From NCBI RefSeq assembly GCF_006148925.1, contig NZ_VAWB01000001.1:1206001-1270000 (forward strand): 64,000 nt of DNA, given 5' to 3'. Under the pieces are notes generated by a model, which saw only the letters and a program-made list of their open reading frames with translations, was not told the DNA's origin and did no database searches. Made by a program: the position numbers and the translations under genes. Shown here in pieces: positions 1 to 64,000 of this stretch. The stretch is from Hyunsoonleella aestuarii. GTDB lineage: Bacteria; Bacteroidota; Bacteroidia; Flavobacteriales; Flavobacteriaceae. Position 1 is the stretch's first letter; the number at the start of each line of letters is the position of its first letter.

Positions 1-1152
1 TTTCATAGAAATATAAAAGCTAGCAGACTACATTTTTCAAAATCATTAAAAGAAGGGCTGGAGCATGGAGACATTATATTTTTAGCTTTGCCTACTCCAG
101 AAGATGAAGATGGTTCTGCAGATTTATCCTATGTTTTAGGAGCGGCTCAAGAAATAGGTAAATTATTAAAAAATTATAAGGTAATAGTTGATAAAAGTAC
201 GGTGCCAGTTGGAACCTCAGAAAAAGTTAGACATGTTATTTCTAGTGTAACAGATGTTGAGTTTGATGTTGTTTCTAATCCAGAATTTTTAAGAGAAGGT
301 TTTGCTGTTGACGATTTTTTGAAACCAGAGCGTATTGTAATTGGGTCTAATTCTGATAAGGCAACCGCCTTAATGGAAAAATTATATAAACCGTTTGTAA
401 GATCAGGAAACCCAATAATAGTTATGGATGAAAAATCAGCTGAACTTACTAAATATGCCGCCAACTCTTTTCTAGCAACTAAGATTACCTTTATGAATGA
501 AATTGCAAATTTTTGCGAAAAAGTGGGAGCCGATGTAGATAAAGTTAGGGCTGGTATGGGTACTGATTCGAGAATAGGTAAACGTTTTTTATTTCCAGGC
601 ATAGGATATGGAGGATCGTGTTTTCCAAAAGACGTAAAAGCATTATATAAATCCGGTAAGGATGAAGGTTATGAATTTGATATTTTGAATGCTGTAATTA
701 GAGTAAATGACTTACAAAAGAAAATTCTAATTCCTAGAATAACATCTTATTTTAATGGAGATGTTAGAAACAAAACTTTCGCAATTTGGGGATTAGCATT
801 TAAGCCAGAAACAGATGATATAAGAGAAGCTCCAGCTTTATATATAATTGACGAGTTATTAAAAAATGGAGCAAAAGTACAAGTTTTTGATCCAGAAGCT
901 ATGCCCAATGTTAAAAGACAATTTGGTGACCAATTAATTTTTTCTGCCAATATGTATGCAGCCTTAAAATCAGCAGATGCATTAATTATTTGTACGGAAT
1001 GGAGTATTTTTAGAACGCCAGATTTTGAAAGGTTAAAAAACAATTTAAATAACCCAGTAATTTTCGATGGTAGAAATCTATATGATGTAGAGGATATGGA
1101 AAAAGAAGGTTTTTATTATAGATCAATAGGAAGAAATTTTAAAAAAGCATGA
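1..1152 (+). CDS. UDP-glucose 6-dehydrogenase (5' end outside window)
   Basis: The reading frame is open from base 1, so the gene is cut by the window edge; 383 residues are visible. The family oxidises UDP-glucose to UDP-glucuronate in two NAD-dependent steps in the cytoplasm. Visible signatures are [11 protein letters not shown] near the start, the central dimerisation helix region, and [10 protein letters not shown] with the catalytic cysteine (around base 618). The C-terminal UDP-binding domain is complete. The last four bases overlap the start of the downstream decarboxylase, so the two are co-translated. The neighbour consumes UDP-glucuronate, which favours UDP-glucose over GDP-mannose as substrate. 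The amino-terminal Rossmann motif cannot be seen. Confidence 0.93.
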
Positions 1153-2135
1153 AGAAGGTTTTAATTACAGGAGCATCAGGGTTTTTAGGATCACATTTAT
1201 GTGAAAGATTTTTAAAGGAAGGCTATCGAGTTATTGGTATGGATAACTTCATTACTGGCGATAGTAAAAATATTAGTCATTTGTTTAATAACCCTAGTTT
1301 TGAATTTATTGAACATGATGTTTCAGAATTTATAAAAGTTGACTGCGATTTAGATTACATACTTCATTTTGCTTCACCTGCAAGTCCAATAGACTATTTG
1401 AAAATCCCAATTCAGACATTAAAAGTGGGGTCGTTAGGTACTCACAACTTGTTAGGTTTAGCAAAAGCAAAAGGAGCAAGAATGTTGATCGCTTCAACAT
1501 CAGAAGTTTATGGCGACCCATTAGTACATCCTCAAACTGAGGATTATTATGGTAATGTAAATACAATTGGCCCAAGAGGAGTATATGATGAAGCTAAACG
1601 TTTTCAAGAGTCTATAACTATGGCTTATCATAGATTTCATGGTTTAGAAACACGTATTGTAAGAATATTTAATACCTATGGTCCTAGAATGAGGTTAAAT
1701 GATGGACGAGTTATTCCAGCCTTTATGGGTCAAGCATTAAGAGGTGAAGATTTAACGGTTTTTGGAGACGGTTCTCAAACACGCTCATTTTGTTATGTAG
1801 ATGATCAAGTAGAAGGTATTTATCGATTACTTTTGAGTGACTATGTTGAACCTGTCAACATTGGCAATCCTCATGAAATTACTATTAAAGATTTTGCCGA
1901 AGAAATAATTAAATTAACAGGAACTAACCAAAAAATAATTTATAAGGATTTACCAGTTAATGATCCACTCCAAAGACAACCAGATATTTCTTTAGCTAAA
2001 AAAATATTAAATTGGGAACCACACATAGGAAGGGCTGAAGGTATGAAAAAAACATTTGAATATTTTCAAGGGCTTTCAAATGATGAATTATACAAAAGTG
2101 AACACAAAGACTTTAAAAATCATATAAAGAAGTAA
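1149..2135 (+). CDS. UDP-glucuronate decarboxylase (UDP-xylose synthase), SDR family
   Basis: Extended short-chain dehydrogenase of 328 residues. The NAD-binding GASGFLG lies at residues 8-14 and the catalytic YDEAK (YxxxK) at 146-150, preceded by STSEVYGDP. These, with the [11 protein letters not shown] context, match UXS-type enzymes, which convert UDP-glucuronate to UDP-xylose. The ATG overlaps the stop of the upstream UDP-glucose dehydrogenase (ATGA), so the pair would take UDP-glucose to UDP-xylose. The product probably feeds the polysaccharide assembled by the genes that follow. A related 4-epimerase activity cannot be excluded from sequence alone, but the family match and context are good. 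Confidence 0.9.
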
Positions 2136-2136
2136 A

Positions 2137-3486
2137 TTGAAGTATAAACAGGGAAGATATTCGAATTTTATTAAACCATTATTCATAATGATGGATTTAA
2201 TAATATTGAATTTCACTATTTTTTGGTTCGAAATTAACCTCACAAATGCCTATTTGTTTTGCCTTTATATTTCATTATCCTGGTTACTTATTTCAATAAA
2301 GAATCATTTTTATGAAGTACAGAGGCATGCTAGGATTATTCAAATTATTCCTTTATTACTTCGGCAATTTTCTGTGTTTGCCATAACATTATATGCTTTT
2401 ATAGGGTTTTTTAAACAACCAGGCATTAGTAGATTGGCTTTGGTAAATTACCTAATTTTAGTTTTACTTTTAATATTAGTTTTTAAATTCTTTTCTTTTT
2501 TTTTATTGAAAAAATATCGAGCAATTTTAAGAGGAAATATAAGGAAGGTTGTAGTAATTGGAAATAATGAAAAGACGCGGCAATTAATAAATACTTTTAA
2601 AACGCGGTTGGATTTTGGATATAATTTCAGACAACAATTTAATGTAAACGATTCTAATTCTCTGGAGGATTGTTTTAATTATATTATCGCTAATAATATT
2701 GACGAAATATATTTTTCAGTTTCAGAGTTGTCTAATAAGCAAATTAATAAGTTGGTCGACTTTGCCGATAATAACTTAAGAGAATTAAAATTTATTCCAG
2801 ATAATAAAGATATTTATACTAAAAAACTAAAGTATGAATACTATGATTATATTCCAGTTTTGTCCTTTAGAACTATTCCTTTACAGGAACCAGTTAACAA
2901 ATATTTTAAGCGTTTTTTTGATATTTTATTTTCTTTAGGAATTATTTTTTTTGTGCTTTCATGGCTAACACCAATTTTAGCTATTCTTATTAAATTAGAA
3001 TCCAAAGGCCCAGTATTTTTTAAACAGTCTAGAAATGGGTTTAATTATCAAGAGTTTGATTGTTATAAATTCCGCTCGATGACACCAAACAAAGATGCTC
3101 ATTTATATCAAGCTACTAAAGGAGATTTAAGAGTAACTAAAGTAGGAGCGTTTATCAGAAAGACTAGCATTGATGAACTCCCACAGTTTTTTAATGTGCT
3201 TTTTGGAGATATGTCTGTGGTTGGACCAAGACCTCACATGGTAAGTCATACTAATATGTATGCTCAAAGAATAGATAAATTTATGGTGCGACATTTTGTT
3301 AAACCAGGAATTACAGGTTTAGCTCAAACCAGTGGATTTAGGGGAGAGGTTGAAACAGATAAGGACATTATTGGAAGAGTTAAGTACGATATTTTTTATA
3401 TTGAAAATTGGTCATTATTACTAGATTTAAAAATAATTTTTCAAACTCTAATCAACGCTATGAAGGGAGAAGAAAAAGCTTACTAG
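2137..3486 (+). CDS. Polyprenyl glycosylphosphotransferase (initiating sugar transferase)
   Basis: A 449-residue membrane protein starting at TTG one base after the upstream stop. The N-terminal half has about four hydrophobic helices and a nucleotide-binding-like soluble region. A helix near residues 260-285 leads into the bacterial sugar transferase domain, with KFRSM, SIDELPQ and VVGPRPH motifs. The family transfers a hexose-1-phosphate from a UDP-sugar to undecaprenyl phosphate at the inner membrane, the first step of capsule or exopolysaccharide repeat-unit assembly. Context fits: UDP-sugar enzymes lie upstream and a glycosyltransferase opposite. The sugar cannot be deduced. Its TAG stop overlaps the stop of the convergent gene within a CTAG. 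Confidence 0.92.
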   Translation: MKYKQGRYSNFIKPLFIMMDLIILNFTIFWFEINLTNAYLFCLYISLSWLLISIKNHFYEVQRHARIIQIIPLLLRQFSVFAITLYAFIGFFKQPGISRLALVNYLILVLLLILVFKFFSFFLLKKYRAILRGNIRKVVVIGNNEKTRQLINTFKTRLDFGYNFRQQFNVNDSNSLEDCFNYIIANNIDEIYFSVSELSNKQINKLVDFADNNLRELKFIPDNKDIYTKKLKYEYYDYIPVLSFRTIPLQEPVNKYFKRFFDILFSLGIIFFVLSWLTPILAILIKLESKGPVFFKQSRNGFNYQEFDCYKFRSMTPNKDAHLYQATKGDLRVTKVGAFIRKTSIDELPQFFNVLFGDMSVVGPRPHMVSHTNMYAQRIDKFMVRHFVKPGITGLAQTSGFRGEVETDKDIIGRVKYDIFYIENWSLLLDLKIIFQTLINAMKGEEKAY

Positions 3487-4649
3487 ACCTCTAAAATGAG
3501 TTTGTTAAGCTGTTTGTCTAAGTTAAAACTTTTAAAAGCTTCAGATTGAATTTTGCATTTATAATCATAAACTAATTGGTTGGTGCTAATCTGATTAATA
3601 ATTTTATTCAAGTGATTATAATTCCCAACATCGGCCACCCATCCTAATCTGTACGTTTTAATAATATCATCACCCTCACCTCCTCCAAAATAAATCATGG
3701 GCAAACCTAAATAAGCATATTCAAATATTTTTGAAGGAACAGAACCGTAAATTCTATTGAGCAATGGGATTATGGTTATGTCGTATTTAATTAATTCCTT
3801 GTGCAATATTTCTCGAGGTACCTCTCCATGGTATACAATATCCAAGTCATTGTTGCTTTTAATTAAACCTTCAATCATTTTTTGTTCAGCTCCAGCGCCA
3901 TAAATATGTAATTGAATATTAGAGTAATTGAGTTCTTTACATAATTTATAAATACCTTGGGCTACTCCAAGTAGACCAGCGTAAACAATTTTGAACTTAC
4001 CATTGGTAAACTCTCTCTTCGGAATAGGAGGAGGAGTTTCAAAATTCGGAAAATTACGATAGAGAAAAGTTTGCTTGTCTGGTAGCTGAGATTTTATGTG
4101 TGTAATTATTTCTTCACTTTGCCCTAATATTAAGTTGGCATTTTTATAATTAAAAGATTCAACGCGTTGAAGGAGCTTATAACCAAAGCTTTCTTTAAAC
4201 ACACCCAATTCTAGACCTGCTAATGGCCATAAATCACTAACGTTTAAAATTAACTTACGGTTTTTCGATCTCAGAAAAAATAAAGCTGTAAATGCAACCA
4301 ATAATGGTGGAGATTGTATTATTACCTTCTTTGGAATCTTATTAAAACAAAAATACCACACCAAACTAAAGCTATAGGAAACCATAGCTAGTAGCCGTAA
4401 AAATTTATTTTTTGAATTACTTGCGTAAATCCATAAGCGATGAATAGTAATATTTTTTTCTTTTGATGTGTGTTTAAATTTACCTCGGTAAGGTTCAAAT
4501 ATTCTACCTTGGGGATAGTTTGGTAATGGTGTTAAAATGGAGACATTAAAATTGCGCTGTTGTAATCCTTCAGCAAGATGAAATATACGGTTTGATGCAG
4601 CTCCAGTTTCTGGCGGGTAATAATTAGTTATAATTAGTACGTCTTTCAT
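3483..4649 (-). CDS. Glycosyltransferase family 4 (WbuB/WcaI-like)
   Basis: 388 residues with the GT-B fold pattern of family 4. The N-terminal NYYPPETGAASNR loop is typical of WbuB-like enzymes, the central FKIVYAGLLG begins the donor-binding domain, and VPSKIFEYAYLGLP is the EX7E-type donor site. It would act at the inner face of the cytoplasmic membrane to extend a lipid-linked glycan. It is last in a minus-strand trio with wecB (2-bp gap) and the capK-like gene, and collides tail to tail with the sugar transferase gene. Donor and acceptor are unknown; a GlcNAc- or ManNAc-derived donor is suggested only by the neighbouring epimerase. Confidence 0.88.
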   Translation of the reverse strand: MKDVLIITNYYPPETGAASNRIFHLAEGLQQRNFNVSILTPLPNYPQGRIFEPYRGKFKHTSKEKNITIHRLWIYASNSKNKFLRLLAMVSYSFSLVWYFCFNKIPKKVIIQSPPLLVAFTALFFLRSKNRKLILNVSDLWPLAGLELGVFKESFGYKLLQRVESFNYKNANLILGQSEEIITHIKSQLPDKQTFLYRNFPNFETPPPIPKREFTNGKFKIVYAGLLGVAQGIYKLCKELNYSNIQLHIYGAGAEQKMIEGLIKSNNDLDIVYHGEVPREILHKELIKYDITIIPLLNRIYGSVPSKIFEYAYLGLPMIYFGGGEGDDIIKTYRLGWVADVGNYNHLNKIINQISTNQLVYDYKCKIQSEAFKSFNLDKQLNKLILEV

Positions 4650-4651
4650 TT

Positions 4652-5743
4652 TTAACCTTGAGCAGTTGTTATATGATTAACAATTCGCTTAGCAGCTTTA
4701 CCATCCCATAATTCTGGTATTTTACCCTTTTTCCAATTTCCAGAATTCAATATTTTAAAGGCGTTTTTAATTTTTTCAGAATCGTTTCCAACAAGCATAT
4801 TAGTACCTATAACGCAGGTTTCTGGACGTTCAGTGCTATCACGAAGTGTAATACAGGGCACGTTCATAACAGTTGTTTCTTCCGTAATACCGCCAGAATC
4901 AGTTATGACTGCTAAAGCATGCTTGACCAAATAATTGAACTCTAAATAACCTAAAGGATCGACATAAATAAGGTTTTTAAAGTTTAAATTAAGGTTCTTT
5001 AAAAGTTTTTGAGTTCTGGGGTGCACAGGAAAAATAATAGGGAAGTCTTTCCCCAAATCCACTATTTGTGTAATCAATTTTTTTAACTCATGTTCTTGGT
5101 CAACATTACTTGGTCTATGCAAAGTCATTACCAAATATTTTTTTTTAAATAAACCTAAAGTTTGCCAAATTGAAGGTTGTTTCAGCCTGTGCTCATTTTT
5201 TAATAGAGTATCAATCATAACATTTCCAACAAAGAAAATACGGGATTTAGGAATTCCATTCTTTCTCAAATTATCGTTTGCATGAGTAGAAGTTGTGAAA
5301 AAATAATCGGTTACACTATCCGTAACCATTCTATTAATCTCTTCAGGCATTTTCATATCTCCTGACCGAATGCCAGCTTCTACATGTGCTACTTTTATAT
5401 GAGCTTTTTTGGCAACTATAGTACACGCCATTGTTGAGGTTACATCGCCAACAACAATAACTAAATCACAAGGGTTTTGCTTCAGTTCGTTTTCAAACCC
5501 AATCATTATGGCTCCAGTCTGTTCTGCTTGCGTGCCACTTTTTACCTCTAAATTGGAATCAGGAAGCGGGATATTTAATTCCTCAAAAAAAGTACCGCTT
5601 AAGTTTTTGTCATAGTGCTGACCGGTATGTACAAGTCGATAATTGATATCGTAACCCCCTTCTTTTTTTTCTTTAATGGCTTCAATTATTGGAGCAATTT
5701 TCATGAAGTTGGGCCTAGCACCAGCTACTATGGTAATATTCAT
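4652..5743 (-). CDS. wecB: UDP-N-acetylglucosamine 2-epimerase (non-hydrolysing)
   Basis: 363 residues, full length for the WecB/MnaA family, which interconverts UDP-GlcNAc and UDP-ManNAc for surface polysaccharides. Characteristic segments are ARPNFMKIAPI at the N-terminus, HTGQHYD, AHVEAGIRSGD, the PEEINR catalytic region, and ITDSGGITEE plus RDSTERPE in the C-terminal UDP-binding lobe. The start overlaps the capK-like stop by four bases, so the genes are translationally coupled. The presence of this enzyme implies that the local glycan contains ManNAc or a derivative, although no ManNAc dehydrogenase is visible in the window. Confidence 0.95.
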   Translation of the reverse strand: MNITIVAGARPNFMKIAPIIEAIKEKKEGGYDINYRLVHTGQHYDKNLSGTFFEELNIPLPDSNLEVKSGTQAEQTGAIMIGFENELKQNPCDLVIVVGDVTSTMACTIVAKKAHIKVAHVEAGIRSGDMKMPEEINRMVTDSVTDYFFTTSTHANDNLRKNGIPKSRIFFVGNVMIDTLLKNEHRLKQPSIWQTLGLFKKKYLVMTLHRPSNVDQEHELKKLITQIVDLGKDFPIIFPVHPRTQKLLKNLNLNFKNLIYVDPLGYLEFNYLVKHALAVITDSGGITEETTVMNVPCITLRDSTERPETCVIGTNMLVGNDSEKIKNAFKILNSGNWKKGKIPELWDGKAAKRIVNHITTAQG

Positions 5744-7062
5744 GGGTTTAGATTTAAATAGGACGTAAACTGCTTCAATTTACCACTTTTTGAACGAATT
5801 AGTTTTTCTTGCCTTTCGAAATTTATTTGCAAGCCTTTTTCTAAATATTTTTCCATTTCAGTAATAATAATGTTCTTTTTTTCTTCTGAAAGCTCTACAT
5901 AACTTACATATTTTACAATAAAGGTATCTAGTTTAACTTGTTCGATAACAAATTCTTTTACAAGACCATCATCTTCAATGATACTTTTTGTAATGTAATA
6001 AAAAGTTAGTCCAGCAGCTTTTTTGCCACTTGGCAAAACAGCAATATCGTTTGTTCGACCAGTTAGTTGTTCTAAAATAGGGGTTTTAACATTACTCTTT
6101 TTTGAAAGCACACCAATATCTCCAATATCGTAACGAATAAAGGGCTGTGCTTTGTTGTATAGTGAAGTAATTACAATACGTCCTTCTTTGCCATTGGGAA
6201 GCGGATTATCTTGATTGTCCAGAATTTCAACAAATAAGGATTCACTATTAACTTGCCAATCTCCTTTAGGGTTTTCAAAAGCAATTAAATCTAATTCAGA
6301 CGCTCCATATTCATTGATAACTGGAACGCCAAATTGAAATTCCATTAGAGATTTATCATTATCAAAAAGCATTTCAGAAGTTACAATACATACTTTTAAT
6401 GATGGGCAAATTTCTTTTAGAATGAGGTTTCTTCTTTTTAAGTATTTAGCAAACTGCGCGATGGAACTTGTATAGCCATTAATATATTCGAAGGAGGTAT
6501 CTTCGAATTTTTTAAGATATCTTTCAAAGGCAGCATCACTCAAATCGAATACCGAAAATCGAAACCTATTACTTAACTTATCTTTAAATTGTTCTTTAAA
6601 ATAACCTTTTTTATCAAGCGGAATACCATAAAACCGAGCCTGTTTAGACTTATTAATGTCTAAATTGTACCAGCTAAAACGGTTTTTTATAAGTGCCCAT
6701 GTTAACGCATGACAAAATTTGTCTTTGGCAAAAATAAAAGGATCTCCAGAAGACCCTGAAGTTTTATTTATATAAACATTCTTTACATTAAAACCGTTAG
6801 AAAGCCTTTCTTTCAAAGGTTTCTGCAAATCTTTTTTCGTCATTATTGGAATGGATTTCCAATCTAGAACATTCGCATTTTTCGCAAAGGATTTATAAAA
6901 TGAATTGTTCGTTAAGTGATAGGTTACAATATCGTTTATTTTTGTTTCTAAATAAGTTTCGAAGGCACTTTCATCTTTATTCTGAATCGTTTTCAAGACA
7001 CGAGAGGCTTCCTTAATTGGGAAACCGCTCACTTGTAGTGAAAAATCAAATAAATTCATCAT
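5740..7062 (-). CDS. CapK/PaaK-like adenylate-forming protein of polysaccharide loci
   Basis: 440 residues related to phenylacetate-CoA ligase (AMP-binding superfamily). The phosphate-binding loop NKTSGSSGDPF lies near residue 100, and NEYGASELD and YDIGD are adenylation motifs. Close relatives in capsule clusters are named CapK and lack a proven substrate; an acyl or amino acid modification of the sugar is the usual guess. It is the first gene of a minus-strand trio with wecB and a GT4 enzyme. The start lies 84 bp from divergent purD. The substrate is unknown, and true phenylacetate activation is unlikely in this context. Confidence 0.85.
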   Translation of the reverse strand: MMNLFDFSLQVSGFPIKEASRVLKTIQNKDESAFETYLETKINDIVTYHLTNNSFYKSFAKNANVLDWKSIPIMTKKDLQKPLKERLSNGFNVKNVYINKTSGSSGDPFIFAKDKFCHALTWALIKNRFSWYNLDINKSKQARFYGIPLDKKGYFKEQFKDKLSNRFRFSVFDLSDAAFERYLKKFEDTSFEYINGYTSSIAQFAKYLKRRNLILKEICPSLKVCIVTSEMLFDNDKSLMEFQFGVPVINEYGASELDLIAFENPKGDWQVNSESLFVEILDNQDNPLPNGKEGRIVITSLYNKAQPFIRYDIGDIGVLSKKSNVKTPILEQLTGRTNDIAVLPSGKKAAGLTFYYITKSIIEDDGLVKEFVIEQVKLDTFIVKYVSYVELSEEKKNIIITEMEKYLEKGLQINFERQEKLIRSKSGKLKQFTSYLNLNP

Positions 7063-7121
7063 AAAAGACTTATTCTTGGTAAAGTAAATAAAAAATATTC
7101 GTGTATTAGAAGCATTAATTT

Positions 7122-7129
7122 TATTTTTG
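7122..7129 (+). promoter_or_regulatory. Putative -7 box of the purD promoter
   Basis: TATTTTTG matches the Bacteroidota -7 consensus TAnnTTTG and lies 17 bp before the purD ATG. No clear TTTG -33 element is present at the right distance, so the call rests on the -7 box alone. Confidence 0.5.
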
Positions 7130-7146
7130 CCGAAACAACAAAAACT

Positions 7147-8418
7147 ATGAATATTTTAGTCCTTGGTTCTGGTGGAAGAGAACACGCATTTGCTTGGAAA
7201 ATTGCTCAAAGCCCTTTGTGTGATAGTTTATTTATTGCACCTGGTAATTCGGGAACAGATCAACTCGGAACTAATGTCAATATATCGGTTACCGATTTTG
7301 ATGCCATAAAGGAACTTGTTTTAAGTAACAAAATAGAAATGGTTGTTGTTGGACCAGAAGATCCTTTGGTACAAGGTGTTCATGATTATTTTTTAAGTGA
7401 TGATACTTTAAAACATATTTCTGTTATTGGTCCACAAAAAAAGGCTGCCGAGTTAGAAGGAAGTAAAGAATTTGCTAAAGAGTTTTTGTATCGCCATAAT
7501 ATACCAACTGCTGCGTATGAAAGTTTTACGAAGGAAAACGTAGAAAAAGGGTATGCATTCTTAGAAACGTTAAAGCCACCATATGTTTTAAAAGCTGATG
7601 GACTTGCAGCGGGTAAAGGCGTAGTTATTCTAAGTGATTTAAATGAAGCTAAGGCAGAATTAAAAAGCATGCTTGTCGACGCTAAATTTGGCGAAGCAAG
7701 CACCAAAGTAGTTATTGAAGAATTTTTGGATGGTATTGAATTGAGTTGCTTTGTTTTAACCGATGGGAGACATTATAAAATCCTACCTACAGCAAAAGAC
7801 TACAAACGCATTGGAGAGGGAGACACTGGATTGAATACTGGAGGAATGGGAGCTGTTTCTCCTGTGCCTTTTGCTACCAATGGCTTTCTTAAAAAAATAG
7901 AAGAGCGTATCGTAAAACCGACTATTGATGGTTTTAAAAAGGACAATTTGCCATATGTAGGATTTGTTTTTATTGGGCTTATAAAAGTAGGTGACAATCC
8001 GAAAGTTATTGAGTATAATGTTAGAATGGGAGATCCAGAAACGGAGGTTGTTTTACCAAGACTTAAAAATGACTTTGTTGAAGTATTGCAAGCTATGGCG
8101 AACCAAACTCTTGATACTATTGAAATAGACATTGATAATAGAGCTGCGACTACAATTATGACAGTTTCTGGAGGTTACCCTGAAGCTTATGAAAAAGGAA
8201 AAGAAATAACAGGCATCGATTCTATTAAGGATTCTATACCATTTCACGCAGGAGCACAAATTAAAGATGGTAAAATAGTAACTTCTGGAGGTCGCGTAAT
8301 GGCAATCACGTCTTATGGAAATTCATATCAAGAGGCGATAAAAAAATCTTACCAAAGTATAGAAAAATTACATTTTGATAAGATGTATTACCGTAAAGAT
8401 ATTGGTTTCGATTTATAA
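7147..8418 (+). CDS. purD: Phosphoribosylamine-glycine ligase
   Basis: 423 residues, the normal length of GAR synthetase, the second step of purine synthesis (phosphoribosylamine + glycine + ATP to GAR). It is an ATP-grasp enzyme: GSGGREHA at residues 7-14, VGPEDPL near 68-74, the ATP-grasp loop GLAAGKG at 152-158, then NTGGMGAVSP and the Mg-binding NVRMGDPE segment. It stands alone, without other pur genes nearby. Its TAA overlaps the stop of the convergent DUF6341 gene by six bases (TTATAA). Confidence 0.97.
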   Translation: MNILVLGSGGREHAFAWKIAQSPLCDSLFIAPGNSGTDQLGTNVNISVTDFDAIKELVLSNKIEMVVVGPEDPLVQGVHDYFLSDDTLKHISVIGPQKKAAELEGSKEFAKEFLYRHNIPTAAYESFTKENVEKGYAFLETLKPPYVLKADGLAAGKGVVILSDLNEAKAELKSMLVDAKFGEASTKVVIEEFLDGIELSCFVLTDGRHYKILPTAKDYKRIGEGDTGLNTGGMGAVSPVPFATNGFLKKIEERIVKPTIDGFKKDNLPYVGFVFIGLIKVGDNPKVIEYNVRMGDPETEVVLPRLKNDFVEVLQAMANQTLDTIEIDIDNRAATTIMTVSGGYPEAYEKGKEITGIDSIKDSIPFHAGAQIKDGKIVTSGGRVMAITSYGNSYQEAIKKSYQSIEKLHFDKMYYRKDIGFDL

Positions 8419-8640
8419 AAACGAGTGAGATGAAATACTTTTATCCTCTTCGTTATTGTCGTTAAAGATTTTTAGTTGTTTCATCCAATATAACATGGCT
8501 ACAAATCCAACTATCAAGAAAAGCCAAGACACAATATTCGCTAAAAACCAGTTATCCAGCTCCAATGCTCTTAAAGCATCATATGGAGCAAATAAAACAT
8601 CTACAAACAAATCTTGTATAGCGTAAAAGAAATCTTTCAT
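8413..8640 (-). CDS. DUF6341 family small membrane protein
   Basis: 75 residues matching the short flavobacterial family I know as DUF6341. The N-terminal amphipathic half (FFYAIQDLFVDVLFAPYDALRAL) is followed by one strong transmembrane helix around residues 34-55 and a short acidic tail. The function is unknown. Homologues have sometimes been mislabelled as uracil phosphoribosyltransferase because they lie near upp, as here. It is divergent from the DUF6427 gene, with a candidate -7 box for it at 8689-8696. Confidence 0.85.
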   Translation of the reverse strand: MKDFFYAIQDLFVDVLFAPYDALRALELDNWFLANIVSWLFLIVGFVAMLYWMKQLKIFNDNNEEDKSISSHSFL

Positions 8641-8688
8641 GTGTTTTTATTGTTTACTAACCACATTATAGTTAGTATATTTACAAGG

Positions 8689-8696
8689 CAAAAATA
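8689..8696 (-). promoter_or_regulatory. Putative -7 box for the DUF6341 gene
   Basis: Read on the minus strand this is TATTTTTG, matching the Bacteroidota TAnnTTTG box, 49 bp upstream of the DUF6341 start. It lies in the 68-bp divergent gap with the DUF6427 gene. No -33 element is evident. Confidence 0.4.
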
Positions 8697-8708
8697 CAAA
8701 AACAGTTA

Positions 8709-9632
8709 ATGATTACAAGCATATTTAGTAAATCTAAACCAATTAATTTTATAATTGTTTTTTTTATTACACTGTTGGCTTTTATTGTTGCATCTTTAAA
8801 GTTGACGCATGAACCAATTAACATTGATTTTATACTTGAAAAATCAGGCCTCTTCGCTATTAGTTATATATCTATGTGGGTTCTTAATTTTATTGTGAGC
8901 AAGAATAATTTGGTTAAGAATAATAACTTTGAGATTTTAATTTATAGTTTATTCTTATTAGCAATAGTGCAGACTACCACGAATATTAATATGCTCTGTG
9001 CCAATTTTTTTGTGCTGTTGGCTTTACGTCGAATCTTAAGTATTCGCTCTCAAAAAAATGTAAATAAAAAATTGTTCGATGCAGCTTTTTGGATTGCTAT
9101 TGCAGCATTATTTTACTTCTGGTCAATTTTATTTTTTGCATTAATAATAGTGGCTTTAGTTCTCTATACCGATAATAAACTAAACCATTGGATTATCCCA
9201 TTCACGGGTGTATTAACAGTTTTTATTTTTGTGGTTAGCGTTTCAATTTTATTTCATAACGATTTTTTTAGTGCGTTCAAAAGTTTGCCTGAATACAGCT
9301 ATGATTATAGTGTGTATAATTCGTTACCATTCCTAGTAGCAATAACTATGTTGTTTTCTTTCGGAGTTTGGTCTGCCTTATTTTTTATAAAATCAATAAA
9401 ACAAAAAAAGAAAGCGCTTAGACCTTCTTTTAATATTGTTTTGTTCGCATTAATAGCAGCTTTTCTTGTTGTTGTTTTTGCTCCAGAGAAAGATGGTAGT
9501 GAATTTATATTTATGTTTGCGCCTTTAGCTATAATAATAACTAATTACATTCAAGTTATTCAAGAGAAATGGTTTAAAGAAGTATTTTTACTGCTTCTTT
9601 TGTTAGTCCCTTTTATAATTTTAGTGTTGTAA
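8709..9632 (+). CDS. DUF6427 family polytopic membrane protein
   Basis: 307 residues, almost wholly hydrophobic, with roughly 9-10 transmembrane helices and short basic loops (RRILSIRSQKNVNKK, KSIKQKKKALRPS). It matches the flavobacterial DUF6427 family, whose function is unknown. The topology resembles polytopic envelope proteins of unknown transport or polymerisation role, but no catalytic motif is visible. It overlaps the convergent upp stop by 12 bp and is divergent from the small membrane protein DUF6341. The recurring DUF6341-DUF6427-upp neighbourhood is its only functional hint. Confidence 0.83.
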   Translation: MITSIFSKSKPINFIIVFFITLLAFIVASLKLTHEPINIDFILEKSGLFAISYISMWVLNFIVSKNNLVKNNNFEILIYSLFLLAIVQTTTNINMLCANFFVLLALRRILSIRSQKNVNKKLFDAAFWIAIAALFYFWSILFFALIIVALVLYTDNKLNHWIIPFTGVLTVFIFVVSVSILFHNDFFSAFKSLPEYSYDYSVYNSLPFLVAITMLFSFGVWSALFFIKSIKQKKKALRPSFNIVLFALIAAFLVVVFAPEKDGSEFIFMFAPLAIIITNYIQVIQEKWFKEVFLLLLLLVPFIILVL

Positions 9633-10280
9633 TTTTTCGCCAAAAGATAAATCTCCAGCATCACCCAGTCCAGGAACGATGTAGCCCTTATTATTAAGAG
9701 TTTTGTCAATAGTTGCTATCCATAGGTGAGTATCATTATTAAAGTTTTGATTTAAAAATTCCACACCTTCTTCAGCGCCAATAACACTTATTAAGTGAAC
9801 TGTTTTAGGTGTTCCAAATGGCTTCAAAGCTTCAAAAGTAGCTACCATAGATTGCCCAGTAGCAAGCATTGGGTCTGCTAGAACAAGGGTTTTGTCCTCT
9901 AAATTAGGACAAGCTAAATATTCAACAATAATCTCGAAACTTTCAGGATTATCCGTTTGATGTCTGTAAGCAGATATGAATGCATTTTCGGCCTTGTCAA
10001 AATAGTTAAGAAGTCCATTATGTAAAGGCACTCCTGCTCTTAAAATCGAACAAAGAACTACGTCATTATCAAAGATATCTGTTTTAGACTCTCCTAGAGG
10101 AGTTTCAACTAACTGTGCAGAATAATTTAAATATTTACTCATTTCATACCCCAAAATTTCACCAATGCGCTCAATATTTCTTCTAAATCGCATACGGTCT
10201 TTCTGAATGTTAACGTCTCTTATTTCAGATATAAACGAGTTTAAAATAGAATTTTGAATGGATAAATTATGAATGTGCAT
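9621..10280 (-). CDS. upp: Uracil phosphoribosyltransferase
   Basis: 219 residues, the usual size. It salvages uracil with PRPP to give UMP. The PRPP-binding motif ADPMLATGQS is at residues 135-144, ILRAGVPL at 79-86, and the uracil-binding C-terminus GYIVPGLGDAGDLSFG closes the protein. It overlaps the DUF6427 gene tail to tail by 12 bp. A transcript from this gene would therefore be antisense to the 3' end of that neighbour. Confidence 0.95.
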   Translation of the reverse strand: MHIHNLSIQNSILNSFISEIRDVNIQKDRMRFRRNIERIGEILGYEMSKYLNYSAQLVETPLGESKTDIFDNDVVLCSILRAGVPLHNGLLNYFDKAENAFISAYRHQTDNPESFEIIVEYLACPNLEDKTLVLADPMLATGQSMVATFEALKPFGTPKTVHLISVIGAEEGVEFLNQNFNNDTHLWIATIDKTLNNKGYIVPGLGDAGDLSFGEKLQH

Positions 10281-10398
10281 GCTTCAAAATATAAATTATG
10301 AAAAGTAAAGTTAACGAAACCTAGATAAAATAAATTATCAAAAAAAATCTAGTCATTCTAAAGCCGATGTTTTGTAAACATTTCTTATATAATTTATG

Positions 10399-10406
10399 TA
10401 GTTTTG
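10399..10406 (+). promoter_or_regulatory. Putative -7 box for the DUF4254 gene
   Basis: TAGTTTTG fits TAnnTTTG and is 19 bp before the ATG at 10426. A TTTG occurs at 10371-10374, a 24-bp spacing, somewhat longer than usual. Confidence 0.45.
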
Positions 10407-10425
10407 TATTTTAAAATTCACGAAT

Positions 10426-11031
10426 ATGTTTACCGATAAAGCTAATAAAATTTTTCAAGAGGTCATTAAAAAATACCATGTTATTAACACAGTAGATCAA
10501 CCCTTTGAAAATGGTTACCTAGAAAGTGATTTAATTGAACATTTATTGTACAGAAAATGTTGGATTGATACTGTTCAATGGCATTACGAAGACATTATCC
10601 GCGACCCACAAATAGACCCGGTAGCTGCCTTAAAATTGAAACGTCAAATAGATGCTTCGAATCAGGATAGAACTGATATGGTGGAGTATATTGATAGCTA
10701 TTTTCTTGAAAAATATAAAGATGTAACTGTTAAACCAGATGCAACAATTAATACTGAAAGCCCGGCATGGGGGATTGATAGATTATCAATTTTAGCTCTT
10801 AAAGTGTTTCACATGAATGAAGAAGCAACTCGTGAAGATGCTTCTGAAGGCCATAAAGCAGCTTGCAAGAAAAAACTAGATGTTTTACTGGAACAACGTG
10901 TAGATTTATCTACTGCCATTGATACCCTTTTAAGTGATATTGAAAAAGGAGATAAGTACATGAAAGTTTATAAGCAAATGAAAATGTACAACGACGACGA
11001 ACTAAATCCTGTTCTTCGTTCGCAAAAATAA
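10426..11031 (+). CDS. DUF4254 domain protein
   Basis: 201 residues, mostly helical and soluble, matching the Bacteroidota family DUF4254. Conserved-looking stretches are LLYRKCWIDTVQWHYEDIIRDP near residues 40-62 and SPAWGIDRLSILALKVFHM in the middle. The function is unknown. It lies 50 bp upstream of a GT9 heptosyltransferase-like gene in the same direction, an arrangement I recall from related genomes, suggesting an LPS or envelope link. No signal peptide or membrane helix is present, so it is probably cytoplasmic. Confidence 0.85.
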   Translation: MFTDKANKIFQEVIKKYHVINTVDQPFENGYLESDLIEHLLYRKCWIDTVQWHYEDIIRDPQIDPVAALKLKRQIDASNQDRTDMVEYIDSYFLEKYKDVTVKPDATINTESPAWGIDRLSILALKVFHMNEEATREDASEGHKAACKKKLDVLLEQRVDLSTAIDTLLSDIEKGDKYMKVYKQMKMYNDDELNPVLRSQK

Positions 11032-11036
11032 TACGT

Positions 11037-11094
11037 TGTCATCTTGAACAAGTTTCAGGATCTCATCACAATACGATTGAGATGCCAAAACAAC
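11037..11094. repeat. Worn copy of a dispersed intergenic hairpin repeat
   Basis: The left arm TGTCATCTTGAACAAG, then TTTCAGGATCTCA, resembles the TGTCATCCTGAACTTGTTTCAGGATCTC repeat common between genes in Bacteroidota. The right part TTGAGATGCCAAAACAA is an imperfect reverse complement of the end of that arm. The right arm includes the ATG and first codons of the GT9 gene. Similar fragments occur at 27211-27240, 28286-28313, 44494-44537 and 54845-54868. Confidence 0.55.
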
Positions 11095-12101
11095 AAAAAC
11101 ATATCCTAGTAATACGTCTTTCCGCTATGGGAGATGTTGCTATGACAATTCCTGTTCTAAGAGCACTAACTCAACAGCATCCCGAATTAACTATTACAAT
11201 GTTAACAAGAAAGGCGTTTTTCCCTTTTTTTAGAGATTTAGCTAGTGTCAATCTTTTTGAAGCAGATGTAAAAGGAAGACATAAGGGGGCTTACGGTCTT
11301 TTTAAGCTAGCTAAAAGACTTAATGAAAATAGGTTTTACGCTATTGTAGATTTACACAATGTTTTAAGAAGCAAAGTTTTAAAAAAGTTTCTTAAATGTA
11401 GACGTTTTATCTCTATAGATAAAGGTAGAACTGAAAAGCGATTGTTAACATCTGGTAAAATTTTCAAACCACTAAAAACAACCCATCAACGTTATGCTGA
11501 TGTTTTCAATGGATTGGGTTATAAGATCGATTTATCTAATCCGACATTCCCTGAGAAAAAAGTTCTCAATGAAAAACTTATAAATATAGTTGGGGGTGAT
11601 ATTTCAAATTTAATTGGAATTGCACCATTTGCTGCACATAATAGTAAAATGTATCCATTAGATCTTATGGAAGAGGTTATTAAAAAACTTTCAGAGGATT
11701 ATAAAATCATTCTATTTGGCGGTGGTATAAGAGAAAAAGAAACTTTAAGAGAATTTGAGTCTTCCTATAAAAACGTGATTAATCTAGCGGGCAAGTTAAG
11801 TATGAATGAAGAATTAGATATCATTTCTAATTTAGATGTTATGCTTTCAATGGATTCTGGTAACGCACATATTGCAGCAATGCTAGGGGTTAAAGTAATT
11901 ACCATTTGGGGAGTTACTCACCCTTATGCAGGGTTTGCACCATTTAATCAATCAGAAGATTATGCCTTACTCGCAGATAGAAAAAAGTACCCTAAGATTC
12001 CAACATCAGTTTATGGGAATAAATTTGAAGAAGGATATACACAAGCTGCAGGGACTATAAGTCCTGAACGAGTTATAGAAAAAATCAAGTCAATAATCTA
12101 A
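11082..12101 (+). CDS. Glycosyltransferase family 9 (heptosyltransferase-like)
   Basis: 339 residues of the ADP-heptose:LPS heptosyltransferase family (GT9, GT-B fold), expected to act on LPS core at the inner membrane. Visible are HILVIRLSAMGDVAMTIP at the N-terminus, the ligand loop GIAPFAAHNSKMYP, and MDSGNAHIAAMLGV with the family D-SG-H signature and TIWGVTHP. The residues MPKQQ preceding the conserved KHILVIRLS lie inside a repeat remnant, so the annotated start may have been gained from that element. No closer ATG exists before the conserved region. The acceptor sugar is unknown. Confidence 0.9.
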   Translation: MPKQQKHILVIRLSAMGDVAMTIPVLRALTQQHPELTITMLTRKAFFPFFRDLASVNLFEADVKGRHKGAYGLFKLAKRLNENRFYAIVDLHNVLRSKVLKKFLKCRRFISIDKGRTEKRLLTSGKIFKPLKTTHQRYADVFNGLGYKIDLSNPTFPEKKVLNEKLINIVGGDISNLIGIAPFAAHNSKMYPLDLMEEVIKKLSEDYKIILFGGGIREKETLREFESSYKNVINLAGKLSMNEELDIISNLDVMLSMDSGNAHIAAMLGVKVITIWGVTHPYAGFAPFNQSEDYALLADRKKYPKIPTSVYGNKFEEGYTQAAGTISPERVIEKIKSII

Positions 12102-12132
12102 AAGCAAAGGGTTCTATAGTCTAACGGCTATT

Positions 12133-13188
12133 TTAAACATCATCATAATCTACAACTATAGTAGATGATGTTGGATGTGCTTGACAGGTAAGGATAAGAC
12201 CTTCGGCTATTTCACTTTCAGTTAAAATATTATTCTGACGCATTGTAGCCTCTCCTTCTTTTATTCTAGCTAAACAGCTACTACATATACCGCCTTGGCA
12301 AGAGTAAGGAGCATCTAAATCTTCATCTAGAGCAGCTTCTAGTATGGTTTGTTTTTGAGCCATTTCGAAGCTAGTTTCTTCATCATCAACAATAACAGTA
12401 ATTTTAGATTTCCCAGCAACTACTTTATCTTCATTAACCTCTGCAGGTTTGGCTGCTTTAAATAACTCAAAATGAATTCTAGATTCATCTATCCCATGTT
12501 CAGTCAATACATCTTTTACAGTATGAATCATGGCTTCTGGGCCACATAAGTAAAATGCATCAACGTCAATATGCTTGTGCTTATTTTTCATCACATAATT
12601 AACGGTGCTTTTTTCAATACGTCCAAAAATAGAGTTGTCTTCATCTTTTTGACTAAATACAAACTGAATAGAAAAACGTTCTTTGTATTCATGCTGTAAA
12701 TTCAATAATTCGTTTAAAAACATAGTGTCACTAGTCGACTTGTTACCGTAGACTAGAATTACCTTACTATAAACCTCTTCTTCTAAGGCACACTTAATAA
12801 TACTTAGTACTGGGGTAATCCCGCTACCCGCAGCAAAAGCGGCTATATTTTTTGTTTTAGAATCGTTTGGTTCAAAAATAAATCTGCCTTTTGGAGGGGC
12901 AACTTCAAGATTGTCACCCGGTTTTAAAATGTTATTTGCAAAAGAAGAAAAAGTACCATCTTTAACCTCCTTTACAGCGACTTTTAGTTCACCACTTTTA
13001 GGAGAAACACATAATGAATAATCACGACGTACGTCATTTCCATTTATTTTCGTTTTTAATGTTATGTACTGCCCCGCTTTAAAAGTAAAAACGTCCTTTA
13101 AGTTATCAGGCAAATTAAATGATATACTAATTGCTTTTTCGGTTTCTCTTTTTATAGCTTTAACCGATAGTGTGTGGAATGATGACAT
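12133..13188 (-). CDS. PaaE-like ferredoxin reductase with C-terminal 2Fe-2S domain
   Basis: 351 residues in three parts. There is an FAD-binding barrel (RRDYSLC, RxYS at 55-58) and an NAD(P)-binding domain (FAAGSGITPVLSI, YLCGPEAMIH). A plant-type 2Fe-2S ferredoxin domain has Cys 297, 302, 305 and 335. The layout matches PaaE and related reductases that pass electrons from NAD(P)H to an oxygenase or desaturase. No phenylacetate genes are nearby, so the electron acceptor is unknown; a lipid desaturase partner is common in this phylum but is only a guess. It is transcribed alone, convergent to the GT9 gene. Confidence 0.9.
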   Translation of the reverse strand: MSSFHTLSVKAIKRETEKAISISFNLPDNLKDVFTFKAGQYITLKTKINGNDVRRDYSLCVSPKSGELKVAVKEVKDGTFSSFANNILKPGDNLEVAPPKGRFIFEPNDSKTKNIAAFAAGSGITPVLSIIKCALEEEVYSKVILVYGNKSTSDTMFLNELLNLQHEYKERFSIQFVFSQKDEDNSIFGRIEKSTVNYVMKNKHKHIDVDAFYLCGPEAMIHTVKDVLTEHGIDESRIHFELFKAAKPAEVNEDKVVAGKSKITVIVDDEETSFEMAQKQTILEAALDEDLDAPYSCQGGICSSCLARIKEGEATMRQNNILTESEIAEGLILTCQAHPTSSTIVVDYDDV

Positions 13189-13202
13189 GAATTAATTTTT
13201 GA

Positions 13203-13210
13203 CAAAAATA
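13203..13210 (-). promoter_or_regulatory. Putative -7 box for the PaaE-like reductase gene
   Basis: TATTTTTG on the minus strand, 14 bp before the ATG at 13188, fits the Bacteroidota -7 box. No obvious -33 TTTG. Confidence 0.42.
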
Positions 13211-13310
13211 GTGAAGTGGTTTGTAAATTTTAATTTTGGTTGTAACATTTAGTTGAAATATATTACTAACACGAAGAATTTAATTCATAATAATTCAAAC
13301 TAAACAAAAA

Positions 13311-14789
13311 ATGATAAATCGGTTCTTAAGTTTAGAGTGGAAATCTTTTTTTAGATCGGCAAGTTTTGGAAAAAGTCTAGGAATAAAAATATTTATGGGT
13401 TTACTAGCTCTTTATTTTATGTCTATGTTTTTATTCATAGGGTTTTTTATGGATAAAATTTTGAAAAAGGTTTATCCAGATATAGACCCTTTAGTTGCTT
13501 TTAATGGATTAATTTTCTTTTGGATTTTAGGAGATCTTTTAGTTAGATTTTTTTTTCAAAAACTTCCAGTAATGAGCGTTAAACCGTTACTTACTCTTCC
13601 CATAAAAAGAAAGTCGATTGTTAATTATGTTTTGGGAAAATCTGCAATTTCTTTTATAAATTTCTTGCCACTATTTGCCGTTATTCCATTTAGTATTAAA
13701 CTAATTTATAGCGGATATGATGGGTCACCTATTTTAATTTGGGTTATAACAATGATATTATTGACCCTAATTAACAACTTTCTCAATTTTATTATTGAAA
13801 GCTTATCGGCAGAAACAGAATTATCATTTTTACCAATAATTGTGCTAGTCGGTGCATTGTATAGCTTAAATTATTTTGGTTTTGTAAATATTGCAGGAGC
13901 TTTATCAAAAGGAATATCGGCTATTTCAAATAATCCAGTTTTATTGATAGTTCCACTATTAATATTGATAGGGCTTTACATCTATAACTTTAAAATATTA
14001 AGAAATAAGCTTTTCTTAGACAGTGGATTAAAAGCAAAGATTAAAGAAGTAAATGCATCAAACCTCGATTGGACTAAAAATTTCGGAGATATTGCTCCTT
14101 TTATGCAGTTAGATTTAAAACTTATTTGGAGAAATAAGCGAACAAAATCTTCGGTATGGATGTTAGCTATAGGGTTGCTATACGGCCTATTTTTTTATCC
14201 ACAACCAACTTACCAAGGAATGCCATGGTTTTTTGTTTTTATTGGTGTGTTTTCTACTGGTATTTTCCTTATAAATTTTGGGCAATTTATTCCAGCCTGG
14301 GACAGCGGATATTACAAATTGTTAATGAGTCAAAATATTAAATACGAACAGTATCTTAAATCTAAATTCACATTAATGGCAGTAAGTGTTGGTATATTAT
14401 TTATACTTGGAATTCCTTATGTCTTTTTTGGGTGGAAAATATTATTCGCTCATTTTGCAGCCGCAATTTATAACATTGGGGTTAATACACATGTAATACT
14501 TTATGGTGGATCGTTTAATAGAAAAAAAATAGATCTGAGTCAAAAAGCCGCTTTTAACTATCAGGGTACAGGAGCAGTCCAATGGGTTATAGGAATCCCT
14601 TTGCTCATATTACCTATGGGCTTATTTGCAATATTTTATTTTCTTATAAGTTTTGAGATAGCCTGCTTAGTGCTCATTTTACTTGGGATTATTGGTGTTG
14701 TTTTTCATCAAAAAATCATGAAAGCAATCACGTCAAAATATTTAGAATCAAAGTATAAAATGATTGGGGCATTTAATCAAAATAATTAA
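13311..14789 (+). CDS. DUF5687 family ABC exporter permease
   Basis: 492 residues with about 12 hydrophobic segments, starting MINRFLSLEWKSFFRS as is usual for DUF5687. A second EWK-like cytoplasmic segment (QLDLKLIWRNKRTKSS, near residue 268) precedes the second half, suggesting an internal duplication of a six-helix unit. It lies 11 bp before a single ATP-binding protein gene, so the pair forms a probable ABC-2-like exporter. The substrate is unknown. A convergently placed second permease or accessory protein is not seen. Confidence 0.85.
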   Translation: MINRFLSLEWKSFFRSASFGKSLGIKIFMGLLALYFMSMFLFIGFFMDKILKKVYPDIDPLVAFNGLIFFWILGDLLVRFFFQKLPVMSVKPLLTLPIKRKSIVNYVLGKSAISFINFLPLFAVIPFSIKLIYSGYDGSPILIWVITMILLTLINNFLNFIIESLSAETELSFLPIIVLVGALYSLNYFGFVNIAGALSKGISAISNNPVLLIVPLLILIGLYIYNFKILRNKLFLDSGLKAKIKEVNASNLDWTKNFGDIAPFMQLDLKLIWRNKRTKSSVWMLAIGLLYGLFFYPQPTYQGMPWFFVFIGVFSTGIFLINFGQFIPAWDSGYYKLLMSQNIKYEQYLKSKFTLMAVSVGILFILGIPYVFFGWKILFAHFAAAIYNIGVNTHVILYGGSFNRKKIDLSQKAAFNYQGTGAVQWVIGIPLLILPMGLFAIFYFLISFEIACLVLILLGIIGVVFHQKIMKAITSKYLESKYKMIGAFNQNN

Positions 14790-14800
14790 TAAAACATATC

Positions 14801-15496
14801 ATGATATCAACATCTAATTTATCAAAAACATATTCAGGAAATCAAGTATTAAATATTGAATCTTTGGAGATTCCGCGAGGACAAAGTTTTGGACTAGTTG
14901 GAAACAACGGTGCTGGAAAAACAACCTATTTCAGTTTACTCTTAGATTTAATTCAACCAACAACAGGCTTTATAAAAAGCAATGACATTCAAGTAAATAA
15001 AAGTGAAGCTTGGAAACCTTTCACTGCTGCATTTATAGATGAAAGTTTTTTGATAGGGTATTTAACCCCCGAAGAGTATTTCTATTTCATTGGTGAATTA
15101 AGAGGTCAGAATAAAGCCGATGTTGATAAATTGGTTGGTCAATTTGAAGATTTTTTTCATGGAGAAATTTTGGGTCAGAAGAAATACTTACGCGATTTAA
15201 GTAAAGGAAATCAAAAAAAAGCTGGTATTGTAGCTGCTTTGATAGGGAATCCAGAGGTTATTATTCTAGATGAGCCATTTGCTAATTTAGATCCAACTAC
15301 CCAAATTCGTCTGAAGGAAATCATAAAAGGACTTACTGAAAATAGAGATGTGACCGTACTAATTTCGAGTCACGATTTATTACATATTACCGATGTTTGT
15401 GAGCGTATAGTAGTTCTTGATAAAGGCGAATTAGTTAAAGATTTGGTTACAAGTGCGGCCACTTTAAAAGAGTTAGAATCACATTTTGCAAACTAA
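14801..15496 (+). CDS. ABC transporter ATP-binding protein (partner of DUF5687 permease)
   Basis: 231 residues, a single nucleotide-binding domain. Walker A GNNGAGKT is at 34-41, the signature is LSKGNQKKAG (a variant of LSGGQ), Walker B is VIILDEPFANLDP, and the switch His is in ISSHDL. The short Q-loop region and the K in the signature are like ABC-2 exporters of the CcmA/BcrA type. It is adjacent to its permease with an 11-bp gap. The transported molecule cannot be predicted. Confidence 0.93.
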   Translation: MISTSNLSKTYSGNQVLNIESLEIPRGQSFGLVGNNGAGKTTYFSLLLDLIQPTTGFIKSNDIQVNKSEAWKPFTAAFIDESFLIGYLTPEEYFYFIGELRGQNKADVDKLVGQFEDFFHGEILGQKKYLRDLSKGNQKKAGIVAALIGNPEVIILDEPFANLDPTTQIRLKEIIKGLTENRDVTVLISSHDLLHITDVCERIVVLDKGELVKDLVTSAATLKELESHFAN

Positions 15497-15557
15497 GTCT
15501 TTCTCCAAATTAGACCGCATTTTATAGGTTAATCGAAAAAGATGCTTATTTTTACCT

Positions 15558-15578
15558 ACTTACATAATATATGTAAGT
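15558..15578. repeat. Short perfect palindrome in the ABC-sprE gap
   Basis: ACTTACATA-ATA-TATGTAAGT, 9-bp arms with a 3-base centre, about 60 bp after the ABC ATPase stop. There is no T-run, so a simple terminator is unlikely; it could be a protein-binding site or RNA end structure. Confidence 0.4.
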
Positions 15579-15638
15579 GTTTGCAGTTATTTATCATACC
15601 GATTTGATTGCAAAAAGACATACAGAAAACGACGTTGC

Positions 15639-15716
15639 TTTTTTATTCTATTTCCTTATTCATGATTTACATAACAAATAGTATGAAAATCAATCATAGC
15701 GTTATAGAATAAAAAA
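15639..15716. repeat. 78-bp hairpin-forming inverted repeat upstream of sprE
   Basis: The outer arms TTTTTTATTCTAT and ATAGAATAAAAAA are perfect complements (13 bp) separated by 52 bases. An inner pair, ATGATT and AATCAT, nests within. It lies 60 bp upstream of the sprE start. It could be a remnant of a small mobile element or a bidirectional terminator-like structure. Confidence 0.5.
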
Positions 15717-15735
15717 TGAACAAGTTTGAATATGT

Positions 15736-15743
15736 TATTTTTG
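15736..15743 (+). promoter_or_regulatory. Putative -7 box for sprE
   Basis: TATTTTTG, matching TAnnTTTG, 33 bp before the TTG start of sprE. The -33 position has no clear TTTG. Confidence 0.45.
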
Positions 15744-15776
15744 CAACTAAATTGGTCTTAACCAAATAATCAGGTA

Positions 15777-18344
15777 TTGAAAACATCTATTAAAGCCATA
15801 CTAGCTTTAGTATGCTCCATATTTATCCTAGGGAGTTGTTCTAGAAAAAAAGACAATTTTATTAGCAGAAATTACCATGCTGTTACCGCAGAATTTAATG
15901 CGCTTTACAATGGGTATATTGCATTAGAAGAAGGGCGTAATGATCTTAACGATGATTATCAAGATAATTACTGGGAAGTATTGCCAATAGAGCGTTTGGA
16001 GGTTTTTGATGATGTTGTTTTACCAGGACAATCAAAAAATGAAAGTTTTAGTCGTGCAGAGGAAAAGGCTGTAAAAGCCATTCAAAAGCACAGTATGAAT
16101 ATAGGAGGGAAAGAGAAAAACCCTCAAATAGATGAAGCCTACTTACTACTCGGAAAATGCCGTTATTTTGACCAACGGTTCGTTCCTGCCTTGGAAGCTT
16201 TCAATTTTATTCTTTATAAATATCCGGCAAGCGATAAAATAAACCAAGCCAAAATTTGGAGAGAAAAAACCAATATTCGTTTAGAGAATGAAGAGTTGGC
16301 AATTGATAATTTAAAGCGTCTTTTAAAGCAAGAAGAACTTGAAGATCAAGATTTAGCCGATGCCACTTCTATGTTAGCACAAGCGTATTTAAACACTAAA
16401 GTTGTTGACACAGCCATTACGCTATTAGAAATTGCGGCAGATGCCACAAAAAGTAATGATGAACGCGGACGTTATAAATTCATTCAAGGACAATTATATA
16501 ATCAATTAGGTTATAAGGATAGTGCTAATATTGCTTTTGATAAGGTTATAGAACTTAACCGAAAGACACCACGTATTTACATGATTGCTGCGCATATTGA
16601 AAAAATTAAAAATTTCGATTACTCTAATGGTGATAAGCAATTACTTCTTGAGCATCTTACAGATTTAGAAGAGAATAGAGAAAACAGACCTTATTTAGAT
16701 AAGATATATCATCAAATTGCAGAGTATCATTTAAAAAATAAATCCGATTCTTTGGCAGTTGCTTACTATAATAAATCGCTCCGTACAAATACGCCTGATA
16801 AATTATTGAGAGCAAAGAATTACGAGACACTTGGTAACATGAATTTTGATGTTTCGCTATACAGAGATGCCGGAGCTTATTTCGATAGTACCATGACAAA
16901 TTTGGTTGTTAATTCTAAATCATACCGGGTTATTAAGAAAAAAAGAGATAACCTTGATGATGTTATTTATTATGAAGATATAGCACAAGTAAACGACAGC
17001 ATTTTACATTTGGTAAATATGCCAGAAGCTGAAAGATTAGCTTTTTTCCAAGAATTTGCCGATGATTTAAAAGCTGCTGCTGAAGAAGCTCAGGAAAAAC
17101 GAGAGGCAGCTGAACGAAATAAAGGCATTATTACAGTTAACAATAACATTGGTGGGCAACCATCTAATCCCGGAAATCCTGGATTACCAGGGCAGAATAC
17201 GTCATTTTACTTTTACAACCCTACCACTGTGGCTTATGGTAAGAATGAGTTTGTGAAAATTTGGGGAAATAGAACTTTAGAAGATAATTGGAGATGGTCT
17301 AACAAAAGCAGTTCTGGAGGATCTGGAAATATTTTAGGAGGTGATATTGTAGCTTCAGCTTCAGAAGAAGAACGCTATGACCCTCAGTTTTATATTTCTG
17401 CATTGCCGTCAGAAGAAAAGGAAATCGATAGTATATCAAAAGAAAGAAACTTTGCCTACTATCAATTAGGCTTAATTTATAAAGAGAAGTTTAAAGAATA
17501 TGAACTTTCAAAAAGTAAGTTTCAGAATTTATTGAAAAGCAATCCAGAGGAGCGATTAATTTTACCTTCAAAATACAACCTTTTTAAGCTCTATGAATTA
17601 CTGGGAGAGAATGATGAAGCCCAAATAGCAAAAAATGATATTGTATCAAACTACCCAGACTCAAGGTACGCGACTATTTTAAATAACCCTGAATTAGCAG
17701 CTTCTGCGGACGATAATAGTCCTGAAAATCTATATGAAAAACTTTATGAACAGCATGAAAATCAAAAATATGCTGAGGTTATTTCTAAATGCGAAGAATA
17801 CATTACGGCTTTCGATGGGGAGTCTATTGTTGCCAAGTTTGAATTGTTAAAAGCAACTGCAACAGGCCGTTTATATGGGTATAAACCATATAGTGAAGCT
17901 ATTAATTTTGTAGCCGTTACTTATGCAAACACACCAGAAGGCAAGCAGGCTCAAGAGATCAAATCTAAATTGATTCCTCAAATAGCTAATTCGGAGTTTG
18001 TCGAGGCGAGTGATAGCATTGTACAGAATTATAAAGTTGTTTTTAAATTTGATAATTCAGAATCTTCAAAAATCACTACCTTTAAGGACACACTTATTAG
18101 TGTTCTAAAGAACATTAAATATTATAATTTAAAAGCATCTTTAGATGTTTATGACCCTAAAACAACGCTTGTACTTGTTCATGGATTAAAAAATGAACAA
18201 TTAGCAAAAACGTTTGATCAGTTGCTAGCTGAAGAAGAGTGGCGCAAAATAGCAAAACCTTATTTTGCTGTGTCTTCTTCGAATTATCAAATTATTCAAA
18301 TTCATAAAAATTTGGATACATATTTAAGTACAAATACTAATTAG
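15777..18344 (+). CDS. sprE: SprE/PorW-like type IX secretion lipoprotein with TPR repeats
   Basis: 855 residues starting at TTG. The signal sequence ends in the lipobox ILGSC (Cys near residue 21), so it is a lipoprotein. Most of the chain is tetratricopeptide-like helix pairs (for example IDEAYLLLGKCRYFDQRF and FAYYQLGLIYKEKF). An E/K-rich coiled stretch and a G/N/P-rich linker lie near residues 430-470. Order and length match SprE of Flavobacterium and PorW of Porphyromonas, needed for type IX secretion and gliding. Downstream, 11 bp later, is a bactofilin, then the atpZ region. Assignment is by overall resemblance. Confidence 0.85.
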   Translation: MKTSIKAILALVCSIFILGSCSRKKDNFISRNYHAVTAEFNALYNGYIALEEGRNDLNDDYQDNYWEVLPIERLEVFDDVVLPGQSKNESFSRAEEKAVKAIQKHSMNIGGKEKNPQIDEAYLLLGKCRYFDQRFVPALEAFNFILYKYPASDKINQAKIWREKTNIRLENEELAIDNLKRLLKQEELEDQDLADATSMLAQAYLNTKVVDTAITLLEIAADATKSNDERGRYKFIQGQLYNQLGYKDSANIAFDKVIELNRKTPRIYMIAAHIEKIKNFDYSNGDKQLLLEHLTDLEENRENRPYLDKIYHQIAEYHLKNKSDSLAVAYYNKSLRTNTPDKLLRAKNYETLGNMNFDVSLYRDAGAYFDSTMTNLVVNSKSYRVIKKKRDNLDDVIYYEDIAQVNDSILHLVNMPEAERLAFFQEFADDLKAAAEEAQEKREAAERNKGIITVNNNIGGQPSNPGNPGLPGQNTSFYFYNPTTVAYGKNEFVKIWGNRTLEDNWRWSNKSSSGGSGNILGGDIVASASEEERYDPQFYISALPSEEKEIDSISKERNFAYYQLGLIYKEKFKEYELSKSKFQNLLKSNPEERLILPSKYNLFKLYELLGENDEAQIAKNDIVSNYPDSRYATILNNPELAASADDNSPENLYEKLYEQHENQKYAEVISKCEEYITAFDGESIVAKFELLKATATGRLYGYKPYSEAINFVAVTYANTPEGKQAQEIKSKLIPQIANSEFVEASDSIVQNYKVVFKFDNSESSKITTFKDTLISVLKNIKYYNLKASLDVYDPKTTLVLVHGLKNEQLAKTFDQLLAEEEWRKIAKPYFAVSSSNYQIIQIHKNLDTYLSTNTN

Positions 18345-18355
18345 TAAACAATATT

Positions 18356-18781
18356 ATGTTCTCTGATAATAAAAAAGACAAAAACATGGTAGAAGGAACA
18401 TCCAATCAAAACCTTATTGCTCAAGGCACTAAAATTGTTGGCGATCTTAATAGTGAGGGCGATTTTAGAATAGACGGCATTATAGAAGGTAATATAAAAA
18501 CATCCGGAAAAGTAGTAGTTGGTAAAAAAGGTTATATCAAAGGCACGCTTCAAGGAACTGATGCGTATTTTGAAGGTAAGTTTTCCGGAAAACTAGCACT
18601 TTCAGGAACCTTAACCTTAAAATCTGCAGCGCATATTGAAGGCGAAGTAGTTGTTGGTAAGTTGGCCGTTGAACCAGGAGCAACATTTAATGTAACATGC
18701 ATGATGAAAGGTGCTGTAAAAGAAATGAATAATGGCCAACAACAAAGGCAACAAAAACCAGAATCAGAAAAAACAGCTTAA
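18356..18781 (+). CDS. Bactofilin (polymer-forming cytoskeletal protein)
   Basis: 141 residues. The core from about residue 22 to 120 shows the bactofilin repeat pattern, with glycine turns about every 17-18 residues (GTKIVGDLNSEGDFRIDG, GNIKTSGKVVVGKKGYIKG). This forms a beta-helix that polymerises into filaments at the membrane and often directs cell-wall enzymes. The C-terminus is Q/N-rich. It follows sprE by 11 bp and overlaps the next gene (atpZ) by 50 bp in another frame. Confidence 0.93.
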   Translation: MFSDNKKDKNMVEGTSNQNLIAQGTKIVGDLNSEGDFRIDGIIEGNIKTSGKVVVGKKGYIKGTLQGTDAYFEGKFSGKLALSGTLTLKSAAHIEGEVVVGKLAVEPGATFNVTCMMKGAVKEMNNGQQQRQQKPESEKTA

Positions 18782-18971
18782 AAACGTTGCTATATTATCG
18801 GGTATTGGTTTACAAATGGGTGTAACCATTTATTTGTTCGTACTCTTAGGTAAATGGCTGGATAATAAGTTTAATGAAGGTGATAAGCAATTTATTATAA
18901 TAATGACACTTCTTGGTGTAGGCATATCACTTTATGCAGTTCTCAAACAAGTCAACCGAATTAAATATTAA
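18732..18971 (+). CDS. AtpZ/AtpI family F1Fo ATP synthase accessory protein
   Basis: 79 residues with a polar, K/N/Q-rich N-terminus and two transmembrane helices (about 20-41 and 51-68), with GKWLDNKF between them as in AtpZ. The family helps assemble the c-ring or import Mg2+/Ca2+ for ATP synthase. The ATG lies 50 bp inside the bactofilin gene; the next possible start would remove the basic leader and begin inside the first helix, so I keep the upstream one. It shares TAATG with the DUF6168 gene. Confidence 0.85.
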   Translation: MANNKGNKNQNQKKQLKNVAILSGIGLQMGVTIYLFVLLGKWLDNKFNEGDKQFIIIMTLLGVGISLYAVLKQVNRIKY

Positions 18972-19357
18972 TGCAAAACCCTTTTATTAGTTTTAGTATA
19001 AAAGTAATTTTACTTTTAGTAGTAGCTTTTGGATTTCACTTAGGCGTATTAAAATTTTTAAACCTTCCGTTGTTTGAGAATAAAATTATAGCATCTTATA
19101 TTATAAATTTAACACTGGTTATTGTTGTTTTTGGAGTGCTATATTTATTGAAGGATAAATATACAAGTCAATTAGGTTTTTTATTTTTAATAGGAAGCTT
19201 TCTAAAATTTGCAGTTTTCTTCATTGTATTTTACCCTTTTTATAAAGAAGATGGAGAAATTACTAAACTTGAGTTTGCTGCCTTTTTTGCGCCTTATGTT
19301 TTAGGTTTAATTTTAGAAACCGTGAGTCTAAGTAAGTGGCTTAACAAAGTGTCCTAA
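18971..19357 (+). CDS. DUF6168 family membrane protein (AtpI-like position)
   Basis: 128 residues with four predicted transmembrane helices (roughly 8-28, 38-58, 68-90, 102-120). It matches the flavobacterial family I know as DUF6168, always seen between atpZ and atpB. Position and topology are those of AtpI, the c-ring assembly chaperone, so it may serve that role, although sequence similarity to AtpI is not evident. It starts within the stop of atpZ (one-base overlap). The following 196-bp gap carries the atpB promoter. Confidence 0.8.
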   Translation: MQNPFISFSIKVILLLVVAFGFHLGVLKFLNLPLFENKIIASYIINLTLVIVVFGVLYLLKDKYTSQLGFLFLIGSFLKFAVFFIVFYPFYKEDGEITKLEFAAFFAPYVLGLILETVSLSKWLNKVS

Positions 19358-19490
19358 TTATCATTTTAATAGTTTTTTATAATTATCTTGATAATTAAGA
19401 ATATAGCACAATAAAAACCCCTTTTTCTCGGGTGTTTTTCAATAGATAAATCAATATACATAGTCAATTCAAATAAAAGATAAAATAGTT

Positions 19491-19519
19491 TTTGTTTTTG
19501 AGATAAAAACCTACCTTTG
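19491..19519 (+). promoter_or_regulatory. Bacteroidota-type promoter of the atpBEFHAG operon
   Basis: -33 TTTG at 19491-19494 and -7 TACCTTTG at 19512-19519, with 17 bp between them. The -7 box matches TAnnTTTG exactly and lies 34 bp upstream of the atpB ATG. This is the best-formed promoter in the window. Confidence 0.72.
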
Positions 19520-19553
19520 CACCGATTTTTAAGCCACTATTATATAGAGAGAT

Positions 19554-20627
19554 ATGCGAAGAAAAATATCTTTAAAACCAATTACATTATTATTGCTTTT
19601 ATTAACCTTTGTTTCTTACGGAAAAGAAGATAAACAGCATAGTGAATCTGGTTCTGATTTAAGAACAGAAATCAAAGAATACGTTCAACACCACTTATTA
19701 GACTCTTACGACTTTAATCTGTTTTCATATGAGAATGGTGAAAAACATTTTGGTTTTTCTTTACCAGTAATACTCTGGGATAATGGGTTAAAAGTATTTT
19801 CTTCTTCTAAATTTCATCATGGTGAAACCATTGCCGAGGTAGGTGGAGATTATTATAAGCTTTATCACAATAAGGTATACAAAACAGATGCTAACGGTAC
19901 TATTAATTATGATGCCGAACATCATCCAACAAATGCAAAGCCTTTAGATTTCTCAATTACTAAGAATGTGGTTTTAATAATGATAGTTTTTGCAATCATG
20001 TTTTTTATGTTTAGCAGAATGGCTAAATCCTATAAGAAAAACAATGGTATGCCAAAAGGTATGGGACGTTTCTTAGAACCTATTGTGCTTTATGTTCGAG
20101 ATGAAATAGCAATACCAAATATTGGAGAGAAGCATTACAAACGTTATATGAGTTATTTGTTAACCGTATTCTTTTTTGTTTGGATTGTAAACTTATTTGG
20201 ACTTACACCAATTGGAATGAATGTAACCAATAATATTGCGGTTACATTGTGTTTAGCACTTATAACATATTTTATCACCACATTTTCGGGTAATAAAAAT
20301 TATTGGAAACATATTTTCTGGATGCCAGGTGTACCTGTGCCAATGAAAATTATTTTGGCACCAATAGAATTATTAGGCACAATCATTAAGCCATTTGCGT
20401 TAATGATTCGTTTATACGCTAACATTACTGCAGGTCACGTAGTTTTAATGAGTATTATAGGTATGATGTTCATCTTTAACAATTGGTTAGGAAGTTCACT
20501 ATCATTTTTGCTAGCGTTTGTTTTAGGTATTTTAGAGTTGCTAGTTGCAGCTTTACAAGCATATATTTTTACAGTATTATCGGCACTTTATTTTGGAATG
20601 GCAGTGGAAGAGCACGATCATCATTAA
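19554..20627 (+). CDS. atpB: ATP synthase Fo subunit a
   Basis: 357 residues, longer than the usual 240-270 because of an N-terminal extension. Residues 1-24 look like a cleavable signal peptide, then about 120 polar, His-rich residues would face the periplasm. After this come the five to six membrane helices. The essential arginine is in LMIRLYANITAGHV, facing the c-ring. The protein forms the proton half-channels. It is first in atpBEFHAG with its own promoter. The extension is typical of Bacteroidota subunit a. Confidence 0.96.
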   Translation: MRRKISLKPITLLLLLLTFVSYGKEDKQHSESGSDLRTEIKEYVQHHLLDSYDFNLFSYENGEKHFGFSLPVILWDNGLKVFSSSKFHHGETIAEVGGDYYKLYHNKVYKTDANGTINYDAEHHPTNAKPLDFSITKNVVLIMIVFAIMFFMFSRMAKSYKKNNGMPKGMGRFLEPIVLYVRDEIAIPNIGEKHYKRYMSYLLTVFFFVWIVNLFGLTPIGMNVTNNIAVTLCLALITYFITTFSGNKNYWKHIFWMPGVPVPMKIILAPIELLGTIIKPFALMIRLYANITAGHVVLMSIIGMMFIFNNWLGSSLSFLLAFVLGILELLVAALQAYIFTVLSALYFGMAVEEHDHH

Positions 20628-20652
20628 GTGTTATTATAAATTGAATGTTTAA

Positions 20653-20862
<210 letters not shown>

Positions 20863-20874
20863 GACAAACAAGAA

Positions 20875-20908
20875 ACAGCTATAACGGTTGGTTATAGCTG
20901 TTCTTTTT
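20875..20908 (+). terminator. Hairpin with T-run between atpE and atpF
   Basis: ACAGCTATAAC-ggttg-GTTATAGCTGT, an 11-bp perfect stem with a 5-base loop, followed by TCTTTTTG. It has intrinsic-terminator form but sits inside the operon. It probably acts as an attenuator or RNA-stabilising end that raises atpE message over downstream genes. Confidence 0.65.
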
Positions 20909-20949
20909 GATATTATATTGAAATTTTTAGAAAAATATTATAAGTAATT

Positions 20950-21450
20950 ATGGAAGAATTATTTGGAGGGTTTTCATTAGGGTTATTTTTTTGGCAGGCA
21001 GTGCTTTTTTTAGCATTAGTATTCTTGTTAAGAAAATTTGCTTGGAAACCAATTTTAGATTCTGTAAACGATAGAGAAGAGGGTATTAAAAATGCATTAG
21101 ACTCTGCTGAAAAAGCAAAGTTAGAAATGGAAAACCTTCAGGCTGATAATCAAAAATTATTAAAGGAGGCTAGAGCTGAGCGTGAGACGATGTTAAAAGA
21201 AGCAAGAGATATCAAGAACAAAATGATTGAAGATGCTAAAGGTGAAGCTCAGGAGCAAGCAAATAAAATGATTTCTCAAGCGCAAGCAGCTATTGAAAGC
21301 GAAAAGAAAGCAGCTATGGCAGAACTCAAAAGTCATGTTGCTGGTTTATCGTTAGATATAGCAGAAAAAGTAGTGCGTACCGAATTATCTAACAAGGACA
21401 AGCAATTAAAATTGGTTGAAACTATGTTGGGTGAAAAATCATTAAACTAA
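20950..21450 (+). CDS. atpF: ATP synthase Fo subunit b
   Basis: 166 residues. One N-terminal transmembrane helix (about 9-28, LGLFFWQAVLFLALVFLL) is followed by the long A/E/K-rich coiled coil of the peripheral stalk. ARAERETMLKEARDIK and the K-V-V-R-T-E-L segment near the end are family-typical. It dimerises and links subunit a to delta. An 8-bp gap to atpH implies coupling. Confidence 0.95.
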   Translation: MEELFGGFSLGLFFWQAVLFLALVFLLRKFAWKPILDSVNDREEGIKNALDSAEKAKLEMENLQADNQKLLKEARAERETMLKEARDIKNKMIEDAKGEAQEQANKMISQAQAAIESEKKAAMAELKSHVAGLSLDIAEKVVRTELSNKDKQLKLVETMLGEKSLN

Positions 21451-21457
21451 TAGTATA

Positions 21458-21994
21458 ATGGCGGGAGCAAGAGCAGCAATACGTTACGCAAAAGCAGTAT
21501 TAAGTTTGGCATCAGATCGAAAATCGGCAGATGCCGTGAACAAGGATATGAAGTCAATTTCTAAAGCTATTGCAAAAAATGAAGAATTAAGTGAAATGCT
21601 TCAAAGTCCTGTAATTCCTTCTTCAACTAAAAAAGCTATTTTGTTAGATGTTTTTAAGAAGTCCAATAAAACAACTTTAAGTCTTATAGATACTTTAATT
21701 TGTAACAATCGAATCGATATTTTAAGCGAAGTTGCTTCAAAATATAGTCAGTTATTCGATCAATCTAAAGGTATTGAATTGGCAACTGTAACTACTGCTG
21801 TAGCATTAACAGAAGCGTTGGAAAAGAAAGTTTTAGCTAAAGCTAAGGAACTTACAGGTAAAAATATTGAAATAGAAAATATTATAGATGAAAGCATTTT
21901 AGGAGGTTTCATCTTACGAGTTGGAGATGTGCAATATAACGCAAGTATTACAAATCAACTTAGCAAATTAAAAAGAGAATTTACATTAAATTAA
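21458..21994 (+). CDS. atpH: ATP synthase F1 subunit delta
   Basis: 178 residues, normal for delta (OSCP). The N-terminal helical domain starts ARAAIRYAKAVLSLA, and the C-terminal end contains the conserved ILGGFILRVGDVQYNAS segment. It joins the top of F1 to the b stalk. It is followed by a 58-bp gap filled by a tandem heptamer repeat just before atpA. Confidence 0.95.
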   Translation: MAGARAAIRYAKAVLSLASDRKSADAVNKDMKSISKAIAKNEELSEMLQSPVIPSSTKKAILLDVFKKSNKTTLSLIDTLICNNRIDILSEVASKYSQLFDQSKGIELATVTTAVALTEALEKKVLAKAKELTGKNIEIENIIDESILGGFILRVGDVQYNASITNQLSKLKREFTLN

Positions 21995-22013
21995 AAATAG
22001 TTAGAGAAAGGTG

Positions 22014-22048
22014 TCTAACATCTAAAGTCTAACGTCTAATATCTAAAC
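22014..22048 (+). repeat. Five tandem TCTAAnn heptamers before atpA
   Basis: TCTAACA, TCTAAAG, TCTAACG, TCTAATA, TCTAAAC: five uninterrupted 7-bp units occupy nearly the whole atpH-atpA gap and end 4 bp before the atpA ATG, so they form its leader. The last two bases of the unit vary. Confidence 0.8.
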
Positions 22049-22052
22049 AAAG

Positions 22053-23633
22053 ATGGCAGAAGTAAAACCAGCTGAAATATCAGCAATCTTAAAAAAACAA
22101 CTTTCAGGTTTTGAAGCGAGTGCTTCATTAGATGAGGTAGGAACTGTATTAACTGTAGGTGACGGTATTGTTCGTGCTTACGGATTGGCTAACGCTCAAT
22201 ATGGTGAGTTAGTAGAATTCGAAGGCGGATTAGAGGGTATTGTTCTTAACCTTGAAGAAGATAACGTAGGTATCGTATTATTAGGGGCTTCCGTAGGTGT
22301 TAGAGAAGGTTCGACAGTAAAACGTACAGATAAAATTGCTTCTATCAATGTAGGTGAAGGCATTGTTGGTCGTGTTGTAGATACTTTAGGTAACCCAATT
22401 GATGGTAAAGGACCTATCTCTGGAAAGACATATCAAATGCCACTTGAGCGCAAAGCGCCTGGGGTTATTTTCCGTGAACCAGTAACTGAGCCATTACAAA
22501 CTGGTATTAAATCTATCGATGCCATGATTCCAGTAGGTCGGGGTCAACGTGAGTTGGTTATTGGAGACCGTCAGACTGGTAAAACAGCAGTTTGTATAGA
22601 TACCATCTTAAATCAAAAAGAATTTTATGATGCTGGAGAGCCTGTGTTTTGTATATATGTTGCAGTTGGTCAAAAAGCATCAACAGTAGCTTTAATTGCT
22701 AAAACATTAGAAGAAAAAGGCGCTTTAGCTTATACCACAATTGTTGCAGCAAATGCATCAGACCCTGCGCCAATGCAAGTATATGCTCCTTTCGCAGGTG
22801 CCGCCATTGGTGAGTATTTTAGAGATACTGGTCGTCCAGCTTTAATTATTTATGACGATTTATCTAAGCAGGCAGTTGCTTACCGTGAGGTATCTTTATT
22901 ATTAAGAAGACCGCCAGGACGTGAGGCGTATCCAGGGGACGTTTTTTACTTACACTCTCGTTTATTAGAGCGTTCTGCTAAAGTTATCAATGATGATGAT
23001 ATTGCTAAGGACATGAACGATTTGCCAGATTCGTTAAAACCATTAGTGAAAGGTGGAGGTTCTTTAACTGCTTTACCAATTATTGAAACACAAGCGGGTG
23101 ACGTATCGGCATATATTCCAACAAATGTAATCTCTATTACAGATGGGCAAATCTTCTTAGATGGTGATTTATTTAACTCTGGTGTTCGTCCAGCAATTAA
23201 TGTTGGTATCTCTGTATCTCGTGTTGGTGGAAATGCACAGATTAAATCAATGAAGAAAGTAGCTGGAACATTAAAATTAGATCAAGCGCAATTCCGTGAA
23301 TTAGAAGCGTTTGCGAAGTTTGGTTCTGATTTAGATGCTGTTACTTTAAATGTAATTGAAAAAGGAAAGCGTAACGTTGAGATTTTAAAGCAAGCTCAAA
23401 ACGATCCGTTTAAAGTTGAAGATCAAGTAGCAATTATATATGCTGGGTCTAAAAACTTATTAAGAAACGTTCCTGTTGAAAAAGTAAAAGAATTTGAAAG
23501 AGATTTCATAGAATTCTTAAAAGCTAAACATGCGGGTGTACTTGCTACACTTAAGGCAGGAAAATTAACAGATGAAGTAACAGATACTTTAACGGCTGTA
23601 GCTAAAGATTTATCTGGAAAATATAGTGCATAA
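22053..23633 (+). CDS. atpA: ATP synthase F1 subunit alpha
   Basis: 526 residues. The Walker A-like GDRQTGKT is at 171-178, [15 protein letters not shown] and [15 protein letters not shown] are conserved alpha segments, and the arginine finger is in the latter stretch. The subunit binds non-catalytic nucleotides in the F1 head. Codon use is noticeably regular (GGT, CGT), as expected for a highly expressed gene. The start is fixed by conservation at [10 protein letters not shown] and lies just after the heptamer repeat. Confidence 0.98.
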
Positions 23634-23638
23634 TTAAT

Positions 23639-23658
23639 ATTCCCTCGAAAGAGGGAAT
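23639..23658 (+). promoter_or_regulatory. GAAA-tetraloop hairpin between atpA and atpG
   Basis: ATTCCCTC-gaaa-GAGGGAAT, a perfect 8-bp stem closed by a GNRA tetraloop, followed by CTTATTT rather than a strong T-run. It is a very stable RNA element within the 45-bp intercistronic gap. It could be a weak terminator, a processing or stability element. Confidence 0.55.
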
Positions 23659-23678
23659 CTTATTTCATATTTTAAAAT

Positions 23679-24539
23679 ATGGCCAATTTAAAAGAAATAC
23701 GTAACAGAATATCGTCGGTGTCTTCTACAATGCAGATTACTAGTGCCATGAAAATGGTATCTGCTGCTAAGCTTAAGAAGGCCCAAGATGCTATTACTGC
23801 AATGCGTCCTTATGCAGATAAGCTTACAGAGCTTTTACAAAGCTTAAGCGCAACTTTAGATGCAGATACGGGAAGCAAATTTTCAACACAACGCGAGGTC
23901 AAAAATGTTTTGGTTGTAGCTATTACCTCTAACAGAGGTTTATGCGGAGCTTTTAATTCTAACATCATTAAGCAAACTCAAAATTTAATTAGCAATGTTT
24001 ATGCTGATAAAAATGTGTCTGTTTATGCAATAGGTAAAAAATCGAATGATGCCTTTTCAAAACAAAACATTGTTATAGCTAATAAAAGTGATGTTTTTGA
24101 CGATTTAACCTTTGATAATGTTGCTGAAATAGCCGAAGAGTTAATGTCCAAGTTTGTTGTAGGTGATTTCGATAAAATTGAAATAGTTTACAACAAGTTT
24201 AAAAATGCAGCTACTCAAATCGTAATGACTGAGCAGTTTTTACCAATTGTTCCAGTTGATGGCGAGGTAAATAATAATGCAGATTATATTTTTGAACCAT
24301 CTAAGATTGAAATCGTAGAGCAATTAATTCCAAAATCTTTAAAAACACAATTATTTAAAGGAATTAGAGATTCTTTTGCAAGTGAACATGGCGCTCGAAT
24401 GACTGCAATGCACAAAGCAACCGATAATGCTACAGAGTTAAGAGATCAGCTTAAGTTAACTTATAACAAAGCACGTCAAGCGGCTATTACTAATGAAATC
24501 CTTGAGATTGTTGGTGGTGCAGAAGCGTTGAATAACTAA
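23679..24539 (+). CDS. atpG: ATP synthase F1 subunit gamma
   Basis: 286 residues. The N-terminal helix ANLKEIRNRISSV..ITSAMKMVSAAKLKKAQ and the C-terminal helix ASEHGARMTAMHKATDNA form the rotating central coiled coil, and SNRGLCGAFN is the conserved core segment. It is the last gene of the operon; two hairpins and a T-run follow at 24547-24607. The beta and epsilon genes (atpD, atpC) are not in this window. Confidence 0.97.
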   Translation: MANLKEIRNRISSVSSTMQITSAMKMVSAAKLKKAQDAITAMRPYADKLTELLQSLSATLDADTGSKFSTQREVKNVLVVAITSNRGLCGAFNSNIIKQTQNLISNVYADKNVSVYAIGKKSNDAFSKQNIVIANKSDVFDDLTFDNVAEIAEELMSKFVVGDFDKIEIVYNKFKNAATQIVMTEQFLPIVPVDGEVNNNADYIFEPSKIEIVEQLIPKSLKTQLFKGIRDSFASEHGARMTAMHKATDNATELRDQLKLTYNKARQAAITNEILEIVGGAEALNN

Positions 24540-24546
24540 TATGCCT

Positions 24547-24607
24547 AAATGCTGAACTTGCTTTAGCATTTCAAATTATGAGCCTCACTTTTAGTGAGGT
24601 TTTTTTT
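24547..24607 (+). terminator. Intrinsic terminator of the atp operon
   Basis: CCTCACT-ttt-AGTGAGG at 24583-24599, followed directly by an eight-T run, is a classic intrinsic terminator. A second hairpin precedes it, AAATGCT..AGCATTT at 24547-24571 with an 11-base loop. Confidence 0.85.
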
Positions 24608-24657
24608 ATGGCATTAATTTTGGATAAAGTATATTTATAACTCCAAAAGAAAGTATT

Positions 24658-25164
24658 ATGAAACGATTAAAAAATGTGTTTGGGTTTTTCTTTATATCTT
24701 TAGTAATGATGAGTTTCTCTCAATGTGCAAGCACTAAAATACTGGAAGGTGAAATTCCTCTGGAGATTGGTCAAGTTAGCTATCAAAGTTGGGTGGCAGG
24801 AATTGAAGGAGGAGGTTCAGGAGTAAATCTATTTATTCCTATAGTTTCTAATAAGGATAATTTAGTTTTAGATAGCGTGTATTTCCAAGGCAAAAAGGTA
24901 CAACTAGAGCGAAAGACAAAGTCGCTTTATGTGGGGCGCTTTAAAAAATCAACTAATCAAAAAAAAGATGTTGTTATGAGTGCTGATCCTGCTGCAGAGT
25001 TTAATAATCCAGTGCCGGAGGTGCCTCAAAAGATACCATTTGAATTGAAGCAAGATGAATGCGTTGTAAGTTTTACAGATAGAAAAAGAACGAAGTATTT
25101 TAAAATCTCAGATATCACTAAAAAGAAAGCGCAGTTTTATCCAAGCGCACCACCTAGAAATTGA
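24658..25164 (+). CDS. Hypothetical lipoprotein
   Basis: 168 residues. The signal sequence ends in the lipobox-like FSQC (Cys near residue 23), so it is a probable lipoprotein, periplasm- or surface-facing. I do not recognise the mature part. It looks all-beta (VNLFIPIVSNKDNLVLDSVYF) with a basic middle and ends SAPPRN. It stands alone between the atp terminator and the flippase gene. A hairpin (TTTAAAGA..TCTTTAAA, 25169-25191) follows the stop. Small all-beta lipoproteins like this are common in flavobacteria and carry no function call. Confidence 0.75.
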   Translation: MKRLKNVFGFFFISLVMMSFSQCASTKILEGEIPLEIGQVSYQSWVAGIEGGGSGVNLFIPIVSNKDNLVLDSVYFQGKKVQLERKTKSLYVGRFKKSTNQKKDVVMSADPAAEFNNPVPEVPQKIPFELKQDECVVSFTDRKRTKYFKISDITKKKAQFYPSAPPRN

Positions 25165-25240
25165 TTTTTTTAAAGAAGACAAGTCTTTAAAGAGATATTT
25201 AATAATTGGGTTAATTCAATTTTTCTAGTTTGGTTTACGT

Positions 25241-25264
25241 TAGCTAAAAACGTACTTTTAGCTA
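25241..25264. repeat. Inverted repeat before the flippase gene
   Basis: TAGCTAAAA-acgtac-TTTTAGCTA, perfect 9-bp arms and a 6-base centre, ending 16 bp before the TTG start. No T-run follows. Possible operator or a leader hairpin. Confidence 0.45.
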
Positions 25265-25280
25265 GATAAAATAACTCTAC

Positions 25281-26753
25281 TTGAGCGCATTTAAAAAACT
25301 TTTTAAGCAAACATTTATTTATGGTTTAGCCACGGTATTACCCCGAATGCTTAGTTTTTTATTAGTGCCGCTTTATACTACAGATGGCGTTTTGTCTTCA
25401 GTAGCAGAGTACGGAGAAGTTTCTGTAATCTTTTCATATTTTGTTTTATTTAATGTGGTTTTGGCTTACGGTATGGAAACAGCATTCTTTAGATTCTTTA
25501 ATAAAGAAGAAAATAAAGAGTTAGTAACTGGGACATCAACAGTGTCACTAATTATATCTTCAATTGGCTTTTTTGTATTAGCATTATTATTTCAAGAGCA
25601 AATTGCCAATTATATTGATATCGATGTTAAATATATTAATCTAGTTATTTGGATTTTACTTTTGGATGCTTTGGTTATTATACCATTTGCATGGTTAAGG
25701 GCTACTCAAAGACCAATGCGTTATGCCATTATTAAAATATTTAATGTTGTTATTAATTTAGGATTAAACTTGTTTTTCCTTCTAGCATTAAAAGAACTGG
25801 TTATTGGAGAATCAGTTTTTAAGGGTATTTATAAACCTAATTTCGAAATCACTTATATATTCTTATCAAACTTAATTGCAAGTGGTATCACCCTATTACT
25901 TATGCTTCCATTTTATGCTAAAGTTAAATATGTATTTAATAAGAGGTTATGGAAATCAATGTTTCAATATGCCTTTCCTGTTTTAATTGCAGGTGTTGCC
26001 TTTTCTATAAATGAAACGTTCGACAGAATTTTATTAAAGGAATTATTACCAGCAGATGTGGCTGAAACAGATATTGGAATGTATTCGGCATGTTATAAAA
26101 TAGCCTTATTTATGACTTTGTTTGCAACTGCCTATCGTTTAGGGATTGAACCGTACTTTTTCAGTCATGCAAAAACTGATAACCCTCAAAAAAATTACGC
26201 CAAAATACTAGAGTTTTTTGTAGCCTTTGGCTCCGTTATCTTATTAGCTGTAGTCGTTTTTGCAGATGTTTTAAAACCAATTATTGTTAGAAGCGAAGGG
26301 TATTGGGAAGCTATGTGGGTAGTCCCCATTATTCTTATTGCGAATTTTTGTTTAGGAATATATCATAATCTTTCAGTGTGGTACAAAATTACAGATCGAA
26401 CTAAGTTCGGAATGTATATTTCGATTATTGGAGCGGTAGTAACTTTGATAATTAATTTTTTGTTTATTAAAGAGTATAGTTATAAAGCATCGGCTTTAGC
26501 AACTTTATTTGCGTATTCTATTATGATGGGATTATCTTATTATTTTGGCAGAAAATATTACCCAATTCCTTATAACTTAAAAAAGATAGGCTTGTACTTA
26601 CTTATCTCTATATCTTTTTCAATAATATCATTTTACCAATTTAGAACCCAATATATGATAGGAATATCGCTGTTAGTTGTATTTTTGGGACTAGTTTACT
26701 TTCTTGAAAAGAAGGCAATTAAACAACTATTAATTAAAAGAAATGCAGATTAA
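25281..26753 (+). CDS. Oligosaccharide flippase (MOP/Wzx-like)
   Basis: 490 residues with about 14 transmembrane helices, the size and topology of the MOP exporter superfamily that flips lipid-linked sugars across the inner membrane. Recognisable stretches are the N-terminal [21 protein letters not shown] (an amphipathic start then helix 1) and [11 protein letters not shown] after helix 2. The start is TTG. The C-terminal 11 bp overlap dut, and a sugar nucleotidyltransferase lies two genes on. The substrate is unknown; a lipid II flippase role is less likely because no MurJ motif is apparent. Confidence 0.88.
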
Positions 26754-27177
26754 AATAATAAACAAGTCCAATCACGATTTACCACACTATGAAACCATAG
26801 CATCTGCAGGTATGGATTTACGAGCTAACCTGTCGGGAAAAAGAGTTTTAAAGCCATTGGAGAGAAGTATTGTGGGAACCGGATTATTTATTGAGCTTCC
26901 TGTAGGTATTGAGGCTCAAGTGCGACCTAGAAGTGGTTTAGCGGCCAAGAAAGGTGTAACTGTTTTAAATGCTCCAGGAACAATTGATGCCGATTATAGA
27001 GGCGAAATAGGCGTGATTTTAGTAAACCTTTCGAATGAAGATTTTACCATTGAAAATGGTGAACGTATAGCCCAATTAGTAATTGCCAAACATGATCGTG
27101 CAGAGTGGGTGGAAGTTCAAGAGTTGTCTGATACAGTTCGAGGCGAAGGCGGTTTTGGGAGTACTGGAACCAAGTAA
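26743..27177 (+). CDS. dut: Deoxyuridine 5'-triphosphate nucleotidohydrolase
   Basis: 144 residues, normal for trimeric dUTPase, which hydrolyses dUTP to dUMP and PPi. Family motifs are ordered: [31 protein letters not shown] (uracil hairpin and catalytic Asp), GERIAQLVI, and the P-loop-like C-terminus [10 protein letters not shown]. It overlaps the flippase stop by 11 bp, so it is probably co-transcribed. Confidence 0.97.
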
Positions 27178-27210
27178 TTGTTGCCTTTCTAAAATACATT
27201 TAATAATTAA

Positions 27211-27240
27211 AGAGTCCCTCCTTCGATGGGATGACAAAAG
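27211..27240. repeat. Fragment of dispersed intergenic repeat
   Basis: AGAGTCCCTCCTTCGATGGG followed by ATGACAAAAG resembles half of the GAGATTCCTCCTTCGTCGGAATGACA type repeats of Bacteroidota intergenic regions. It fills the dut-nucleotidyltransferase gap. Confidence 0.45.
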
Positions 27241-27248
27241 TTTGAATA

Positions 27249-28268
27249 ATGAAAATAATAGTCCCCATGGCAGGCCGAGGTTCGCGCCTTCGCCCTCATA
27301 GTTTAACTGTACCTAAACCATTAATTCCTGTAGCTGGTCAGCCTATTGTTCACAGATTAGTTAAAGATATTGCCAAAGTATTAAAGCAACCTATTGAAGA
27401 AATTGCTTTTATTCTCGGTGACCCTGCATGGTTTGGAGATGAGGTTGTATCGAGTTTAGAAGAGCTGGCGCAAGATTTAGGAGCCAAAGCATCTATATAT
27501 CGTCAAGATAAGCCTTTAGGCACAGGTCACGCCATTATGTGTGCGAAGCCTTCATTATCTGGTCCAGCTGTAATTGCATATGCTGATACATTAATAAGAG
27601 CTCAGTTTGACTTAGACCCTAAGGCCGATAGTGTTATATGGACTAAAAGGGTAGATAATCCTGAAGCTTATGGTGTAGTTAAGCTTAATGAAGATGAGGA
27701 GATAATTGAACTTGTTGAAAAACCAGAATCTTTTGTGAACGACCAAGCTGTAATAGGGATTTATTACTTTAAAGATGTTGGCGTTTTAAAAGAAAAATTA
27801 CAAGAAATCCTTGATAAAAATGTTATGAATGGCGGGGAGTACCAAATTAATGATGGGATAAAACGTATGATGGCCGATGGCAAAATTTTTAAGACAGGTA
27901 CAGTAGATGAGTGGATGGACTGCGGAAATAAAGCAATAACCATTGAAACAAATCAAAGAATGCTGAGCTTTATAAAGGCTGATGGTGAAGAGCAGTTAAT
28001 AGCATCTTCTGCCAAGTTTGATAATTCTAATATTATTGAACCTTGTTTTATAGGAGAAAATGTTTCATTAAAAAACTCAACTATAGGGCCTTACGTATCA
28101 ATTGGTAATAATACATCTGTAGAAGATTCAATCGTTAAAAATAGCTTAATACAAAGCCATACTAGTATTAAAAATGCTAATTTAGATGAGGCGATGATTG
28201 GAAATCATGTGAAGTATGACGGCAATTACACATCAATAAGTATTGGAGACTATTCAATTTTGGAATAA
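27249..28268 (+). CDS. Sugar-phosphate nucleotidyltransferase with beta-helix tail
   Basis: 339 residues. The N-terminal Rossmann-like nucleotidyltransferase domain carries IIVPMAGRGSRLRPHSLTVPKPL (GxGxRxxPxT..PK) near residues 3-25, then a dTTP/UTP-type core with GTGHAI, and a C-terminal left-handed beta-helix (repeats such as IIEPCFIGENVSLKNSTIGP). It forms an NDP-sugar from a sugar-1-phosphate; glucose-1-phosphate is the likeliest substrate but is not proven. The acyl/acetyltransferase function of GlmU cannot be inferred. The gene lies 72 bp after dut, and upstream repeat debris separates it. Confidence 0.9.
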   Translation: MKIIVPMAGRGSRLRPHSLTVPKPLIPVAGQPIVHRLVKDIAKVLKQPIEEIAFILGDPAWFGDEVVSSLEELAQDLGAKASIYRQDKPLGTGHAIMCAKPSLSGPAVIAYADTLIRAQFDLDPKADSVIWTKRVDNPEAYGVVKLNEDEEIIELVEKPESFVNDQAVIGIYYFKDVGVLKEKLQEILDKNVMNGGEYQINDGIKRMMADGKIFKTGTVDEWMDCGNKAITIETNQRMLSFIKADGEEQLIASSAKFDNSNIIEPCFIGENVSLKNSTIGPYVSIGNNTSVEDSIVKNSLIQSHTSIKNANLDEAMIGNHVKYDGNYTSISIGDYSILE

Positions 28269-28285
28269 CTTTTGAAATAGAATTT

Positions 28286-28313
28286 CATGCCTAGGACAGT
28301 CGAAGCGTCTCAT
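28286..28313. repeat. Fragment of dispersed intergenic repeat
   Basis: CATGCCTAGGACAGTCGAAG followed by CGTCTCAT resembles the GACAGTCGAAGCG end of Bacteroidota intergenic repeats, between the nucleotidyltransferase and TPR genes. Confidence 0.4.
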
Positions 28314-28318
28314 TATTT

Positions 28319-29680
28319 ATGAAGCAAAAATCACACATATTAATTTTCTTTTTTGGATTGATATTCTTTCCTCAGCTTTTTCTTGCTCAAGTAGATTTCA
28401 ATAAACTACCTAAAGATGACTTGGGGGATGTAGAAGATAAGTTTCAAGAATTTTTTTACGAAGCACTTAAGCAGAAGGGGATTGAAAACTATGGGCGTTC
28501 AGCAGAAGCCTTATTAAAATGCATAGCATTAAATGATTCGGCCTCAGTATTATATTTCGAATTAGGGAAGAATTATAATAAACTCAAAAACTTTCGTTCT
28601 GCTGAAGAAGCGTTAAAAAAGGCGGTGAGCAAAGAACCAGACAACGAATGGTATTTAGATGAGCTTTATGGATTTTATGCAGAACAAAACGATTATGATA
28701 ATGCCATAAAAACTGTAAAGCAGTTGGTTAAATATCACCCCGACTATAAAGAGGACTTAGCTTCATTGTACATCAGGATAAAGAAATATGACAAAGCTCT
28801 TGAGCTTTTGGATGAGTTAGATGAAAACTTAGGGGTTTCGCTCACGCGAGACGCCATGCGTAATAAGATTTATAAATTAACGGGTAGAAGGAAAGACCAA
28901 ATAAGAAATCTTGAAAAGCGCCTTAATACAAACCCTAACAAAGAATCTAACTATTTGGCATTAATATTTAGATATAGTGAAAACAACGAGAAAGAAAAAG
29001 CTTTTCAAATAGCGAAAGAGTTATTGAAAATCAACCCCAATTCACAAGTAGTACATCTTGCATTGTATAAGTTTTATTTAGAGGATAACGATACCCATAA
29101 AGCTATAAACTCAATGAAAACTGTTTTAAGAAGCACTCAAATAAAACCAGATGCTAAGCTTAAAGTTTTAACCGATTTTGTAAATTTTGTAAAAAAGAAT
29201 CCTCAGTTTGAATCAGATCTTTTGGAGGCTACAGCATTAGTTTCTAGTAATAACGACAAAATGTCTTTAATTGAATTAGGACAGTATTACCTAACAAAAG
29301 GGGAGAATGAAAAAGCACTTTCGTACTTTGAAGAGGCCTATAAAATTGAACCAAATAATTTTCAAGTACTACGTAGTATTTTATTATTGAAAATAGACTT
29401 AAAGCAGTTTGAGTTAGCAAAATCTCAAAGTGAAGATGCACTTGTGAAATACCCATCTCAACCTTTATTTTATCTTATAAATGGTGTTGCATTAAATGAA
29501 TTAAATAATCCAAAAGAGGCCACTCAGGTTCTTGAAGATGGCTTAGATTATATAATCGATGACACTAAAATGGAAGGAGATTTTTATCTTCAATTGAGTA
29601 AGGCATACACATTATTAAACAATACTACAAAGGCTAAAACGTTTAGTGATAAAGCCAAACAGCTTCAATCTTCTAATTAA
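28319..29680 (+). CDS. Exported tetratricopeptide-repeat protein
   Basis: 453 residues. The signal peptide ends LFLAQ near residue 24, so the protein is exported. The rest is TPR helices (SVLYFELGKNYNKLKNFRSAEEALKKA; SLIELGQYYLTKGENEKALSYFEEAYKI). It has no catalytic domain and is expected to scaffold others in the periplasm or at the outer membrane. It lies 2 bp before the DUF4292 lipoprotein and then the EnvC-like gene, an apparent three-gene envelope unit. Confidence 0.88.
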   Translation: MKQKSHILIFFFGLIFFPQLFLAQVDFNKLPKDDLGDVEDKFQEFFYEALKQKGIENYGRSAEALLKCIALNDSASVLYFELGKNYNKLKNFRSAEEALKKAVSKEPDNEWYLDELYGFYAEQNDYDNAIKTVKQLVKYHPDYKEDLASLYIRIKKYDKALELLDELDENLGVSLTRDAMRNKIYKLTGRRKDQIRNLEKRLNTNPNKESNYLALIFRYSENNEKEKAFQIAKELLKINPNSQVVHLALYKFYLEDNDTHKAINSMKTVLRSTQIKPDAKLKVLTDFVNFVKKNPQFESDLLEATALVSSNNDKMSLIELGQYYLTKGENEKALSYFEEAYKIEPNNFQVLRSILLLKIDLKQFELAKSQSEDALVKYPSQPLFYLINGVALNELNNPKEATQVLEDGLDYIIDDTKMEGDFYLQLSKAYTLLNNTTKAKTFSDKAKQLQSSN

Positions 29681-29682
29681 AC

Positions 29683-30459
29683 ATGGATTTCTTAAAAAAA
29701 CATAGTTATATTTTATTAGTGATTTCAATTTTATTAGCGAATTGCAAGTCTTCCAAAACAATTAGTTCTGGTCATGCTAACTTTGATTTAAGTGCGAAAC
29801 AAGTCATTAAAGAGAACGCCAAAAAAACTCCAGATTTTAAAACTCTCGCCTCAAGAGTAAAAATAGATATTATTGAAGGTGAAAAAGTAAAAGGCTATAC
29901 TGTGAATATGCGATTGGAAAAAGATAAAAAAATCCTTTTAATGTCAACGCCTATTTCTATAGTCAAGGCACTTATTACACCAGATAAAGTAAGTTTTTAT
30001 AACAAGCTAGATAATACATTTTTTGAGGGCGATTATGCTTATTTAAGTGGATTATTAGGAACAGATTTAGACTTTCAAAAAGTTCAGAACCTACTTATTG
30101 GAGAGGCTTTGTTTAATTTAAAAGAAGAACCATATAAAGTTTCTATACATGAAGAGGCGTATGCGCTTCAACCAAAAAATCAACTCGATATTTTTGAAAT
30201 TTTCTATTTGTTAAACCCTTCTCATTTTAAAATTAAGTCGCAACAAATATCGCAGCCAAATGAGTTTAGACATCTACAAATTGATTATATAGCACATCAA
30301 GAAATAGAAAAACAGGTTTTGCCAGAACGTATTAAGGTAATTGCAGTTGAGGCCAATGAAGAAATGGTTTTGGATTTAGAATTTAAAGGAGTTTCTTTGA
30401 ATGAAAATTTAAGGTTTCCGTTTAAAATCCCTTCTGGGTATAATGAAATTAAACTTTAA
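29683..30459 (+). CDS. DUF4292 family lipoprotein
   Basis: 258 residues. Signal sequence with lipobox LLANC (Cys near residue 21), so lipidated. The mature part matches DUF4292, an all-beta fold I recall as related to LolA/LolB-type lipoprotein-binding half-barrels (FKTLASRVKIDI..KVKGYTVNMRLEKDKKILLMST). A role in moving lipoproteins or lipids between membranes is plausible but is inference. It is 2 bp behind the TPR gene and shares one base with the EnvC-like gene (TAATG), so all three are likely coupled. Confidence 0.85.
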   Translation: MDFLKKHSYILLVISILLANCKSSKTISSGHANFDLSAKQVIKENAKKTPDFKTLASRVKIDIIEGEKVKGYTVNMRLEKDKKILLMSTPISIVKALITPDKVSFYNKLDNTFFEGDYAYLSGLLGTDLDFQKVQNLLIGEALFNLKEEPYKVSIHEEAYALQPKNQLDIFEIFYLLNPSHFKIKSQQISQPNEFRHLQIDYIAHQEIEKQVLPERIKVIAVEANEEMVLDLEFKGVSLNENLRFPFKIPSGYNEIKL

Positions 30460-31682
30460 TGACGAAGCATAAATTCAGATATAAATTACCTTTTTTATTT
30501 TTCTTGATTTTCACCAGCCTACTTTTTTCTCAAAGTAAAAAGCAAACACAATTAGAAAACAGAAGGCAGGAATTAAGGCGAGAAATTCAAAAAATAAACC
30601 AACTACAAGCAGAAAACAAATCAAAAGAGAAATCTGAACTATCGTTAATCGAAGATTTTAATTATAAAATTAGTGTCTTAAATAATCTTATTAAAGTTAC
30701 AAACCAACAGGCAAACTATTTAACGCGAGAGATTAATTCTAATCAGAAAAAGATAACACTACTCCGTGATGAATTAAAACAGTTAAAGGAAGATTATGCC
30801 GCAATGATTGTAAAATCTTATAAAAGTAAGAATACTCAAAGTAGAGTGATGTTTTTATTGTCTTCAAACGATTTTAAACAAGCTTACAAGCGCTTACAAT
30901 ATATTAAGCAGTATACTAATCATCAAAAGCAGCAAGGCGAATCTATTAAGCTAAAAACACAGGAGTTGCAGGATGTAAACATATCATTGCAACAACAAAA
31001 AAAGGATAAAGACAAGTTAATTGCAGACAATAGAGCAACGCAAAAATCGCTAGAATCTGAAAGAAAGCAACATCAAGATTTGATGAAATCTATTCAATCT
31101 AATATTAGCAAATACACAGCAGAAATAAGAGCTAAGCAGCGAGAGGCGAATAGAATAGATAGAGAAATTGAAAAAATTATAAAAGCGGCAATTGCTCGTT
31201 CAAATAAAAAAGCAGGAAAGTCTGAAAGAGCAACCAGTTTTGCGCTAACTGCTGAAGAAAGAATATTAGCTTCAAACTTTATTGCAAACAAAGGAAAATT
31301 ACCTTGGCCTGTTGAGAAAGGATATGTTAAAGTAAGATATGGGTCGCAGCCACATCCCATTAATAAATCATTAACCATAAAGAGTAATGGCGTGCGTATT
31401 GCTACAGAGAAAGGCGCTAAGGCACGCGCTGTTTTTAATGGAGAAGTAATTGCCATTGTTACAATGAAAAATGTTAATCCGTTGGTAATGATTCGCCATG
31501 GTAATTACATAACTACTTATAAAAATTTATCTAAAGTTTATGTAAAAGAAGGCGACAAGGTAACGACCAAACAAGAGATAGGAGAAGTGTATACTAACAG
31601 CAGTGGCGAGTCTATTTTGAGTTTTGTAGTATCAAAAGAAAGCACCACACAAAACCCTTCCTCTTGGATTTATAAAATGTAA
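30459..31682 (+). CDS. EnvC-like murein hydrolase activator (degenerate LytM)
   Basis: 407 residues: signal sequence (to about residue 26), a long coiled coil (about 28-260) and a C-terminal M23/LytM domain (about 300-407). The catalytic zinc ligands look lost. The expected HxxxD near GVRIATEKGAK is absent, and the final HxH is replaced by ILSFVV; HLS before the turn is NLS. EnvC and similar proteins are inactive LytM domains that activate amidases, so this is probably an activator and not an endopeptidase. Co-encoded with TPR and DUF4292 proteins. Confidence 0.88.
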   Translation: MTKHKFRYKLPFLFFLIFTSLLFSQSKKQTQLENRRQELRREIQKINQLQAENKSKEKSELSLIEDFNYKISVLNNLIKVTNQQANYLTREINSNQKKITLLRDELKQLKEDYAAMIVKSYKSKNTQSRVMFLLSSNDFKQAYKRLQYIKQYTNHQKQQGESIKLKTQELQDVNISLQQQKKDKDKLIADNRATQKSLESERKQHQDLMKSIQSNISKYTAEIRAKQREANRIDREIEKIIKAAIARSNKKAGKSERATSFALTAEERILASNFIANKGKLPWPVEKGYVKVRYGSQPHPINKSLTIKSNGVRIATEKGAKARAVFNGEVIAIVTMKNVNPLVMIRHGNYITTYKNLSKVYVKEGDKVTTKQEIGEVYTNSSGESILSFVVSKESTTQNPSSWIYKM

Positions 31683-31895
31683 TTAAACCCGCACGACAAC
31701 AAAACCTCTGCGTGTTTTCTTGTAATGTTTTCCATTCCAAAAATAGTAGCTTTTTCCTTTTACACGAACAATTTTATGATGCTTAGGCGCACTTTTTATT
31801 ATAGTTACATTTGCTGGTCTTGTTGAAACATGTGTAGCACAAGATGATAAAGAAATAATAAAACATGCACAAAGTAGTATAACATAAGTTCTCAT
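31683..31895 (-). CDS. Small hypothetical lipoprotein
   Basis: 70 residues. The signal peptide ends with SLSSC (Cys near residue 19), a good lipobox, followed by about 50 residues rich in K, H, Y and R (RVKGKSYYFWNGKHYKKTRRG). I do not know the family with certainty. The strongly basic, aromatic tail may bind polyanions such as LPS or peptidoglycan, but that is a guess. It abuts the EnvC-like stop tail to tail. Confidence 0.7.
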   Translation of the reverse strand: MRTYVILLCACFIISLSSCATHVSTRPANVTIIKSAPKHHKIVRVKGKSYYFWNGKHYKKTRRGFVVVRV

Positions 31896-32042
31896 AATAA
31901 TAAAATTTAGGGTTTATTATTATAAGACCTTATTGTTTGAAAAAAGTTTAATTCAAGTCAAAAACGCTTAATGTTATGAGTTGTTGCTTCATGTTAAATT
32001 TTCAAAGAATTTAGTATAGAGAAGTTAGTTTCTTCAAGTAAT

Positions 32043-32552
32043 TTAAACAAACAAAGCTTTCAACTCAACAGCATCATTTGGTTTTATTTTTCCAGCTAAA
32101 AGCAAACTTAATTGTTTTCTTCTCAAAGCAGCATCATAGCGTTCTTTTTCTAAATCAGTTTCAGGAAGCACCTCAGGAACTGCTATAGGCCGTCCAGTTT
32201 CATCTACAGCAACAAAAGTATAAATAGCTTCATTGGCTTTAGTTCTGGCTCCAGATTCGCGATCCTCCATCCAAACATCGATAAATATTTCCATAGAAGT
32301 TTTAAAGGCACGAGACACTTTGGCTTCAACCGTAACAACACTTCCTAGTGGAACAGCTCGATTGAATGCCACATGATTAACCGATGCTGTTACAACAATA
32401 CGTCTACTATGTCTTCTAGCCGCTATACTCGCGGCTCTATCCATACGAGCAAGTAATTCGCCACCAAATAAGTTGTTAATCGGATTGGTTTCACTGGGTA
32501 AAACCATATCTGTCATTATGGTTTTGGATTGTTCAGGTGTTTTAGCTTTCAT
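32043..32552 (-). CDS. Acyl-CoA thioesterase (hotdog fold)
   Basis: 169 residues of the YciA/BACH-like acyl-CoA thioesterase family, which hydrolyses acyl-CoA to free CoA in the cytoplasm. NPINNLFGGELLARMDRAAS has the family N/D-GG-L signature with the catalytic Asp near residue 38, and the second half carries VTVEAKVSRAFKTSMEI. The preferred chain length is unknown. Transcribed alone from a -7 box at 32574-32581. Confidence 0.92.
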   Translation of the reverse strand: MKAKTPEQSKTIMTDMVLPSETNPINNLFGGELLARMDRAASIAARRHSRRIVVTASVNHVAFNRAVPLGSVVTVEAKVSRAFKTSMEIFIDVWMEDRESGARTKANEAIYTFVAVDETGRPIAVPEVLPETDLEKERYDAALRRKQLSLLLAGKIKPNDAVELKALFV

Positions 32553-32573
32553 ACCTTTTTTTTAAAGATGGCA

Positions 32574-32581
32574 CAAAGGTA
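32574..32581 (-). promoter_or_regulatory. Putative -7 box for the thioesterase gene
   Basis: TACCTTTG on the minus strand, a perfect TAnnTTTG, 21 bp before the ATG at 32552. No clear -33. Confidence 0.55.
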
Positions 32582-32638
32582 CTACCCTTTTAAGGATAAA
32601 TGAAGTAAAATAATTATGAAAAATTAAGTAGAAATCCT

Positions 32639-33979
32639 TTAGTTTTCAACTTTCACTAGAGAAAGTTTATCAACAAATTTAGAATATTCCTTCTCTACAA
32701 TGGCTTCTTTGGCAGTTTCTAAATTTGAAAATTTCTCATTGAATAAGTAATATTTTTGACTGTGATTATCAAAAAAGAAACCAATTTTAGTATGCCCTTC
32801 AGATGTCAATTTACTTAAAGCTAAATCTTTTTCAGTTTCATTCGAAAATGTTCCTATTATTGAATAAAAACCACTTTCCAAATTATCTGCACCTTTAATT
32901 ATTGGAATAATATTAGGATTAGAATCATTATTATAATTTATTTCGGCTTGACGTTCTTTACCAGGATTGGCATTAATATTTGCACTTGAAAACTGCTCTG
33001 TTTTATAAGTCGTTTTATTAATATTGGAAATGTTGGTATGCACTTTATTCAAGTTCTGTACCATTAACCAAGCATCTTGATTATGTGTTTTTTTTATATT
33101 TCTAAGCGCTTTTAAAGCTTCAATTCTGTTCTCATAACTTGCATAAACAACTTGATGTAAGCCATATTTATTAGCGCCAATTTTTCTGGCGGCATAGCCC
33201 TCAGATTTAAGTTGCTGAACTTTCTTGTTGCAGTTCTCTTCAATTCTAAATGCACCAGCAACAATATGGTAATTACCATTTTGTTTACTAACATTTAAGG
33301 TAATTGCTGGTATAGGATTTAAGCTAAATGTAGCTTCTTGTATTTTGGTCTCGAGTTGTTGTGTCGCTTGTTCTTGAGCCAAGTGATTATGTGTTTCAAT
33401 TTGGTTAACATAATATTTTGAAGCTCCAAAACCACCCATTGTTAAAGCTATTAAAGCAACGGCCGCATATTTAAAATAAGGTCTTGCTTTTCGCCTTTCG
33501 GGAGTAAGTGTTATAGGTGTAACTTTTTCAATCGCCTCAACAGTTTCCTTGTAGACCTCTCGTGTAACTTCTGGAGATTCGAATTTAGATAATCCAAAAG
33601 AATCAGTTAGGTAATTAAGGTGATAGGATGGGTCGAACAAAATTTTACCATCTTCGTTAAAAACAATGTCGCCAATATTTTTAAAAGTTAGTGTTTCGCC
33701 TTGTGTTAAATAAGCCTTTAATATTTTAACACGTTTCTCAATTTTTTTCGAAGCAACTTCAAAAGGAATTTTCTCTATTTCAGCAATATAATGAGCAAGC
33801 AAGCCGTCATTTTTTTGAATTTGCTCATTAAATGAAACTATTTTTTTTGGTGGATAAAACGCATTGGACGACTCGTCTATGGTCGCTGAAACACGTCTGG
33901 TTAAAAATGCTCCAAAGTTAGGAATAGTAACACATTCGTATCTGTAAAGTAAATCGCTTATGTAGGTTTCTAATTGCAT
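32639..33979 (-). CDS. SPOR-domain protein with HU-CCDC81-like N-terminus
   Basis: 446 residues. The N-terminal ~130 residues (YRYECVTIPNFGAFLTRR, FKNIGDIVF) match the HU-like domain pair of bacterial CCDC81-type proteins, apparently cytoplasmic. A membrane helix follows at about 168-188. The rest is periplasmic, with two SPOR-like beta-alpha repeats (NYHIVAGAFRIEENC and GFYSIIGTFSNETEKD). SPOR domains bind glycan strands lacking stem peptides at division sites, so it may link nucleoid or cytoplasmic signals to septal peptidoglycan. The first role is inference. Confidence 0.88.
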   Translation of the reverse strand: MQLETYISDLLYRYECVTIPNFGAFLTRRVSATIDESSNAFYPPKKIVSFNEQIQKNDGLLAHYIAEIEKIPFEVASKKIEKRVKILKAYLTQGETLTFKNIGDIVFNEDGKILFDPSYHLNYLTDSFGLSKFESPEVTREVYKETVEAIEKVTPITLTPERRKARPYFKYAAVALIALTMGGFGASKYYVNQIETHNHLAQEQATQQLETKIQEATFSLNPIPAITLNVSKQNGNYHIVAGAFRIEENCNKKVQQLKSEGYAARKIGANKYGLHQVVYASYENRIEALKALRNIKKTHNQDAWLMVQNLNKVHTNISNINKTTYKTEQFSSANINANPGKERQAEINYNNDSNPNIIPIIKGADNLESGFYSIIGTFSNETEKDLALSKLTSEGHTKIGFFFDNHSQKYYLFNEKFSNLETAKEAIVEKEYSKFVDKLSLVKVEN

Positions 33980-33984
33980 AAAAA

Positions 33985-33992
33985 CAAAGTTA
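33985..33992 (-). promoter_or_regulatory. Putative -7 box for the SPOR protein gene
   Basis: TAACTTTG on the minus strand (TAnnTTTG), only 5 bp before the ATG at 33979, so the transcript would be nearly leaderless. The divergent gap to dprA is 102 bp. Confidence 0.35.
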
Positions 33993-34081
33993 AAAAAATA
34001 TGCAAGCTGATAAAATTTAGGTATAAGTATTTATTAACAGTCTAAAAATTCTTTTCTTGTCATTGAAAACAACATTTTAAG

Positions 34082-35185
34082 ATGACAGAAACCAATTTGC
34101 TCCACAATTTAGCATTACAGCATGTATCCAATGTTGGAGATATTCTTGCCAAAAGACTCATTGCGCATTGTGGTTCTGCAGAAGCTGTTTTTAAAGAAAA
34201 AAAACAAGCTTTACTCAAAATTGATGGTATCGGAACAATTATTTTAAATGAATTGTTCAAAAAGAGTCATTTTGTTGATGCTGAAAAGGAAATGGATTTT
34301 ATTAATGATAATAAAATAAGCGTTTCGTATTTTCAAGATGATAGTTATCCTGAAAAATTAAAACACTGTATTGATGCACCCATTTTATTGTTTTCTTCTG
34401 GCAATGTTGATCTTAGAAATAAACATATTATTAGTATTGTTGGTACCAGAAAAATAACTTCTAATGGTATTGCCTTCTGTGATGAACTGGTTGAAGCTTT
34501 ATCGCCTTATAATCCTATAATTGTATCTGGTTTTGCCTACGGAACAGATATTACGGCACATAAAGCGGCTATTAAAAATAAACTTCAAACTATTGGGTGT
34601 TTAGCACATGGACTAAATCAAATCTACCCTAAAGTTCATAAAAAGTATATGGTTGAGGTTGAAAAGAATGGAGGTTTTTTTACAGATTTTTGGAGTAGTG
34701 ATAATTTTGATAGGAACAATTTTTTAAAAAGAAACCGAATTATTGCAGGGTTAAGTGAAGCAACTATAGTTATTGAGTCTGCTGAAAAAGGAGGAAGCTT
34801 AGTTACAGCAGATATTGCTAACTCGTATAACAGAGATGTTTTTGCTGTTCCGGGAAGAACTAAAGATAGCCAGAGTGTTGGATGTAATAATTTAATTAAA
34901 CATCAAAAAGCACATATGCTTACCACGCCTTTAGATATTCCATATATATTGAACTGGCAATTGGAAGAAAAAATAAAACCTGTAATACAAAAACAACTTT
35001 TTGTTGAATTAAATGATGTTGAAAAAATAATTTATAATTATTTAAAAGAAAACGAAAAGCAACAATTGGATGTTATTGCTATTAATTGCAATCTGCCAAT
35101 TTTTAAAGTGTCAAGTACTTTATTAAACTTAGAATTAAAGGGAATCGTTAGACCTTTACCGGGCAAACTTTTTGAAGTTATTTAA
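34082..35185 (+). CDS. dprA: DNA processing protein DprA
   Basis: 367 residues. An N-terminal helical/SAM-like region precedes the Rossmann domain, with SIVGTRKITSNG, VSGFAYGTDITAHKAA, GLNQIYPKVHK, and KRNRIIAGLS..VIESAEKGGSLVTAD; a C-terminal winged helix (DNA-binding-like, about 300-367) ends it. DprA loads RecA onto incoming single-stranded DNA during transformation. No com genes are in the window. Convergent with trpS across a 19-bp gap. Confidence 0.96.
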   Translation: MTETNLLHNLALQHVSNVGDILAKRLIAHCGSAEAVFKEKKQALLKIDGIGTIILNELFKKSHFVDAEKEMDFINDNKISVSYFQDDSYPEKLKHCIDAPILLFSSGNVDLRNKHIISIVGTRKITSNGIAFCDELVEALSPYNPIIVSGFAYGTDITAHKAAIKNKLQTIGCLAHGLNQIYPKVHKKYMVEVEKNGGFFTDFWSSDNFDRNNFLKRNRIIAGLSEATIVIESAEKGGSLVTADIANSYNRDVFAVPGRTKDSQSVGCNNLIKHQKAHMLTTPLDIPYILNWQLEEKIKPVIQKQLFVELNDVEKIIYNYLKENEKQQLDVIAINCNLPIFKVSSTLLNLELKGIVRPLPGKLFEVI

Positions 35186-35204
35186 GCTTACTTCTGAATA
35201 TTTT

Positions 35205-36173
35205 TTAATAACCAACCTTAGCTCTAACTCTATTTAAAACTTGCTCAGCTACTAACGTTGCTTTTTCAGCACCTACGGCTAAAGCTTTATCAATCTCAGC
35301 AAGATTATTCATGTAGTAATTGTATTTCTCTCGTTGAGCAGCAAATGTTGAAATAATAAGTTCAAACAAAGCCTGTTTAGCATGACCGTATCCATAGCCT
35401 CCGTTTTCATAATTTGCTTTCATGGTTTCAATTTGCGAATCAGTAGCCAATAACTTATAAATGGCGAAGCAATTACAAGTTTTCCAATCTTTAGGTTCTT
35501 CTAAGGGTGTGCTATCGGTTTGAATACCCATAATTTGCTTGCGCAGTTTTTTATCATCTAAAAATATATCGATGATATTATTTCTACTCTTACTCATTTT
35601 TTCACCATCTGTACCGGGAATAAGCATAGTGCTTTCCTGAATTTTCCCTTCTGGAAGGACAAAAGTCTCACCTACTTTAGCATGGAAACGAGAAGCAACA
35701 TCACGAGTCATTTCTATATGTTGTAATTGATCTTTCCCTACAGGAATAATATTAGCGTCATACAACAATATGTCTGCTGCCATAAGCATGGGATAAGTGA
35801 ATAAGCCAGAGTTTACATCTTCAAGCCTATCAGCTTTATCTTTAAAACTATGTGCCAATGTTAAGCGTTGGTAAGGAAAAAAGCAGCTTAAATACCATGA
35901 TAATTCTGTTACTTGTGGCACATCACTTTGCCTGTAAAATACGGTTTTATCAATATCTAAACCAAAAGCTAACCAAGCGGCGGCTGTAGAATAGGTGTTT
36001 GCACGAAGCACATCAGCATCTTTAATTTGAGTTAAGGTATGAAGATTAGCTATGAACAAATAAGAATCATTTTCTGGGTTTTCAGCCATTTTAATGGCAG
36101 GAATTATAGCTCCTAAAATGTTTCCTAAATGTGGTGTTCCTGTACTTTGTATACCTGTAAGTATGCGTGCCAT
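35205..36173 (-). CDS. trpS: Tryptophanyl-tRNA synthetase
   Basis: 322 residues, class I aminoacyl-tRNA synthetase charging tRNA-Trp. The HIGH-equivalent is TGTPHLGN (11-18) and the KMSKS loop is exactly KMSKS at 192-196. DQLQHIEMTRDVA is the conserved Trp-AMP pocket. Length fits the bacterial form. Likely single-gene transcript from the -7 box at 36191-36198. Confidence 0.97.
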   Translation of the reverse strand: MARILTGIQSTGTPHLGNILGAIIPAIKMAENPENDSYLFIANLHTLTQIKDADVLRANTYSTAAAWLAFGLDIDKTVFYRQSDVPQVTELSWYLSCFFPYQRLTLAHSFKDKADRLEDVNSGLFTYPMLMAADILLYDANIIPVGKDQLQHIEMTRDVASRFHAKVGETFVLPEGKIQESTMLIPGTDGEKMSKSRNNIIDIFLDDKKLRKQIMGIQTDSTPLEEPKDWKTCNCFAIYKLLATDSQIETMKANYENGGYGYGHAKQALFELIISTFAAQREKYNYYMNNLAEIDKALAVGAEKATLVAEQVLNRVRAKVGY

Positions 36174-36190
36174 AAGTTTGATATAAAGCG

Positions 36191-36198
36191 CAAATGTA
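36191..36198 (-). promoter_or_regulatory. Putative -7 box for trpS
   Basis: TACATTTG on the minus strand, matching TAnnTTTG, 17 bp before the trpS ATG. It lies just beyond the hairpin at 36217-36242. Confidence 0.5.
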
Positions 36199-36216
36199 AA
36201 TATAAGTTATGCAATA

Positions 36217-36242
36217 AAAAAAGTGGTATCATCCACTTTTTT
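36217..36242. terminator. Bidirectional-type terminator hairpin upstream of trpS
   Basis: AAAAAAGTGG-tatcat-CCACTTTTTT, a 10-bp stem with A- and T-runs on both sides. On the minus strand it would end transcripts coming from the decayed GlsB-like gene before trpS. Confidence 0.7.
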
Positions 36243-36299
36243 ATAATTATAGTTAGGGTATAATTGTTAAATAAGGTTTATTTTTTAAATAAAACAGCT

Positions 36300-36541
36300 A
36301 AAATAAGATAACAGAAGGGCCTATTGCAACTGTTAAAATATCATCTATTATGCCATTCATAAAAAATGCCTAAAGTAGCGAAAAGTCAATTACCAATAAT
36401 ACCACCAATAATACCAATAACGATATTAAGGAGTAGTCCAAAACCACCGCCTTTCATTAACTTTCAAGCTAACCAACCAGTAATAGCGCTAATTAATAAA
36501 GAATAAAGTAAACTGATAATAGAATATTTTAAAACTCTTAT
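36300..36541 (-). pseudogene. Decayed GlsB/YeaQ/YmgE-family membrane protein gene
   Basis: Translating the minus strand gives SLLISAITGWLA-stop-KLMKGGGFGLLLNIV then IGIIGGIIGN-stop-LFATLGIF, plainly the small transglycosylase-associated membrane family (GlsB/YeaQ), whose hallmark is GWLxGxLMKGGGFG..GIxGGxIGGWLF. Two in-frame TGA codons interrupt it (36464-36466 where Gly is expected; 36386-36388 where Trp is usual). The frame is lost after LGIF, and no start codon remains at the 5' end (ATA). It occupies most of the 391-bp gap between trpS and the acyltransferase gene. It is a recently inactivated gene, since the core is still near-perfect. Confidence 0.8.
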
Positions 36542-36564
36542 GATTTAAAGATTATCAATTTATA

Positions 36565-37320
36565 ATGGTATTTTTGGCTGGTATGAGAATTGTAAAATAC
36601 TTTTTTTTAACACTTTACCGTATTTGGTTCTATATATTGGTTGCTCTGCCAATAATAGTTTTATTCCCTATTCTTTTATTGTCTATTTCAAAAGATTCGT
36701 GGTATACATTTTTCTTTAAGTTAGCGCGTTTTTGGGCATATTTTATTTTATTTGGTATGGGATTTAATGTTAAAATTGAAAGGGAGCAAGTACCCGATAA
36801 AAACAAAAGTTATATGTTTATTGCAAACCACACATCTATGGCAGACATAATGCTCATGTTGGTTTCAGTGAAAAATCCTTTTGTATTTGTCGGTAAAAAG
36901 GAACTTACCAAGATTCCATTATTTGGATTTTTTTATAAACGGACCTGTATTTTGGTGGATAGAAGTTCCGAAAAAAGTAGAAAGGCTGTTTTTTTAAGAG
37001 CCCAAAGAAGGTTAGAATCTGGTTTAAGTATATGTATATTTCCGGAAGGAGGTGTACCTGAAGAGCATATAGAATTAGATATTTTTAAAGATGGAGCGTT
37101 TAGGTTGGCTATAAACCATCAAATTCCAATTGTCCCTATAACTTTTGGAGATAATAAAGCACGTTTTTCGTATACATTCTTTAGTGGAGGCCCTGGAAGA
37201 ATGCGCGTAAAAATTCATAAATTTTTATCTACAGAAGGTTTGGTTATTGGAGATACTCGAAAACTTAATGAAGAAGCCAGAACGAGTATATTTAAACAGT
37301 TACAAGAGTTTAATAAATAA
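36565..37320 (+). CDS. 1-acyl-sn-glycerol-3-phosphate acyltransferase family protein
   Basis: 251 residues from the first ATG; MRIVKYFF seven residues in (base 36583) is an equally likely start, since it begins the conserved N-terminus. PlsC-family motifs: NHTSMAD (HX4D) at 88-94, the glycerol-phosphate-binding FPEGG at 159-163, and VPITFGDNK. Two N-terminal hydrophobic helices anchor it to the inner membrane. It acylates lysophosphatidate to phosphatidate, or acts on a related lipid. A strong bidirectional hairpin follows. Confidence 0.9.
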   Translation: MVFLAGMRIVKYFFLTLYRIWFYILVALPIIVLFPILLLSISKDSWYTFFFKLARFWAYFILFGMGFNVKIEREQVPDKNKSYMFIANHTSMADIMLMLVSVKNPFVFVGKKELTKIPLFGFFYKRTCILVDRSSEKSRKAVFLRAQRRLESGLSICIFPEGGVPEEHIELDIFKDGAFRLAINHQIPIVPITFGDNKARFSYTFFSGGPGRMRVKIHKFLSTEGLVIGDTRKLNEEARTSIFKQLQEFNK

Positions 37321-37321
37321 A

Positions 37322-37352
37322 AAAACTGTTCATTAGGGCAATGAACAGTTTT
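37322..37352. terminator. Bidirectional terminator between plsC-like gene and the anti-sigma-barrel gene
   Basis: AAAACTGTTCATT-agggc-AATGAACAGTTTT, a perfect 13-bp stem with A/T ends, located between two convergent genes and starting 2 bp after the acyltransferase stop. Confidence 0.8.
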
Positions 37353-37409
37353 AATTTGATATTGATTCCAGAGTGTATTTAGAATCAACATCCAGATCTA
37401 ACCAAAAAC

Positions 37410-38957
37410 CTAAAATTTAATAGCAATACCTGTATAGACGCCTATGAAATAAGGGGTAAAATCTCCAGATGTATTGCTAAATGCATTTATTTGATACTTG
37501 AAAATAGGTTCTAGATTCAAGTCTAATTTTTTCGATATCTCATAATTAATCCCAAGTCCCAGATTTGCACTATAACTTGTTTTATTGAGGTTGGTGGCTT
37601 CTCCTATTAATGTTTTTGAACCGTTGGATTCAGAATAAATTTTGTTCTCATTCAAGAAAAAGGAACTAAAACCTCCAATAAGATTAACCCCCAATTTTTT
37701 TGTTGAAATAGCATATTGTATTTCTAAAGGAATCTCTATATATCCAAACTCCTGATTTATTGAAGTGTTTCCAGTAGTACTTAACAATGTGGAGCCACTA
37801 CTACTTTTAGCACTTATATTTTGGGCGCTTACAAGAGACACATTGCTTGTTGTGCTAATGTTTTGATCTGCGCTTATATTTTGTAATGCAGCAGCGCTAG
37901 GATTAGAACTAATAGATTGAAAAGCAACAACATCATTTGTGTTATAACCAAGAGTTACTCGATTAATGCCTGATCGGATAGTGAGTCTTTTATTGACAGC
38001 GTAACTACCTCTTATGCCATAACTCATATTAAGCTCACCACTTTTAGAGTTTGAATTAAACTGAGGATCAATTGAAGAACCTTCGCCTAAACTGTTAAAA
38101 AAGACAGGCGCAGCGTTTGGGGCAACACTCCACCTGTTCAATTTCTCTTCTTCAATAATATCTTTAGTTTTTTCTAAAGCGTCTTCAATGTTTAATTCGG
38201 TGTTTTCTTTTGAGACATCTTGCGAAGCATTAGAATCTACTTTTTCTTCAGCAGCAACAGCTGTGTTTGTCTCATTTTTGATGTTGTTTAAGATTTCATC
38301 TGTTTTAGATATATCAATGGATGCAATATCAGATGGTATATTATTTAGTTTCGAGTCAATTGGGTTATCTTGAGTGTTGTCAATATTTTCAGCGCTTTTA
38401 GCAATAGCATCTGTTCTTTTATTGATGGTTTCTTTTAGTTTTCCTTTATTTATCTGTGCATTGTCTTCAGATGTTTCAACACTTTTTGTAATAGCCGTTT
38501 TCGATTCTTTTTTTATGATGTTAGAAGAAGATTCGCCACTATTATTTTGGTTATTAACAACATCGGTTTCTTGTTCTGTATTCTTTTCATCAGCTATTAT
38601 GCCATTAGAATTTGGAGCACTTGTTATTTTGATAACTTCTTTTTCTGAAGATGTATTCGTCGTATTAACATCCAGATTGTTTTCTTCTGCGTTTTCTGGT
38701 TTTTGTTCTACTACTCTGTTTTCTGGGATGTTAGATTCATTGTCAGGACTATTAAAATAATTAATACCCACCGTAAGTAAAAGTAATAAAAGAGCGGCAA
38801 CACCAGCATAACGCCACCAAATAGGAATTATACGTCTCTTTTTCTTTTTCTCTTTAAGCTTTGCTTCAATATTACCCCAAACTTTATCGCTAGGGTTTAC
38901 TTCAAAGTCTTTAAACTTCTCTTGAAACAATCTATCTATATGTTTTTTTTCACTCAT
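37410..38957 (-). CDS. Anti-sigma factor fused to an outer-membrane beta-barrel (Dma-like)
   Basis: 515 residues. Residues 1-43 are cytoplasmic and charged (EKKHIDRLFQEKFKDFEVNP, then DKVWGNIEAKL), in the position of an anti-sigma domain. A single membrane helix follows (about 44-68). Residues 70-272 are low-complexity, rich in N, S, E, D, K. Residues 274-515 alternate as beta-strands in the PorT/OMP-barrel style and end in IAIKF, with a terminal Phe as in outer-membrane proteins. A Ser/Asn-rich loop (345-400) repeats NIS. The chain could bridge both membranes, as dual membrane-spanning anti-sigma factors do. It overlaps the sigma gene by 1 bp. Confidence 0.83.
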   Translation of the reverse strand: MSEKKHIDRLFQEKFKDFEVNPSDKVWGNIEAKLKEKKKKRRIIPIWWRYAGVAALLLLLLTVGINYFNSPDNESNIPENRVVEQKPENAEENNLDVNTTNTSSEKEVIKITSAPNSNGIIADEKNTEQETDVVNNQNNSGESSSNIIKKESKTAITKSVETSEDNAQINKGKLKETINKRTDAIAKSAENIDNTQDNPIDSKLNNIPSDIASIDISKTDEILNNIKNETNTAVAAEEKVDSNASQDVSKENTELNIEDALEKTKDIIEEEKLNRWSVAPNAAPVFFNSLGEGSSIDPQFNSNSKSGELNMSYGIRGSYAVNKRLTIRSGINRVTLGYNTNDVVAFQSISSNPSAAALQNISADQNISTTSNVSLVSAQNISAKSSSGSTLLSTTGNTSINQEFGYIEIPLEIQYAISTKKLGVNLIGGFSSFFLNENKIYSESNGSKTLIGEATNLNKTSYSANLGLGINYEISKKLDLNLEPIFKYQINAFSNTSGDFTPYFIGVYTGIAIKF

Positions 38958-39508
38958 TACAAAGACTTTATACTTCGTGTCGTTTTATAATCTTCTATTG
39001 ATTTTTTTAAAGATTGTCTGGCTCGTGCTAAATTAGATTTAGATGTTCCAATGCTAATATTCAGCATCTCTGCAATATTTTTATGTGAATATCCGTCTAG
39101 AACGTAAAGGTTAAACACCAATCTATATCTGTCTGGTAATTGTTGTACCATCTTTAGAAGAAAGTCCAACGAAATATCCTCACCATAAATTTCAATATCC
39201 TCATCTGCAATCTCATTATTATTTACAATTTCAAAAACCTTTTCTTTTCTATAGCGTTGTAAAGCGGTGTTAATTGTAATACGCTTTAGCCAACCTTCAA
39301 ATGATCCTTTGTTTTTGAATTGTTCAATTTTTTCGAAAATTGTTAAAAATGCATCTTGCAAATTATCTTCTGCTTGAGCATAGTTTTTCGAATACTTCAA
39401 GCAAATTGAGAATAGTTTGCTCGAAAAGAGCTTGTATAATTCTCCTTGCGCTTTGGTATCATTAGATTTACAATTTTCTATGAGTTGTTGTAAACTCAAA
39501 TTAAACAC
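38957..39508 (-). CDS. ECF-type RNA polymerase sigma factor
   Basis: 183 residues, sigma-70 family with only regions 2 and 4. Region 2 (about 25-90) has LKYSKNYAQAEDNLQDAFLTIFE and the DNA-melting W in SFEGWLKRITINTAL. Region 4 (about 117-170) is a helix-turn-helix, DRYRLVFNLYVLDGYSHKNIAEMLNIS. Its stop overlaps the start of the anti-sigma/barrel gene (TAATG, 38957), which is the usual arrangement for a sigma and its cognate inhibitor. A 26-bp gap separates it from the lipoprotein gene upstream. Its regulon is unknown but may include this operon. Confidence 0.95.
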   Translation of the reverse strand: MFNLSLQQLIENCKSNDTKAQGELYKLFSSKLFSICLKYSKNYAQAEDNLQDAFLTIFEKIEQFKNKGSFEGWLKRITINTALQRYRKEKVFEIVNNNEIADEDIEIYGEDISLDFLLKMVQQLPDRYRLVFNLYVLDGYSHKNIAEMLNISIGTSKSNLARARQSLKKSIEDYKTTRSIKSL

Positions 39509-39534
39509 ATATTATATAATTAACTCTTTAACTT

Positions 39535-39945
39535 CTAATCTATTACAGGAACCTCAATTGTTAAATACTGGTTTTCGCCATTGCTGTCTTCACCTTGCCA
39601 AAATTTAAAAATATAGGAGCCATTACTTGTCACAATAAAATTAAAAGTTGCTTCAACCAGCTCATTTTCTAGTTCTTCGCAAGAATTATTTAGGTACTCA
39701 TAATTTATAACTGCGACTGTGCGTTCATTGTTTTCTTTTAAATAATAAAACTCTCTAAACGTATGACAGGTTGATGGCTTAAAATAACTGACGGTTATGG
39801 CGTAAACTTCACCAAGTTCAAATTCATCGGGGATTTCTACAATTTCTATTGGTAACAACTCTAAGTTGAAATCTGGACCATCGTCGCCCACATCACAGGA
39901 AAAAAATAAAAACAGTGCTAAACCAATAACAATAAATCTTTTCAT
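39535..39945 (-). CDS. Small lipoprotein encoded ahead of the ECF sigma gene
   Basis: 136 residues. The signal peptide ends FLFFSC (Cys 17), a lipobox, then an acidic spacer DVGDDGPDF. The mature part is beta-rich with two Cys (STCHTF, NNSCEE) that could form a disulphide. I do not recognise the family firmly. Its place, first gene before the sigma and anti-sigma-barrel genes, and its size and Cys pattern invite comparison with NigD-like lipoproteins, which are sigma targets in the analogous Bacteroides system. That link is inference. Confidence 0.75.
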   Translation of the reverse strand: MKRFIVIGLALFLFFSCDVGDDGPDFNLELLPIEIVEIPDEFELGEVYAITVSYFKPSTCHTFREFYYLKENNERTVAVINYEYLNNSCEELENELVEATFNFIVTSNGSYIFKFWQGEDSNGENQYLTIEVPVID

Positions 39946-40026
39946 ACTAAACTATACAATGCTTTTTAAAAATGTGTTCGCCCTTATAGATGCTAATATT
40001 TCTTAAAGGTTGCGTATTAAAACAAA

Positions 40027-40050
40027 AAAATCCCGATTATTCGGGATTTT
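40027..40050 (-). terminator. Intrinsic terminator of recA
   Basis: AAAATCCCGA-ttat-TCGGGATTTT, a perfect 10-bp stem; on the minus strand it is followed by a seven-T run, 4 bp after the recA stop. Confidence 0.85.
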
Positions 40051-40053
40051 CTT

Positions 40054-41058
40054 TTAAACGTTTTCACCTTTAATGAGTGCTTTAATTTTTTCTTCTAGTT
40101 CGTCCATCAAATCGGGATTTTCTTTAATTATTGACTTAACCGCATCACGACCTTGACCAAGTTTGGTGTCTTGATAACTAAACCAAGAACCGCTTTTCTT
40201 CACGACTTCATGCTCAACGGCAATATCTAATACTTCTCCCACTTTACTCACACCCTCACCATACATAATATCAAATTCTGCCATTTTAAAAGGTGGTGCT
40301 ACTTTGTTTTTTACAACTTTAACTCTTGTTTTGTTTCCTAAAACATTACCACTGCTGTCTTTAATCTGAGTAGATCGTCTTATGTCTAATCTCACAGACG
40401 CATAAAATTTTAAGGCATTACCACCGGTAGTAGTTTCAGGGTTTCCAAACATGACTCCAATTTTTTCACGTAATTGATTAATAAAAATTACAGTACAATT
40501 GGTTTTGCTAATGGAAGCAGTAAGTTTTCTTAAAGCTTGAGACATTAAACGTGCGTGTAATCCCATTTTAGAATCGCCCATTTCGCCTTCAATTTCACTT
40601 TTAGGTGTTAAGGCAGCAACTGAATCGATAACAACAATATCAATAGCACCAGAACGGATTAAATTATCTGCTATCTCTAATGCCTGTTCGCCATTATCGG
40701 GTTGAGAAATAATTAAATTATCAATATCTACACCTAGTTTTTCAGCATAAAATCTATCAAAAGCATGTTCTGCATCAATAAAAGCGGCAATACCGCCAGC
40801 TTTTTGAGCCTCAGCAATAGCATGTAAAGTAAGTGTTGTTTTACCCGACGATTCAGGACCATAAATTTCTATAACACGACCTCTTGGGTAGCCACCAACT
40901 CCTAAGGCAATATCTAACCCTAAAGAACCAGATGAAATAGCATCTACATCTTCAATAGCAGCATCGCTCATTTTCATTACGGTGCCTTTTCCATAGGCTT
41001 TATCTAGCTTGTCCAAAGTAAGCTTAAGCGCTTTTAACTTTGCTTCTTTTTCACTCAT
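40054..41058 (-). CDS. recA: Recombinase RecA
   Basis: 334 residues, normal length. Walker A GPESSGKT at 67-74, Walker B region [11 protein letters not shown], the L1/L2 loops ([30 protein letters not shown]), and KNKVAPPFK are all as expected. It forms the recombination filament and stimulates LexA-type self-cleavage. It is followed by a strong terminator and preceded by a 510-bp gap in which no SOS-box-like sequence was recognised. Confidence 0.98.
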
Positions 41059-41190
41059 TTATATATTTTTTTCTGAAGTTATGCTTGCTAAAATACTATA
41101 ACTTTTATCACAATACAATTTTATCACGCAACCTTTTTCCACAATCTGCATCTACTAATTAAAGTGGGAAAATTTTGCTATGAAAAGGAT

Positions 41191-41283
41191 ATGAAATTTT
41201 TTAAACAGACCATTTTAATAAAAGCATTAGGTGTTTCAGTTACTGTTCTCGTTAATAGTAATTGTAAAGCCGATGGTGGCTAA
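41191..41283 (+). CDS. Possible 30-residue leader-like peptide
   Basis: ATG to TAA encodes a short peptide with a basic start (MKFFKQ), a hydrophobic core (ALGVSVTVLV) and a Cys, like a signal sequence without cargo. An intrinsic terminator follows 47 bp later on the same strand. It may be a real small protein, or part of a small RNA; conservation would decide. Confidence 0.3.
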   Translation: MKFFKQTILIKALGVSVTVLVNSNCKADGG

Positions 41284-41330
41284 ATTCGATAAGAATTTTT
41301 TAAAATAATAGAAATCGAATTAGTCAATAA

Positions 41331-41363
41331 AAAGCGCTCTAAGTTTACTAGAGTGTTTTTTTT
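41331..41363 (+). terminator. Intrinsic terminator in the recA-trhO gap
   Basis: AAAGCGCTCTA-agtttac-TAGAGTGTTTT, an 11-bp stem including two G-T pairs, followed by an eight-T run on the + strand. No annotated + gene precedes it except the 30-residue ORF. Confidence 0.7.
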
Positions 41364-41393
41364 ATGCCGTTTTATTGACTTTGGCGGTTATGT

Positions 41394-41481
41394 GCGCTAG
41401 GGATTGCAGTGTTAGCTTTTGGCGAAGAGATTAACGAGCCATAAATATTAACGTAAAGCGCGACCTAAAAGGATAGCGCCC
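41394..41481. repeat. Intergenic repeat copy A
   Basis: It starts GCGCTAGGGATTGCAGTG and ends AAGCGCGACC..GGATAGCGCC. It shares the GCGnTAGGGrTTG start and the GCGACC/GCCCGA-type end with the copy at 57448-57533. I recall similar elements dispersed between genes in flavobacterial genomes. Confidence 0.45.
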
Positions 41482-41521
41482 AAATATTTAAGAAGGAACT
41501 AGCATAATTAGTTATTAATTG

Positions 41522-41529
41522 TATTTTTG
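41522..41529 (+). promoter_or_regulatory. Putative -7 box for trhO
   Basis: TATTTTTG, a TAnnTTTG match, 39 bp before the trhO ATG. No -33 TTTG is at the right distance. Confidence 0.45.
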
Positions 41530-41568
41530 CATTCTAAAATATTTCTTTAACCTTAAAATTAGTATAGC

Positions 41569-42642
41569 ATGCAACTGTACAATAAATTAAGCGCAAAAGA
41601 AAGAGCAGAATTAATCGAGAAAGCAGGGAAAGATCGATTAACACTTTCTTTTTATCAATACGCGAAAATTTCCAATCCTCAAGAATTTAGAGACCAATTA
41701 TTTATTGTTTGGCACAAACTAGATGTGCTAGGACGCATTTATGTTGCCCAAGAAGGTATTAATGGACAGTTATCACTTCCAGCAGATCGCTTTAACGAAT
41801 TTAAAGCACATCTTGATACCATAGGTTTTCTAAAAGACATTCGTTTAAACATTGCTGTGGAACAGGACAACATGTCTTTTTTGAAATTGAAAGTAAAAGT
41901 TCGAAATAAAATTGTAGCAGATGGGTTGAATGACGACACCTTCGATGTTACAAACAAAGGTGTGCATGTTGGGGCAGCAAAATTTAATGAGCTTATTGAA
42001 GATAAAAATACGGTTTTAGTAGATATGCGAAACCATTATGAGAGCGAAATAGGTCATTTTAAAAATGCGGTGACACCAGATGTCGATACTTTTCGAGAAT
42101 CGTTAGATATCATTGAGGACGATTTAAAAGAACATAAAGAAGACAAAAATTTGGTTATGTATTGCACAGGCGGTATTCGATGTGAAAAGGCTAGTGCATA
42201 TTTTAAGCATAAAGGATTTAAAAATGTCTATCAATTAGAAGGTGGGATTATCGAATACACACGTCAAATAAAAGAGCACCAGTTAGAAAATAAGTTTTTG
42301 GGGCAAAATTTTGTTTTCGACGACCGAAGAGCGGAAAGAATAAGTGAAGATGTTATTGCGCAATGTCATCAATGTGGAGAACCGTTCGATATCCATACTA
42401 ACTGTGCGAATGATGCCTGCCATTTACTATTTATTCAGTGCGAAAAATGTAAAGAAGAAATGAACAATTGTTGTAGCACCAATTGTAAAGAGATTCATGC
42501 ATTACCTTATGAAGAACAAAAAGCACTTAGAAAAGGACAAGGTAATAGTAACGATATTTTCAAAAAAGGACGAGCGGATCATTTACCATATAAAAAAGAT
42601 TTACGGAATATTTTTGATGTTTTAAAAGAGGAAAAAGTATAA
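41569..42642 (+). CDS. trhO: tRNA uridine(34) hydroxylase, rhodanese family
   Basis: 357 residues of the TrhO/YceA family, which makes 5-hydroxyuridine at tRNA position 34 in an O2-dependent way. An N-terminal acylphosphatase-like domain precedes the rhodanese domain with the active loop YCTGGIRC, catalytic Cys199. The C-terminus has a Cys-rich part (QCHQCGEP, CANDACH, QCEKCKEE, CCSTNC) that should bind zinc. Full length. Single gene with a -7 box upstream. Confidence 0.94.
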   Translation: MQLYNKLSAKERAELIEKAGKDRLTLSFYQYAKISNPQEFRDQLFIVWHKLDVLGRIYVAQEGINGQLSLPADRFNEFKAHLDTIGFLKDIRLNIAVEQDNMSFLKLKVKVRNKIVADGLNDDTFDVTNKGVHVGAAKFNELIEDKNTVLVDMRNHYESEIGHFKNAVTPDVDTFRESLDIIEDDLKEHKEDKNLVMYCTGGIRCEKASAYFKHKGFKNVYQLEGGIIEYTRQIKEHQLENKFLGQNFVFDDRRAERISEDVIAQCHQCGEPFDIHTNCANDACHLLFIQCEKCKEEMNNCCSTNCKEIHALPYEEQKALRKGQGNSNDIFKKGRADHLPYKKDLRNIFDVLKEEKV

Positions 42643-42826
42643 AATCTCGAGGTAATTCTTCTTTAAAAAATTTGGTTTTCAAGTCCGTATAATAATCTTA
42701 TCTTTACGTCCAGAAGTTGTATTTCGTTTATGTAAGTTTATAGTAATTTAGTTAAAACGAAAGACTACATTTATTAACCTTCATTCGTAATAATAGCAGT
42801 TATTAACGAATTCAATATATAACTAT

Positions 42827-44014
42827 ATGGCTTGTAACAGTTGTTCAACTGGCAAAGACGGTCAACCTAAAGGATGTAAAAATAATGGCACTTGCGGCAC
42901 AGACAGTTGTAATAAATTAACTGTTTTCGATTGGCTAGCAAATATGTCTTTACCCAATGGAGAAAAGCCTTTTGATTGGGTTGAGGTTCGTTTTAAAAAC
43001 GGAAGAAAACATTACTACAAAAACCTTGAAAATTTAACACTTAGTATTGGCGATATTGTGGCTACCCAAGCCAAATCTGGACATGATATTGGAATGATTA
43101 CGCTTACTGGGGAATTAGTTCGTGTTCAAATGAAACGAAAAAATATGGCTCCAGAAGGAGATGATATTTTGAAAATCTATCGTAAAGCGAGCCAAAAAGA
43201 TATTGATATTTGGTCTTCTGCAAGAGACAAAGAAGAGCCCATGAAAGTTAAAGCACGTCAGTTTGCAATTGATTTAAAGTTGCAAATGAAAATTTCTGAT
43301 ATTGAATTTCAAGGCGATGCTAGTAAAGCTACCTTTTATTATACGGCCGAAGAGCGTGTAGATTTCAGAGAACTCATAAAGTTATTTGCTCGTGAGTTTA
43401 GAACACGTATAGAAATGAAACAAGTTGGTTTTCGTCAAGAAGCCTCTAGACTTGGAGGCATCGGATCTTGCGGAAGAGAGTTGTGCTGTTCGACTTGGTT
43501 AACAGACTTTCGTTCTGTAAGCACTTCGGCAGCCAGATACCAGCAATTATCATTAAATCCTCAAAAATTAGCAGGTCAATGTGGTAAATTGAAATGCTGT
43601 TTAAATTATGAGCTTGATACTTATTTAGATGCTTTAAAAAGCTTTCCTAAAAACGACACCAAACTTTACACAGAAAAGGGAACAGCCGTTTGTCAAAAAA
43701 CCGATATTTTTAAAGGGCACATGTGGTATGCTTATGAGGGCGAGTGGATGAACTGGCATAAAATTACTACAGAACAAGCCAATGAGATTATAAGTCTCAA
43801 TAAGAAAAACAAAAAGGTAGCAAGTCTAGAAGAATACACTTCAGAACTAATAGAAGATACTAAAACAGAATTTGAGAACGTTGTAGGTCAAGATAGTTTA
43901 ACACGTTTCGATAGTCCAAAACGTCATAAGAAACGTAAAAATAATAGGAACAGATCTAATAAAAACAGAAACAATCGAAGAAAACCTCAAAACAGTAAAA
44001 ATGCCTCGAAGTAA
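42827..44014 (+). CDS. ricT: PSP1/RicT-like iron-sulfur regulatory protein
   Basis: 395 residues. A Cys-rich N-terminus (CNSCSTGKDG, CKNNGTCGTDSC) is followed by the PSP1 domain with GSCGRELCCSTW and QCGKLKCCLNYE, whose cysteines bind an Fe-S cluster in RicT-type proteins. The last 35 residues are a very basic, N-rich tail (KRHKKRKNNRNRS) likely to bind RNA. In Firmicutes RicT works with RicA and RicF in mRNA processing; neither partner is in the window. It overlaps gldH by 14 bp, so the two are co-translated. Confidence 0.88.
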   Translation: MACNSCSTGKDGQPKGCKNNGTCGTDSCNKLTVFDWLANMSLPNGEKPFDWVEVRFKNGRKHYYKNLENLTLSIGDIVATQAKSGHDIGMITLTGELVRVQMKRKNMAPEGDDILKIYRKASQKDIDIWSSARDKEEPMKVKARQFAIDLKLQMKISDIEFQGDASKATFYYTAEERVDFRELIKLFAREFRTRIEMKQVGFRQEASRLGGIGSCGRELCCSTWLTDFRSVSTSAARYQQLSLNPQKLAGQCGKLKCCLNYELDTYLDALKSFPKNDTKLYTEKGTAVCQKTDIFKGHMWYAYEGEWMNWHKITTEQANEIISLNKKNKKVASLEEYTSELIEDTKTEFENVVGQDSLTRFDSPKRHKKRKNNRNRSNKNRNNRRKPQNSKNASK

Positions 44015-44492
44015 TGTATTCCTATTTGTTTTAATTATTGCTGTATCTATTTCTTGCGATTCTAATCGTGTTTTTGATAAATATAAGTCTGTACCAAATT
44101 CTTGGCATAAAGATTCGATAACAAGTTTTAAAATTACTCCACCCGATTCAATAAATCCTTATAACTTATTTGTTAATATTAGAAACACCAATGCTTATAA
44201 ATATAATAACCTATTTTTAATTGTTGAAATGGTTTTTCCGCATGGAAAGACAATAACAGACACTTTAGAATATAGAATGGCAGACCCAACAGGCAAATTA
44301 CTAGGTTCAGGTTACACAGACGTTAAGGAGAATAAGTTATGGTATAAAGAACAAGTTGTTTTTCAAGAGAGCGGCGAGTATACGGTTAACATTCAGCAAG
44401 CTATGCGTGAAAATGGTAAAGTAAATGGAGTTGTGGAGCTTGAAGGGATTACAGATATTGGATTTAGAATAGAAAGTATAAATAATAACTAA
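44001..44492 (+). CDS. gldH: Gliding motility lipoprotein GldH
   Basis: 163 residues. The signal peptide ends ISC (Cys 19), so it is a lipoprotein. The mature domain matches GldH (SWHKDSITSFKI, PYNLFVNIRNTNAYKYNNLFLIVEM, DTLEYRMADPTGKLLGSGYTD). GldH is one of the lipoproteins needed for gliding and for stable type IX secretion machinery in Flavobacterium. It begins inside ricT and is followed by the PBP1A gene, as in related genomes. Confidence 0.92.
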   Translation: MPRSNVFLFVLIIAVSISCDSNRVFDKYKSVPNSWHKDSITSFKITPPDSINPYNLFVNIRNTNAYKYNNLFLIVEMVFPHGKTITDTLEYRMADPTGKLLGSGYTDVKENKLWYKEQVVFQESGEYTVNIQQAMRENGKVNGVVELEGITDIGFRIESINNN

Positions 44493-44493
44493 A

Positions 44494-44537
44494 TGTCATA
44501 TCGGTTAATTTTGCATCAGCAAAATAGTATCGAAATG
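44494..44537. repeat. Fragment of dispersed intergenic repeat
   Basis: TGTCATATCGGTTAATTTTG..CAGCAAAATAGTATCGAAATG: the ends look like the TGTCAT..and ..TCGAAATG ends of Bacteroidota intergenic repeats, filling the gldH-PBP gap. An internal pairing ATTTTGC/GCAAAAT is also present. Confidence 0.4.
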
Positions 44538-44556
44538 TGTTATATGATTTAAATAT

Positions 44557-46905
44557 ATGGCAAACTCAAAGAAAGCTAAAAAAGCAGTATTAGATTTCTC
44601 AAATCACATCCGTTGGTTTTGGGTACTGTTTTTGGTTGGAACATTGTCAGTTATTTTGATATTTCTTTTAGCCTCTTGGGGTGCCTTTGGCGAAATGCCA
44701 GACCACACGGTTTTAGAAAACCCTAAAACAAACTTAGCAACAGAAATTATTTCTTCAGATGGAGTAACCCTTGGAAAGTTTTATTTTAATGATAATAGAA
44801 CACCTGTTGATTATGACGAATTACCGCAACATTTAATTGACGCCTTAATAGCAACTGAAGATGCGCGTTTTCATGGTCATGCAGGAATAGATGCTAGAGG
44901 TACGTTGCGTGCTATTTTTAAAATGGGTCGAGGAGGTGGAGCTAGTACCATTTCGCAACAATTAGCAAAGCAATTATTTACCAAACAAGTATCTGATAGT
45001 AAATTTGAACGTGGTTTTCAAAAAGTAAAAGAATGGATTATCGCTACACGCCTTGAACGGCAATACACCAAAGAAGAAATTATTGCGCAGTATTTTAATA
45101 TTTATGATTTTTTAAATAATGCCGATGGTATTAGAAGTGCTTCGCGAATATATTTTGGTAAGGAACCGAGTGAATTAGAGTTGAAGGAATCTGCCATGTT
45201 AGTGGGGATGTTTAAGAATTCGGCTTTATATAATCCAAGAAGAAATCCTGTAGGAGTAAAAAATAGACGTAATGTGGTTCTTGGGCAAATGGAAAAGTAT
45301 GGGTACATTTCCGAAAAACTAAAAGATTCACTTCAAGAAACAGAATTAGATTTACGTTATACACCGGAATCTCATCGGGAAGGGATAGCTACTTACTTTC
45401 GTGAATACCTTAGAGATTTCATGAAAAAGTGGACCAATGATGGGACTAATAGAAAGCCAGATGGTACAAAATATAATATTAACAGCGACGGACTTAAAGT
45501 TTACACAACTATAGATTCTCGAATGCAACAATATGCGGAGGATGCTGTGCAACAACACATGCCAAGGTTACAAGCAGAGTTTTTTCATCAAAATACACCT
45601 AAAAGAAACCCGACAGCTCCATTTTTAGAATTAACAACAGGTGCCATCGATACGTTAATGTGGCGTTCCATGCGACAGTCTGAGCGATGGAGGCACATGA
45701 AATATGATTTAAAAAAGAGTGATAAAGAAATAGAAGACTCATTTTATAAACCTATTCAGGTGTCTATTTTTAAATGGAAAGAAGGAAAGCCATCCGAGAT
45801 TGATACCATTATGAAACCTATTGATTCTATGCGCTACTATAAATCATTTTTAAGAACGGGTATGATGTCAATGGATCCACAAACGGGCCATGTAAAAGCT
45901 TGGGTCGGCGGAATGAATTATAGACATTTTCAATATGATATGGTAAAACAAGGGAAGCGCCAAATTGGATCTACTTTTAAGCCACTTGTTTATGCCGCTG
46001 CAATAGATCAGTTACATGCATCTCCATGTGATGAATATCCCGATACGCCATTTTGTATTGAAGCAGGTAAATACGGAAATCCAGAAGAGTGGTGCCCAAA
46101 GAATTCTAGTCACGAGTATGGAGGGACTAGAACACTTAAAAATGCACTGGCAAATTCCGTAAATACGGTTACAGCTAGATTAATAGATAAGGTTGGCCCA
46201 GAGACTGTTGTGGATTTAGCAAAGAAACTCGGTGTTGAATCAGACTTACTCCCAGTGCCATCAATTGCTTTAGGCACACCAGATTTAAGTGTTTACGAAA
46301 TGGTTGGAGCATATTCCACTTTCGCTAATCAAGGTGTTTATACTAAACCGGTAATGGTTACCAGTATTCAAGATAAAAATGGAACTATTTTGTATCAATT
46401 TAGTCCAGAAACTAAAGATGTATTAAGTGAAGAAACAGCGTATGTAACAGTGAAACTTTTAGAAGGAGTAACGCAATACGGTTCAGGTGCTAGATTGAGA
46501 ACTAAAGGAGCCGATGCTTATCGAGCAGACTATAGAGAAATTATTACTGGTTACCCTTATGAGTTTACAAATCCTATAGCAGGAAAAACAGGAACCACAC
46601 AAAACCAAAGTGATGGTTGGTTTATGGGTATGGTGCCAAATTTAGTTACTGGTGTCTGGGTTGGTGCGGAAGATAGGGCAGCGCATTTTGCAAGTATTAC
46701 ATATGGACAAGGTGCTGCTATGGCATTACCAATTTGGGCGCTTTACATGAAGAGTTGTTATGCTAATGAGTCATTAGCCATTTCTAAAGAAGAGTTTGAA
46801 GAACCGGAGGGACTTTCTATTAATGTTGATTGCTCAAAAGTTGGTACTACAGTAATTGATGACGCAGAGGATGAAGAAATTCCTGACGATCTAGATTTCA
46901 ATTAA
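44557..46905 (+). CDS. Class A penicillin-binding protein (PBP1A)
   Basis: 782 residues. One N-terminal membrane helix (about 19-42), a GT51 glycosyltransferase domain ([14 protein letters not shown], catalytic Glu101; [14 protein letters not shown]), then a transpeptidase domain with STFK at 472-475 (active Ser472), NSVNT as the SxN box, and KTG at 677-679. It polymerises and cross-links peptidoglycan. It follows gldH and may share its transcript. An acidic tail ([15 protein letters not shown]) closes the protein. Confidence 0.96.
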
Positions 46906-46969
46906 AACCTGTAAGCCATTCGTTGCTGAATGTCTTTTTTATTTCTTAATAATCTTAAGTTTTACTTCA

Positions 46970-47007
46970 ATTATTCGTAATTTTATACAACAAAAATTAC
47001 GAATAAT
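46970..47007. repeat. 15-bp inverted repeat at the scoA start
   Basis: ATTATTCGTAATTTT-atacaaca-AAAATTACGAATAAT, perfect arms and an 8-base loop, ending 1 bp before the scoA ATG. It is a candidate operator or a translation-controlling hairpin. There is no T-run beyond it. Confidence 0.75.
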
Positions 47008-47008
47008 A

Positions 47009-47710
47009 ATGATTAGTAAAAAAGTAGCAAATGTCCAAGATGCACTTAAAGGTGTTTCTGATAATATGACTTTCATGCTTGGTGGTTTTGGCCTTAGTGG
47101 TATTCCCGAAAACGCCATTGCAGAATTGGTTAGACTTGGCATCTCTGGTCTTACATGTATTTCTAATAATGCAGGAGTTGATGATTTTGGTCTAGGATTA
47201 TTACTTCAACAAAAACAAATAAAAAAAATGGTATCGTCTTATGTGGGCGAAAATGATGAATTTGAACGTCAAATGCTGTCGGGAGAATTAGATGTAGAAC
47301 TTATTCCACAAGGTACTTTAGCAGAACGTTGTAGAGCCGCTCAAGCAGGTTTTCCTGCCATTTATACACCCGCTGGTTATGGAACCGAGGTTGCAGATGG
47401 TAAGGAAACAAGAGAGTTTGATGGTAAAATGTACGTTTTGGAACATGCTTTTAAGGCAGACTTTGCCTTTGTGAAAGCCTGGAAGGGAGACGAGGCAGGT
47501 AACTTAATATTCAAAGGGACAGCTCGTAATTTTAACCCCAACATGTGTGGTGCCGCAAAAATAACAGTTGCTGAAGTTGAAGAATTAGTACCTCTTGGAT
47601 CTTTAGACCCTAATCAAATTCATATTCCTGGAATATTTGTAAAGCGAATTTTTCAAGGAAAGACTTATGAAAAACGTATCGAACAACGAACCGTAAGACA
47701 AAGAGATTAG
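47009..47710 (+). CDS. scoA: 3-oxoacid CoA-transferase subunit A
   Basis: 233 residues. N-terminal [13 protein letters not shown] is the family signature of the alpha subunit, followed by the CoA-transferase Rossmann core. With subunit B it moves CoA between succinyl-CoA (or another donor) and an oxoacid such as acetoacetate. It is 2 bp from scoB. A 15-bp inverted repeat immediately precedes the ATG, so expression may be controlled by a regulator or RNA structure there. Confidence 0.94.
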
Positions 47711-47712
47711 TT

Positions 47713-48366
47713 ATGTTAGATAAAACAGGTATAGCAAGACGAATTGCGAAAGAAGTACAAGACGGATACTATGTTAATTTGGGAATTGGGATTCCCACTT
47801 TAGTAGCCAACTATGTAAGGAATGATATAGAAGTTGAATTTCAAAGTGAAAATGGTGTTTTAGGTATGGGGCCATTTCCTTTTGAAGGAGAAGAAGATGC
47901 CGATGTTATTAATGCGGGAAAACAGACGATAACGACATTACCTGGAGCTAGTTTTTTTGATTCAGCAATGAGCTTTTCTATGATTAGAGGTCAACATGTA
48001 GATTTAACCATATTAGGAGCCATGGAAGTTGCCGAAAATGGAGATATAGCCAATTGGAAAATTCCTGAAAAGATGGTTAAGGGCATGGGAGGAGCAATGG
48101 ATTTAGTTGCGAGTGCTGAAAATATAATAGTCGCAATGATGCATACCAATAAGCGTGGGGAGTCTAAACTTTTAAAGCGTTGTTCATTACCATTAACAGG
48201 GGTAGGGTGTGTAAAGAAGATTGTGACTAACATGGCTGTAATAGAGGTAACAGAAAATGGGTTTCGACTTTTAGAACGGGCTCCTGGAGTCTCTGTCGAA
48301 GATATTCAAAATGCGACTGAAGGTAAACTAATTGTCGAGGGAGATATCCCAGAAATGAAATTATAG
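47713..48366 (+). CDS. scoB: 3-oxoacid CoA-transferase subunit B
   Basis: 217 residues. The catalytic Glu46 lies in SENGVLGMGP, as in the beta subunit of succinyl-CoA:3-ketoacid CoA-transferase; GIPTL and NVGKQT-like turn (NAGKQT) are also conserved. It completes the enzyme with scoA, 2 bp upstream. The oxoacid substrate could be acetoacetate or 3-oxoadipate; acetoacetate is more usual in this phylum. Confidence 0.94.
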   Translation: MLDKTGIARRIAKEVQDGYYVNLGIGIPTLVANYVRNDIEVEFQSENGVLGMGPFPFEGEEDADVINAGKQTITTLPGASFFDSAMSFSMIRGQHVDLTILGAMEVAENGDIANWKIPEKMVKGMGGAMDLVASAENIIVAMMHTNKRGESKLLKRCSLPLTGVGCVKKIVTNMAVIEVTENGFRLLERAPGVSVEDIQNATEGKLIVEGDIPEMKL

Positions 48367-48539
48367 TATTAAGAATTTCAGGCATAAATCGATGTAAATG
48401 TTAAAAAAATACGCATTTCATCGATTTTATATGTTTTTAAACTGATATATTGAAAATTTGTTTCATATTTACAGTCCCCAAATTAACCAAATTAATAAAT
48501 AGATTTGCCCAAAATCTACCATAAACTTAACCTACGAAT

Positions 48540-48662
48540 ATGGAACCAAATCTACCTGAACAAACTACTTTTGAAGAAAGTAAATTCAAAGAAACTATTC
48601 AAGAGAATTTACGATTTATAAGAAGTTTAATGTATTTAACTAAAAAAGTGTTCATGCTATAA
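48540..48662 (+). CDS. Possible 40-residue protein
   Basis: Starts at ATG 48540, encodes an acidic N-terminus (MEPNLPEQTTFEES) then a basic amphipathic segment (NLRFIRSLMYLTKK). It overlaps the ABC ATPase stop (minus strand) by 6 bp. The 290-bp gap between scoB and that gene contains nothing else I can name. I do not recognise the family. Confidence 0.35.
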   Translation: MEPNLPEQTTFEESKFKETIQENLRFIRSLMYLTKKVFML

Positions 48663-50336
48663 CCCTTTAGGGATGGCATGAATTAACTTTTTAGTGTATT
48701 CTTTTTTGGGATTATTGTATATAGTGTCAGCATCATCAAGCTCTTCTACTTTTCCTTGATTCATTACTAATAATTGATCAGACATAAATTTAACCACCGC
48801 TAAGTCGTGGGAAATAAAAATATACGTAAATTTAAATGTCTCTTTTAGATCATTAAGTAAATTTAAAACTTGGGCTTGAACCGATATATCTAATGCAGAA
48901 ACCGATTCATCGCACACGATAAGTTTTGGTTGTAGCGCTATAGTTCTTGCAATACCAATACGTTGTCTCTGTCCACCAGAAAATTCATGAGGATATCTGT
49001 TAAAATAGGTTTCAGATAATCCAACTTTATTTAAAATATTAATTACGGCTTCCTTTCTTTCTTTATCGGACTTATAAAGCTTATGAACTTTCATTGGTTC
49101 CATAATAGCCTCTCCTACAGGTATGCGGGGATTTAACGATGAATAAGGATCTTGAAAAATGATTTGAATGTCTTTCCTGAGTTTTCTAGTTTCGGTTTTT
49201 GATAATTTGGTAATATCGATACCATTGTAACGTATTTCGCCAGCAGTTACCTTATCTAATTGAAGAATAGCGTTTCCTAAAGTCGATTTACCACACCCAG
49301 ATTCTCCTACTAACCCCAGCGTTTCTCCTTCGTATAATTTGAAGCTCACGCCATCAACTGCTTTAAAGGTTTCGGGTTTTGAAAACCAACCCGAATTAGA
49401 AATATAGGCTTTTTCAGCATTTATAACTTCCAATAAAGGTGGATGCATGTATAATTTTTCCTGTTTTAGCTTACGCTCCTCTTCTGTAATAATCTCCTCT
49501 CTAAAAGTGCCTTCTAAATAGTCTTTTATAGTAGGTAAAACTTTTAACCTTGTATCTAATGAAGGTCTAGAGTTTATTAGTGCTTTTGTGTAATTGTGTT
49601 GTGGATTTTTAAATATGTTTTCAACCAAGCCTTGTTCAACAATATTGCCTTGATACATGACTAAAACACGATTGGCTATTTCTGAAATTAGACCCAAGTC
49701 ATGTGTTATAAAAATGATACTCATCTTCGTTTCTAACTGTAGTTCTTTTAGTAGACTTATAATATCTTTTTGTACCGTAACATCAAGTGCTGTAGTAGGC
49801 TCGTCTGCAATTAAAATGTCTGGCTTACATGAAATAGCCATCGCTATCATAACACGCTGCTTTTGACCCCCAGAAATTTCATGAGGATAAGCACTAAAAA
49901 CCCGATTAGGGTCTGGAAGTTTCACCTTTTCAAATAAAGAAATAACTTCATTTTTAGCCTCGCTCTTTGATAAAGTGTCATGATGAAGTAAAATTTCTAA
50001 AACTTGATTGCCACAGGTCATGGATGGATTTAAAGAGCTCATGGGTTCTTGGAAAATCATGGCAATTTTATTACCTCGAATATTCTCAAAATCTTTAGAG
50101 CTCAGTGCTACTAAATCTTTACTATTGTAGTAAATATTACCAGAATTGATTTTAGAGATTTGTTTTGGTAATAAACCTAAAATAGCCAAAGATGATACTG
50201 ATTTTCCAGAGCCAGATTCTCCAACAATACCTAGTATTTCATTTTTATTTAAATGGTATGAGATTCCATGTATTACCTTATTATTTCCAAATGAAATAGA
50301 TAACTTTTCAATATTTAAAATTGAATTGTCTTTCAT
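48657..50336 (-). CDS. Dipeptide/oligopeptide-type ABC transporter, fused double ATPase
   Basis: 559 residues containing two ATPase domains like DppD and DppF joined (YejF-like). Domain 1: Walker A GESGSGKS at 39-46, signature SGGQKQRVMIAMA, Walker B ILIADEPTTALD. Domain 2 (from about residue 300): GESGCGKST, SGGQRQRIGIARTIAL, VCDESVSALD. Both look active. Such fusions energise peptide uptake permeases, which are not adjacent here. The gene starts 1 bp after the exonuclease stop (minus-strand cluster). Confidence 0.92.
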   Translation of the reverse strand: MKDNSILNIEKLSISFGNNKVIHGISYHLNKNEILGIVGESGSGKSVSSLAILGLLPKQISKINSGNIYYNSKDLVALSSKDFENIRGNKIAMIFQEPMSSLNPSMTCGNQVLEILLHHDTLSKSEAKNEVISLFEKVKLPDPNRVFSAYPHEISGGQKQRVMIAMAISCKPDILIADEPTTALDVTVQKDIISLLKELQLETKMSIIFITHDLGLISEIANRVLVMYQGNIVEQGLVENIFKNPQHNYTKALINSRPSLDTRLKVLPTIKDYLEGTFREEIITEEERKLKQEKLYMHPPLLEVINAEKAYISNSGWFSKPETFKAVDGVSFKLYEGETLGLVGESGCGKSTLGNAILQLDKVTAGEIRYNGIDITKLSKTETRKLRKDIQIIFQDPYSSLNPRIPVGEAIMEPMKVHKLYKSDKERKEAVINILNKVGLSETYFNRYPHEFSGGQRQRIGIARTIALQPKLIVCDESVSALDISVQAQVLNLLNDLKETFKFTYIFISHDLAVVKFMSDQLLVMNQGKVEELDDADTIYNNPKKEYTKKLIHAIPKGL

Positions 50337-51050
50337 TTAAATATGAATTATTTCATCATCGGTTAATATAGTGTCACCTCTCAACCGTAAAAATATTTGA
50401 GCAACAGCTATAGTGTCTTTTTCGCAGTATATGATAATACGGTCGATGTTATTTTCTTCATAATACACCTTGTAAACTTCGCTGCCATCTATATCGTCTT
50501 TTGGAGACGGGATGCCCAAAACATTAGTAAGTAATTTTAGTGAAGTATATGTTTTATAATCTCCAAATTTCCATAGTTCCAAGGTGTCTAGATGAGGTAC
50601 TTCCCATGGTTTTTTCCCGAAGAGATTTAATTTATAGGGTAGCTCAATGTCGTTTATTATCATTCGTCTGGCAATGTAAGGGAAATCAAATTCCTTTCCA
50701 TTATGAGCACAAAGCAGATGCTTTGTTTGACTAAAATGCGAAATTAAAAGGGTTTTAAAATCCTTCAATATTTTAACTTCATCTCCATAAAAAGAAGTTA
50801 CTCTAAATTTTCTTATATCTTCTTGAATGTTAAAATATCCTACCGAGATGCAAATAATTTTACCAAATTCCGCCCAAATTCCGGCACGTTCGTAAAATTC
50901 TTCGGGTGTATAGTCTTCTTTTCTCTGATATTGTGATTTATGATCCCACAGAGATTGTTTGGTTCCGTCTAAATCAGAAAAATGTTGAAATTCTGGAACG
51001 GTTTCAATGTCCAAAAATAAAATGTTTTCAAGATTGAGTTTACTAATCAT
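50337..51050 (-). CDS. DEDD-type 3'-5' exonuclease (predicted PolB-like)
   Basis: 237 residues, ribonuclease H-like fold. Asp14 and Glu16 in FLDIETVPEF are the first catalytic pair; LLCAHNGKEFDFPYIARR contains the middle Asp; YCEKDTIAVAQIFLRL carries the last Asp. This is the DEDD exonuclease family with a DnaQ-like active site, matching the PolB exonuclease-like group. No polymerase domain is attached. Overlaps the serine hydrolase gene by one base; target nucleic acid unknown. Confidence 0.88.
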   Translation of the reverse strand: MISKLNLENILFLDIETVPEFQHFSDLDGTKQSLWDHKSQYQRKEDYTPEEFYERAGIWAEFGKIICISVGYFNIQEDIRKFRVTSFYGDEVKILKDFKTLLISHFSQTKHLLCAHNGKEFDFPYIARRMIINDIELPYKLNLFGKKPWEVPHLDTLELWKFGDYKTYTSLKLLTNVLGIPSPKDDIDGSEVYKVYYEENNIDRIIIYCEKDTIAVAQIFLRLRGDTILTDDEIIHI

Positions 51051-52192
51051 TATTCGAGCATTTTATAAGCTTCTTCAATATAAACAGTGATATCATCAGT
51101 AAATCTACCATCTCCTTCATCAGGTGATTTTCTATGACCCAAACGCACAATAATAATATTATCATGTGGCTCTACAATAACATACTGACCTAAATGCCCG
51201 CGCATCATAAAAAAGTGTTTGCTGCCAATGTCTTTCATCCACCAACCGTAACCATATTGAGGGCTTTCTTTAAACCGAGGTGTTATAGATTTTGCCACAA
51301 ATGCAGAATCTAAAAGCTGTTGTCCATTCCAATTACCTCCATCTTTATATAATTTTCCAAAACGAGCAAAATCCTTTGCACTACTAGATATACAACAAAA
51401 TGCTTTTGCTAATCTGTTTTCATCATCATCAAGTTGCCATAAGGCATCATTATTAGCCCCTAAGGGTTTCCAAAAACTTTCGGAGAGATAATTTGCCAAT
51501 GATTTCCCAGAGGCTTTTTGAATTATCATTCCAAGTAATTGTGTGTCACCACTTGAATATTTAAATGTTTTCCCAGGTGTTTTTACTATTTTTTGATTTA
51601 AAATAGTTTCAGCTAAATCATCATCATAGTTAGCCCGTGCGGTTATTGAAAAAGGACTTGTATAATGTTCTATCCAATCTAAACCAGACGCCATTGATGC
51701 TAAGTCACCAACAGTTGTTTTTGCATCACCGTATTGAGGATAAAAATCAGTAATTGGCTGGTCTAAACTTACTATATAACCATCCATTATAGCTTTACCT
51801 AGTAAGGATGTTGTAATACTTTTTGCCATTGAAAACGAATTAGTTTTTGAGTTTTCATCAAATCCATCGTAATAGTTTTCAAACCAAATACTATCATTTT
51901 TAATAATTACATAAGCAACTGTACCCCAATCTTTATTAACATGAGATAACTTTTCAGTCTCTTTTACAGTATTATAGTTTTTATGATTTGGCCAAGGATT
52001 TGTATGCTTACCTTTTTTTATTATGTCATTTTCAAAATATGGATAATCATTAATAAAAGCGGTATTGTGTCCTGTAAAATAAACAACTCTAACACCTTTT
52101 AAGATATAGTTGTAATCAAAAATAAAAAGTAAAAATATAATCAGCCCAATAACTATAGCTAACCATTTAAGAAGTTTTTTAAAGAATTTCAT
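51050..52192 (-). CDS. Serine hydrolase (beta-lactamase/class C PBP family)
   Basis: 380 residues. An N-terminal hydrophobic helix (about 8-27) anchors or exports it. SMAK at 121-124 is the SxxK active site, Ser121 the nucleophile; YSSGD around residue 217 is the YxN-like box; the third box HxG is in RGHLGQ. The family includes beta-lactamases, D,D-peptidases and esterases, so the substrate is open. It is linked by one base to the exonuclease gene. Confidence 0.88.
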   Translation of the reverse strand: MKFFKKLLKWLAIVIGLIIFLLFIFDYNYILKGVRVVYFTGHNTAFINDYPYFENDIIKKGKHTNPWPNHKNYNTVKETEKLSHVNKDWGTVAYVIIKNDSIWFENYYDGFDENSKTNSFSMAKSITTSLLGKAIMDGYIVSLDQPITDFYPQYGDAKTTVGDLASMASGLDWIEHYTSPFSITARANYDDDLAETILNQKIVKTPGKTFKYSSGDTQLLGMIIQKASGKSLANYLSESFWKPLGANNDALWQLDDDENRLAKAFCCISSSAKDFARFGKLYKDGGNWNGQQLLDSAFVAKSITPRFKESPQYGYGWWMKDIGSKHFFMMRGHLGQYVIVEPHDNIIIVRLGHRKSPDEGDGRFTDDITVYIEEAYKMLE

Positions 52193-52238
52193 TAAGTATG
52201 ATTTAAGTAGAAACTAAAGATAAGAAAATTCGATACTT

Positions 52239-52712
52239 TTAGAAAAGGGATTGCTGCTTATAAGGATTTTCATGATTTAGTAACCACTCTTTTCTATGTA
52301 AACCACCAGCGTAACCAATAAGCGAACCATCACTTCCAATAACACGGTGACAAGGGATAATAATCCAAAGCGGATTTTTACCATTAGCATTGGCTACTGC
52401 TCGAATAGCTTTTACATCGCCGACTTGTTTTGACAACTCCAGATAAGATATTGTTTTTCCGTAAGGAACCCGCGCTAATTGCTTCCAAACTTTTTTCTGA
52501 AATTCGGTTCCTTGCGGATTTAATTTCAGGCTAAAAACCTGACGTTTACCTTCAAAATACTCTTTTAGTTGAATGACGCAGTCTTCTAAAACTTCAGGAA
52601 TAACATCTGTAATTTTTTCTTCAGAATTTAAAACAGTAACCGATTGTAATCCCTCAACATCTGCAAAAATTTTAGTATAACCTAGTGGAGAATTAATTAT
52701 GCACGTTTCCAT
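52239..52712 (-). CDS. ogt: Methylated-DNA-protein-cysteine S-methyltransferase
   Basis: 157 residues, normal for Ogt-type O6-alkylguanine-DNA alkyltransferase. The helix-turn-helix region GTEFQKKVWKQLARVPYG is followed by the acceptor PCHRV with Cys121. The protein transfers the alkyl group from O6-alkylguanine in DNA to that Cys and is thereby spent. It overlaps the CNNM gene by one base. A gap of 46 bp separates it from the serine hydrolase gene. Confidence 0.95.
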   Translation of the reverse strand: METCIINSPLGYTKIFADVEGLQSVTVLNSEEKITDVIPEVLEDCVIQLKEYFEGKRQVFSLKLNPQGTEFQKKVWKQLARVPYGKTISYLELSKQVGDVKAIRAVANANGKNPLWIIIPCHRVIGSDGSLIGYAGGLHRKEWLLNHENPYKQQSLF

Positions 52713-53797
52713 TATTCAGGCGTAGAATCATCGGTAATAATACCTAATTTTTTAGCACGAGCTTCCCAGCTTTTTCTTGCAAGGTGTTGTAAGTCTGATA
52801 CATTATCACTTTCATCCATGATTTCTAAACCGAGCAAGGTTTCAATAACATCCTCCATAGTTACTAAGCCATTTACTGAACCATATTCATCAACTACAAG
52901 AGCCATGTGGTTTCTACTTTCAACCAATTTTTCAAAGAGGGTAGGAATAGGAAGGTTTCTATTAACTACAATGATGTCTCGTTTAAGCTCGGATAGTTTT
53001 TTGGAGTTATTATCGAGAGCCATTTCTTTAAAGATTTCATCTTTTAAAACAAGACCAGTTATATTATCTTGTTCATTGGTGTAAACAGGAATTCTTGAAA
53101 AGCGAAGGTTCAAATTTTGTTTAAAAAAATCTTCAACTGTTGTCGTTTCATTTTCCGTTTTCATTACTGTTCTAGGCGTCATAACATCCTTAGCAAAGAT
53201 TTCCTTGAAATTTAGCAAGTTCTTTATAATCTTACTTTCATTTTCTTGAAACACGCCTTCTTCATGAGCAATCTCAGTCATAGCAACAAAGCCTTCCCTG
53301 CTTAAAACACTGCCATGACCTTTACCTCCAATCAATTTTGTTGTGAGCTGCAATAGCCATAGAATACCGGTCCATTTTAGAGGAAAGATTAAAATGGTTA
53401 AGGTTTTAGAAGCAAAATTAGCAAGTCCTTTCCAGTATGTCGCACCAATTGTTTTAGGAATAATTTCTGAAGCTACTAAAATTAAAAAGGTCATAATAGC
53501 TGAAACAACGCCAACAGTGTTAATACCCCAAAGCTCAATTTTATAAGGAAGACTTTCTGCTTCAATACCAACCATCATAGCACCTAAAGTGTGTGCAATG
53601 GTATTAAGGGTGAGTATGGCAATAAGCGGTTTGTCAACATCTTTTTTTAATTCTTCTAATATTAAAGCATAGTCTTTCCCCTCTTGTTTTTTTACATTGA
53701 TGAATGTCGGTGTTACGCTAAGAAGCACCGCTTCAAGAATAGAACATAAAAAGGAAAAGAAAATAGAAATTGTTGCCCAAAAAATTAATGCGCTCAT
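52712..53797 (-). CDS. CNNM-domain/CBS-pair membrane protein (HlyC/CorC family)
   Basis: 361 residues. Four helices form the DUF21/CNNM transmembrane domain (residues 1-175), then a CBS pair (about 200-325, KDVMTPRTVMK and HMALVVDEYGSVNGLVTMEDVIETLLG). The C-terminal transporter-associated domain of longer CorC proteins is missing; this short form is usual in Bacteroidota. A Mg2+ or cobalt efflux-type role is the common assignment. It is followed by ogt, one-base overlap. Confidence 0.92.
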   Translation of the reverse strand: MSALIFWATISIFFSFLCSILEAVLLSVTPTFINVKKQEGKDYALILEELKKDVDKPLIAILTLNTIAHTLGAMMVGIEAESLPYKIELWGINTVGVVSAIMTFLILVASEIIPKTIGATYWKGLANFASKTLTILIFPLKWTGILWLLQLTTKLIGGKGHGSVLSREGFVAMTEIAHEEGVFQENESKIIKNLLNFKEIFAKDVMTPRTVMKTENETTTVEDFFKQNLNLRFSRIPVYTNEQDNITGLVLKDEIFKEMALDNNSKKLSELKRDIIVVNRNLPIPTLFEKLVESRNHMALVVDEYGSVNGLVTMEDVIETLLGLEIMDESDNVSDLQHLARKSWEARAKKLGIITDDSTPE

Positions 53798-53823
53798 TAA
53801 ACAGGTTTTAGTTAAAGGCTAAT

Positions 53824-54813
53824 TTACGAAAGTAATTTCACAACATCCTTAGCAAAGTAGCTGGCTATTATATCTGCTCCAGCACGCTTAAAAGCCGTTG
53901 TCGTTTCTAGCATAATTTGGTCGTGATTTAACCAGCCGTTTTCAGCCGCTGCTTTTATCATAGCATATTCGCCTGAAACCTGATATACAGCCACGGGAAC
54001 ATCTACTTCATTTTTAATGTCTCTTAAAATATCTAGATAAGAAAGACCTGGTTTTACCATAACGATGTCGGCACCTTCGTCAATATCCATTTCGGTTTCT
54101 CTTATGGCTTCAAAACGATTTCCATAGTCCATTTGATACGTTTTTTTATCCTTTGGAATATCTTGGATATCTACAGGAGCAGAATCTAGAGCATCTCTGA
54201 AGGGGCCATAGAATGCTGACGCGTATTTAGCTGAATAACTCATAATACCTGTATTTATAAAACCTTCATCTTCTAAAGCTTCACGAATGGTTAAAATACG
54301 ACCATCCATCATATCGCTTGGTGCGACAAAATCGGCGCCAGCCTGGGCATGTGAAATACTCATTTCTGCTAAAAACTCTGCGGTTTCATCGTTAATGATT
54401 TGTCCGTTTTCAATAATGCCATCATGTCCGTATACAGAATAAGGGTCAAGAGCCACATCCGTCATTACTAGCATATCTGGGCATGCGTTTTTTACTGTTT
54501 TTACGGCACGTTGCATTAAACCATTTGGGATCAAGGCTTCTGTGCCTTTGTTGTCCTTAAGGTTGTCAGGAACTTTTACAAAAAGTAACACCGATTTCAA
54601 GCCCAGTTTCCAAAGCTCTTTGACTTCGTTTTCGAGCAAATCTAAGCTGAAGCGGAAATAATTTGGCATCGATGGAATTTCATGTTTAATTCCTTTGCCT
54701 TCCACTACAAAAAGTGGTACTAAAAAATCCTTTGGTGTTATGATGGTTTCACGAACTAATGAACGAATGGCTTCGGTGGTTCTTAATCTTCTGTTTCTTC
54801 TTAATGGGAACAT
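53824..54813 (-). CDS. hemB: Porphobilinogen synthase
   Basis: 329 residues. The enzyme joins two 5-aminolevulinates to porphobilinogen. The Schiff-base lysines are K196 (SYSAKYASAFYGP) and K254 (VMVKPGLSYLD). The metal region reads TDVALDPYSVYGHDG (118-132), with Asp in place of the Cys of the zinc type, so a Mg2+/Lys-dependent form is expected. It is last in the minus-strand heme run, with a 71-bp gap after hemF holding a repeat fragment. Confidence 0.96.
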   Translation of the reverse strand: MFPLRRNRRLRTTEAIRSLVRETIITPKDFLVPLFVVEGKGIKHEIPSMPNYFRFSLDLLENEVKELWKLGLKSVLLFVKVPDNLKDNKGTEALIPNGLMQRAVKTVKNACPDMLVMTDVALDPYSVYGHDGIIENGQIINDETAEFLAEMSISHAQAGADFVAPSDMMDGRILTIREALEDEGFINTGIMSYSAKYASAFYGPFRDALDSAPVDIQDIPKDKKTYQMDYGNRFEAIRETEMDIDEGADIVMVKPGLSYLDILRDIKNEVDVPVAVYQVSGEYAMIKAAAENGWLNHDQIMLETTTAFKRAGADIIASYFAKDVVKLLS

Positions 54814-54844
54814 AATAGTTTATGCTTTAAGTTATTTTGATAGG

Positions 54845-54868
54845 TTTCGACTGCGCTCAACCTGACAT
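54845..54868. repeat. Fragment of dispersed intergenic repeat
   Basis: TTTCGACTGCGCTCAACCTGACAT is close to the TTTCGACTTCGCTCAACATGACA end of the common Bacteroidota intergenic repeat. It fills the hemF-hemB gap. Confidence 0.45.
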
Positions 54869-54884
54869 TTGATTTCATCTTATA

Positions 54885-55787
54885 TTAAATCCAATCAACA
54901 GGGTTTTTCAATACTTCAATTAATTTTTCTTCCTCGCTTCCAGCTTCTGGTTGATGGTCGTATACCCATTGTACATGTGGTGGTAAACTCATTAAAATAC
55001 TTTCAATACGGCCGTTGGTTTTTAGACCGAACAGGGTGCCTTTATCGTGGACTAAATTGAACTCTACATAGCGACCGCGACGTATTTCTTGCCATTTACG
55101 TTGCTCTTCAGTATATGGTAGATCTTTACGTTTTTCAACAATGGGAGTATAAGCTTCCAAGAAACTATCACCAACTTCTGATACAAAATTATACCAATTT
55201 TCCATAGTCATGGTTTCTGAAGCTTTGCAATAATCGAAAAACAATCCGCCTATACCTCTACCTTCGTTTCGGTGTGCGTTATAAAAGTATTCATCACAAC
55301 GTTTTTTATAGGTTGAATAGAACTCTTGGTTGTGCTTATCACAGGCTGTTTGACAAGTTTGGTGAAAGTGTTTTGCATCGTCTTCAAATAGGTAGTATGG
55401 TGTTAGGTCTTGTCCGCCACCAAACCATTGATTTACAATGGCTCCGTCCTTGTCATACATTTCAAAATAGCGCCAGTTGGCATGTACCGTTGGTACCATA
55501 GGACTTGTAGGATGAATTACTAAGCTTAATCCGCATGCAAAAAAATCGACATCACCAACTTTAAAATAAGCTTGCATTGATTTTGGTAATTTACCATGAA
55601 CTCCCGAAATATTTACACCGCCTTTTTCAAAAACTTTACCGTTTTCAATGACACGTGTGCGTCCACCACCGCCTTCAGGTCGTTTCCAAATATCTTCTTG
55701 AAATTTACTTTTACCATCAATTTCTTCAAGTTTAGAAGTAATGCGATCTTGCAGATCTTGTATATATTCATAAAATTTATCCTTCAT
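54885..55787 (-). CDS. hemF: Coproporphyrinogen III oxidase, oxygen-dependent
   Basis: 300 residues, normal for HemF, which converts coproporphyrinogen III to protoporphyrinogen IX with O2. Conserved stretches include NPTSPMVPTVHANWRYFE-like (HPTSPMVPTVHANWRYFE), FGGGQDLTPYY, and RGRYVEFNLVHDKGTLFGL. The O2-dependent enzyme fits an aerobic lifestyle. It is encoded just before a small isomerase and an acetyltransferase gene that interrupt the heme run. Confidence 0.96.
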   Translation of the reverse strand: MKDKFYEYIQDLQDRITSKLEEIDGKSKFQEDIWKRPEGGGGRTRVIENGKVFEKGGVNISGVHGKLPKSMQAYFKVGDVDFFACGLSLVIHPTSPMVPTVHANWRYFEMYDKDGAIVNQWFGGGQDLTPYYLFEDDAKHFHQTCQTACDKHNQEFYSTYKKRCDEYFYNAHRNEGRGIGGLFFDYCKASETMTMENWYNFVSEVGDSFLEAYTPIVEKRKDLPYTEEQRKWQEIRRGRYVEFNLVHDKGTLFGLKTNGRIESILMSLPPHVQWVYDHQPEAGSEEEKLIEVLKNPVDWI

Positions 55788-55790
55788 TAT

Positions 55791-56138
55791 TTATACCATT
55801 GTTTTATTACAATAAGTTGCTTTTTCGAAATCATCAATATTGATAGCTATAAATTTGACAGAAGGGAACATGTCTTTTAATTTGCTTACGATATTTTTAG
55901 AAAGATCTGCTTTTTGATTTGTTGATCTGCCTTCCATTATACTTCCAAATACATGAATAAAATCTCCCCGTTTGCCACCAACTAAATAATGTTCTTTAAA
56001 CGGGTTTAGACGGACTTTAATATCTGGTTCATCAAATAATTTAGTATTGACAGCTGCTTGATGTACTTCAAGAATAATTTTTTCTGGTTGCTGAAGGTTT
56101 AAAATGTTTTCAGAACAATGGATTACAAAGTGTGGCAT
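55791..56138 (-). CDS. 5-carboxymethyl-2-hydroxymuconate isomerase-like tautomerase
   Basis: 115 residues. Starts MPHFVIHCSEN, with Pro2 the catalytic base of the CHMI/tautomerase superfamily after Met removal. HYLVGG and DFIHVFGSIMEGRS are family-like. True CHMI acts in homoprotocatechuate breakdown, but no such pathway is here, so it may have another substrate. It lies 3 bp from hemF and 3 bp from the acetyltransferase gene. Confidence 0.85.
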   Translation of the reverse strand: MPHFVIHCSENILNLQQPEKIILEVHQAAVNTKLFDEPDIKVRLNPFKEHYLVGGKRGDFIHVFGSIMEGRSTNQKADLSKNIVSKLKDMFPSVKFIAINIDDFEKATYCNKTMV

Positions 56139-56141
56139 ATT

Positions 56142-56687
56142 TTAAGGTTCAATTTCTTTATAAAGTTCGTACAATTCCATATCCAATGAGTTTTCACCTG
56201 GAGGAGCGAACTCTTTTTTTAAGGTTTTTATATGTGTGAAATTGCAATTTTCGGCAACTTTAACACTACCAACGTTACTTTTATGAACTACAATTTTCAA
56301 CGTTTCTAATCCTAAATTTTCAAATGCATAATTTGACAATAACTTAATTGCATTTGTAGTTAATCCTTGCCTTTCAACATTATAATCAATGCAATAGGCA
56401 AACTCTCCTTGTTTTTTTGTCCAATCGAGTTCTATAATATAGATTAAACCAACTAAGCTATTTGATTCATTTTCCTTAATTGTGAATAAGAACTCTTCTT
56501 TTTTGTCAAATTGGATAACTTTTTTATCGACAAACAAGCGTGATAAGTCTGGTGTTAAATTTTGCTGCGATGTTTTTGGGAAAAACCGTTTAAATCGATC
56601 TTCATTGGTCACGATTAAATTACAGACGTTCCAAGCATCTTTTAAGGCAATGGGTGATATGTAATATGAGCCTAAACTAAGCTGCAT
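56142..56687 (-). CDS. GNAT family N-acetyltransferase (RimJ/RimL-like)
   Basis: 181 residues. GNAT fold with motif A in the stretch NVERQGLTTNAIKLL (the acetyl-CoA-binding Q/RxxGxG/A type loop is degenerate) and NVGSVKVAENCNFTHI, typical of RimJ/RimL proteins. It would acetylate an unknown amine. It overlaps the EI24-like gene by 11 bp and is followed closely by the CHMI-like gene, in the heme run but with no clear heme role. Confidence 0.88.
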   Translation of the reverse strand: MQLSLGSYYISPIALKDAWNVCNLIVTNEDRFKRFFPKTSQQNLTPDLSRLFVDKKVIQFDKKEEFLFTIKENESNSLVGLIYIIELDWTKKQGEFAYCIDYNVERQGLTTNAIKLLSNYAFENLGLETLKIVVHKSNVGSVKVAENCNFTHIKTLKKEFAPPGENSLDMELYELYKEIEP

Positions 56688-57435
56688 TTAAGGTGTTATT
56701 TTTAAGATTTAAAGCTTCCACTGTTTGAGTTGATGCTGCTGTTACCGATAAAGGTAAAACTAAAATAACACCTAATAACGGAATGAGCAGGCATAATAAA
56801 AATACAACCCCATTACCAATTGCTAACCCTTTATGGTTTCGTACAAACTCAACGCTTTTTTTATATTTATAATGTCGTTCTAGGGTATAATCCATGTTAC
56901 CAAAACCAGCATAGTATGCTTGCGTCATAAATAGTAATATAGTTGAAAAAATATTAACTATTGGAATGAATTTCAAAAGTAAAATAGGAATAGTAAGTAG
57001 TAATTCCATTACCAAGTTTCTGCCATTTATTTTTATACCTCGCCAAAGTTGTTGCATGAATGTTGTGTCCCGATGTTCATGTGTTGTAATTCCAGTGAAA
57101 TGGACCTCTATTTTTTCTGAAACAGGACTCATAAAAGGTGCCGATAATGCCATTATGATATGTTTATAAAGAATAAGTCCGATAACAACAATAATAAGGC
57201 CTCCTAGAAAATTACTAATAGCTGAAAAGGTATCGTAACCCCAATCCCAAACCCAAATCCTAGAAATAAAACCACCAATGTTATCGGAGAGGCCATAAGC
57301 AGATACAAAAACTGCAATTGCAGTTATGAGGCTAATAATCATTGGAATGGCAAAATATTTCCAAAGTTTTAGTTTTGATATTAAGCTAAATGCTCCGAAG
57401 TAGGCTTTAATTCCTGAAATGATGTTTTTAATCAT
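56677..57435 (-). CDS. EI24/CysZ-like membrane protein
   Basis: 252 residues with about four to six hydrophobic helices (around 22-45, 60-90, 135-170, 200-232). It matches the EI24/CysZ superfamily; CysZ proteins import sulfate in proteobacteria, but many bacterial members are unassigned. The start overlaps nothing upstream, and the stop overlaps the acetyltransferase start by 11 bp. A repeat element (57448-57533) sits just ahead. Confidence 0.82.
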   Translation of the reverse strand: MIKNIISGIKAYFGAFSLISKLKLWKYFAIPMIISLITAIAVFVSAYGLSDNIGGFISRIWVWDWGYDTFSAISNFLGGLIIVVIGLILYKHIIMALSAPFMSPVSEKIEVHFTGITTHEHRDTTFMQQLWRGIKINGRNLVMELLLTIPILLLKFIPIVNIFSTILLFMTQAYYAGFGNMDYTLERHYKYKKSVEFVRNHKGLAIGNGVVFLLCLLIPLLGVILVLPLSVTAASTQTVEALNLKNNTLNAA

Positions 57436-57447
57436 GACGCTAGTTTT

Positions 57448-57533
57448 GCGTTAGGGGTTGAGGCATTTGTTGAAGCTCTTTTTGTGTTATTGTACGTATG
57501 CAAAACATAAAAGCGACTGCCGAAAGCCCGATC
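57448..57533. repeat. Intergenic repeat copy B
   Basis: GCGTTAGGGGTTGAGGCATT at one end and AAGCGACTGCCGAAAGCCCGATC at the other, followed by a T-run. The start matches copy A at 41394. It lies in the 169-bp gap between hemE and the EI24-like gene. Confidence 0.45.
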
Positions 57534-57604
57534 TTTTTTTTTATAACGATAAGTAGATTTTTAAAACTTAATGTTACATAAAAATGGGTAACACCCATAA
57601 TATT

Positions 57605-58633
57605 TTAATCGCCGTATTCCTTAACGGCGTCAATAAACGCTTTGGCATTATCCAATGGAATATTTGGAAGAATACCGTGACCAAGGTTTACAATGTATTT
57701 GTCTTTACCAAATTCATTAATCATTTGGTGTACCATTTTCTTAATTTCCGATGGAGGAGAAAACAGGCGTGTTGGGTCAAAATTACCTTGTAATGTAATA
57801 TTACCGCCAGTTAAATACCTTGCATTTCGTGCAGAGCACGTCCAATCGATACCTAAAGCAGATGCACCAGATTTAGCCATTTCGCTAAGCGCAAACCAAC
57901 ACCCCTTTCCAAAAGCAATAACAGGAGCGTGGTCTTTTAACGCGTTAATTATTTGTTGGATGTATTGCCATGAAAATTCTTGATAATCTACTGGAGACAG
58001 CATACCTCCCCATGAATCGAATACTTGAACTACGTTACATCCCACTTTAACTTTTTCTTTAAGGTAAGATATAGTTGTATCTGTGATTTTTTGCAATAAG
58101 GTATGGGCCGCAACTGGATTTGTAAAGCAAAATTCTTTGGCTTTATCAAAGTTTTTGCTGCCTTGTCCTTGCACGCAATAACATAAAATAGTCCACGGAG
58201 AACCGGCGAAACCTATTAACGGAATCTCATCGTTAAGTTTTTCTTTTGTTGCTTTTATGGCTTGATACACATAGTCCAGTTCCAATTTTACATCTGGAAC
58301 AATAACATTATCTACGTCTTTTTGAGAGCGTACAGGATTTGGTAAATAAGGTCCAAAATTAGGTTTCATTTGCACCTCGATATTCATGGCTTGTGGAATA
58401 ACTAGAATATCACTGAATAGGATAGCAGCATCCATCCCATAACGACGGATAGGTTGTACAGTAATTTCACTCGCTAATTCTGGGGTTTGGCAACGTGTAA
58501 AGAAATCATACTTTGCCTTAATTTCCATGAATTCTGGTAAGTAGCGTCCTGCTTGACGCATCATCCATACTGGTGGACGATTGACAGTTTCTCCTTTTAA
58601 TGCTCGTAAAAATAAATCGTTTTTAATGCTCAT
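57605..58633 (-). CDS. hemE: Uroporphyrinogen decarboxylase
   Basis: 342 residues. The enzyme decarboxylates uroporphyrinogen III to coproporphyrinogen III. The N-terminal [17 protein letters not shown] carries the signature binding region; [21 protein letters not shown] and FDSWGG are also conserved. It is part of the heme run, 5 bp after the hemC-hemD fusion. Confidence 0.97.
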
Positions 58634-58638
58634 ATCTT

Positions 58639-60216
58639 CTAAACGTAATGTTCGTTCACTAATTCGATCACACTCTCTACAGTTGGTACTTTGGCCACTC
58701 TTACATCTTTAAAGTGCTTTTTTGCTTCCTTTGCTGTTGTTTCTCCAATACAAAAGGCAATGACTTCGTTAGAATTACTGCGCGCAAAACTTTCAACAGT
58801 TGATGGGCTATAAAACATAACGCTTTCAACAGAATCATCTACTTCAAAGCCGTCAAATTTTGTTTGGTAAGCTTCTATTTCATTAACTTTTATATTGTTT
58901 TCAGAGAGCATAGTGGGTAATGCATCTAGCCTTATATCACTACAAAAATAAGTGACTTCTGTACCTTCAATATATTCAACCAAATACTCAGCAAGTTTTT
59001 TAGCATTTTTTTCAACATGTTTTACTTTTCCAATTTTATTTTCAATCAATCTTTTAGTGCGACGACCAACGCAATAAATATTTTGGAACTGTAATTCTGC
59101 TGCTGAATAGTTTGTAACTAAAGCCTCAACAGCATTTTTGCTTGTTAGTATAACGTTTTTAATTTCAGACTTTAATATTTGAGGACGAATACGATTTAAA
59201 CTAATCTTTATAAAATCATCACTCTTACTAACCACTTTTGGATGAAATAATAAACGTTGATCTTCTGTTAATGATTTTGTTGAAACTACATTAATAGGTC
59301 GATGTGTGTATTTAATTTCATCCATTAATCTTTTACCGCCTCTTTCGATAATATAATCGGCACAAAAAACTGCTAAATCTTGATGCTTGCCTAGTTTTTC
59401 AACACGCTCCACCTGAATTTTCTTAGATCCATCTTTACTTAAAAGAACGCCTTTAAAGTTGATTTCTTCATTTTTAATATATGCCAAAGCACCTATAGGA
59501 GCAGTGCAGCCCCCTTCTAATTGGTTTAAAAACTTCCGCTCAATAGTTGTGCAAATTTCAGTTTCTTCATGATTTAATAGAGAACAAGCTTCCCTAACAA
59601 ATTCATCTTCCCCTAAAGCCGTAATCATAATAGCACCTTGTGCAGGGGCAGGAATCATCCAATCTAAATTGATAGCATCATCGGGTCTAATACCTATTCT
59701 GCCAATACCGGCAGCCGCAAAAATAGCACCGTTCCAGTGTTTATTGTCATGAAGTTTTTGCAAACGAGAATTTACATTTCCTCGTAAATCTTCAATAGTA
59801 TGTGTTGGGTATCTATTAAGCCACTGAGCTTTTCGGCGTAAACTACCAGTGGCAATTACAGCGTTTTTTGCACTTAAAAACTCTTCGTTATCCTTAAAAA
59901 CCAAAGTGTCGTTTACGTTGCCACGTTTTAAAACGGCAGCCTGAACAATACCTTTTGGTAAAACAGTTGGTACATCTTTTAAAGAATGTACTGCGATATC
60001 GATATCATGATTCAACATGGCGATATCTAAGGTGCGTGTAAAAATTCCACTGATGCCTAATTCGTAAAGTGGTTTGTCCAGCACTAAATCTCCAGTAGAT
60101 TTCACAGGAACTAATTCGGTTTTATGACCTTCATTTTCCAGTAAACTCTGCACAATTTTGGCTTGCCACAGTGCCAATTCACTATCACGCGTGCCAATTC
60201 TAATAATTTTAGACAT
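58639..60216 (-). CDS. hemC: Hydroxymethylbilane synthase fused to uroporphyrinogen-III synthase
   Basis: 525 residues: HemC (about 1-300) joined to HemD (about 305-525). HemC has [14 protein letters not shown] at the start, LKDVPT, and the dipyrromethane cofactor Cys237 in [10 protein letters not shown]. The second part has [22 protein letters not shown] and CIGETTA, diagnostic of uroporphyrinogen-III synthase. The fusion would make hydroxymethylbilane and close the ring in one polypeptide. It overlaps hemA by 8 bp. Single proteins are the norm elsewhere; the fusion is known in Bacteroidota. Confidence 0.94.
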
Positions 60217-61474
60217 TTGTTTTTTGAGGTTCTTCTAACTGAAATACTTTTTTAATTAGTTCCAGACTATCATCTGTAGAAACATCATCGTCTTTTAAAT
60301 GATGTGCAAAATGATTTGTAATTTTTTGAATAATTTTATTACTGATTAATTCCGCCTGAGCCTCATTAAAATCAGCTAATTTTTTTCGTTGTGTATCTAA
60401 TTCCGCAGCAGCAAAATCAGTTAGTTTATGTTTTAATGCTTTAATAGTTGGCGCGAATTTTCTTGTTTCCAACCAGCTATTAAATTCAGACTTAACTTCT
60501 TCAATTATATTTTCTGCTAAAGGGATATGTGCTTTGCGTTTTTCTAAGGTTTCGTCAGTAATTTTAGATAAATGATCTAAATGCACCAAAGACACATTGT
60601 CCAATTCTTGAACATTCTCATTCACATTTTTTGGAATGGATAAATCAAGAATTAAAAGTGGTTTCTTAGTTTGAATAATGTGTTTATCAATTGTTGGTCG
60701 TTGAGCTCCAGTCGCAACAATCAAGATGTCCGATTCACTAATTTCTTCTTGTAAATTAGAATAATCCTTAACCAATAAATTGAATTTACCGGCAATTCGT
60801 TCTGCTTTATCCTTTGTTCGGTTTATTAAGGTAATATGCTCGTTTTCGGTATGCTTTACCAAGTTTTCGCAGGTGTTTCTTCCTATTTTTCCTGTGCCAA
60901 ACAGTAAAATATTTTTGTTGGTAACGTCTTGAACGTTTTTGAAGATATATTGAACTGATGCGAATGACACAGAAGTGGCACCTGATGAAATATTGGTTTC
61001 GGTTTTAATGCGTTTACTTGCTTGTATTACGGCATTCACTAGACGTTCAGAAAAATGATTTAACAAACCATATTTTCTGGATAGTTTACTGCTTACTTTT
61101 AACTGACTTATGATTTCAAAATCACCGAGGATTTGACTATCCAAACCAGATCCTACGCGAAACATATGAGCTATGGCGTCTTTATTTTTGAAGATATACG
61201 CAACATCACGAAATTCTTCAACAGTACCATACGTGTTATCGCAGAGTAATTCTATAAGTTGATAAGGGTGTTGTGCAAAGCCGTAAATTTCTGTACGGTT
61301 GCAGGTAGAGGTTACAATTAAACTTTCAATGCCATTATCTTTTGCTTGTTGCAATAAGGCATGTTTAGATTCGTCATCTAGACTAAAACGACCCCTAATA
61401 TCGGCATCGGCTTTTTTGTAACTTAAGCCAATAGCGTAAAAGTAACTACTACGTGAAATATTATACTTCTGCAT
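60209..61474 (-). CDS. hemA: Glutamyl-tRNA reductase
   Basis: 421 residues. Catalytic Cys58 in TSTCNRTEIYG and the NADPH domain (LFGTGKIGRNTCENL) mark HemA, which reduces glutamyl-tRNA to glutamate-1-semialdehyde, the committed step of the C5 heme route. It is first in the minus-strand heme run, with a -7 box at 61497-61504, and divergent from an AraC-type regulator gene. HemL, the next enzyme, is not in the window. Confidence 0.96.
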   Translation of the reverse strand: MQKYNISRSSYFYAIGLSYKKADADIRGRFSLDDESKHALLQQAKDNGIESLIVTSTCNRTEIYGFAQHPYQLIELLCDNTYGTVEEFRDVAYIFKNKDAIAHMFRVGSGLDSQILGDFEIISQLKVSSKLSRKYGLLNHFSERLVNAVIQASKRIKTETNISSGATSVSFASVQYIFKNVQDVTNKNILLFGTGKIGRNTCENLVKHTENEHITLINRTKDKAERIAGKFNLLVKDYSNLQEEISESDILIVATGAQRPTIDKHIIQTKKPLLILDLSIPKNVNENVQELDNVSLVHLDHLSKITDETLEKRKAHIPLAENIIEEVKSEFNSWLETRKFAPTIKALKHKLTDFAAAELDTQRKKLADFNEAQAELISNKIIQKITNHFAHHLKDDDVSTDDSLELIKKVFQLEEPQKTNV

Positions 61475-61496
61475 TGCTATACCTGAAATTGCGAAA

Positions 61497-61504
61497 CAAA
61501 AGTA
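61497..61504 (-). promoter_or_regulatory. Putative -7 box of the heme run (hemA)
   Basis: TACTTTTG on the minus strand, matching TAnnTTTG, 22 bp before the hemA ATG at 61474. No clear -33. Confidence 0.5.
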
Positions 61505-61598
61505 ATTGGATAGCTTAAAAAAAAATAACGCTAAAAGAACTTTTAGTATCGTTTGTGGTTTTTTAAAGGGATTTTAATATAAAACATTATAAAAGTTA

Positions 61599-61606
61599 TA
61601 TTTTTG
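61599..61606 (+). promoter_or_regulatory. Putative -7 box for the AraC-type regulator gene
   Basis: TATTTTTG, a TAnnTTTG match, 59 bp before the ATG at 61666, in the 191-bp divergent gap with hemA. Confidence 0.48.
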
Positions 61607-61665
61607 TAGTGAATTTGGCAGTTTTGAACGCTTTAATTTAGAACTATTCTAAATAAAATTAGAAA

Positions 61666-62562
61666 ATGAACGAAAAAAATGATTTAAAAAGTATCGCTAG
61701 AGGTACTTTTGAAGAAACTAAATTAGATGATGACTTTTTGATTCTAACTTTTAAGAATGATGAAAACATTATTAAAAATGTTGTTAAAGAAATAGATAGC
61801 TCTTATATTCAGTTTCATTTTTGTATCAAAGGCTCAACAAAGTTTGTTTTTAATCAAGGTCGTTATAACCTCGATATTGAAGAGGAGAACTCGTTGCTCT
61901 TATATAATCCACAGCGTGAATTACCCATAAATCTCAATATTAATCCAAATTCATGGATTGTATCTGTACTTATTTCAATTAAAAAATTTCACGGCCTATT
62001 CTCGCAAGAAGCCGATTATATTACCTTTTTAAGCGAAGATAATAAAGACAAAAAGTATTATAAAGATGGTGTTATTTCTCCATCTATGGCTATTGTGTTA
62101 AATCAGCTTATAAATTTTAGTCTAAATAGTAGTATTAAGCCCTTATATTTTAAGGGTAAAGGTTATGAGTTGTTGAGTTTATATTTTAATAGAAGTGAAG
62201 AAGCCAATATTGAGCAATGTCCTTTTTTAGTAGATGAGTCGAATGTTATTAAAATAAGAAAGGCGAAAGATATTATGGTAGCACGTATGGCAGAACCACC
62301 AAGTTTACAAGAATTGGCGGATGAAATTGGACTTAATATTAAAAAGTTAAAAGAAGGATTTAAACAAATATATGGCGATTCTGTTTTTAGCTTTTTATTC
62401 GATTATAAAATGGAATTTGCTAGGAAGTTATTGGAAGCTGGTGAAAATAACGTTAATGAGGTAGGGCATAAAATAGGTTACAGTACCTCAAGTCATTTTA
62501 TTGCGGCCTTTAAGAAGAAATATGGCACAACTCCAAAAAAATATGTGATGTCATTAAATTAA
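61666..62562 (+). CDS. AraC-family transcriptional regulator
   Basis: 298 residues. The N-terminal ~190 residues form a cupin-like ligand domain without an obvious metal site. The C-terminal AraC DNA-binding domain has two helix-turn-helix units: SLQELADEIGLNIKKLKEGFKQIYG and VNEVGHKIGYSTSSHFIAAFKKKYGTTPKKY. Its gene is divergent from hemA, with hemH and hemJ on its own strand after a short gap, so it may control heme or iron genes. Iron-responsive PchR-like regulators belong to this type, but the ligand is unknown. Confidence 0.92.
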   Translation: MNEKNDLKSIARGTFEETKLDDDFLILTFKNDENIIKNVVKEIDSSYIQFHFCIKGSTKFVFNQGRYNLDIEEENSLLLYNPQRELPINLNINPNSWIVSVLISIKKFHGLFSQEADYITFLSEDNKDKKYYKDGVISPSMAIVLNQLINFSLNSSIKPLYFKGKGYELLSLYFNRSEEANIEQCPFLVDESNVIKIRKAKDIMVARMAEPPSLQELADEIGLNIKKLKEGFKQIYGDSVFSFLFDYKMEFARKLLEAGENNVNEVGHKIGYSTSSHFIAAFKKKYGTTPKKYVMSLN

Positions 62563-62585
62563 AACGAAATCCCTAAATTTAAAAA

Positions 62586-62732
62586 ATGAAATTCCTTACC
62601 CCAGAAATTGAAGCCTTATCTAAAGCACATGTGCAAGGCAAGTCCTTGGCTAGAACAAACATATCTTGTGGAATTTTTCAGGATTGCGATTATAATGAAG
62701 AGCGTCCAGAGTTACATACTAACAATGGATAA
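62586..62732 (+). CDS. Possible 48-residue protein
   Basis: ATG to TAA encodes MKFLTPEIEALSKAHVQGKS and a Cys-rich, acidic end (two Cys: ISCGIFQDCDY). It starts 23 bp after the AraC stop, and a -7 box for hemH follows it. I do not recognise it. It might be a small regulator target or a remnant. Confidence 0.35.
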   Translation: MKFLTPEIEALSKAHVQGKSLARTNISCGIFQDCDYNEERPELHTNNG

Positions 62733-62794
62733 GTAAATCAACCTAATATCATTAACTTATTAAGTTCTAAATTAATTTATTATGTTTTGTGTTG

Positions 62795-62802
62795 TATTTT
62801 TG
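62795..62802 (+). promoter_or_regulatory. Putative -7 box for hemH
   Basis: TATTTTTG, a TAnnTTTG match, 18 bp before the hemH ATG. The nearby TTTTG is too close to serve as -33. Confidence 0.5.
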
Positions 62803-62820
62803 CTCAAAAAATAATGCTAG

Positions 62821-63852
62821 ATGAAAAAAGGTGTATTACTTGTTAATCTTGGTTCTCCAGATAGTCCAAACCCGAAAGATGTAAAAAAGTATTTAGGGGA
62901 GTTTTTAATGGACGAACGTGTTATTGACATTCCACTTGTAGCTAGAACAGCTCTGGTTAAAGGTATCATATTAAATACACGCCCGAAACAATCGGCAGCG
63001 GCGTATAAAAAAATATGGTGGGAAGAAGGGTCTCCGCTTATTGTCTTATCAGAAAGGCTTCAAGGTAAAATACAAAAACAAGTAGATGTTCCTGTGGCAT
63101 TGGCGATGCGTTATGGCAGCATAACGATTAAGAAAGGTCTTCAAGAATTAGTAGATAAGGGTGTCGAAGAAGTGTTGTTGTTTCCATTGTATCCGCAGTT
63201 TGCTATGGCAACAACCGAAACGATTTTAGTTTTAGCAGAAGAATTAAGAAAAGAACACTTTCCTAGCTTAAAAATAGAATCTGTTCCAGCTTTTTATAAC
63301 AAGTCAGATTATATCGAGGTGCTTTCAAACTCAATTGAGCATCATTTAAAAGGTAAGAATTACGAGTATTTGCTGTTTTCTTATCATGGTGTCCCAGAAA
63401 GGCACATAAAAAAGAGTGATGTTACCAAATCACATTGTAAAATTGATGGAAGTTGTTGTGCTACACCTAGTAAGGCTCATGAATTTTGCTATCGTCATCA
63501 ATGTTTAGAAGTAACTCGTTTGGTTGCAGAAAAACTGAAACTGAAGGAAGGTTCATATTCCACATCGTTTCAATCTCGATTGGGATTCGATCCTTGGTTA
63601 CAACCTTACACCGATAGAACAATTGAACGATTAGGAAAGCAAGGTGTTAAGAATATGGCTATTGTTACTCCTGCATTTGTTAGTGATTGTTTAGAAACCC
63701 TTGAAGAAATTGCCATGGAAGGACAAGAGATTTTTCATGAAATGGGAGGTAAAGACTTTACAACCATCCCATGTTTAAATGACGATGACGCATTTGTAGA
63801 TTTACTTTCAAAATGGATAAAGGACTGGATTGGTACTTCCATTAAAGTTTAA
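62821..63852 (+). CDS. hemH: Ferrochelatase
   Basis: 343 residues. The enzyme inserts Fe2+ into protoporphyrin IX. FSYHGVPERH has the catalytic His189, and CLETLEEI contains the acidic active site. A Cys-rich segment (Cys 206, 212, 213, 223 and 228) lies between 200 and 230; some bacterial ferrochelatases hold a 2Fe-2S cluster, so this may be one, but I cannot prove it. Followed 6 bp later by hemJ. Confidence 0.95.
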   Translation: MKKGVLLVNLGSPDSPNPKDVKKYLGEFLMDERVIDIPLVARTALVKGIILNTRPKQSAAAYKKIWWEEGSPLIVLSERLQGKIQKQVDVPVALAMRYGSITIKKGLQELVDKGVEEVLLFPLYPQFAMATTETILVLAEELRKEHFPSLKIESVPAFYNKSDYIEVLSNSIEHHLKGKNYEYLLFSYHGVPERHIKKSDVTKSHCKIDGSCCATPSKAHEFCYRHQCLEVTRLVAEKLKLKEGSYSTSFQSRLGFDPWLQPYTDRTIERLGKQGVKNMAIVTPAFVSDCLETLEEIAMEGQEIFHEMGGKDFTTIPCLNDDDAFVDLLSKWIKDWIGTSIKV

Positions 63853-63858
63853 TAGTTT

Positions 63859-64000
63859 ATGGATTATTACAACTATATAAAATCATTTCACCTCATATTT
63901 GTAATCACTTGGTTCGCAGGATTGTTTTATATTCCTCGGCTTTTTGTGTATCAAATAGAAGCCTTCCATAAGCCATCACCTGAAAAGGAGATTTTAGGAA
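63859..64000 (+). CDS. hemJ: Protoporphyrinogen oxidase HemJ (3' end outside window)
   Basis: Only the first 47 residues are present (MDYYNYIKSFHLIFVITW..). The first helix with His11 and the motif FAGLFYIPRLFVY match HemJ/CopD-family protoporphyrinogen IX oxidase, an inner-membrane heme-binding enzyme. It lies 6 bp after hemH and completes the last two steps of protoporphyrin/heme synthesis. The remainder cannot be judged. Confidence 0.88.
   Translation, partial: MDYYNYIKSFHLIFVITWFAGLFYIPRLFVYQIEAFHKPSPEKEILG

Follow-up and report, generated by a model that had tools for sequence, protein, structure and literature searches.

The window analyzed here is a 64,000-nucleotide stretch of the Hyunsoonleella aestuarii genome (contig NZ_VAWB01000001.1). 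Beside recA it carries an operon with the gene order lipoprotein, ECF sigma factor and Dma-like putative anti-sigma factor, and a further, short unit is divergent from recA (Table 1). A sequence-only reading had claimed a 183-residue ECF sigma gene that overlaps the gene of a 515-residue protein by 1 bp. This was borne out by the coordinates of the open reading frames, which have one base in common (TAATG), and by Pfam, which found sigma70 r2 and r4_2 in the 183-residue protein. As for group ECF21, membership of which is a criterion for the sigma partner of Dma, the NCBIfam model Sig70_bacteroi1 scored 89 bits here, below its cut-off of 126.

Table 1. Features of the locus, with positions in the window
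Feature	Position	Strand	Basis or remark
Outer-membrane barrel, eight strands, residues 276-515, terminal Phe	37413..38132	-	Pfam, AlphaFold2, Foldseek
Dma-like anti-sigma gene, 515 aa	37410..38957	-	ATG start; Pfam, AlphaFold2, Foldseek
Periplasmic tether, residues 69-275, mostly disordered	38133..38753	-	AlphaFold2
Inner-membrane helix, residues 46-68	38754..38822	-	AlphaFold2 helix; sequence
Cytoplasmic domain, residues 1-43, predicted sigma-binding	38829..38957	-	Two helices; conserved in alignments; binding putative
ECF sigma factor gene, 183 aa	38957..39508	-	GTG start; Pfam sigma70 r2 + r4_2
136-aa lipoprotein, first gene of the operon	39535..39945	-	Present in 78/80 named loci
Predicted sigma promoter of the lipoprotein-sigma-Dma operon, CGCAACC-N15-CATCT	39988..40014	-	Comparative motif
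Terminator-like hairpin 3' of recA, directly upstream of the operon promoter	40024..40053	-	Hairpin scan
Second predicted sigma promoter, divergent from recA	41127..41153	+	Exact match here in 66/80 named loci
Candidate sigma-dependent small RNA	41154..41364	+	Putative start site a few bases inside the span
4-codon ORF MKRI* in conserved 5' box	41180..41194	+	Stop overlaps next ATG
30-aa peptide ORF MKFFKQTILIKALGVSVTVLVNSNCKADGG	41191..41283	+	Related peptides in 18 further loci
Predicted intrinsic terminator of the small-RNA unit	41332..41366	+	Covariation in relatives

The 515-residue protein was modeled with AlphaFold2 as a single chain, with 53 sequences as input. It had been divided beforehand into a cytoplasmic segment (1-43), a membrane helix (44-68), a low-complexity region (70-272) and a beta-barrel ending in Phe (274-515); the model and the sequence agree with these limits within a few residues, and the barrel, whose absence from a predicted structure would have spoken against the reading, is present. 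In the model, helices at residues 4-15 and 24-36 are followed by the membrane helix (46-68), pLDDT is below 50 at residues 76-215, 228-255 and 265-270, and eight long strands lie between residues 276 and 513. For most of the barrel pLDDT is about 83-95, but it falls to 58-77 in the loop region at 341-400 and to 52-69 over residues 501-515, which makes the last strand the least secure part of the barrel (whole-chain mean, 63). Pfam OMP_b-brl_2 matched residues 295-482 with 27.3 bits (cut-off 27), and Foldseek matched the model to the OmpA, Ail, OmpW and NspA barrels (best E 5.7e-06); a PDB sequence search with the protein gave no useful match. The predicted protein appears to run from the cytoplasm through the inner membrane to an outer-membrane barrel.

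The N-terminal domain, with the conserved pattern KKHIDRLFQE.FKDFE..P...VW..I in residues 1-43, and the membrane helix were kept across 29 and 53 aligned sequences. Among 81 proteins, the tether was variable in sequence and 205 +/- 21 residues long (range 163-288), with 0.0% Trp and 0.0% Cys, the barrel had 229-246 residues with many invariant columns, and the C-terminal residue was Phe in every case. In all 80 named relatives a sigma open reading frame adjoins the Dma homologue (79 found by script and L063 by eye), and all 80 are homologous to the sigma of the window (worst E 2e-79); for these reasons, together with the invariable terminal Phe, the pairing is not due to chance. The earlier reading is partly supported: an ECF sigma stands beside a protein in the Dma domain order, with a predicted barrel, and the pair is widely conserved; surface sensing and sigma release are putative. 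When 12 stretches from more distant groups were searched with profiles, sigma, ASD and barrel were found together in five (L252, L256, L257, L259 and L260), and in the other seven not all three were recovered. Profile matches to ASD and barrel also occurred outside the order; the ASD matches in L253 and L254 are probably spurious, since no sigma match lies beside those proteins. With a homologue in 103 of the 120 sampled Flavobacteriaceae genomes, the Dma equivalent appears to be core to this major environmental family.

The AlphaFold2 model of the operon lipoprotein is all-beta (pLDDT 89), and Foldseek with this model gave no match at E<=0.001, that is, no close solved relative. Pfam contains NigD-family models; identity with NigD was rejected because no NigD-named model was among the Pfam matches of 50 members at E<=0.1. 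Weak rimP-like Rfam matches at 39967-40094 (E 0.14 and 0.94), which lie on the recA terminator region, were taken as chance.

Upstream of the operon, all 79 loci examined (the window and 78 named ones) have CGCAACC-N16-ATCT, with identical spacing; a range of spacings between CGCAACC and ATCT had been allowed in the search, and one fixed value was found. In 34 of 40 further, distant loci a site with at most one mismatch had the same spacing. CGCAACC-N15-CATCT occurred in 97 of the 103 Dma-positive genomes versus none of the 17 Dma-less genomes (Fisher p 5e-16), a co-occurrence for which the small size of 14 of these 17 (2.2 Mb or less) is a confounder, and genome matches numbered 337 versus 7 for a reversed control pattern. 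Five of the six Dma-positive genomes without the exact motif (L162, L165, L176, L199 and L200) carry, ahead of the pair, a copy with one mismatch. The genome has 20 sigma70 region-2 matches, so the motif is ascribed to this sigma on the grounds of position and co-occurrence. In the largely open-access literature we found no mention, for Flavobacteriaceae, of this promoter, its regulon or the RNA.

Away from the locus, 56 exact motif matches from 16 genomes were examined, and 49 of them have a predicted exported product within 60 nt downstream, mostly small lipoproteins: 33 with a strict lipobox, 8 with a signal sequence and a non-canonical box containing a cysteine, 7 that are a 28-aa microprotein and 1 that is outer-membrane-protein-like. 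A lipoprotein lies farther downstream at two sites, and five have no plausible target. The L248 site, with its lipoprotein 93 nt downstream, was counted apart from the 49; L241, L242, L250 and L251, with no plausible target, were counted as misses, and the match in L124, inside an antisense open reading frame, was taken as chance. The lipobox rule was passed by 29 of the first 47 sites, compared with 4 of the 106 genes nearby (p 7e-15). Comparative genomics strongly supports this predicted regulon, made up of exported lipoproteins of small size, the 28-residue membrane microprotein and the recA-divergent candidate small RNA. No NCBIfam or Pfam model scored above cut-off with the 30-aa peptide, the 28-aa microprotein or three other predicted targets. 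The label "lipocalin-like" is weak (Lipocalin_8 E 0.017, below cut-off), and "META-like" is likewise a weak label with no Pfam match.

Dma anti-sigmas and their Das sigma partners reportedly control vesiculation in Bacteroides thetaiotaomicron. In the accessible part of the published description, Dma1 and Dma2, with Das1 and Das2, have an ASD, a membrane helix, a disordered tether and a C-terminal beta barrel (PMC13088901). The present protein has the same domain order and an adjacent ECF sigma gene, a likeness judged from that description. In contrast to the Dma1/2 loci, a lipoprotein gene comes first in the operon, which lies beside recA, and whereas Dma1/2 are reportedly tied to vesicles, the regulon predicted here consists of lipoproteins plus a small RNA. 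According to the available text on Phocaeicola vulgatus, NigD lipoproteins are under the control of an anti-sigma that has a barrel in the outer membrane and reacts to an antibacterial toxin, and the locus tags (nigD 03762, ecfO 03761, reo 03760) imply the same lipoprotein-sigma-anti-sigma order as here (PMC9308784, PMC13114119). As far as these sources describe it, EcfO-Reo of P. vulgatus and B. fragilis is similar in its periplasm-spanning anti-sigma with an outer-membrane barrel and in the surface lipoproteins of its regulon; its lipoproteins are NigD, whereas the 136-aa lipoprotein lacks a NigD-named Pfam match and has the all-beta model. Judged from its sequence, the locus is a flavobacterial system of the Dma type, whose architecture has been described before and whose predicted regulon, with its small-RNA arm, is new. 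Anti-sigmas that span two membranes were known from gut Bacteroidales; the apparent equivalent in Flavobacteriaceae brings with it a promoter code, a list of predicted target genes and a small-RNA candidate. The compact, predictable regulon and the fixed promoter would provide ready-made reporters for the Dma signal in easily grown aerobic bacteria.

We consider it probable that, as a whole, the locus encodes a Dma/Reo-type signalling pair with a barrel-tethered anti-sigma, a motif-reading sigma and a regulon of lipoproteins and a small RNA. The cytoplasmic two-helix domain would hold the sigma, and outer-membrane damage or failed barrel assembly would free it, probably via pulling on the tether or proteolysis. 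The freed sigma would read CGCAACC-N15-CATCT, amplify its own operon and switch on the small lipoproteins, the microprotein and the recA-divergent RNA; the lipoproteins may serve to re-cover the surface or to repair it, and the RNA may lower translation of selected envelope mRNAs, as the sigma-E small RNAs of E. coli do. RseA-type release is the usual, textbook route for ECF anti-sigmas and, together with the long and variable tether, would suit a real anti-sigma whose barrel is a one-time anchor and not a live surface sensor, the signal being periplasmic (tether cleavage). We regard this as possible but rather doubtful, since the barrel is so conserved in length and sequence and since, in the accessible text, the authors ascribed the P. 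vulgatus toxin response to envelope or outer-membrane stress (PMC9308784, PMC13114119). That some other ECF sigma is the main reader of the motif, this pair being merely one target, might be supposed from the number of sigma70 region-2 matches; with the site preceding the operon in every close locus and most distant ones, and missing from all the sampled Dma-less genomes, it is very improbable.

Within the preferred Dma/Reo-type reading, the unit divergent from recA is, on the strong evidence of its promoter, short length and terminator, a candidate ECF-sigma-dependent small RNA. The terminator score was at least 16 in 63 of 67 units versus 0-1 of 67 shuffled. A cruder search chose nearer, weaker hairpins in several units, including that of the window, and was replaced by a refined one; a simple generic scan did not list the small-RNA terminator of the window, perhaps owing to a stem that runs on into the T-run. 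Rfam gave no match at 41100-41400 at E up to 5. We take YceA to be a synonym of TrhO. The unit lies upstream of trhO with a terminator at its end, and the available text on Flavobacterium psychrophilum lists a start site of the ECF type (SM6) ahead of the rhodanese gene YceA (PMC9723704), as might be expected of a trhO leader or attenuator. This is unlikely, given that the terminator lies 94-112 nt away (30 short forms) and trhO 182-658 nt away (63 units measured), and that a conserved stretch like the housekeeping TAnnTTTG box (consensus from PMC9723704) lies between the two. With box and terminator intervening, a divergent promoter simply driving trhO was rejected, and kept as a rival. The unit encodes a peptide of about 30 residues in 19 loci, under purifying selection (median dN/dS 0.28, 17 distinct sequences), and this could be its sole product, the RNA itself having no function; we find this a little less likely still, for outside the 16 of 67 units in which an intact peptide was found, most have still kept the promoter, the 5' box and the covarying terminator. 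Opinion is evenly balanced on a fuller proposal, in which the two-membrane anti-sigma would command, through one sigma, a changing set of surface lipoproteins and a recA-divergent RNA repressing envelope mRNAs, this RNA being dual-function, with the peptide encoded in part of the family and lost elsewhere while the RNA was kept.

MicA and RybB are sigma-E-dependent small RNAs of E. coli, and FoxI is said to be a comparable sigma-dependent small RNA. FoxJ of Fusobacterium is also comparable, as far as its description was accessible (PMC11005410). The candidate would share with MicA, RybB and FoxJ an ECF-sigma promoter, a short terminated RNA and an adjoining envelope-stress circuit, here as predicted from sequence; it differs in phylum and sequence, and in that part of its family encodes the peptide. 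In F. psychrophilum, the Rfp11 small RNA and the YceA/rhodanese gene lie downstream of mapped ECF-type start sites in the part of the report available (PMC9723704), so that there, too, a flavobacterial small RNA and a rhodanese gene are found at ECF-type promoters. According to the same text, SM6 is associated with a CGT -10 box and T9SS targets, unlike the motif and the regulon predicted here.

The sigma/anti-sigma pair of H. aestuarii is a real and widespread flavobacterial pair of the Dma (dual membrane-spanning anti-sigma factor) type. That architecture is already known; our sequence comparisons add a fixed promoter, a predicted lipoprotein regulon and a candidate sigma-dependent small RNA, and with these three, what Dma proteins sense and do becomes testable with simple reporters. 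The sequence-only reading had described a 183-residue ECF sigma gene overlapping by 1 bp the gene of a 515-residue protein, and ORF and Pfam analyses confirmed both (see the table). It had further divided the larger protein into an N-terminal cytoplasmic part, a single membrane helix, a low-complexity stretch and a C-terminal barrel, with structure prediction as a check. The AlphaFold2 model, built with 53 sequences, bore this out with small boundary shifts: two cytoplasmic helices, a membrane helix at residues 46-68, disorder across 76-215 and 228-255, and a barrel of eight long strands within 276-513. Barrel confidence was mostly pLDDT 83-95, with 58-77 in the loop region 341-400 and 52-69 at residues 501-515; the whole-chain mean was low (63) because of the disorder. 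Foldseek matched the protein to the OmpA, Ail, OmpW and NspA barrels (best E 5.7e-06), and the Pfam match to OMP_b-brl_2 at residues 295-482 was barely significant (27.3 bits, cut-off 27).

Features of the sigma/anti-sigma locus and its neighbourhood (positions in the window)
Feature	Position	Strand	Remark
ECF sigma gene, 183 residues	38957..39508	-	GTG start; Pfam sigma70 regions 2 and 4_2
Dma-like anti-sigma gene, 515 residues	37410..38957	-	one-base overlap with sigma gene
Second sigma motif	41127-41153	+	divergent from recA
plsC-like acyltransferase gene	36565-37320		downstream neighbour
trpS	35205-36173		downstream neighbour
dprA	34082-35185		downstream neighbour

A study of Dma proteins describes a class confined to Bacteroidota, with a cytoplasmic anti-sigma domain (ASD), a membrane helix, a disordered tether and a barrel, encoded beside ECF21 sigmas (PMC13088901). 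The proposal that the window protein is a flavobacterial member stood as far as architecture and position go: the N-terminal domain ahead of a single membrane helix, the tether, the barrel and the adjacent sigma gene, four features in all, agree with that account, a likeness by description.

A protein search matched the anti-sigma factor in 103 of 120 genomes of the same family; of the 17 without a match most are small, 14 having at most 2.2 Mb (the source genome has 3.14 Mb). In a profile scan of named genomes, from which the best 80 of at least 506 relatives were kept and which thus leans to close kin (the closest an uncultured Algibacter, 68% identity), a sigma ORF lay directly upstream in all 80 loci (79 by script, L063 by eye), and every one of these sigmas was homologous to the window sigma (worst E 2e-79). 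Among the 81 anti-sigma proteins including that of the window, the segment from membrane helix to barrel measures 205 +/- 21 residues (range 163-288) and the barrel 229-246; none contains a cysteine, and the terminal Phe noticed in the sequence-only reading is present in all 81. A constant tether length with changing sequence is, we infer, what would be expected of a physical link across the periplasm. The gene order downstream of the pair was unusually stable, plsC-like, trpS and dprA being present in 68, 65 and 60 of the 80 named stretches, some of which end early.

A search of the phylum matched the anti-sigma factor in 67 of 296 genomes, and 12 stretches were then fetched from more distant groups and scanned with profiles for sigma, ASD and barrel. 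All three occurred together in five (L252, L256, L257, L259 and L260); in L255, L261 and L262 the sigma adjoins an ASD protein with no barrel match, in L258 sigma and ASD were found with a barrel below significance, and the sigma profile found no match in L253, L254 and L263. The H. aestuarii genome itself has a second pair (L002, 924-2238), in which a 187-aa sigma gene overlaps the gene of a 254-aa protein with a similar N-terminal domain and membrane helix and no barrel match. From these barrel-less pairs, the anti-sigma domain looks modular.

Upstream of the operon lies recA in all 80 named loci, and in 78 of them the 136-residue lipoprotein gene precedes the sigma gene. A scan of the recA-lipoprotein interval that permitted a range of spacings yielded a single one, with CGCAACC and ATCT exactly 16 bases apart in 79 of 79 sequences (78 named and the window) and the second box as CATCT in 92%. 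L080 and L106, the two named loci that lack the lipoprotein, have the site directly ahead of the sigma gene. By eye, a site with at most one mismatch at the same spacing was present in 34 of 40 more distant loci and absent from L179, L181, L182, L184, L195 and L196; the spacing is one base shorter in L181, and L195 has two mismatches. Across the 120 genomes we counted 337 exact copies of CGCAACC-N15-CATCT and 7 of the reversed pattern. Of the 103 genomes that have a Dma match, 97 carry the exact motif; the figure for the 17 Dma-less genomes is 0 (Fisher p 5e-16). Six Dma-positive genomes lack it. In G004 (L199), G048 (L200), G077 (L162), G103 (L165) and G104 (L176) a site upstream of the pair differs from the motif at one position, and neither an exact nor a one-mismatch site was found there in G026 (L179). 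Assignment of the motif to the window sigma has to be read against the small size of most of the 17 Dma-less genomes and the 20 sigma70 region-2 matches in the H. aestuarii genome.

Targets were predicted from 56 exact hits outside the locus (51 from 15 other chosen genomes and 5 from H. aestuarii). Within 60 nt downstream, 33 sites have an ORF passing a strict lipobox rule (including L122), 8 a signal sequence whose cysteine sits in a non-canonical box, 7 a 28-residue membrane microprotein (L123, L204, L208, L219, L221, L225 and L239) ending in NKKTDP, NKKTEP or NKRTDP, and one an outer-membrane-protein-like ORF (L236). In two cases a lipoprotein lies farther away (L211, 181 nt; L248, 93 nt), and at five sites (L124, L241, L242, L250 and L251) no plausible target was found; a reading frame on the same strand may run across the motif in L121 and L244. 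The lipobox rule was passed at 29 of the first 47 sites, including the two locus sites, versus 4 of 106 neighbouring genes on those stretches (p 7e-15), and by 3 of 58 genes in the window. Acidic residues following the lipoprotein cysteine mark surface export in related bacteria, and 23 of the 29 motif lipoproteins have at least two among the seven positions after it. Two target types recur, a GSKxCGGPW-type lipoprotein (L121, L201, L203, L210, L212, L217 and L224) and a second with a weak lipocalin match (L118, L211, L222 and L226). The microprotein, MKILLIISILIVINLILLVFSVNKKTDP-like, directly follows the motif in seven genomes, and in some copies a hairpin and T-run lie 3' of its stop codon. 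The motif-bearing lipoprotein gene of L122, from position 1553, appears to lose its frame past codon 31, and L205, from another genome, has an intact relative.

In the mechanism we propose, which builds on a predicted topology, barrel, tether, sigma promoter and target list, residues 1-43 of the anti-sigma factor would hold the sigma, and outer-membrane damage or barrel failure would release it; the lipoproteins would then re-cover the surface, and the small RNA might tune envelope mRNAs. Data from another organism lend support. According to two reports on P. vulgatus (PMC9308784, PMC13114119), the sigma gene goes up 33-fold in response to the toxin BcpT, mutants in the anti-sigma factor are partially protected and have longer O-antigen, and the regulon includes NigD lipoproteins. 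Judging from the locus tags there (nigD 03762, ecfO 03761, reo 03760), the gene order would match that of the window (lipoprotein, sigma, anti-sigma), although NigD differs from the window operon lipoprotein.

In 66 of the 80 named loci the motif copy divergent from recA is exact; of 33 distant loci spanning the recA region (40 fetched), 13 have a copy there with no more than one mismatch. Ten distant loci (L161, L164, L166-L168, L170, L173, L192, L193 and L197) have recA and lack the operon lipoprotein, and the divergent motif was likewise not found in them; the two may be lost or gained together. The lipoprotein is absent from L184 and L199 too, whose stretches exclude the recA region. A box resembling GGGAAAATTTTGCTATGAAA follows the divergent motif in most of 67 sequences (66 and the window). 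The search rule also placed an intrinsic terminator after the motif in 65 of 67, and in 63 of those 65 the terminator ends 94-275 nt beyond it. A terminator score of at least 16 was reached by 63 of 67 units, and five dinucleotide shuffles each gave 0 or 1 of 67; the window hairpin is among the weakest (16) and was not listed by a generic terminator scan. What looks like the housekeeping promoter of trhO lies 3' of the terminator. In 30 short units the terminator stem was 97.3% paired and scored 0.465 for covariation, where shuffles gave 84.4% and 0.216, although 32 of 500 shuffles reached its number of pairs changed on both sides; in 25 long units a six-helix structure was 92.4% paired versus 89.1% (score 0.272 versus 0.212), both structures being favoured by derivation from the alignments used to score them. 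The other 12 of the 67 units fell outside both alignments: L116, whose omission had no sound basis, and 11 that differed in length or had uncertain ends. Rfam gave no match for the divergent unit at E up to 5.

In F. psychrophilum, one study places an ECF-type motif, SM6, ahead of the small RNA Rfp11, a gene for a YceA rhodanese and an operon encoding a sigma and an anti-sigma factor (PMC9723704). If one of these start sites corresponds to the divergent unit, part of the small-RNA arm may have been supported by experiment already, under a different name; in the open-access literature we found no account of this promoter, regulon or RNA in Flavobacteriaceae.

A 28-30-residue peptide with a CKADGG-like tail follows the motif in 19 loci (the window, 15 named and 3 distant). 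It is probably translated, since 17 distinct 30-codon sequences gave a median dN/dS of 0.28 (130 of 136 pairs usable) and vary most at third codon positions. Constraint on the RNA may also shape this ORF, because a hairpin overlaps it. The peptide is intact in 16 of 67 units and missing from the rest, in which promoter, box and terminator are mostly kept, and for this reason we favour a dual-function RNA. In six distant loci (L169, L171, L174, L176, L190 and L191) the divergent unit has a different appearance, with GGTGGT- and GTGGCC-like boxes in most of them, followed in each by a hairpin and T-run.
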